IMG/VR virus record: IMGVR_UViG_3300031673_000488
Location: 1 to 23,731 of that record
Strand: one strand, 5' to 3'
Source: a virus
DNA: 23,731 nt
Positions 1-23,731 of the stretch are shown here, piece after piece. How positions within the stretch are numbered: the first letter of the stretch is position 1; every line of letters starts with the position of its first letter. A program made the translations under genes and the position numbers. The notes under the pieces were generated by a model. The model was given only the letters and a program-made list of their open reading frames with translations, was not told where the DNA came from and ran no database searches.

Positions 1-666
1 AGCGGCGGATTTGTGGCCACGTTCCGCTGGGGAGACTACCGGTACATGCCTGCTCAGTATGTGGATTGGCTACATACGTTCAACCCGGCGTGGGCGGCGA
101 CCATGGATTACTGCTGCGAGCCGGAGATCGCTGGCAGCGAGGGCATTGTGCGGGAGCGACAGGAGCGAACGTCAGCCATGGCCTCCCACTTCTGGCGAGA
201 GTACCGGGATACGCCTTGGAGCTGGGTGCCCACGGTGCAGGGCTGGGAGGTCGCTGACTATCGCTGGCATGCGCGCGAGCTGCGGCCCCTGATACAGGAG
301 ATGGCCCAGCGCTACGGCCTAGAGACTGCATTCCGGGTCGGGATCGGCACGCTTTGCCGGCGGGCCAGCGCGGAGATGGTGCAACGGGTGGTGAGGGCAG
401 TTGCTGAGGAACTGCCTGGCATTCCTCTGCATCTGTGGGGGGTCAAGTTGGCGGTATTGCGTTCAGGGTATCTGGCGGGAGTGGTAAGCGTCGATAGTGC
501 GGCTTGGAATGGTCAGTTTGGGCGCGATATTGAGAAACGCCGCCAATCAGGACTCACTGAACGGCAATGGTATTACTGCATCGCTCTGCCCACGTATCTG
601 GCCAAGGTCCAGGCGGCTCTGGCCACACCAAAACAGCCAGCCCTGCCGGGCCTTGAGAGGATGTGA
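1..666 (+). CDS. dpdA: DpdA-like DNA-guanine transglycosylase (7-deazapurine DNA modification), 5'-truncated
   Basis: The frame is open from base 1 and starts mid-gene with SGGF, which matches the end of the DSGGF active-site motif of tRNA-guanine transglycosylases, so GTG 13 is probably internal. Numbering from GTG 13, I see MDYCCEPE (31-38), VGIGTLCRR (109-117), HLWGVK (140-145) and VSVDSAAWN (158-166). The last should place the catalytic nucleophile at D161. These motifs fit the phage DpdA branch of the TGT superfamily, which exchanges guanine in DNA for a preQ0-type 7-deazaguanine; such bases protect phage DNA from restriction. No CxCxxC zinc cluster is visible in the part present. It ends with TGA directly before the next gene. 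Family assignment is from remembered motifs, and the actual base made cannot be inferred. preQ0 synthesis genes, if carried, lie outside the window. Confidence 0.78.
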   Translation, partial: SGGFVATFRWGDYRYMPAQYVDWLHTFNPAWAATMDYCCEPEIAGSEGIVRERQERTSAMASHFWREYRDTPWSWVPTVQGWEVADYRWHARELRPLIQEMAQRYGLETAFRVGIGTLCRRASAEMVQRVVRAVAEELPGIPLHLWGVKLAVLRSGYLAGVVSVDSAAWNGQFGRDIEKRRQSGLTERQWYYCIALPTYLAKVQAALATPKQPALPGLERM

Positions 667-668
667 GT

Positions 669-1169
669 ATGGCAAAAGAGTTGTACGCCGAAGAGCTAGG
701 CCACTATTGGCAGACGTCGCAGACATCGCCCGATACCTGGATCGAGAAGGCGCGGCGCGAGATTGCCAGTGTCGGCGGCGCCGTTACACTGGACGCTTTC
801 GGCAGTGAGCCACTCAGCGGGCGGGCTGCTTTCGTCCTAGAGTTCACGATCGCGGGCGACCGCTTCCGGCTGACGTGGCCGGTGCTACGCTCCAAGTCGG
901 GGCGCGAGAGGGCGGCGCGCATCCAGGCGGCCACGCTACTATACCATGATGTCAAGGCGCGGTGCCTGAGCGCAAAGGTTCTGGGCGCCCGCAAGGCGTT
1001 TTTCAGTTACGTGCTGCTGCCTGACGGCCGGGCAGCTGGTGATGCTGCAACGCCCGACGTAGCGCGGCTGTTGCCTGCGATGTTCGGGCCGCAGGTGCCA
1101 GCACTGCCGCCGGGCGTGGTGGATGGAGAGGTCGTTGATGACCACGGAAGAGACAGAGGAAACCACTGA
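669..1169 (+). CDS. Phage protein of unknown function
   Basis: A 166-aa protein that I do not recognise by domain. ATG 669 is preferred over the in-frame GTG 663 because GAGAGG (about 655-660) sits 8 bases upstream of the ATG. The N-terminal half has an aromatic and acidic start (LYAEELGHYWQ) and a beta-type stretch around FVLEFTIAGDRFRLTWPVL (about 55-73). It continues with a basic helical part (SKSGRERAARIQAATLLYHDVKAR, described from about residue 75) and an acidic tail. It follows the DpdA-like gene by two bases and overlaps the next ORF by about 32 bases, so it belongs to the same transcription unit. A DNA-binding or replication accessory role is possible from the basic helix, but this is a guess. 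Confidence 0.75.
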   Translation: MAKELYAEELGHYWQTSQTSPDTWIEKARREIASVGGAVTLDAFGSEPLSGRAAFVLEFTIAGDRFRLTWPVLRSKSGRERAARIQAATLLYHDVKARCLSAKVLGARKAFFSYVLLPDGRAAGDAATPDVARLLPAMFGPQVPALPPGVVDGEVVDDHGRDRGNH

Positions 1170-1422
1170 GCTCTGCCCAGGCCGCGAACCTGTCGGCGGT
1201 CGGCGCTACTGCTACGAGGGCTGCCCCGACTTTTCACGGGTACAGTCTTACTATGGTCTCGGCTGCCCGTCACATCTGCGGATGTGTGACATCTGCGGGC
1301 AGAAGGTCGTCTGCCCGTGCCATGTGCCGGAGAAGCGGTCGCCGGACTGGCATGCGAGGTGGCTGGCCTGGATCGAGCAGACCCGCACCCTGCCGGTGCT
1401 GAGGCCGGCGGTGCGACGGTGA
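1138..1422 (+). CDS. Small Cys-rich, probably zinc-binding protein
   Basis: A 94-aa protein with an acidic Thr/Glu start followed by eight cysteines (residues 13, 25, 29, 43, 50, 53, 59, 61) and H62. C50-x2-C53 and C59-x-C61-H62 look like a zinc knuckle or ribbon. ATG 1138 is chosen over ATG 1123 because GGAGAGG (1125-1131) gives a good ribosome-binding site. It overlaps the 3' end of the preceding gene. Its TGA (1420-1422) is in the same frame as the following nuclease, with only four sense codons between this stop and the nuclease's CTG, so stop readthrough would create a zinc-binding domain fused to a nuclease. Function unknown; nucleic acid binding is the likeliest role. Confidence 0.7.
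   Translation: MTTEETEETTELCPGREPVGGRRYCYEGCPDFSRVQSYYGLGCPSHLRMCDICGQKVVCPCHVPEKRSPDWHARWLAWIEQTRTLPVLRPAVRR
1396..1413 (+). repeat. Short direct repeat, copy 1 (flanks nuclease)
   Basis: GTGCTGAGGCCG at 1396-1407 recurs exactly at 1714-1725, and both copies are followed within a few bases by GCGGTG. Copy 1 encodes VLRP near the C-terminus of the Cys-rich protein. The two copies bracket the nuclease gene, suggesting duplication or cassette insertion. Confidence 0.5.
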
Positions 1423-1434
1423 GGCGGTCAACTA

Positions 1435-1454
1435 CTGTCGCCTAAAGGCGACAG
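1435..1454 (+). other. Perfect hairpin at the nuclease 5' end
   Basis: CTGTCGCC (1435-1442) and GGCGACAG (1447-1454) are exact reverse complements around loop TAAA (1443-1446). The loop contains the TAA that closes the GTG 1419 reading frame, and the 5' arm begins at the only candidate CTG start of the nuclease. No T-run follows, so it is not a typical intrinsic terminator. A role in translation initiation or recoding is inferred only from position. Confidence 0.6.
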
Positions 1455-1698
1455 CAACCAGCGCGAGATCGTCGAGGCGCTGCGCCAGATCGGCGCCCAG
1501 GTCCAACTGCTGCACCGCGTGGGCGAGGGATGCCCTGACCTGCTGGTGGCCAGGGCTGGCGTCAACTACCTGCTCGAGGTCAAGATGCCGGGCGCGGAAC
1601 TCACGAGCGACGAGTGGCGCTGGCATATGCGGTGGCCGGGATGGGTGCGGACGGTGCGCACTGTGGACGAGGCGCTGAGGGCCATCGGGGCCCTGTGA
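1435..1698 (+). CDS. PD-(D/E)XK / VRR-NUC-like small nuclease, start codon non-canonical
   Basis: Frame translation gives an 87-residue protein if read from CTG 1435. It has helix NQREIVEALRQIG (8-20, with E11), then GEGCPDLLV (30-38, D35) and YLLEVK (45-50, E48, K50). This E...GxPD...ExK pattern is the catalytic core of VRR-NUC/Holliday-resolvase-like PD-(D/E)XK nucleases, whose phage forms of 80-110 aa cut structured DNA. No ATG, GTG or TTG lies in frame between the upstream stop at 1420 and the first helix; the first is GTG 1519, which would lose helix 1. A GTG at 1419 begins another frame (MRRSTTVA) that stops at TAA 1443-1445. Alternatives are a CTG start, recoding, TGA readthrough, or a one-base frameshift mutation or sequence error. 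Domain call fairly sure; start unsure. Confidence 0.66.
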   Translation: MSPKGDSNQREIVEALRQIGAQVQLLHRVGEGCPDLLVARAGVNYLLEVKMPGAELTSDEWRWHMRWPGWVRTVRTVDEALRAIGAL

Positions 1699-1713
1699 GG
1701 TCGGAGGGCGACC

Positions 1714-1733
1714 GTGCTGAGGCCGTTGCGGTG
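1714..1733 (+). repeat. Short direct repeat, copy 2 (flanks nuclease)
   Basis: Second copy of GTGCTGAGGCCG, here downstream of the nuclease stop. In frame it would read VLRPLR followed by TGA at 1732, resembling the VLRPAVRR C-terminus of the Cys-rich protein. It is therefore probably a vestige of a duplicated gene end rather than a coding gene. Confidence 0.5.
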
Positions 1734-1797
1734 AAGCGATGATTGCTGGAGAGCCGTGGTACTGCAAGCGGTATGGGTACGCATAGGAGCCGACAAC

Positions 1798-2013
1798 ATG
1801 TCAGAAGAAACGAGACGATGCGCAATCATGGTGCCGGTCTTTGAACGCTACCAGCGGGTGCGACACATAGCCGACGGTGCGCAGGGAGTTTTCAGGCGCT
1901 ACCATCCCTACCGGGCCGGCTGGGTGATCGTGCGTTTGTCTGGAGGCTATGACATGCACACGCCGGCGGTGGAGTGGGAAGCAGCACACGAATCCGTTGA
2001 CAGCAAAGCGTGA
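1798..2013 (+). CDS. Small phage protein of unknown function
   Basis: A 71-aa protein starting at ATG 1798, with AGGAG (about 1785-1789) 8 bases upstream. The earlier in-frame GTG 1756 has no good ribosome-binding site. The middle contains several aromatic and basic residues (GVFRRYHPYRAGWVIVRLSGGY), suggesting a small compact beta domain. No family is recognised. It is the last gene before the promoter and terminator; the promoter -35 box (1997-2002) lies within its last codons. Confidence 0.6.
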   Translation: MSEETRRCAIMVPVFERYQRVRHIADGAQGVFRRYHPYRAGWVIVRLSGGYDMHTPAVEWEAAHESVDSKA

Positions 2014-2025
2014 TTATGCTATGAT
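1997..2025 (+). promoter_or_regulatory. Consensus-like sigma70 promoter
   Basis: TTGACA (1997-2002, exact consensus -35) is followed by exactly 17 bases and then TATGAT (2020-2025, 5 of 6 to TATAAT). Transcription should start near 2031-2033. It overlaps the 3' end of the preceding small gene and faces the terminase genes. It is the strongest promoter-like sequence I see in the window. Confidence 0.75.
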
Positions 2026-2031
2026 GCGGAT

Positions 2032-2097
2032 AATCTGAAGCGGTTCCGGGGAACATCCGCCCGGCGGCCTCTCACACGAGGGGCTGCCGGGCTTTTT
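2032..2097 (+). ncRNA. Candidate short structured transcript or attenuated leader upstream of terminase
   Basis: The interval from the predicted start to the T-tract is about 65 nt and holds no credible ORF. It contains hairpin GTTCC-GG-GGAAC (2043-2054). GCGGAT (2026-2031) and ATCCGC (2055-2060) are exact complements that could enclose it if transcription starts slightly upstream. ATCCGC shares 2059-2060 with the base of the terminator stem, so the two structures could compete. It is either a small phage RNA or a leader needing antitermination for terminase expression. Confidence 0.5.
2059..2097 (+). terminator. Rho-independent terminator
   Basis: GCCCGGCGGCCTCT (2059-2072) pairs with GAGGGGCTGCCGGGC (2078-2092) with a few wobbles or mismatches, loop about CACAC, followed by TTTTT (2093-2097). 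The GC-rich stem plus U-tract is typical. It lies between a strong promoter and the small terminase gene. Confidence 0.82.
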
Positions 2098-2119
2098 GCG
2101 TTCACGAGGTGGCGGGTGC

Positions 2120-2689
2120 GTGGTTCTGTCAGCGAAACGGCGGGTGTTCATCGAGGAGTATATCCGTTGCGGCTGGAACGCAACGGAGGCAGCTCGCCGT
2201 GCTGGCTACAGATATCCACGCCAACAGGGACAACGTTTGTTGACTTTTGTTGACATTCAGACCGCCATCAATGCCCGCATCGCTGAGCGCGCCATGGGTG
2301 CTGATGAAGTGCTGGACCGCCTAGCAGAGCATGCCCGTGGCAGCATGGCCGACTTTCTCGACATCCGCAACAACTGGGTCACTCTGGATATTGATAGGGC
2401 CAAGCAAGCGGGCGTCTTGCATCTGATCAAGAAGTTCCGGCAGACCAGAGAGGGCACTGAGGTCCAACTGTATGATGCTCAGGGGGCGCTGGAGCTTTTG
2501 GGTAAGCACCTCGGCCTCTTCAAAGATACTATCGACCTGCGGAGTGTTGACCTAACACGGCTAACCGATGAACAACTTGAGCGTATCGCCAACGGCGAGG
2601 ATCCCGCTAGCGTCCTTGCAGCTACGCGCCAGAGCGGAGCAGGAGAGGCGCCGCCGGCAGAGCCCAGCGGTGAGAGTCCCGCCGTTTGA
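2120..2689 (+). CDS. terS: Terminase small subunit
   Basis: The DNA-recognition subunit of the packaging motor, which binds the pac or cos site and loads the large subunit. The N-terminus LSAKRRVFIEEYI, then NATEAARRAGY and LLTFVDIQTAI, is the Terminase_2-type helix-turn-helix. A helical central region and a Pro/Glu/Ser-rich tail follow. The total is 189 aa from GTG 2120. An earlier in-frame TTG at 2096 lies in the terminator T-tract and is unlikely. GAGGTGG at about 2106-2112 may serve as ribosome-binding site. Its 3' end overlaps the start of the large terminase in another frame. It is the first gene after the promoter and terminator. Confidence 0.87.
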   Translation: MVLSAKRRVFIEEYIRCGWNATEAARRAGYRYPRQQGQRLLTFVDIQTAINARIAERAMGADEVLDRLAEHARGSMADFLDIRNNWVTLDIDRAKQAGVLHLIKKFRQTREGTEVQLYDAQGALELLGKHLGLFKDTIDLRSVDLTRLTDEQLERIANGEDPASVLAATRQSGAGEAPPAEPSGESPAV

Positions 2690-4025
2690 CGCCTGGCTCC
2701 CGCAGGTCACGCCGGCCTGGCGCTGGGATTGGCCGTACCTGGCCTATATGCGACAGTACCTTGACAAGATAACATCGGGCGAACTGGATCGGCTGATGCT
2801 CTTCCTGCCACCCCGGCATGGCAAGACCGAGATGGTCACGGTGCGCTACCCAGTCTGGCGGCTGGAGGGTGAGCCGGGGCTGCGTGTGATCGTCGGCGCG
2901 TACAACCAACTGCTCGCCAACAAGTTCTCGCGCAAGGCCCGTCGCATTGCCGAAAGCCGGTTTGCTCTCGCCAGTGACCGGGCAGCGGTCGAGGATTGGG
3001 AGACGGCAGGCGGCGGCGGTTTTCGCGCCATCGGCGTGGGCGCCGGAATCACGGGCCAAGGCGGGCACCTAGTCGTCATCGATGACCCGGTGAAGAACCG
3101 CAAAGAGGCCGAGAGCGCAGTCTACCGCGATTGGGTGTGGGACTGGTACACGGATGATCTCTATACCCGGCTGGAGCCGGGCGCGGCCATCATCCTTATC
3201 ATGACGCGCTGGCACCAGGATGACCTGGCGGGCCGCATCCTGGCATCAGAGGATGGGCCGAATTGGACCGTTGTGAGTCTGCCGGCAGAGGCGGAAAAGG
3301 GTGATCCCCTGGATCGGGGCCTGGGCGAGGCACTGTGCCCGGCGCGCTACCCGGTGCCAACATTGGCTCGCATCAGAAGCGTTCTGGGCGGCCACAGCTA
3401 CGCGGCTCTTTACCAGCAGAAGCCATACCCGCCGGAGGGCGCGCTGGCCCGGCGCGAGTGGTTCCCCATCGTGGGCGCGGCGCCGGCGGAGGGTGCCCGG
3501 CTGCGGTTCTGGGAGTTCGCAGCCACAGAGAAGAGCGCCAAGGCATCAGACCCCGACTGGATGGTCGGCACACGCATGGTCATGGGCCATGGGCTTTGGT
3601 ACATCGAAGATGTAATCCGCGCCCGCATTGGTCCAGGCGCGGTCGAAGCTCTCGTGAAACAGACAGCGGCCCTCGATGGCTGGTCAATAGCCATCAGTTT
3701 CGAGCAAGAGCCAGCTGCGGCCGGCAAGCTATTCGCCGCCGCGATGATCAAGGCCCTGGCAGGCTACAACGTCCATGCCGAGCCCGCCACCGGCGACAAG
3801 GTGACGCGCGCCTTGCCCTTCTTCGCGCAGGCTGAGGCCGGCAATGTGCGGTTGCTCCATGGGCCCTGGAACGAAGCATGGCTACAGGAAATCACAGCCT
3901 TCCCGCTGGGCGGGCATGACGACCAGGTGGATAGTGCCAGCGGCGCTTTCAACGAACTGACGCGGCCACCGGAGATCAACGAAATTGTGATCTGGGATGA
4001 TCGGGTAGAGATATCGCCGTTCTAG
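2568..4025 (+). CDS. terL: Terminase large subunit (ATPase-nuclease)
   Basis: The motor that translocates and cuts phage DNA at the portal. The 485 aa include Walker A-type PPRHGKTE (81-88), Walker B HLVVIDDP (167-174) and coupling motif MTRWH (212-216) in the ATPase. The RNase H-like nuclease has acidic sites at WEFAA (315-319), EQEP (379-382) and HDDQVDS (450-456). In relatives I recall, the first site is usually WD; here it is E316, a conservative but unusual change. ATG 2568 keeps a basic N-terminus (LRARAEQERRRR, 18-30) but overlaps terS by 122 bases and has a weak ribosome-binding site. GTG 2670 or TTG 2616 are alternative starts. Confidence 0.93.
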   Translation: MNNLSVSPTARIPLASLQLRARAEQERRRRQSPAVRVPPFDAWLPQVTPAWRWDWPYLAYMRQYLDKITSGELDRLMLFLPPRHGKTEMVTVRYPVWRLEGEPGLRVIVGAYNQLLANKFSRKARRIAESRFALASDRAAVEDWETAGGGGFRAIGVGAGITGQGGHLVVIDDPVKNRKEAESAVYRDWVWDWYTDDLYTRLEPGAAIILIMTRWHQDDLAGRILASEDGPNWTVVSLPAEAEKGDPLDRGLGEALCPARYPVPTLARIRSVLGGHSYAALYQQKPYPPEGALARREWFPIVGAAPAEGARLRFWEFAATEKSAKASDPDWMVGTRMVMGHGLWYIEDVIRARIGPGAVEALVKQTAALDGWSIAISFEQEPAAAGKLFAAAMIKALAGYNVHAEPATGDKVTRALPFFAQAEAGNVRLLHGPWNEAWLQEITAFPLGGHDDQVDSASGAFNELTRPPEINEIVIWDDRVEISPF

Positions 4026-4035
4026 CTGAGGCAAC

Positions 4036-5733
4036 ATGACGAAACGACGGCAGAGTAAGCGATACCAGGAGCAGCCCCAGCGCGTGCCACTACCCGCGCT
4101 CCTGCGGGAGCCGGCGCAGGTGCGCGAGGCCGGCGAACTGCAGGCGTTGCGCTGGCAGGTGGAGCAACTCACCGAGAGTGCAGCTGAGCTTGAGCGGCAG
4201 CTGGCGGCTGAAGACGTCGGCTGGATCAAGTTGACGGGCGGTGATGACCGTGAACTCGACCGCGATGCCCTGAAGAAGATAAGCAGCCTCGCCCGCTGGA
4301 TGTACATCAAGAACCCCCTGATCAAGCGCGGCGTCGAGGTCCAGAGCCATTACGTGTTCGGGCAGGACTGCACCATCAGGGCGGAGGATCCAGAGGTCAA
4401 CGATGTGGTGCAGGCGTTTCTTGATGATGCCAAGAACCAGGCAGAGCTCACCAGCCATCAGGCCCGGCTAGGCAAAGAAGCTGAGTTGACGCTGTTTGGC
4501 AACCTGCTCTTTGCCTTCTTCGTCAACAAGGCCAGTGGTAGAACCCGCGTGCGCACCATGCCGATCGACGAGATCGACGACATCATCTGCAACCCAGAGG
4601 ACGCCAAAGACCCTTGGTACTATAAGCGGTCATGGCAGCAGCGGGGCCTCGAGGGTGTGGCCCAGCCCAAGACGGCGTACTACCCGGACTGGCGGTATCG
4701 GCCCAGCAACAAGCCAGCCAGTATCAACGGCCAGCCGGTGCAGTGGGACACACCAGTCTACCATGTCAAGACGGGCGGGCTGTCTGACATGAAGTTTGGC
4801 ATATCCGAGGTGTACGCGGCCATCGACTGGGCGAAGGCATACAAGTGCTTTTTGGAAGACTGGGCGACGCTCACGAGGGCCTACAGCCGGTTTGCCTGGA
4901 AGCTCACGACGCCCGGAGGCAAGGCCGGCGTCGCGGCAGCCAAGACGCGGCTGAGTACGACGTTGGGCTCTACGACGGGTGAGACCCAACCCCCGCCGGT
5001 CACCGGTAGTACGTTCATCGGCAGCGAGGGCGTCGACCTGCAGCCACTGCGCATCGGCGGGGCGAACGTCTCGGCAGAGGACGGCCGCCGGTTGCTGCTC
5101 ATGGTGGCCGCGGGCTTGGGCCTCCCCGAGACGTTCTTTGGCGATGTGAGTGTCGGCACGCTGGCGACCGCCAACAGCCTGGACCGGCCTACAGAGCTCA
5201 AGATGCTCTGCCGGCAGGCGCTGTGGGCGGCCATCTATCGCGCCATCCTGGCCTACGCGACCGAACAGGCAGTGCGGGCCGGCAAGCTGAAGGGCGCTAT
5301 CGAAGAGGAAGACGACGGCACGCCGGTTATCACACTGCCCAGCTTAGAGAACGATGAGAACGGCGAGCCTATCGAGCGTGACGCGAGCGTGACGGTCACG
5401 TTCCCGCCACTGCTCGAGCACGACATCCAGGCCACGGTGACGGCCATCGTGGACGCGGCGACACTGAAGGGCGTGCCGGCCGCCGGCACCATCGACGAGC
5501 AGACGCTATCCCGGCTGTTGCTGCAGGCTCTGGGCGTGCAGGACATCGACGCCGTGCTGGATGTGCTGTTCCCGCCTGACGAAGAGTTGGGTGACGAAGA
5601 GGACGAAGAGCCGGAGACGCCCGCGCCGGTGGTGCCACCTCCACCCGCTGCTGAGGAAGCGTTCACCGAGGCGGTGCGCGAGTTGCGCGAGGCGGTGCGC
5701 GTGGTGCTAGAGAGACACAAGGAGGCAGCCTGA
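4036..5733 (+). CDS. Portal protein
   Basis: The 565-aa dodecameric head vertex channel through which DNA passes, and docking site of the terminase. Residues about 30-60 are a predicted coiled coil, followed by RWMYIKNPLIKRGVEVQSHYVFG and a core with RVRTMPIDEIDDIICNPEDAKDPWYYKR, typical of phage portal clip and wing regions. The C-terminus is acidic (DEELGDEEDEEPE), then Pro-rich, and ends in a charged helix. Position right after terL supports the call. Its TGA (5731-5733) shares a base with the next ATG, and AAGGAGG for the next gene lies in its last codons. Confidence 0.9.
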   Translation: MTKRRQSKRYQEQPQRVPLPALLREPAQVREAGELQALRWQVEQLTESAAELERQLAAEDVGWIKLTGGDDRELDRDALKKISSLARWMYIKNPLIKRGVEVQSHYVFGQDCTIRAEDPEVNDVVQAFLDDAKNQAELTSHQARLGKEAELTLFGNLLFAFFVNKASGRTRVRTMPIDEIDDIICNPEDAKDPWYYKRSWQQRGLEGVAQPKTAYYPDWRYRPSNKPASINGQPVQWDTPVYHVKTGGLSDMKFGISEVYAAIDWAKAYKCFLEDWATLTRAYSRFAWKLTTPGGKAGVAAAKTRLSTTLGSTTGETQPPPVTGSTFIGSEGVDLQPLRIGGANVSAEDGRRLLLMVAAGLGLPETFFGDVSVGTLATANSLDRPTELKMLCRQALWAAIYRAILAYATEQAVRAGKLKGAIEEEDDGTPVITLPSLENDENGEPIERDASVTVTFPPLLEHDIQATVTAIVDAATLKGVPAAGTIDEQTLSRLLLQALGVQDIDAVLDVLFPPDEELGDEEDEEPETPAPVVPPPPAAEEAFTEAVRELREAVRVVLERHKEAA

Positions 5734-6677
5734 TGGCTGAGCCACATCTGATTTCGGGCAGCAGGATCGACGACGCGCATCCCCTGGCGACAGAGGACCA
5801 GCAGATGGCGGCCCTCATTGCTGCCCTCGGCGCCATAGGTGGCACCGTGACCGCCAACCAGGGCGCGGTAGGGGCGGCAGCCTGGCTGATGCACGAGCGG
5901 CCCACGCGCGCCACGGCGGTGCTGCACCGCAACGCCATCGCGGCGGCGGACAAGATCGTGGACTTTGTGGCAGGAAGTGTGATCATCGCCAACGTGGCCG
6001 GCACGCAGGGCTTTCTGCTCGCCAACACTGCGCACTACATGACCGCCATCCCCGGCAACCGCTGGGGGCCTACCGTTCCTGCTGCGATCGACAGCGTGAC
6101 GACGACCAACGACGGGGTGAATACCCACGTCGTGGCCTGCACAATCGCTCAAGCGGCTGGGGCGGAGTGGTACGACCTTTTTCTCTCCACCGACGCCGCG
6201 CCGAAGTGGGTAGCGCGGATCACTGAGGCCCAGCGTGCGGCAGGCGGCGAGATCCTGGTGCTGGCAACCTACACGGCCGGGGCGTCCGCTGGGGTCATCA
6301 ACATCGGCTGCCTCGGAACGGGTATCCAGACGACCAACGTCGTGTTTGCGCAGAACAACGCCTACCGGCCCGACCTGGGCACCATCACGGCCATCGACTG
6401 CACCGGGCGCAAGCTCCTGCACGTCATGGTCAAGCTGGCGCTGACCGACCTGCGCAGCGCGCCCAGTCTGTCTCTGGTGCCGTTCTACCAGAACCCGCTC
6501 GTGGCAGCCGACTGGCACATGGGCGTCCGCCTGCCGATGCCGCTGCTCAACGACCTGGGGCAGCCGCTGGAGTGCGTGTATGCGCTCGACGTCTCGGGAG
6601 TGGCCGCGCTGAAACTGCTCATCGGCGAGATTGCAGGCCAGGGCGCGGCCGCGACCGTCCACGTGCAGGCGGTGTAG
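5733..6677 (+). CDS. Putative virion structural protein
   Basis: A 314-aa protein with no domain I can name. It is rich in Ala, Thr, Val and Gly with alternating beta-type stretches, and has few charged clusters, no Cys motif and no signal peptide. This is typical of phage structural or fibre-like proteins. It starts at ATG 5733 overlapping the portal stop, with AAGGAGG upstream, so it should be well translated and made together with portal. It is the first of three extra genes between portal and the Mu F-like protein. A head-associated fibre or decoration is plausible but inferred only from position and composition. Confidence 0.75.
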   Translation: MAEPHLISGSRIDDAHPLATEDQQMAALIAALGAIGGTVTANQGAVGAAAWLMHERPTRATAVLHRNAIAAADKIVDFVAGSVIIANVAGTQGFLLANTAHYMTAIPGNRWGPTVPAAIDSVTTTNDGVNTHVVACTIAQAAGAEWYDLFLSTDAAPKWVARITEAQRAAGGEILVLATYTAGASAGVINIGCLGTGIQTTNVVFAQNNAYRPDLGTITAIDCTGRKLLHVMVKLALTDLRSAPSLSLVPFYQNPLVAADWHMGVRLPMPLLNDLGQPLECVYALDVSGVAALKLLIGEIAGQGAAATVHVQAV

Positions 6678-6678
6678 C

Positions 6679-7464
6679 GTGGTGATACTGCGCTCGCCCG
6701 TGCTGACCCCGCCGCGCCTCCTGGCGCCAAGGCTGTACCCGCCGGGCATGCGGGATGACTATCTGTGGCGCGTCCTGAGCGTGCGGCCCGGCAACCTCAT
6801 TGGGCTATGGGGCCTGGATGAGCTGAGCGGCAGCGTCGCCCACGATATGAGCGGGCGGCGGCACAACGGCGTCATCGTCGGCGCGGACCCCGGCAAGCAG
6901 GGCATCGGCGACGGCAGGACGTGCATGTGGCTCGACGGCAGCACGGACTACATCAACATCTACAGCACCGCCCTCGCCGCTGCGTTCAACGGGCGTGAGG
7001 GCTCGCTGATGGCGTGGGCGAAAGTGAACAGCGCGGGCGTGTGGATTGATGGGACGCAGCGCCGCGTGGCATATCTGCGGGCGGATGCCAGTAACTATGT
7101 TACGATTTTCCGCAGCACCACCAACGGCCAGATGAACTGGCAATACGTCGCCGCTGGAGTGAGCCAGTTGCCTGGCCGGCTCGGGTTGAGTCTGACGACG
7201 TGGATGCAACTCGTGGTCACGTGGTCCAAAACGGCAGACGCTGTGCGTGGCTATCTGAATGGCGTGCAGCAGGACGCAACGTTCACAGGACTCGGCGTAT
7301 GGGTGGGCGCGCTCGCGGCTGGGGTATGCTGCATCGGCGCTCAGACGACCGCTCCCGCGCAGGTTTGGCACGGCTGGCTCGGCCCCCACGCCATCTGGAC
7401 CTACGCCCTACCGCACGAAGAGATCGAGTACCTGGGGCCGCGCGCCCTGGGGCTGGCAGCGTGA
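6679..7464 (+). CDS. LamG/concanavalin A-like domain virion protein
   Basis: A 261-aa protein with a Pro-rich start (about 1-25) and then a jelly-roll signature. NLIGLWGLDELSGS (about 39-52), HDMSGRRHNGVI, WLDGSTDYINI, GSLMAWAKV, WMQLVVTWS, GYLNGVQQ, then IGA and WHGWLGPHAIWTYAL follow in the order of LamG_3-type lectin-like domains. Such domains commonly bind glycans or ligands. GTG 6679 is chosen because it follows the upstream TAG by one base and opens the frame; GTG 6682 is equally possible. The ribosome-binding site is poor, so coupling to the upstream gene is likely. Its place in the head module suggests display on the capsid. Confidence 0.78.
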   Translation: MVILRSPVLTPPRLLAPRLYPPGMRDDYLWRVLSVRPGNLIGLWGLDELSGSVAHDMSGRRHNGVIVGADPGKQGIGDGRTCMWLDGSTDYINIYSTALAAAFNGREGSLMAWAKVNSAGVWIDGTQRRVAYLRADASNYVTIFRSTTNGQMNWQYVAAGVSQLPGRLGLSLTTWMQLVVTWSKTADAVRGYLNGVQQDATFTGLGVWVGALAAGVCCIGAQTTAPAQVWHGWLGPHAIWTYALPHEEIEYLGPRALGLAA

Positions 7465-7474
7465 GGTGGCGCTG

Positions 7475-7897
7475 ATGTATGCAGTTGTGGAGAATCTGGC
7501 GCTGAACGCGGACCAGCGCGCCACGCTGGAGACGGCGTTGCGGGCCATGGGGCGTCACGATGACCCGCGCCCGATCAACAACAACCACTGGCGCCGGCGG
7601 CTGGACGGCGACGCGGCCCTGTACCACGGCGACTTCCAGGAGGCCGACTGGGGCGTTACCGAGATGAAGCAGCGGCTGGGCAACATCTTCGGCGTCTCAT
7701 GGGTCACTATCGGGAGCGCGACGGCCAGCCTGTCCTACTCGGAGGGCGGCACGACGCTGGCGATCACGTTCAGCCGGTCGGGCGTGGACTATCTGCGGGT
7801 GCTGCTGCTCGGGAACCGCAGCGCGACGCAGGCGCAGGGGTGCGCCGAGGCGCTGGGATATTTGAAGGCGAATGCTGAAGCGTGGGGCGAAGCGTGA
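7475..7897 (+). CDS. Phage protein of unknown function
   Basis: A 140-aa protein starting at ATG 7475, 8 bases after GAGG (7463-7466). The N-terminus is helical (LNADQRATLETALRAMG), the middle charged, and the second half beta-type (TIGSATASLSYSEGGTTLAITFS). No known family is recognised. It ends with GTGA, overlapping the GTG start of the Mu F-like gene, so it is coupled with head assembly. It may assist the LamG-like protein as a chaperone or be a second virion component; this is inference from neighbourhood. Confidence 0.72.
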   Translation: MYAVVENLALNADQRATLETALRAMGRHDDPRPINNNHWRRRLDGDAALYHGDFQEADWGVTEMKQRLGNIFGVSWVTIGSATASLSYSEGGTTLAITFSRSGVDYLRVLLLGNRSATQAQGCAEALGYLKANAEAWGEA

Positions 7898-8727
7898 GCG
7901 ACCTCCTGGGCTCACTCGACCGCTTCCTGGAAGCCGCTGCCCGCGTGAGCAAGTTGCGGGCATTGCGGCCTGTCGAGCGCGGCCTGACGCGGGCCATGCA
8001 GCGGGCGTTTCTCGCGCAGCGCAAGGGGTTCATGCGGCGCTTCGGGTATCTCAGGCGCTACTTCGAGGCGGAGATCACCGAGGCCATCACCGAACGCGAC
8101 TGGCAGGCCGCCTTTGACGAGGCCATGGGCGAGACGGAGGGCGCGTTCACGGGTGCCATCACGGCGGCGGCGCGCAAGGCGATGCGGGCGGGCGCGCGCA
8201 AGGCGATAACAGACATCGGCATGAGGCTGAGCTTCACCCTGCGCAACCCGCGGGCCGTGGCGTACCTTCAGGCCATCGGAGCGGCGCGGGTGACGGCTAT
8301 CAACGAGACGACGCGGCAGTACCTGCGCACGGTGATCGCCAACGGCGTCGCCGAGGGCTGGAGCTACGACCGCATGGCGAGTGCCATCATCGAGAGGTAC
8401 AAGGAGTTTGCAGTCGGGCGCCCACAACAGCACATCGACAGCCGGGCGCACCTCATCGCGGTGACTGAGGCCGGCGAGGCATACGAGCATGCCAACTATA
8501 TCGTCGGCCAGGACTTGCGCGATGCGGGCATCGAGATGGAAAAGCACTGGTCGACCATGGGCGACAACCGAGTCTCAGATGGTTGCCTGGAGAACGAAGC
8601 CGACGGTGACGATGGCTGGGTGCCATTTGACTACGTGTACCAAGGCGGCGGGACGCCATGCCAGCGCCCGCTGAGGTTTCCGGGCTGCCGGTGCGATCTG
8701 ATGGTGAGACGAAAGGGAACTGACTGA
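7894..8727 (+). CDS. Phage Mu F-like minor head protein
   Basis: A head morphogenesis protein of about 277 aa. The N-terminal two thirds is helical and basic. The C-terminal region has the Mu F motif series: RAHLIAVTEAGEAYEHA, KHWSTMGDNRVSDGC, WVPFDY and FPGCRCDLMV. In relatives this protein sits inside the head near the portal and may be ejected with DNA. GTG 7894 overlaps the previous TGA (GTGA); GTG 7882 would add four residues. The last codons encode MVRRKGTD, which is repeated as MVRRKGAD at the end of the next small ORF as part of a 27-base direct repeat. Confidence 0.87.
   Translation: MSDLLGSLDRFLEAAARVSKLRALRPVERGLTRAMQRAFLAQRKGFMRRFGYLRRYFEAEITEAITERDWQAAFDEAMGETEGAFTGAITAAARKAMRAGARKAITDIGMRLSFTLRNPRAVAYLQAIGAARVTAINETTRQYLRTVIANGVAEGWSYDRMASAIIERYKEFAVGRPQQHIDSRAHLIAVTEAGEAYEHANYIVGQDLRDAGIEMEKHWSTMGDNRVSDGCLENEADGDDGWVPFDYVYQGGGTPCQRPLRFPGCRCDLMVRRKGTD
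8701..8727 (+). repeat. 27-base direct repeat, copy 1 (3' end of Mu F-like gene)
   Basis: Starts with ATGGTGAGACGAAAGGG and matches 8921-8947 at 24 of 27 bases by eye. It covers the last eight sense codons and the TGA stop of the Mu F-like gene. The offset is 220 bases. Confidence 0.8.
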
Positions 8728-8728
8728 G

Positions 8729-8947
8729 ATGAGCAAGGCTGGTGAGATACGCGTGCTATTTGAGGAAGTGCTTGAAGAATTGGCGCGCCTTCTGATGGAA
8801 CGTCCAGAGGATGGCTATGAGCGATCATTGCCCACGATGCGAGACAGTCGTGTGGAGGATGACCTGAGCCATTACCGTGCCCGCTTGCAGGCATTGCTTG
8901 ATGAGGACCATAGCGTAGACATGGTGAGACGAAAGGGGGCAGACTGA
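8729..8947 (+). CDS. Small helical protein with duplicated C-terminal tail
   Basis: A 72-aa, charged, mostly helical protein (EIRVLFEEVLEELARLLME...). It starts at ATG 8729, one base after the Mu F-like stop, and ends with MVRRKGAD, nearly identical to the MVRRKGTD end of the upstream gene. Its TGA overlaps the next ATG (TGATG). No family is recognised. The duplicated tail suggests it arose by insertion or unequal recombination after the Mu F-like gene. It could be a small regulatory protein or a decayed inserted ORF, though the frame is intact. Confidence 0.6.
   Translation: MSKAGEIRVLFEEVLEELARLLMERPEDGYERSLPTMRDSRVEDDLSHYRARLQALLDEDHSVDMVRRKGAD
8921..8947 (+). repeat. 27-base direct repeat, copy 2 (3' end of small ORF)
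   Basis: Second copy of the repeat at 8701-8727, with 24 of 27 bases identical, again ending at a TGA stop. The first 17 bases are exact. Confidence 0.8.
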
Positions 8948-9282
8948 TGCCATGGACCGTTGAAGACGTAGACAAGCATAAGGCCGATTTGAGCGACAAG
9001 CAGAAAGAGCAGTGGGTGAAGGTCGCCAACAGCGCGCTGGCAGCCTGCGAGGCCAAGGACGGCGCTGACTGCGACGCGCATGCTATCAGGATCGCCAATG
9101 CGGCAGTTGAGGAGGCAGCCGTACCCAAGAGCCTGCGCGATCGGTTGCGGGAACTGCTGGAGTCGGCGCAGGCGTTGCTGACCGGCGGGCTGGATGCTGA
9201 GTTGCCGGCCATCGAGGCTACAGAGGCGGCTCAGGTAGAACTTGTAGAGTGCGTGCCAATCCCCCGGGAGGTCGAAGCGTGA
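8947..9282 (+). CDS. Small head-region protein (PWTxxDVxxHK family)
   Basis: A 111-aa protein beginning [34 protein letters not shown], followed by [14 protein letters not shown] recall this N-terminal module as a conserved segment found alone or attached to phage head protease or scaffold proteins, resembling ChaB-type small domains. The C-terminal half is a helical acidic tail (residues about 60-111). It begins at ATG 8947 overlapping the previous stop, and its own TGA overlaps the GTG of the HNH gene. If it was once joined to the protease-scaffold downstream, the HNH gene now separates them. The role is not established. Confidence 0.72.
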
Positions 9283-9800
9283 CCGCTGAGTGGGAAGGCC
9301 GGTTCTGGGCGAAGGTGAACAAAACTGCCCTTGGCGGCTGCTGGATGTGGACTGCCGCGCATGATTCCGATGGCTATGGCTGGTTCAAACTGGCTGGCCG
9401 GCAGGTGCTGGCCCATAGGCTTTCATACCAGATGAGTACAGGCATCCAACCTGGATGGCTCATGGTGCTGCATTCTTGCGACAACCCGGCTTGTGTCAAT
9501 CCGGCACATCTCTTTCTGGGTACGGGCCAGGATAACTCTGCTGATATGTGTGCGAAGGGCAGGCAAGCAAGGGGCGACCGACATGGCACTCACCTCCACC
9601 CCGAAAGCGTACTCAGGGGCGAGCGCAACCGTGGCGGCGGCAAGTTGACAGAGGGGCAGGTTCGGAGCATCCGGGCGCAATACGCGGCAGGCAGTGCTAC
9701 TCAAGTCGCTCTGGCCGAGCGGTTCGGCGTCAGCCAAGGCTTGATAAGCGCAATCATACGGCGTGCCTCATGGGGGCACGTGAGGGAGGTTGCGGCATGA
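9279..9800 (+). CDS. HNH endonuclease with C-terminal helix-turn-helix
   Basis: A 173-aa protein with an HNH_3-type core: [11 protein letters not shown] (45-55), [19 protein letters not shown] (63-81; candidate residues H65, N75, H78) and [12 protein letters not shown]-terminal HTH (about 122-168; [33 protein letters not shown]) should direct DNA binding. This is the form of free-standing phage homing-type endonucleases that cut one strand or both at a conserved site and spread into related phages. GTG 9279 has GGGAGG (about 9265-9270) upstream. Its end overlaps the protease ATG (ATGA), so it is well integrated in the head operon. Confidence 0.88.
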
Positions 9801-10723
9801 CGGTCCTACGTAAAGACGGAACAGCACGGGTGAAAATCATCCAGCCGGGAATCGGTTCGTCGGGCTACTACTCGCCGGAGGTGCTGAAGCGAGATGGCCC
9901 CAACGTATTCAAGGCCAAGACCCATGTCTACTGGAACCATCCGACAGAAAGCGAGGATCGAGAACGGCCAGAGCGCAGCGTCAGTGACTTGGCGGGCGCA
10001 TTGGCCACGGATGCAAAGTTCCTGGACGCAGGTCCAGCGGGCCCGGGGCTCTATGCGGATGTGCAGTTCTTCAGTCCCTATCGGGAGGCCATTGAAGAGC
10101 TCGCTCCTCATGTTGGCATGAGCATCCGTGCTCTTGGCAAAGCCAAGTCGGGCGAGATCGAGGGCAAGAAGATGCCCATTGTTGAGCAGATCGTGGCCGC
10201 CCGTTCGGTTGACGTGGTCACAGTCCCCGGCGCCGGCGGCCAGGTGCTACAGCTATTCGAGGCGGCGCGCGGCAGCAAGCCCGCGCCCATACCAGGAAGG
10301 GAGACAACCGTGGACGAAAAAGAGGCACAGCAACTACGAGAGGCGAATGCCACGTTGACGGCGGAGGTGATGCGGCTGAAAGAGGCGACTCTCCGCAACG
10401 ACGCCCGCGCCTACACGACTGAGGTGCTGGCCCCGATCGACATGCCGGCCAGTGCCCGCGCGCGCGTGCTCGAGGCCCAGGCAGCCAAGCCGGTGGTCAA
10501 GGACGGCGCGCTCGACCGCGAGGCCTACAAGACGCAGATCCAGGAAGCGGGCCGGGCTGAGTTGGCCTACCTGGCCGAGATCGGCAAGTCGGGCGCCATC
10601 ATGGGCATGGGCAGCAGCACGCCACAGTCGGGCACGGCGCTGAAGGAAGCATGGACTGGCCACTTCCGGCGTCTCGGGAAGTCACAGGAAGAGGCCGAGA
10701 AACTCGCGGCCCTGACCTACTAG
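9797..10723 (+). CDS. Prohead protease-scaffold fusion
   Basis: A 308-aa protein. Residues 1-155 resemble a head maturation protease (S78/DUF2213-like), with VYWNHPT (44-50, H48), [16 protein letters not shown] (86-94), PHVGMSIRA (104-112) and [13 protein letters not shown] (136-148, S137). A His-Ser pair such as H48/S137 would fit a herpes/HK97-type serine protease, but the catalytic residues are inferred. Residues about 170-265 form a charged coiled-coil region, typical of the scaffold that shapes the procapsid and is then digested. ATG 9797 overlaps the HNH stop. Position before decoration and major capsid genes agrees. Confidence 0.82.
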
Positions 10724-10732
10724 GAGCAGGCC

Positions 10733-11194
10733 ATGGTAGGACAAGGCCCAGACCCGGACCAGATCACGGCCTACGACGCAACCTATCAGCAAGCGGGCGC
10801 GCAGTGCTCCAGCACCTTCGAGGGGCGCCATGTGAACATCGTCGAGAGCCTGCTGGTGCATCCTCCGCATGCCGACGGCCTGGCCGACCATGGCGACCCG
10901 ATACTGGCCGGCTGGAGCCTGGTCGGCGTGGCGCTCAAGAGTGCAGAGGCTGCGACCGACATCATGCCTATCGACACCGAGGGCATCTGGTATCTCATGG
11001 TCGAGGCGGCCTGGGCCAACATCGACATCGGCGACATGGTTTTCATCGACGCAACGACGGCGGTGGTGAGCGATGACTGGGAAGATGTGCCGTTCGGGCA
11101 TGCTCTAGGCCCAGTCGTCTACGAGAGCACCACGCTCATCGCGGTCAAGGTTCATGCGTTTCAGATTTTGCTACCCTGGTGGCTCTTCCCATGA
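10733..11194 (+). CDS. Capsid decoration-like protein, short paralogue
   Basis: A 153-aa protein with GGAG (10724-10727) before ATG 10733. It is homologous to the N-terminal part of the next gene: CSSTFEGRHV, HGDPIL and IDTEGIWYL here match CSSTYEGRHI, HGDPVL and IDTEGIWFL there. The segment IGDMVFIDATTAVVS resembles the DUF2190-like capsid decoration fold. These proteins sit on the outside of the shell and stabilise it. The end is hydrophobic (FQILLPWWLFP), unusual for a secreted or soluble tip and perhaps a packing surface. Family is inferred from position and motifs. Confidence 0.75.
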   Translation: MVGQGPDPDQITAYDATYQQAGAQCSSTFEGRHVNIVESLLVHPPHADGLADHGDPILAGWSLVGVALKSAEAATDIMPIDTEGIWYLMVEAAWANIDIGDMVFIDATTAVVSDDWEDVPFGHALGPVVYESTTLIAVKVHAFQILLPWWLFP

Positions 11195-11221
11195 GCCACA
11201 CAATAACGAGGAGGTAATGCA

Positions 11222-12280
11222 ATGCCAGCGAGATACCTTTCGACGGGTCACAGTGCTGGGGAGGAATGCTCCAGCACCTATGAGGGGCGGCACATCACCC
11301 TCGAGGAGTCGTATCTGATTCACCCGTACCATGCTGCGGACACTCTCGTGGATCACGGCGATCCGGTGCTGTTCGCGGTGGGTAGTGACTGGATGAATGG
11401 CGTCGGCGTGGCGTTCAACAGCGCAGCGGCGGCCACAGACCTGATCGCCATCGATACTGAGGGCATCTGGTTTCTGAACGTCCTGGGCTGTGTCAGCGAC
11501 GGCACCAACGACGGCGCGGCAAGGGCACTGCATGCGGGCGATCCGGTCTATATCGCCAAGGCTGCCAATCAGGTCAACCAACTGAGTGGCCAAGACAATC
11601 CCGATGAGTGGGTGCCGTTCGGCTACTTGCTGGGTGACGTGGCTGCCTCGACGACCGCGCCTACGCTGGTGGCGGTCAAGGTACACTGGGCGCCCAACTT
11701 CCTGGAGACCATCAACGTTGGTTCATTGACTCTTGTCGGTCAGGCTGTGGTCAGCGATAACCACGACATCCCCATAGCGGTTCAGCGAGCGGTCGGGGAA
11801 GTGCAAGAGTCGTGGGGGCTGGAATACGCCTGGCTGAAGGCGTTTGTCGGTCTCGCCGACCCGCTGCATGTAGATGAGGATATGAGCGGCATCTACATGC
11901 GGCTCGAAGACAACAAGGCAGCGACCGGGGGCGACCTCTATGCCGGACGGTTCCAAACTCATGCCAACAACGCGGCCGGGGTGTGGACGCGCCTCTATGG
12001 TCTGTACGTGGCCATTTCCAATGAGCTGTCCGATACTATCACGGAGTCGTTCGGCATCGCCATCGCCATGGGTGGTGCCGGTTGCGCTCCGGCAACTCAA
12101 GCGGCAATCCAAATCTGCGGTGATGGCACCCTGGGCACGCTCCAGGCATGGTTCGACACGGAGATCGGCCGCGGCGCGGGGCTCAAGGCGAATGTGGCAG
12201 CTGTCGGCAACACGGTCTTTGAGATCCCCATCAACATCGACGGGACGATCTATTGTATCCCGGTTATCGCCTGGGCATAG
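11222..12280 (+). CDS. Capsid decoration-like protein, long paralogue with extra C-terminal domain
   Basis: A 352-aa protein with AGGAGG (about 11209-11214) 7-8 bases before ATG 11222. Residues 1 to about 155 are a paralogue of the upstream 153-aa protein. Residues about 165-352 form an additional Gly/Ala-rich, beta-type domain (IYMRLEDNKAATGGDLYAGRF, LYGLYVAIS, SFGIAIAMGG), likely a head fibre or spike carried by the decoration domain. The pair suggests tandem duplication followed by domain gain or loss. The host-binding or stabilising role of the extra domain is inferred. Confidence 0.77.
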   Translation: MPARYLSTGHSAGEECSSTYEGRHITLEESYLIHPYHAADTLVDHGDPVLFAVGSDWMNGVGVAFNSAAAATDLIAIDTEGIWFLNVLGCVSDGTNDGAARALHAGDPVYIAKAANQVNQLSGQDNPDEWVPFGYLLGDVAASTTAPTLVAVKVHWAPNFLETINVGSLTLVGQAVVSDNHDIPIAVQRAVGEVQESWGLEYAWLKAFVGLADPLHVDEDMSGIYMRLEDNKAATGGDLYAGRFQTHANNAAGVWTRLYGLYVAISNELSDTITESFGIAIAMGGAGCAPATQAAIQICGDGTLGTLQAWFDTEIGRGAGLKANVAAVGNTVFEIPINIDGTIYCIPVIAWA

Positions 12281-12291
12281 GAGCGGAGCAG

Positions 12292-12531
12292 ATGACTGGC
12301 GATAACCTGAAACAGCGAGTGGAGCAATTCAAACGCATGCTAGGAGATTTGGCCTATGAGCGGCTGCAACTGGTCAGGCGCATTGAGGCAATCGACAAAG
12401 ACATCGCCTCGCTCGAAGGCGCTCAGCAGGCCAACAATCTGACGCAAAAGGATCTGAACACAGAGGCAGCAATAGCAACGGCCCAGGCGGAAGCCGCGGC
12501 CAACACCGACAAGGAGGCACCCAATGCCTGA
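12292..12531 (+). CDS. Small coiled-coil head protein
   Basis: A 79-aa protein from ATG 12292, with GGAGCGGAG (12280-12288) as ribosome-binding site; an upstream in-frame TTG 12253 is less likely. Residues about 4-50 are a strong coiled coil (NLKQRVEQFKRMLGDL, YERLQLVRRIEAIDKDIASLEG), followed by an Ala/Glu-rich tail. Overlap of 8 bases with the major capsid start suggests coupling. It may be a capsid assembly accessory or internal scaffold-like protein. No family is recognised. Confidence 0.7.
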   Translation: MTGDNLKQRVEQFKRMLGDLAYERLQLVRRIEAIDKDIASLEGAQQANNLTQKDLNTEAAIATAQAEAAANTDKEAPNA

Positions 12532-13666
12532 GTTTCTGAAACTCATGGAGACCTGGGACGGCTACACGCCCGTTCCCCAGCAGTTCAGCGAGGCGGCCGT
12601 GGGGCGCGCCATGGAGCTGCTGACCAACGCCAAGCGGCTGCCGAACCACCGGCACGAGTACCTGCTGCGTGAGGCGATAACGACCTCGGATTTCCCCAAC
12701 CTGTTCGGCTTCATCGTCGAGCGCGACATCCTGGCGAGATACCGGATCGTCGTGGCCGACTGGCGGACCTACTGCGCGACCGGCACCATGCCCAACTTCA
12801 ACCAGGGCGAGCTCCACAAGGTGCAGGGGCAGGATCAGCGGTTGGACCTCGTAGGCGAAAAGGGCGAATACCTCATCGCCCGCGAGTCCAATGCGCACTA
12901 CCATCGCAAGGTCTACAAGCGGGGGCGACAGTTCGACATCTCCTGGGAGGCGCTGGTCAACGACGTGCTCGACTCCATGCGGAACATCCCCCAGAAGTTC
13001 GCCGATGCCTGTATCCGCACTGAGGCCTTCCAGGTGACCAGCCTGTACGCAGCGGCGGCCGGCCCGAACCCACTGCTGTTTGCTGCGGCACCTGGCGTCC
13101 TGGATGTGGACGGCGCACGCGTTATCAACCTGGGCGTGCTGCCGTTGACCATCCTCAACCTGGAGGCCACGCTGGCACTTATGGGGGCGCAGGTCGACGT
13201 CAACGGCGAGCCTATCGCGGTGCGGGGTATCCATCTCGTTGTCCCGATGCCCTTGGAGTTCACGGCGCGCCAGATCCTCACCAGCGCGACGAAGATGTGG
13301 GTTGACCAAGCCGGTGGCGCGGGTGCAGCGATCCCGTATCCGATGACGAACGTGCTCCCACAGATGGGCATCCAGTTGCACGTGGATCCCTACCTGCAGG
13401 TCGTGGATACCTCGGCGACCAATGACACTACCTGGTACGTGTTCGCCGATCCCAGCCAGGGCGAAGCGATCCACATGGATTTCCTGACCGGGCACGAGGA
13501 GCCGGAAATCTGCATGAAGGCATCGGACAAGGTGAGCACGGCCGGCGTGCCCATCTCCCCCTTTGAGGGTGACTTTGCCACAGACAATGTTTTCTACCGG
13601 GTGCGGCACGTGCTCGGCGGCACTCAAGTCGATCCGCGGTTTGCCTACGCGCACCAGGCACCATGA
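12524..13666 (+). CDS. Major capsid protein (HK97-fold, Mu gpT-like)
   Basis: A 380-aa protein with the best ribosome-binding site in the region (AAGGAGG, 12511-12517, 6 bases before ATG 12524), as expected for the most abundant virion protein. The pattern SDFPNLFGFIVERDILARY, GEYLIARESNAHYHRKVYKRGRQFDISWEALVNDVLD (described from about residues 110-150; written in parts) and the later beta-rich domains match gpT/HK97-type major capsid proteins. Position after protease-scaffold and decoration genes, and before connectors, fits. There is no large N-terminal delta domain, consistent with a separate scaffold. Confidence 0.87.
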   Translation: MPEFLKLMETWDGYTPVPQQFSEAAVGRAMELLTNAKRLPNHRHEYLLREAITTSDFPNLFGFIVERDILARYRIVVADWRTYCATGTMPNFNQGELHKVQGQDQRLDLVGEKGEYLIARESNAHYHRKVYKRGRQFDISWEALVNDVLDSMRNIPQKFADACIRTEAFQVTSLYAAAAGPNPLLFAAAPGVLDVDGARVINLGVLPLTILNLEATLALMGAQVDVNGEPIAVRGIHLVVPMPLEFTARQILTSATKMWVDQAGGAGAAIPYPMTNVLPQMGIQLHVDPYLQVVDTSATNDTTWYVFADPSQGEAIHMDFLTGHEEPEICMKASDKVSTAGVPISPFEGDFATDNVFYRVRHVLGGTQVDPRFAYAHQAP

Positions 13667-13872
13667 CCATGAATGAGCAAGCGGCTGCGGGGGGCGGAAG
13701 GCAGCGCCCCCCGCACTGGCCGGTCACGCACGCCGAAGAATACCTGGCGGCGATCCTGGCAGAGTTGCGGGCGCTCAATGCCCGGCTGGCGGCGCCCGCG
13801 CCGGTCGAGGGCGAGACCATCGAGTTGAAAGAGCCGGCGAAGAAGCCGAGGGGCAGGTCCAAGAAGGGATAG
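13663..13872 (+). CDS. Small basic-tailed head protein
   Basis: A 69-aa protein. ATG 13663 overlaps the major capsid TGA (ATGA); ATG 13669 is an alternative. There is a helix around EEYLAAILAELRALNARL (25-42), an acidic linker and a Lys/Arg-rich end (KKPRGRSKK). Short proteins like this often follow the capsid gene in phages, sometimes as head completion or nucleoid-binding factors. No family is recognised; the basic tail suggests DNA contact. Confidence 0.62.
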   Translation: MTMNEQAAAGGGRQRPPHWPVTHAEEYLAAILAELRALNARLAAPAPVEGETIELKEPAKKPRGRSKKG

Positions 13873-13875
13873 GCC

Positions 13876-14256
13876 ATGGTCTTCACATATCTCTTAAGCG
13901 ATGATATAGGTCGCACGCGCCTGCTGATTCCTGACAACAAATCGGCGAAGTACGTCTTCGAGGATGACGAAATCACGGCGATGCTCACCCTTGAGGGCGA
14001 CGACGTGCGCTGCGCGGCGGCGCTGGCGCTGGAGACCATGGCCAGCGATGAGGCGTATGTCCAGAAGGTGATACGCATCCTAGACCTCAGCACCAACGGC
14101 GCAGCGACGGCTGCGGCGCTCATGGCCCGGGCTGCGAGACTGCGCGAGCAGGCTGCGGCGCTCGATGTGACCGGGCTGTTTGACTGGGCGGAGATGGTGA
14201 CCAACGACTTCAGCATGCGGGAGCGGCTGGACGCGGAGGCGTTGCGCGATGCTTAG
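13876..14256 (+). CDS. Head-tail connector (adaptor, gp6/gp15-like)
   Basis: A 126-aa, mostly helical protein. The order LSDDIGRTRLLIPDN, FEDDEITAMLTLEGDDVRCAAALALETMAS and RAARLREQAA fits phage head-tail adaptor proteins (HK97 gp6 or SPP1 gp15 type), which form a ring under the portal. ATG 13876 follows GGGATAGG. It overlaps the next gene by 8 bases. Position directly after the capsid genes is standard. Confidence 0.78.
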   Translation: MVFTYLLSDDIGRTRLLIPDNKSAKYVFEDDEITAMLTLEGDDVRCAAALALETMASDEAYVQKVIRILDLSTNGAATAAALMARAARLREQAAALDVTGLFDWAEMVTNDFSMRERLDAEALRDA

Positions 14257-14617
14257 CTATGCGCCGGTGCATCCTCGGCTGCTGGCAGCGCTGACGCCGA
14301 CGTTCTACCCGAGCCTCTGCAGCATCGAGACCGCGACGGAGACCAACACCAAAGGCAGTATCAGCAAGAGTTGGAACCCGCTGGCCGGCCACGTAGACCT
14401 GGTGTGCCGCATCGCCCCCAATGGCGGCGCTGAGATACGCCGGCCCGACATGACCTACGCGCAGACATCGCACACCATCGACCTGGCCGGTCACTACCCG
14501 GCCATCCGGCCCGAGATGCACGCCATGATCACGGGCCAGGCATACGACATCCAATCTGTAGAGCATGACGGTTCAGGCATCCAGACGCGCCTCCAGGCGC
14601 AGATCGTGAGCACATGA
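14249..14617 (+). CDS. Head closure / stopper protein (head-tail joining)
   Basis: A 122-aa beta-rich protein with ETNTKGSISKSWNPLAGHVDLVCRI, HTIDLAGHYPAIRPEMHAMITGQAYDIQSVEHDGSG (in parts) and QTRLQAQIV. This is the small beta-barrel form of Phage_H_T_join or SPP1 gp16-like proteins that close the connector after packaging. ATG 14249 overlaps the upstream gene by 8 bases; the TGA overlaps the next ATG (ATGA). Confidence 0.75.
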   Translation: MLSYAPVHPRLLAALTPTFYPSLCSIETATETNTKGSISKSWNPLAGHVDLVCRIAPNGGAEIRRPDMTYAQTSHTIDLAGHYPAIRPEMHAMITGQAYDIQSVEHDGSGIQTRLQAQIVST

Positions 14618-15075
14618 GCGCAACCGTGCGGGCGACTTTCGTCAACCTGCGCGAGTTCGAGGCGCAACTCAAGCGGCTGGAAAACGCGCCGGCAGAGCAC
14701 GCGCTGGTGACGGCGGCCAAGGCCGGCGGGACCATCATCCGCGACGCGGCGGCCCAGAAGGCGCCCAAGCGCGCGGACATCCTGGCCAGAAGCATCCATG
14801 TCGAGGTCATTGACGCATCACGGCACCGGGCCTGGGTGGCTATCGGAACCTATCTGTCCTATGCACGCATCCATGAGTTTGGCGGGATCATCAAGCCGAA
14901 AGACCCTACAGGTTGGCTCAGGTTCCGAACCTACGACGGCGAGTGGCATACGGTCAAGCTTGTGCATATGCCAGCCAAACCCTATATGCGGCCGGCCTGG
15001 GATGAGAACATCGACCGCGCGGTGCGTGAGATGGGCGAGGTGCTCAAGGCGCAGATCGAGAGGGCGGCGCGATGA
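14614..15075 (+). CDS. HK97 gp10-like tail-joining protein
   Basis: A 153-aa protein starting at ATG 14614 with ATGA overlap. Motifs are LREFEAQLKRLENA, AGGTIIRDAAAQKAPKR, the Y-x-R-I-H-E-F-G-G signature (YARIHEFGG) and PAKPYMRPAWDENIDRAVREM. These are typical of the HK97 gp10 family, a neck or tail completion protein at the head-tail interface. Length and position match the family. Confidence 0.88.
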   Translation: MSATVRATFVNLREFEAQLKRLENAPAEHALVTAAKAGGTIIRDAAAQKAPKRADILARSIHVEVIDASRHRAWVAIGTYLSYARIHEFGGIIKPKDPTGWLRFRTYDGEWHTVKLVHMPAKPYMRPAWDENIDRAVREMGEVLKAQIERAAR

Positions 15076-15440
15076 GCCTCGCGGACAGCATCTATGATCA
15101 GATCCAGGCCCTGACCAGCGGGCGGTGCCGGCGGCTGAGTCTTGGCGATCAGCCTTGGACGCTGCCGGCGACGACCTACCAGCGCATCGACATGATGCCC
15201 GAGTACAGTCATCAGGGTGACAGCAACCTCGACCACGGGCGCTGGCAGGTATCATGTTGGGCCGACACTCACCCGGCGGCTGAGGCGCTGGCCCTACAGG
15301 TACGCGGTGCCATGGCCGGCTGGAAGCTGGCCTATGGGCAGCCGGCGTTCTGCGCAGGCCAGTACGACATCGCCCAGCCCGAGACCGGCGTGTACCAGGT
15401 CGCCGTGGACTTTATCATCTGGTGGAAGGAGTCACTATGA
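15072..15440 (+). CDS. Tail terminator / completion protein (DUF3168-like)
   Basis: A 122-aa protein, ATG 15072 overlapping the gp10-like stop. The order SLADSIYDQIQALT, YQRIDMMPEY, GRWQVSCWADTHPAAEALALQVRGAM and YQVAVDFIIWW is typical of DUF3168 or gpU-like proteins, which cap the tail tube and stop its growth. Position between gp10-like and tail-tube genes is as expected. Confidence 0.85.
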   Translation: MSLADSIYDQIQALTSGRCRRLSLGDQPWTLPATTYQRIDMMPEYSHQGDSNLDHGRWQVSCWADTHPAAEALALQVRGAMAGWKLAYGQPAFCAGQYDIAQPETGVYQVAVDFIIWWKESL

Positions 15441-15763
15441 GTGATGCACCGTACACCGTGGGCACGTGGGCGGGCCTGCCCAACTATCAATGTGCCCTGT
15501 GCCCGTATGCGACTCTGAATGAGGCAGATATCCTCGAGCACTGGCAGGCCCGGCATGCGGCTGCACCGCCTGAGCCTATAGGCGGCGGGCTGGTACTCGT
15601 GGCCGACAAGAGCGGACATGAAGTAGCGCCGGCGCCTCTGCCGGCCAAGAAGCGCGGCAAGCGCGAGACAATGGAGGTATACCATGGGCGTGAGATTGGC
15701 ATTGACAGTGCAGCAGATTCTGCCGAAATACCCGGCCCTGCCACTGGTGGCGAACTCGGCTGA
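15437..15763 (+). CDS. C2H2 zinc-finger protein in tail operon
   Basis: A 108-aa protein. ATG 15437 overlaps the preceding TGA (ATGA) and has AAGGAG upstream. It contains a C2H2 zinc finger with exact spacing C19-x2-C22-x12-H35-x4-H40 (YQCALCPYATLNEADILEHWQARH described by residues), followed by a Pro/Ala linker and a basic KKRGKR patch. It overlaps the next gene by 80 bases in another frame. A DNA- or RNA-binding regulator or a virion-associated zinc protein are both possible. No counterpart is in the canonical tail set. Confidence 0.7.
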   Translation: MSDAPYTVGTWAGLPNYQCALCPYATLNEADILEHWQARHAAAPPEPIGGGLVLVADKSGHEVAPAPLPAKKRGKRETMEVYHGREIGIDSAADSAEIPGPATGGELG

Positions 15764-16055
15764 CTACACCTACGCGGCAGCGGGTGCCGACTTTGCCGAC
15801 GGGTTCAGCTTCGCGCACACCGGCAAAGAGGTTCTGTTGGCGCTGGGCGGGGTGGCCGGCGGCACTATCACCATCAACAGCGTGATCGATGATTACAAGC
15901 GCACCGGCGACATCACGACCTATGCCATTGGCGCGGGCGAGTATGTGGTCTTCCCGCCGTTTGCGTTGGCCGGCTGGCGGCGGGCGGACGGCACCATCTG
16001 GGGCGCGGCGAGCATAGCGACGATCGAGCTCGCCGTGCTGCGGCTGCCGGACTGA
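15684..16055 (+). CDS. Putative tail/virion protein, beta-rich
   Basis: A 123-aa protein with GGAGG (about 15673-15677) before ATG 15684. Ala/Gly/Thr-rich beta segments (FADGFSFAHTG, LLALGGVAGGTITINSVIDDY, YAIGAGEYVVFPPFALAGW) and a basic to neutral end are seen. Similar small proteins occur before tail-tube genes and resemble small virion beta-sandwiches. The first 80 bases also code the end of the zinc-finger ORF. No specific family is asserted. Confidence 0.74.
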   Translation: MGVRLALTVQQILPKYPALPLVANSADYTYAAAGADFADGFSFAHTGKEVLLALGGVAGGTITINSVIDDYKRTGDITTYAIGAGEYVVFPPFALAGWRRADGTIWGAASIATIELAVLRLPD

Positions 16056-16064
16056 GGAGGCATT

Positions 16065-16496
16065 ATGAGCAACGCACTTGCAGCGTTTGGTACTCTGCTC
16101 CAGATGGGCGATGGGGCCACGCCGGAGGCATTCACCACCATCGGCGAGCTGGGCGACATCGCCGGGCCGGCACTGGCGACTGACACTGAGGACGCCACGG
16201 TGCATACCTCGCCTGGCGGGTATGAGGAGGTCGTAGCGACCATCAAACGGACGGGCGAGATCACGTTCCCGGTCCACTACGTGCCGACTGACGCGACGCA
16301 TAACCCGACCACCGGCCTGCTGGCAGCGTGGGCAGCCAAGACGCTGAAACACTGGAAGCTGATCTTCCCCAACGTCGGAGTCACGACCTGGACCTTCAGC
16401 GCATACGTGACCGGGTTCGCGCCCAAGGCACCTGTGCCCGGCAAGCTGACGGCGGATGTGAGTCTCAAAATCACAGGGATTCCTGTGCTCGCCTAG
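16065..16496 (+). CDS. Major tail tube protein
   Basis: A 143-aa protein with GAGGAGG (16053-16059) before ATG 16065. FGTLLQMGDGATPEAFTTIGELGDIAGP at the N-terminus, then TPSG-like HTSPGGYEEVVATIKRTGEITFPVHY and WTFSAYVTGFAPKAPVPGKLTADVSLKITGIPV (described in parts), fits the gpV/Phage_tail_2 type tube fold. It stacks into the inner tail tube. Position before the chaperone genes is standard. Confidence 0.86.
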   Translation: MSNALAAFGTLLQMGDGATPEAFTTIGELGDIAGPALATDTEDATVHTSPGGYEEVVATIKRTGEITFPVHYVPTDATHNPTTGLLAAWAAKTLKHWKLIFPNVGVTTWTFSAYVTGFAPKAPVPGKLTADVSLKITGIPVLA

Positions 16497-16508
16497 ATGG
16501 AGTAGCGC

Positions 16509-16913
16509 ATGGCAGAGCGTAAGTTCCTGGGGCGCGAGGAGATTCTTCGCGCCTCAGATATCCAGACTGAAGAGCTCTATGTCCCTGAGTGGCAGGCATG
16601 GGTGCGGGTGCGCGGCTTGACCGCTCGGGAGCGCGACGACTTCGAGGCGTCCATGATCCGCGGCCACGGCAGGAAACAGCGCGTGGATCTGGCCAACACC
16701 CGGGCGCGCTTCGTGGCCCTGGTGGTCGTCGATGAGGCTGGCCAGCGGCTGTTCTCTGAGGCCGATACCATCGCCCTCGGTAGCAAGAGCGCGGCGGCTC
16801 TCAACCGCATCTGCGACGTCGGGCAGCGGCTGAGCGGCCTCACCACTGAAGACCTCGAAGAGCTCACCGAGGGCCTAAAAAACGCCCCGAGCGACGGTTC
16901 TGGTTCCGCCTAG
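16509..16913 (+). CDS. Tail assembly chaperone, G-type
   Basis: A 134-aa protein from ATG 16509. It is gpG-like: an N-terminal beta part (TEELYVPEWQAWVRVRGLTARERDDFEAS), a helical middle, and an end in LTTEDLEELTEGLKNAPSDGSGSA (in parts). In lambda-like phages G and G-T coat the tape measure protein during tube polymerisation. Near its end, codons CTA AAA AAC contain slippery A AAA AAC (16877-16883), at K124-N125. A minority of ribosomes should shift -1 here and make the 248-aa fusion continuing to 17254. Confidence 0.83.
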   Translation: MAERKFLGREEILRASDIQTEELYVPEWQAWVRVRGLTARERDDFEASMIRGHGRKQRVDLANTRARFVALVVVDEAGQRLFSEADTIALGSKSAAALNRICDVGQRLSGLTTEDLEELTEGLKNAPSDGSGSA

Positions 16914-16941
16914 CCCTGGCACTCGGAGGCCGAACCGTCGC
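16877..16941 (+). promoter_or_regulatory. Programmed -1 ribosomal frameshift site
   Basis: Slippery heptamer A AAA AAC (16877-16883, zero-frame codons AAA AAC) is followed by a 7-base spacer and then stem GCGACGGTTC (16891-16900) pairing perfectly with GAACCGTCGC (16932-16941). Inner pairing TTCCG with CGGAG strengthens the loop. This geometry matches known -1 frameshift cassettes, and the fused protein matches G-T. Confidence 0.88.
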
Positions 16942-17254
16942 GGAGTGGCAAGAGGCCATGTCCAGCCGCGAGTTTGCCGAGTGGCTGGCGTTCGCGGGCC
17001 TGGAGCCCCTGGGCGATGCGCGCGGCGACCTACAGGCGGCCATCATCGCGGCGACCGTGGCGAACATGCTGCGCGGCAAGGACAGCAAGCCGGTGGGCAT
17101 CGAGGATATGCTGCCACGCTTCGATGACACGCCGGCGGAGGCAGAAGAGGAACCCGACCCGGAGGCCCAAGCTGCGCGGGTGGCCCAGCAGGTGGCCGCG
17201 GTCGAGGCCTGGAATGTGGCACTAGGTGGCCGTGACTTGAGGAAGCAGCCATGA
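16883..17254 (+). CDS. Tail assembly chaperone T part (reached by -1 frameshift)
   Basis: Frame -1 relative to the G ORF. It is open from the shift point and adds 123 residues, RPERRFWFRLALALGG then TVAEWQEAMSSREFAEW, AGLEPLGDARGDLQAAIIAATVANML and an acidic tail. RLALALGG and SREFAEW-x-AF-x-LEP-x-G are the usual features of T extensions. The only ATG (16958) lies well inside this homologous part, with a poor spacing from AGAGG, so independent translation is unlikely. Its TGA overlaps the tape measure ATG. Confidence 0.85.
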   Translation, partial: RPERRFWFRLALALGGRTVAEWQEAMSSREFAEWLAFAGLEPLGDARGDLQAAIIAATVANMLRGKDSKPVGIEDMLPRFDDTPAEAEEEPDPEAQAARVAQQVAAVEAWNVALGGRDLRKQP

Positions 17255-19758
17255 CCCTTATGACGCTGATGGCCCGGCTGGGCATGGACACAAAGGACTA
17301 CCAGCAGGGCATGGAGGGCGCCGAGAAGAAAACCAAGTCGGCGTCCACGAGCATCATCAGCAACCTGAGCAAGATCGGCAGCAGGGCGGCGCTGGCCGGC
17401 CTGGCGGCAGCGACGGCGGCGGTCGGGGCGCTGTCGCTGGCGCTGGCCGGCGCGCTCCGGCTGGCCGCCGATACGGCTCCCGTCCTCGAGTCGGCGCGTG
17501 CGTTTACCATCCTGTCGGGCGGTGCCGAGCAGGCGGCGGCCAACCTCAAAGCTGCGCAGGAAGGCGCACAGGGCACGCTGACCCGCTTCGAGGCTATGGC
17601 CGTCAGCAACAAGCTCTTGTCGATGCACCTGGCCGAGACCGACGAGGAGCTGAAGAACGTCATCCAGTCGGCCTACGTGCTGCGCAGGGCCATGGACCCG
17701 CGTGTGGGCGCGACGGCGGCCGTGGAGGACTTTGCGCTGATGCTCGCCAACCAGAGCATCCTGCGCATGGACCAGTTCGGGCTGAGCAGCGGGCGCGCGC
17801 GCGTGCGCATCGAAGAACTGATGAAGTCGACGGCCGGCATGACGCGCGAGGCCGCGTTCCTCCAAGCTGTGATGGAACAGGCCGGCCCGAAGGTGCAGGC
17901 GCTACTCGGCAAGGGCGACGACCTGGCCACCCGCACGGCGCGTGTGTCTGCCGGGTTCCGGCAGCTGCGCGACGACCTCGGCACGCGCCTGCAGCCGTTG
18001 CTGGACGCCTTTGTGACCACGGCGGAAAAGGGCCTGCCGGTGTTGGACCGCTTCGCCAAGGGGCTGAGCAAGTTGACGTTGCCGGTCGCGGCAGGCATCA
18101 AGGTCGCCGGGCCTCTGATCATGGCTGAACTCAACAACATCATTCGCGCCCTCCAGCCCGCCGGCGAGAATATGTCCTACTCTATCGCCCGTGGTATGAT
18201 CGATGGCATCCCCTACATCCTGGCTACCCTGAAGATCATCCGCAAGATCATCGAATACTGGCTCAAGCCCGGCTCGCCGCCCAAGCTGCTGCCCGACTTG
18301 AGCGCCTGGGGCACCGCCGCCATGAACGCCTGGTTCAAGGGCTGGACCAAGGGCGACTTTGGCATCCTGCGCAGCATGACCGGCACGCTGCAGAGCGTGC
18401 TGCAGGGTATGGTAACTCAGGGACTCATCGCAGAAGGCGAGGCTAATCCCATCCTGCGCGCACTTAGGGCCCAGATCGCGGGCGCGCTCGACGAGTTGCG
18501 AGCGACGGGCATGGTGTCAGCGGGCACATATGCCGGCATTCGCGCGGCGGGTGGCCCGGCAGGCGAGGCAGCGGAAGCTTTCGCGCGGAAGGCGCTGGGC
18601 GTCGAAGAGGCCAAGCTGAAGGTCAAGGGGATCGAGGCCGCGCTGGCGAAAGCGACCACGGCGGTAGAGGTCAATGCCCTGGCTGAGCAGTTGGACGCGG
18701 CCCGGGCAGAGCAGAAAGCCGCAGAGGATGCGTTTGACCTGGAAGAGGAACGGCTCAGGGCATTGACTGACGAAGCCGATATAATGGCGCGCCAGGCGAG
18801 TCTCATGGAAAAGGTGGCCAAGATTGCAGAAAAAGCGGCCGGCGCGGTCAGCGACCTGGCTGAGGTTGTGGCCAACTTAATGAGTGACATGCCAGCGCCG
18901 ACCGAACTGGAGAATCCCTGGTTGGGTGCCTTTGATGCAGATGAGATGATAGCTAAAAGCCAAGAGATGTTTGACAAGTGGTGGCCGGTGATCAAGACGG
19001 ACCTTGACATCATCTTTGGCCGCACCAATGAAGAGAACCGCACAGAGATGAGCACGCTACAGCGGATTTGGGACATCGGTGCCCGCGTAATCCGGGTAGG
19101 CTGGATATGGATGTTGGGCGAACTGCAGCGCTGGGGCAAGACCATTCAGGCCCTGATGCGCGGCGACTTCAAAGGGTTCTTCCTGGGGCTGTTTGACCTC
19201 ATGTTGGGCATACCACGACTGTTCCGCGATATGCTGAAAGAGTTTGCCGGCATCGATGTAGAAAAGGAACTGGCCAAGTTGTCGGCGAACTTCAAGAAGT
19301 GGGTAGACGGGCTGATTGCGGACTTGCTGCGCGCCATTGAACTGTTGGCAGAACTTCTCGGGTTGCAGAAAGCAGCCCAGCCTTGGAGCGGTGGCGGCGC
19401 CGGTGGCGGGGGTGCTGGTAGTAGTGGCGGAGGGACCGCCGGCGGCGGCGGTGGGGGCGGTGGAGTCGGTGGTACGAGCACAGGCGGCGGTGGTGGTGGC
19501 ACTAAGCCTGGAAATGAACCGCTTGCCTTCCAGCGTGGCCTGGCGCCCACCTGGTTCACCTCGCCGACCGCCATGACCGTCGGCGAGGGCCACGAGCCGG
19601 AACTGGTGAGCGTGACACCGCGGAGCAAGTTGCGGCGGCCACGGGGCGGGGTGTCGCAGGTCAACAACTTCTACATTGACAGCCTCAACGAGCAAACGCT
19701 GGCACAGGGGCAACGTGAGCAGCGGCTGCGCAGACTGGCAACGGGGGCGGCATTCTGA
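17251..19758 (+). CDS. Tape measure protein
   Basis: An 835-aa protein setting the tail length; at about 1.5 angstrom per residue this suggests about 125 nm. The N-terminus LMARLGMDTKDYQQGMEGAEKKTKS is the usual tape measure start, followed by hydrophobic stretch 46-72 (Ala/Leu-rich), long helical parts, a second hydrophobic part around 270-290 and coiled coils at about 460-540. A Gly-rich linker (about 713-755) separates the C-terminal segment TVGEGHEPELVSVTPRSKLRRP, a typical tape measure ending. ATG 17251 overlaps the upstream TGA (ATGA). Confidence 0.92.
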   Translation: MTLMTLMARLGMDTKDYQQGMEGAEKKTKSASTSIISNLSKIGSRAALAGLAAATAAVGALSLALAGALRLAADTAPVLESARAFTILSGGAEQAAANLKAAQEGAQGTLTRFEAMAVSNKLLSMHLAETDEELKNVIQSAYVLRRAMDPRVGATAAVEDFALMLANQSILRMDQFGLSSGRARVRIEELMKSTAGMTREAAFLQAVMEQAGPKVQALLGKGDDLATRTARVSAGFRQLRDDLGTRLQPLLDAFVTTAEKGLPVLDRFAKGLSKLTLPVAAGIKVAGPLIMAELNNIIRALQPAGENMSYSIARGMIDGIPYILATLKIIRKIIEYWLKPGSPPKLLPDLSAWGTAAMNAWFKGWTKGDFGILRSMTGTLQSVLQGMVTQGLIAEGEANPILRALRAQIAGALDELRATGMVSAGTYAGIRAAGGPAGEAAEAFARKALGVEEAKLKVKGIEAALAKATTAVEVNALAEQLDAARAEQKAAEDAFDLEEERLRALTDEADIMARQASLMEKVAKIAEKAAGAVSDLAEVVANLMSDMPAPTELENPWLGAFDADEMIAKSQEMFDKWWPVIKTDLDIIFGRTNEENRTEMSTLQRIWDIGARVIRVGWIWMLGELQRWGKTIQALMRGDFKGFFLGLFDLMLGIPRLFRDMLKEFAGIDVEKELAKLSANFKKWVDGLIADLLRAIELLAELLGLQKAAQPWSGGGAGGGGAGSSGGGTAGGGGGGGGVGGTSTGGGGGGTKPGNEPLAFQRGLAPTWFTSPTAMTVGEGHEPELVSVTPRSKLRRPRGGVSQVNNFYIDSLNEQTLAQGQREQRLRRLATGAAF

Positions 19759-21656
19759 TGGCTGAGGTACTAATGCTCGTGTATGCTATTCCAGAGAAAG
19801 TGCTCAACCCCGGCTTCGAGACTGCCGGCGCCGGCGCCCCGGACTTCTTCGCCTCGTGGACAGAGGTTGCCGGCGACGGCGCCATTGCCGACGAGGGCGC
19901 GCTGGTCCACAGCGGTGCCCACGCGGCGAAGTTGACGGCAGGGGCGACCGCTAATACTGAGTTGTGGCAAAACTTCACCGTGACACCTGGCCTGACCTAT
20001 CGGCTAAGCTTCTGGACGCGCGGCGATGGTACGAATGGCGGGCGATACCGGGTTTACGACGTGACCCACGCTGCCGACATCATATCGTCGACGTCGACGG
20101 GTGTAACGGGCGCTGTATACACGCTGGTAGCGGTGCCCTTCACAGCGCCGGCCGGCTGTGTCACAGTGCGCGTCTATCTGCGCTGCCCGCTCCTCAACGG
20201 CGGCATCTGCTACTTTGACGACGTGAGTGTGGCCGGGATCGCGCTGAGCCTGATCAACAATGCCGGCTTCAGCATCGACCTGGAAGGCTGGGCGCCGAAA
20301 GTGGCGCGCAGCACGCCCGGCCGCATTCCGGCGTACCTGTCTGAAGAATTCGCGGTCCAGCTCCGCGGCACTTCGCACGACAACATGGCGGCCACGATGC
20401 AGGCATTGCATGAGATGGCCGAGTACGCGGCCCGGTACTGGAATGACCGGACTGACCAAACGCCGGTGTGGCTGCATGTCAAGATGAAGAACGAAACGGC
20501 CGAGCGCCGGGCGCTGGTCAAGAGCATTCAGGGTGAGTTTCTGTCGTCGTGGTTGGGCGATTGGGCAGACGACAAGAAGCTGGACCAAACCGTGATCATT
20601 GAGCGACATCCGTATTGGGAGGCGCTGACGTCCCTGGATATGGCAGCAGCGGCCCCGGTCTCTGGGGCAGCGGTGGTATTCGACTATACAGCGGCGCCGG
20701 GCGCCGACATTGTAGGTGATGTGGGCGCTCGGGTCAATGAACTGGTGATTGGCCTCAACCCGGCTGACGGGGCGACCGTGATAGAGCGTCTATGGGTGGG
20801 CCTGCGCGGCACTCGCTACGGTGCTCCTGCCCTCTTTGTACCTATTTGGGAATGTGAAGACGGGACTCTAGGCACTGACGCAGCATTGGCGGTTGATGCC
20901 ACGGCCTCGCCGGGCGGCGCCGGCAACACGAAGGTCACTATCACGCCTGGCACTGCGACTTGGGCCAAGCGCCTGACTATCACCATGAATGACGCTATTG
21001 CCCTGGCGGACCTATCGGATAACTTTGGCCGGTGTTTGCGCCTCTTGCGCGCTCAGGTCTCAGCCGGTACATGGGATGTGCAATTCCGCTACGGCTATAT
21101 TCGCATGGCCGATGCCGACTTTATAGGCGGGCGGATTGTGAGCTTGGATAACGCGAGTTGGAACATCGTGCCCATGGACCTGCGGGCTTATCCTCTCCGC
21201 AACCTGCATGCCTTCCCCCTCAGCTTGCAGCCCGAGGAAATGGAAATTAGTTGTGCCGTGCAGGTATGGGCGCGGCGCACCAGTGGGGCCGGTACTCTGG
21301 ACCTGGATTGCATCCTGAATGTGCCCACAGATGAAGGCTGCCTGTATATCGACGCGATGCACCTGGAGGGCGGCGGCGGCATCACCGGCTACACTTACCG
21401 TGCGTGCGCGCCAGAGGATCGGGTGGCAGTCACCAGTGTGACCAATGCCGGTGGCGGGCTGGCCTACAATGCTCTGCCCGCTCCTGGGGGCAGTGACTTC
21501 TACCTGCCTCCGGGCGATGGCCGCATGATAGCCGTGTTTGCACGTGCCGCGACTTCTGTGCTGGCTGATGTCATCGAGTTTGGGCTGACTGCTGGCGGCG
21601 GCTTGGAAGTAGGGCACTACTATCCCCGCTGGCTGTCCTTGCGTGGGGCAGAGTAG
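19758..21656 (+). CDS. Distal tail protein with N-terminal carbohydrate-binding-like domain
   Basis: A 632-aa protein starting at ATG 19758 (TGATG overlap); ATG 19773 after GAGGTACTA is an alternative. Residues about 14-155 look like a CBM4/9-type jelly roll: LNPGFE, AHAAKLTAG, YRLSFWTRG, YFDDVSV. A distal-tail-like part follows, with VQLRGTSHDNMAATMQALHEMAEY and LVKSIQGEFLSSWLGDW (about 190-275), then further beta-sandwich stretches. It probably sits at the tail tip below the tape measure and contacts surface glycans. Its TAG abuts the stop of the antisense lipoprotein gene. Confidence 0.75.
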   Translation: MAEVLMLVYAIPEKVLNPGFETAGAGAPDFFASWTEVAGDGAIADEGALVHSGAHAAKLTAGATANTELWQNFTVTPGLTYRLSFWTRGDGTNGGRYRVYDVTHAADIISSTSTGVTGAVYTLVAVPFTAPAGCVTVRVYLRCPLLNGGICYFDDVSVAGIALSLINNAGFSIDLEGWAPKVARSTPGRIPAYLSEEFAVQLRGTSHDNMAATMQALHEMAEYAARYWNDRTDQTPVWLHVKMKNETAERRALVKSIQGEFLSSWLGDWADDKKLDQTVIIERHPYWEALTSLDMAAAAPVSGAAVVFDYTAAPGADIVGDVGARVNELVIGLNPADGATVIERLWVGLRGTRYGAPALFVPIWECEDGTLGTDAALAVDATASPGGAGNTKVTITPGTATWAKRLTITMNDAIALADLSDNFGRCLRLLRAQVSAGTWDVQFRYGYIRMADADFIGGRIVSLDNASWNIVPMDLRAYPLRNLHAFPLSLQPEEMEISCAVQVWARRTSGAGTLDLDCILNVPTDEGCLYIDAMHLEGGGGITGYTYRACAPEDRVAVTSVTNAGGGLAYNALPAPGGSDFYLPPGDGRMIAVFARAATSVLADVIEFGLTAGGGLEVGHYYPRWLSLRGAE

Positions 21657-22139
21657 CTACAACTCTATGCTATCCGGCGTGACGTGCAGCAGGTCGGCCA
21701 GGATGGCGAGGGCCTGAGTGCGCAGGGCCTTGGCGCGGTCTATGTTCTCATTCGCCCGCGTGCGCATAGCAGCATCGCCGGTGGCCGTGTAGGCCAGCGC
21801 CAACTCTAGCGCCCGCTGGTCGCAGTCGACGCCGGATAGGTACAGGTCACGCGCGCGGCCACACTCGCCGGAGCCGTCCAGGCCGGCCAGGCGCAGGCGC
21901 AGGCTTTCCATGCGGTGCCATTCGGCAAGGTAGTGCATGGCAAGCTCTTGTGTCGTGGCCTGCTCGCGTGCTGGCGAATTGTACCATGCGTTGTAGCTGG
22001 CGGCGGTCTCTAGGAACTCACTATGCAGGGCCAGGAGTTGCGCGGGACAAGCATCCTGCGTGGGCGGTGCCGGCGTGGGCCTTACGGCTACACAGCCGGC
22101 CACCAGGAGGGCGAGCAACAGGGCGAAGAGGTGTTTCAT
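21657..22139 (-). CDS. Lipoprotein moron on reverse strand
   Basis: A 160-aa protein starting with signal peptide MKHLFALLLALLVAGC: lipobox V-A-G-C with Cys16 as lipidation site. The mature part is helical with several Cys and no known domain. GAGGAG lies 8-9 bases upstream of this ATG on the reverse strand; a longer N-terminal version to 22238 would bury the signal peptide and is rejected. It is the only reverse-strand gene here, tail to tail with zero spacing to the distal tail gene. Phage-coded lipoproteins can block superinfection or alter the host surface, as with lambda Bor; here the role is inferred. The late + strand transcript would be antisense to it. Confidence 0.85.
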   Translation of the reverse strand: MKHLFALLLALLVAGCVAVRPTPAPPTQDACPAQLLALHSEFLETAASYNAWYNSPAREQATTQELAMHYLAEWHRMESLRLRLAGLDGSGECGRARDLYLSGVDCDQRALELALAYTATGDAAMRTRANENIDRAKALRTQALAILADLLHVTPDSIEL

Positions 22140-22175
22140 GCTGGCTACTCCTCTGTAAGAATGCCGGATAACCGT

Positions 22176-22204
22176 AGAATACATGAGGAAAGAGAAGAGC
22201 ACAA
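22176..22204 (-). promoter_or_regulatory. Candidate reverse-strand promoter for the lipoprotein gene
   Basis: On the reverse strand TTGTGC (complement of 22199-22204) is followed by 17 bases and TATTCT (complement of 22176-22181), about 37 bases before the lipoprotein start at 22139. The -35 matches only in part. Spacing is ideal and the gene otherwise has no upstream partner. Confidence 0.45.
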
Positions 22205-23326
22205 ATGAAGCCCGATCTTTGGCTGTTCCGGCGCCCAAACTCCGGTGAGCCCTTTGCGATGGAGATAACCCCCGTTGCTCGGGACTGGTCCCGGTCCATT
22301 GCGGCCATGGGCGGCCATAAACTGGGCACTTTCAGTGCCTCAGAAGAGACTTTGAGCAGTGACGAAATGACGGACTGGTTCAACGACTATCTCGGTTGCG
22401 TCGTGCAAGAGACCTGCTACGGCATCGAGAGTTGGCAGGGCCTCGTGTGGGAAATGCATCTCATCCAGGCTGGCGTGGAGTACGTGCGGACTTTGGATCC
22501 TGCGTGGTTCAAGAACCGGGTCAAAGTCATGTACACCGACGACTCCGGTGCCTCGCAGTCTATTGCCTACCTGAGCAACGCTGATAGCCTGGCAGAGTAC
22601 GGGCGTTGCGATTGGATAGAGGTCATGGGCGGGGGCCTCGCCGTACCGATGGCCCAGCGGCAGGCGGCGCTGCTGCTGGAATACGGCTGGCCGCGGTCGC
22701 GGCAGATGGGCACCATCGAGCTACCTGTACCACCGAGCGGGCGCCCGGATGGCCTGTATGTCACGGTCGCCGGCTTCTGGGCTACCCTCGGCTGGCGCTA
22801 CTACGAGACCAGCCTGACGGCACAGGCGGGCGCGTGGGTGGACACACTGCGCGCGGCCTCCGAGTGGATCACGGCCAAGCGCCTGGAAGCCAACACCATG
22901 AGCGTGTACCTGGACTGCAGCATACCCAAACGGCTCGCTGATGCGCTGCGCGAGATCACGGAGCAGGGGGATGCAGCTGGCAACGTGTGGCGCTGTGGCG
23001 TGTACGGCCGCGGGCTGGTCTACGAGCCGGTGCCGGTCACGGTGACGCATAGCATCCAGGATGGGCGGCTGGTGGATGCGGCCGGTGGTGAGGTTGTGCC
23101 ATGGCTACTCGAGCCGGGGTTCCTGCTGCGCAATGCGAGTGCCCCGACCGGTGGCGTGCCGGCGGGCACGTCGAGCCTGTGGGATGACCCGAGGAATGTC
23201 TACGTCCCCGAGCTGGAAGTCACCGCCGGCCAGGGCGAGCAGCCCGACGTGTTGCGGCTGCTGCTGCCCGACCAGTCGGCACCGTTGACTGTGATGTATG
23301 CCCGCCAGGAGGCCATCAGCAAATGA
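22205..23326 (+). CDS. Baseplate/tail-tip-like structural protein
   Basis: A 373-aa protein starting at ATG 22205, with purine-rich GAGGAAAGAGAAGAG upstream as ribosome-binding site. Beta-rich with many Trp and Tyr residues (DWFNDYLGCVVQETCYGIESWQGLVWEMHLIQAGVEY, described from about 55-90), it resembles tail hub or baseplate components that follow the distal tail protein. A domain with VTVAGFWATLGWRYYE (about 180-195) follows. No named domain can be asserted. It overlaps the last gene by ATGA. Expression must come from read-through past the antisense lipoprotein gene or an unseen promoter. Confidence 0.7.
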   Translation: MKPDLWLFRRPNSGEPFAMEITPVARDWSRSIAAMGGHKLGTFSASEETLSSDEMTDWFNDYLGCVVQETCYGIESWQGLVWEMHLIQAGVEYVRTLDPAWFKNRVKVMYTDDSGASQSIAYLSNADSLAEYGRCDWIEVMGGGLAVPMAQRQAALLLEYGWPRSRQMGTIELPVPPSGRPDGLYVTVAGFWATLGWRYYETSLTAQAGAWVDTLRAASEWITAKRLEANTMSVYLDCSIPKRLADALREITEQGDAAGNVWRCGVYGRGLVYEPVPVTVTHSIQDGRLVDAAGGEVVPWLLEPGFLLRNASAPTGGVPAGTSSLWDDPRNVYVPELEVTAGQGEQPDVLRLLLPDQSAPLTVMYARQEAISK

Positions 23327-23731
23327 GCCAGCGACTGGGCCAACAGGACTTGATGCAGGACGCGGCGGTGATACGCACGCTGCTGGGCAACAGCGGCTGG
23401 TTCCCCTTCGCCGTCTGGGGCGTTCTTCCCAGCAACATGAGCGCCTCGCCGTCGTATCCGTATGCGGGCACGGTCGGGCGCGCCGGCACTATCAGGGTCT
23501 GGTATCAGGGGTGGCGGGTGGTGACCACCAACACCGGTGCGCACTATTGGACTATCAACATCCTGCGTGCCGACACCGGGGCTGTGCTGCTGAGTTTCGA
23601 CACCTCGGCAGGCGCACCGGACACCTGGACGCTGAACTCTATGACGGGCCTGAGCACGGCCATCACCACCGGCATGGTGGTCCTACACATGGCATGCGGC
23701 AAGACCGGCACGCCCGGCAACCTGATGCTGC
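23323..23731 (+). CDS. Tail tip or fibre protein, 3'-truncated by window end
   Basis: The frame from ATG 23323 (overlapping the upstream TGA) stays open to the last base, giving 136 codons. The N-terminus has MSQRLGQQDLMQDAAVIRTLLG, then aromatic and Gly/Thr-rich beta segments (TIRVWYQGWRVVTTNTGAHYWTINILRADTG, described from about residues 56-86) resembling receptor-binding or fibre modules. No family is recognised. Its place after tape measure and tail-tip genes suggests a host-recognition part. Confidence 0.68.
   Translation, partial: MSQRLGQQDLMQDAAVIRTLLGNSGWFPFAVWGVLPSNMSASPSYPYAGTVGRAGTIRVWYQGWRVVTTNTGAHYWTINILRADTGAVLLSFDTSAGAPDTWTLNSMTGLSTAITTGMVVLHMACGKTGTPGNLML

What the first reader, a model, noticed from the sequence alone, without database searches (positions are those of the whole stretch)
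1..666. Phage-linked DpdA-like DNA modification enzyme next to packaging genes
The open 5' end begins with SGGF and the frame carries GIGTLCRR, HLWGVK and VDSAAWN, matching the deazapurine DNA transglycosylase branch of the TGT family. This predicts that the phage genome contains 7-deazaguanine bases, an anti-restriction strategy, in a lineage where it may not be described. The gene lies in an accessory cluster with two unknown proteins and a nuclease that could act on the same DNA.
Basis: partly seen in the sequence, partly recalled or inferred. Interest (0 to 1): 0.72.

Follow-up and report, generated by a model that had tools for sequence, protein, structure and literature searches.

The report
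Truncated phage DpdA-type DNA base-exchange enzyme
The start of this viral fragment carries the cut-off end of a gene for an enzyme that swaps guanine in DNA for a 7-deazaguanine base to evade host defences; the enzyme type is known, but neither this phage fragment nor its nearest relatives can make that base themselves, so it would have to come from the host or from outside.

Summary
Bases 1-666 encode the C-terminal 221 residues of a DpdA protein (Pfam DpdA 56 bits, cut-off 27; PHROG 1279, 75 bits). The gene is cut one codon after the first catalytic Asp: 91 of 91 aligned homologues have Asp just before SGGF. The second Asp (D165) is present. A full-length relative (61% identical) folds confidently (pLDDT 90), and its best solved match is 7ui4, the DNA preQ0 insertase DpdA.

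The fragment and its three closest phage relatives (50-60 kb records) lack QueC, QueD, FolE and any radical-SAM gene, so this is a 'singleton' dpdA. Measured singletons had no modification (Orion) or traces (7-11). The neighbouring nuclease and 168-aa protein occur in many phages without dpdA and are not its partners.

The clade is distinct, lacks the zinc-type motif, and recurs in Chloroflexota genomes, three of four with QueC, so host-supplied preQ0 is plausible.

One family-level result was not anticipated: 16 of 50 records carry a YhhQ/Vut_1-type preQ0-transporter gene, always within 0.5 kb of dpdA; two more carry an adjacent queC. The window shows neither, but its upstream side is missing.

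The parts
1..666 (+). dpdA, 3' part (221 aa of about 275); 5' end cut at the contig end, one codon after the expected catalytic Asp
   Evidence: Pfam DpdA 56 bits and phrog_1279 75 bits; invariant residues; fold of 61% identical L011 protein
106..120 (+). DYCCE motif (D36-E40), aligned with the base-recognition Asp region of the family; D36 invariant in 92 sequences
238..243 (+). invariant QG pair (Q80-G81)
340..363 (+). GIGTLCRR motif
430..447 (+). HLWGVK motif
490..510 (+). VDSAAWN motif; D165 (bases 493-495) is the expected nucleophile, aligned with position 249 of archaeosine TGT 1iq8 (sub-threshold profile match)
663..1169 (+). 168-aa protein of unknown function overlapping the dpdA stop; neighbour, not a dpdA partner
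   Evidence: 13 relatives (40-57%) in other viral contigs, none with DpdA within about 3 kb
1123..1422 (+). 99-aa cysteine-rich protein of unknown function; neighbour
1435..1698 (+). small VRR-NUC-type nuclease ORF without an early ATG/GTG/TTG start; neighbour, not a dpdA partner
   Evidence: Pfam VRR_NUC E 0.0016 (below cut-off), phrog_93 E 1.8e-6; 46 relatives, only one with DpdA in the stretch read
2096..2689 (+). terminase small subunit
2568..4025 (+). terminase large subunit; 48-49% identical to proteins in two Chloroflexota genomes

Best explanation
The gene encodes a DpdA: a TGT-fold enzyme that exchanges a guanine in double-stranded phage DNA for a 7-deazaguanine base, most likely preQ0. 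It would use the Asp before SGGF (outside the record) and D165 as its catalytic pair. The phage appears to have no biosynthesis genes of its own, so it most likely draws the base from the host pool (probable Chloroflexota hosts with QueC) or by uptake, and gains protection from restriction enzymes. Shown here: family, active-site conservation, fold of a close relative, absence of preQ0 genes in the record and in its three closest phage relatives, and QueC in three of four Chloroflexota genomes with strong clade matches. Inferred: activity, DNA as target, preQ0 as substrate, host identity, protection.
For: Profiles DpdA and phrog_1279. All catalytic-type columns invariant in 92 sequences, with Asp before SGGF in 91 of 91. 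AlphaFold2 model of the 61% identical L011 protein, pLDDT 90.1, best PDB match 7ui4 'DNA preQ0 insertase DpdA' E 1.5e-9, then TGTs. Family-wide coupling to preQ0 supply: Vut_1/YhhQ-type gene in 16 of 50 records, all within 0.5 kb of dpdA, mostly overlapping or abutting it; queC overlapping or next to dpdA in L038 and L048. Strong clade matches in 4 of 400 Chloroflexota genomes, 3 of the 4 with full-length QueC. TerL 48-49% to Chloroflexota genomes. Clade members sit near DNA methyltransferases and restriction genes.
Against: No QueC, QueD, FolE or radical-SAM gene in the window record or in L011-L013, and no transporter in them. Measured singletons show no modification (Orion) or 0.02% of G (7-11) (PMC6884629). 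The N-terminal part, including one catalytic Asp, is not in the record. The clade lacks the zinc-type H-x2-C-x2-C seen in many relatives. Ardenticatenales MAG G011 carries the gene but shows no QueC (the MAG may be incomplete).
Confidence: 0.68

Rival explanations
1. The gene encodes an intact DpdA-fold protein, but the phage DNA is normally unmodified because no preQ0 is available; the gene is kept for occasional preQ0-rich hosts or for another role.
For: Singleton status; Orion, a dpdA-only mycobacteriophage, has no detectable modification and 7-11 only 0.02% dADG (PMC6884629).
Against: Genomes G316, G391 and G397 that carry clade members encode QueC, whereas the paper reports that Orion's Mycobacterium host has no preQ0 pathway; one third of the wider family has an adjacent transporter.
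Confidence: 0.18
2. The protein exchanges a different base: another 7-deazaguanine derivative or a non-deaza purine, supplied or finished by neighbouring genes such as PP-loop (PAPS reductase-like) ATPases and methyltransferases.
For: The clade is distinct (support 0.999, long stem, no zinc-type motif). PAPS reductase genes lie near dpdA in L012, L119, RHph_TM3_3_3 and a Streptomyces plasmid.
Against: PAPS reductase occurs in only 1 of 49 viral records tested, 48 of them dpdA records; the invariant columns are the same as in the rest of the family.
Confidence: 0.08
3. It is a tRNA-guanine transglycosylase (the PHROG name) that acts on tRNA, not DNA.
For: phrog_1279 is labelled queuine tRNA-ribosyltransferase; the same fold family.
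Against: It matches the DpdA model above its cut-off; the best fold match is the DNA enzyme 7ui4; clade proteins are only about 275 aa and lack the zinc-type motif.
Confidence: 0.06

Closest known systems
Singleton DpdA of mycobacteriophages (UncleHowie, Marshawn, Phrappuccino; Orion in the literature) and of phages phiLM21 and RHph_TM3_3_3
   Same: Same Pfam/PHROG family and same invariant residues; 28-33% identity over most of the fragment. Orion is reported to have dpdA but no preQ0 genes (PMC6884629)
   Different: The window clade lacks the H-x2-C-x2-C motif of the mycobacteriophage proteins and has C-C in place of M-C in the DYxCE motif; phiLM21 has an adjacent Vut_1 transporter gene
Bacterial DpdA of the dpd system (solved structure 7ui4)
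   Same: Best fold match of the L011 relative, E 1.5e-9
   Different: About 14% identity, target chain of 413 residues against about 280, TM-score 0.55 by query length
Phage DpdA with preQ0/G+ pathway (9g, CAjan, Rosebush)
   Same: Enzyme type
   Different: Those phages also encode FolE, QueD, QueE and QueC (PMC6884629); none of these in the window record or in L011-L013
Bacterial and archaeal TGT (4gg9, 1iq8)
   Same: Fold and Asp nucleophile column
   Different: Shorter; no sequence match above threshold; no zinc-type motif

Membership tests
DpdA (PF23859) | Profile score above the curated cut-off | tested here: met
   56.2 bits against 27
DpdA (PF23859) | First catalytic Asp (DSGGF/DCGGF) | tested here: inconclusive
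   The codon lies just outside the record; Asp in 91 of 91 homologues
DpdA (PF23859) | Second catalytic Asp (nucleophile) | tested here: met
   D165, invariant in 92 sequences; aligns with position 249 of 1iq8
DpdA (PF23859) | TGT-type fold | tested here: met
   Tested on the 61% identical L011 protein: pLDDT 90.1, 7ui4 then TGTs
DpdA (PF23859) | Inserts 7-deazaguanine into DNA | not testable with these tools
   Needs enzyme assay or mass spectrometry
Phage 7-deazaguanine system with its own pathway | folE, queD, queE, queC in the phage | tested here: not met
   None in the window record or in L011-L013; the window record is incomplete
Bacterial dpd restriction-modification system | dpdB-dpdK genes with dpdA | not tested
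   No dpd-specific profiles were run; annotated neighbours are phage genes or methyltransferases and helicases
tRNA-guanine transglycosylase | Zinc-binding Cys/His cluster | tested here: not met
   No H/C/S-x2-C-x2-C near the C-terminus in window, L011-L013, L095, L096

The most novel reading that the evidence does not exclude
Singleton DpdA proteins of this family form a salvage version of 7-deazaguanine DNA modification: the phage brings only the insertase plus its own preQ0 importer (a short YhhQ/Vut_1-type gene overlapping or abutting dpdA), or a lone queC, or, as in the window clade, relies on the host's pathway. The published survey found no correlation of YhhQ with any phage group; here all 16 transporter genes lie within 0.5 kb of dpdA.
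Probability: 0.5. Interest if true: 0.6.

Novelty: new member of a known kind. Interest (0 to 1): 0.38.

Why it matters
It extends DpdA to a distinct clade of uncultivated phages and mobile elements without the zinc-type motif, probably of Chloroflexota. It also bears on an open question left by the 2019 survey: where dpdA-only phages get their base. The dpdA-transporter and dpdA-queC pairs in sister phages make this directly testable with cloned two-gene cassettes and nucleoside mass spectrometry.

Tried and rejected
Functional link to the 168-aa protein: 13 relatives, none with DpdA within about 3 kb, so rejected. Functional link to the VRR-NUC ORF: 46 relatives, DpdA seen in one, about 8 kb away, so rejected. 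General link to PAPS reductase, suggested by four loci: only 1 of 49 viral records, so rejected as a general rule. phiLM21 gp26 as a homologue of the 168-aa protein: no similarity; it is a Vut_1 protein instead. Finding the missing upstream part through relatives: the TerL and capsid relatives carry no dpdA in the stretches read, and the close dpdA relatives share no structural genes with the window. Riboswitch near dpdA: no match to any Rfam riboswitch family in ten loci. Orion and Rosebush records were not in the collection, so the Orion comparison rests on the paper.

Full report
What is there. The window is a complete 23,731-base virus record that begins inside a gene. Frame 1-666 (+) reads SGGF...VDSAAWN... 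and ends in TGA, overlapping the next gene. It matches Pfam DpdA (56.2 bits, cut-off 27) and phrog_1279 (75 bits), starting at profile position 47. Against solved chains there is no sequence match above threshold. A profile of ten homologues aligns, below threshold, with archaeosine TGT 1iq8 and puts the window's D165 on position 249 of that chain.

Active site and fold. In an alignment of 92 homologues, the residue before the window's first Ser is Asp in 91 of 91. D36, Q80, G81, G116, C119, R121, H144, G147 and D165 never vary. The missing Asp is therefore expected but not seen. The closest phage relatives are L011, L012 and L013 (57-61%), in otherwise unrelated records of 50-60 kb. The AlphaFold2 model of the full-length L011 protein, made with 61 sequences, has pLDDT 90.1 and pTM 0.88. 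Its best PDB match is 7ui4, the DNA preQ0 insertase DpdA (E 1.5e-9), followed by many TGT entries. The best viral match is a mycobacteriophage protein labelled queuine tRNA-ribosyltransferase.

A distinct clade. The window, L011-L013, L095 (67%, MAG labelled Bacilli) and L096 (51%, Ardenticatenales MAG) form one clade (support 0.999, long stem). It lacks the H-x2-C-x2-C motif that many relatives keep; the three phage relatives have DCGGF where the window has (D)SGGF. Sampling 400 Chloroflexota genomes found strong matches in 4, counting G011 that led to the sample; 399 genomes of the phylum of L095 gave one strong match, the seed itself. The window's TerL is 48-49% identical to proteins in two Chloroflexota genomes. 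The host is therefore probably a chloroflexote, by inference.

Substrate supply. QueC, QueD, FolE and all radical-SAM proteins are absent from the window record and from the L011-L013 records. Hutinet et al. 2019 (PMC6884629) placed such phages in a dpdA-only group. Of these, Orion had no modification (host without preQ0 pathway) and 7-11 only about 0.02% of G as dADG. Two results make it plausible here. First, three of four Chloroflexota genomes with strong matches have a full-length QueC. Second, the wider family is tied to preQ0 supply. Vut_1 (COG1738/YhhQ, the preQ0 transporter family; PMC5372724) is found in 16 of 50 dpdA records, each within 435 bases of dpdA. The two genes usually overlap or abut (the chance that all 16 lie within 500 bases by random placement is about 1e-21). 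The trait changes about 11 times on the tree. The proteins are short and divergent: they pass the Pfam cut-off, but the ten tested fall below the NCBIfam 'queuosine precursor transporter' cut-off. Two further records have queC adjacent to or overlapping dpdA. The window clade itself shows no transporter in L011-L013, and the window's upstream side is missing.

Neighbours. The 168-aa protein has 13 relatives in viral contigs, none near a DpdA. The small VRR-NUC ORF has 46 relatives, one of which shares a stretch with a DpdA about 8 kb away. In L216, the syntenic relative of the window's VRR-terminase-head region, no dpdA is present and a 449-aa methylase-like gene lies between VRR-NUC and TerS (the methylase call is by eye from its DPPYG motif, no profile was run). 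The idea of a dedicated dpdA cluster with the nuclease is therefore not supported; dpdA looks like a movable accessory gene. In other clade members or their close relatives, DNA methyltransferases lie within about 8 kb: L011, L012, L013, L117, L118, L119. No background rate was measured for this.

Verdict. A real DpdA family member, cut at its 5' end; a new clade of a known kind. DNA modification by preQ0-type bases is the most likely function, but neither the substrate source nor the modification has been shown. Most interest lies in the dpdA-transporter pairs of sister phages, which I did not find described in the papers searchable here.

Noticed in passing
L022, L029, L032, L033, L034, L054, L057, L068, L070, L074, L076, L077, L082, L015, L017, L007 (next to dpdA): A short, divergent Vut_1/YhhQ-type membrane protein gene abuts or overlaps dpdA in 16 of 50 dpdA records; no Vut_1 match was found elsewhere in these records.
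   Followed up: yes
L038:5747-6700, L048:2222-2896: queC adjacent to or overlapping dpdA; no QueD, QueE or FolE among the few neighbouring ORFs scanned.
   Followed up: partly
L117, L118, L119 (Chloroflexota genomes): dpdA of the window's kind in islands with very long DUF6094-methyltransferase/helicase proteins, C5 methylases, a type I restriction system (L118) and two PAPS reductase-like genes (L119).
   Followed up: partly
window 1435-1454: Perfect 8-bp hairpin (ctgtcgcc taaa ggcgacag) at the start of the VRR-NUC ORF, whose first ATG, GTG or TTG in frame comes only at 1519.
   Followed up: no
window 9249-9800: HNH endonuclease with HTH domain between the head genes and the protease gene, homing-endonuclease-like.
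   Followed up: no
window 10733-12280 and 12524-13666: Two related-looking genes (153 and 352 aa) before the major capsid gene; the capsid gene has at least 80 relatives in uncultivated viral contigs (45-67% identity), none with dpdA in the stretch read.
   Followed up: partly
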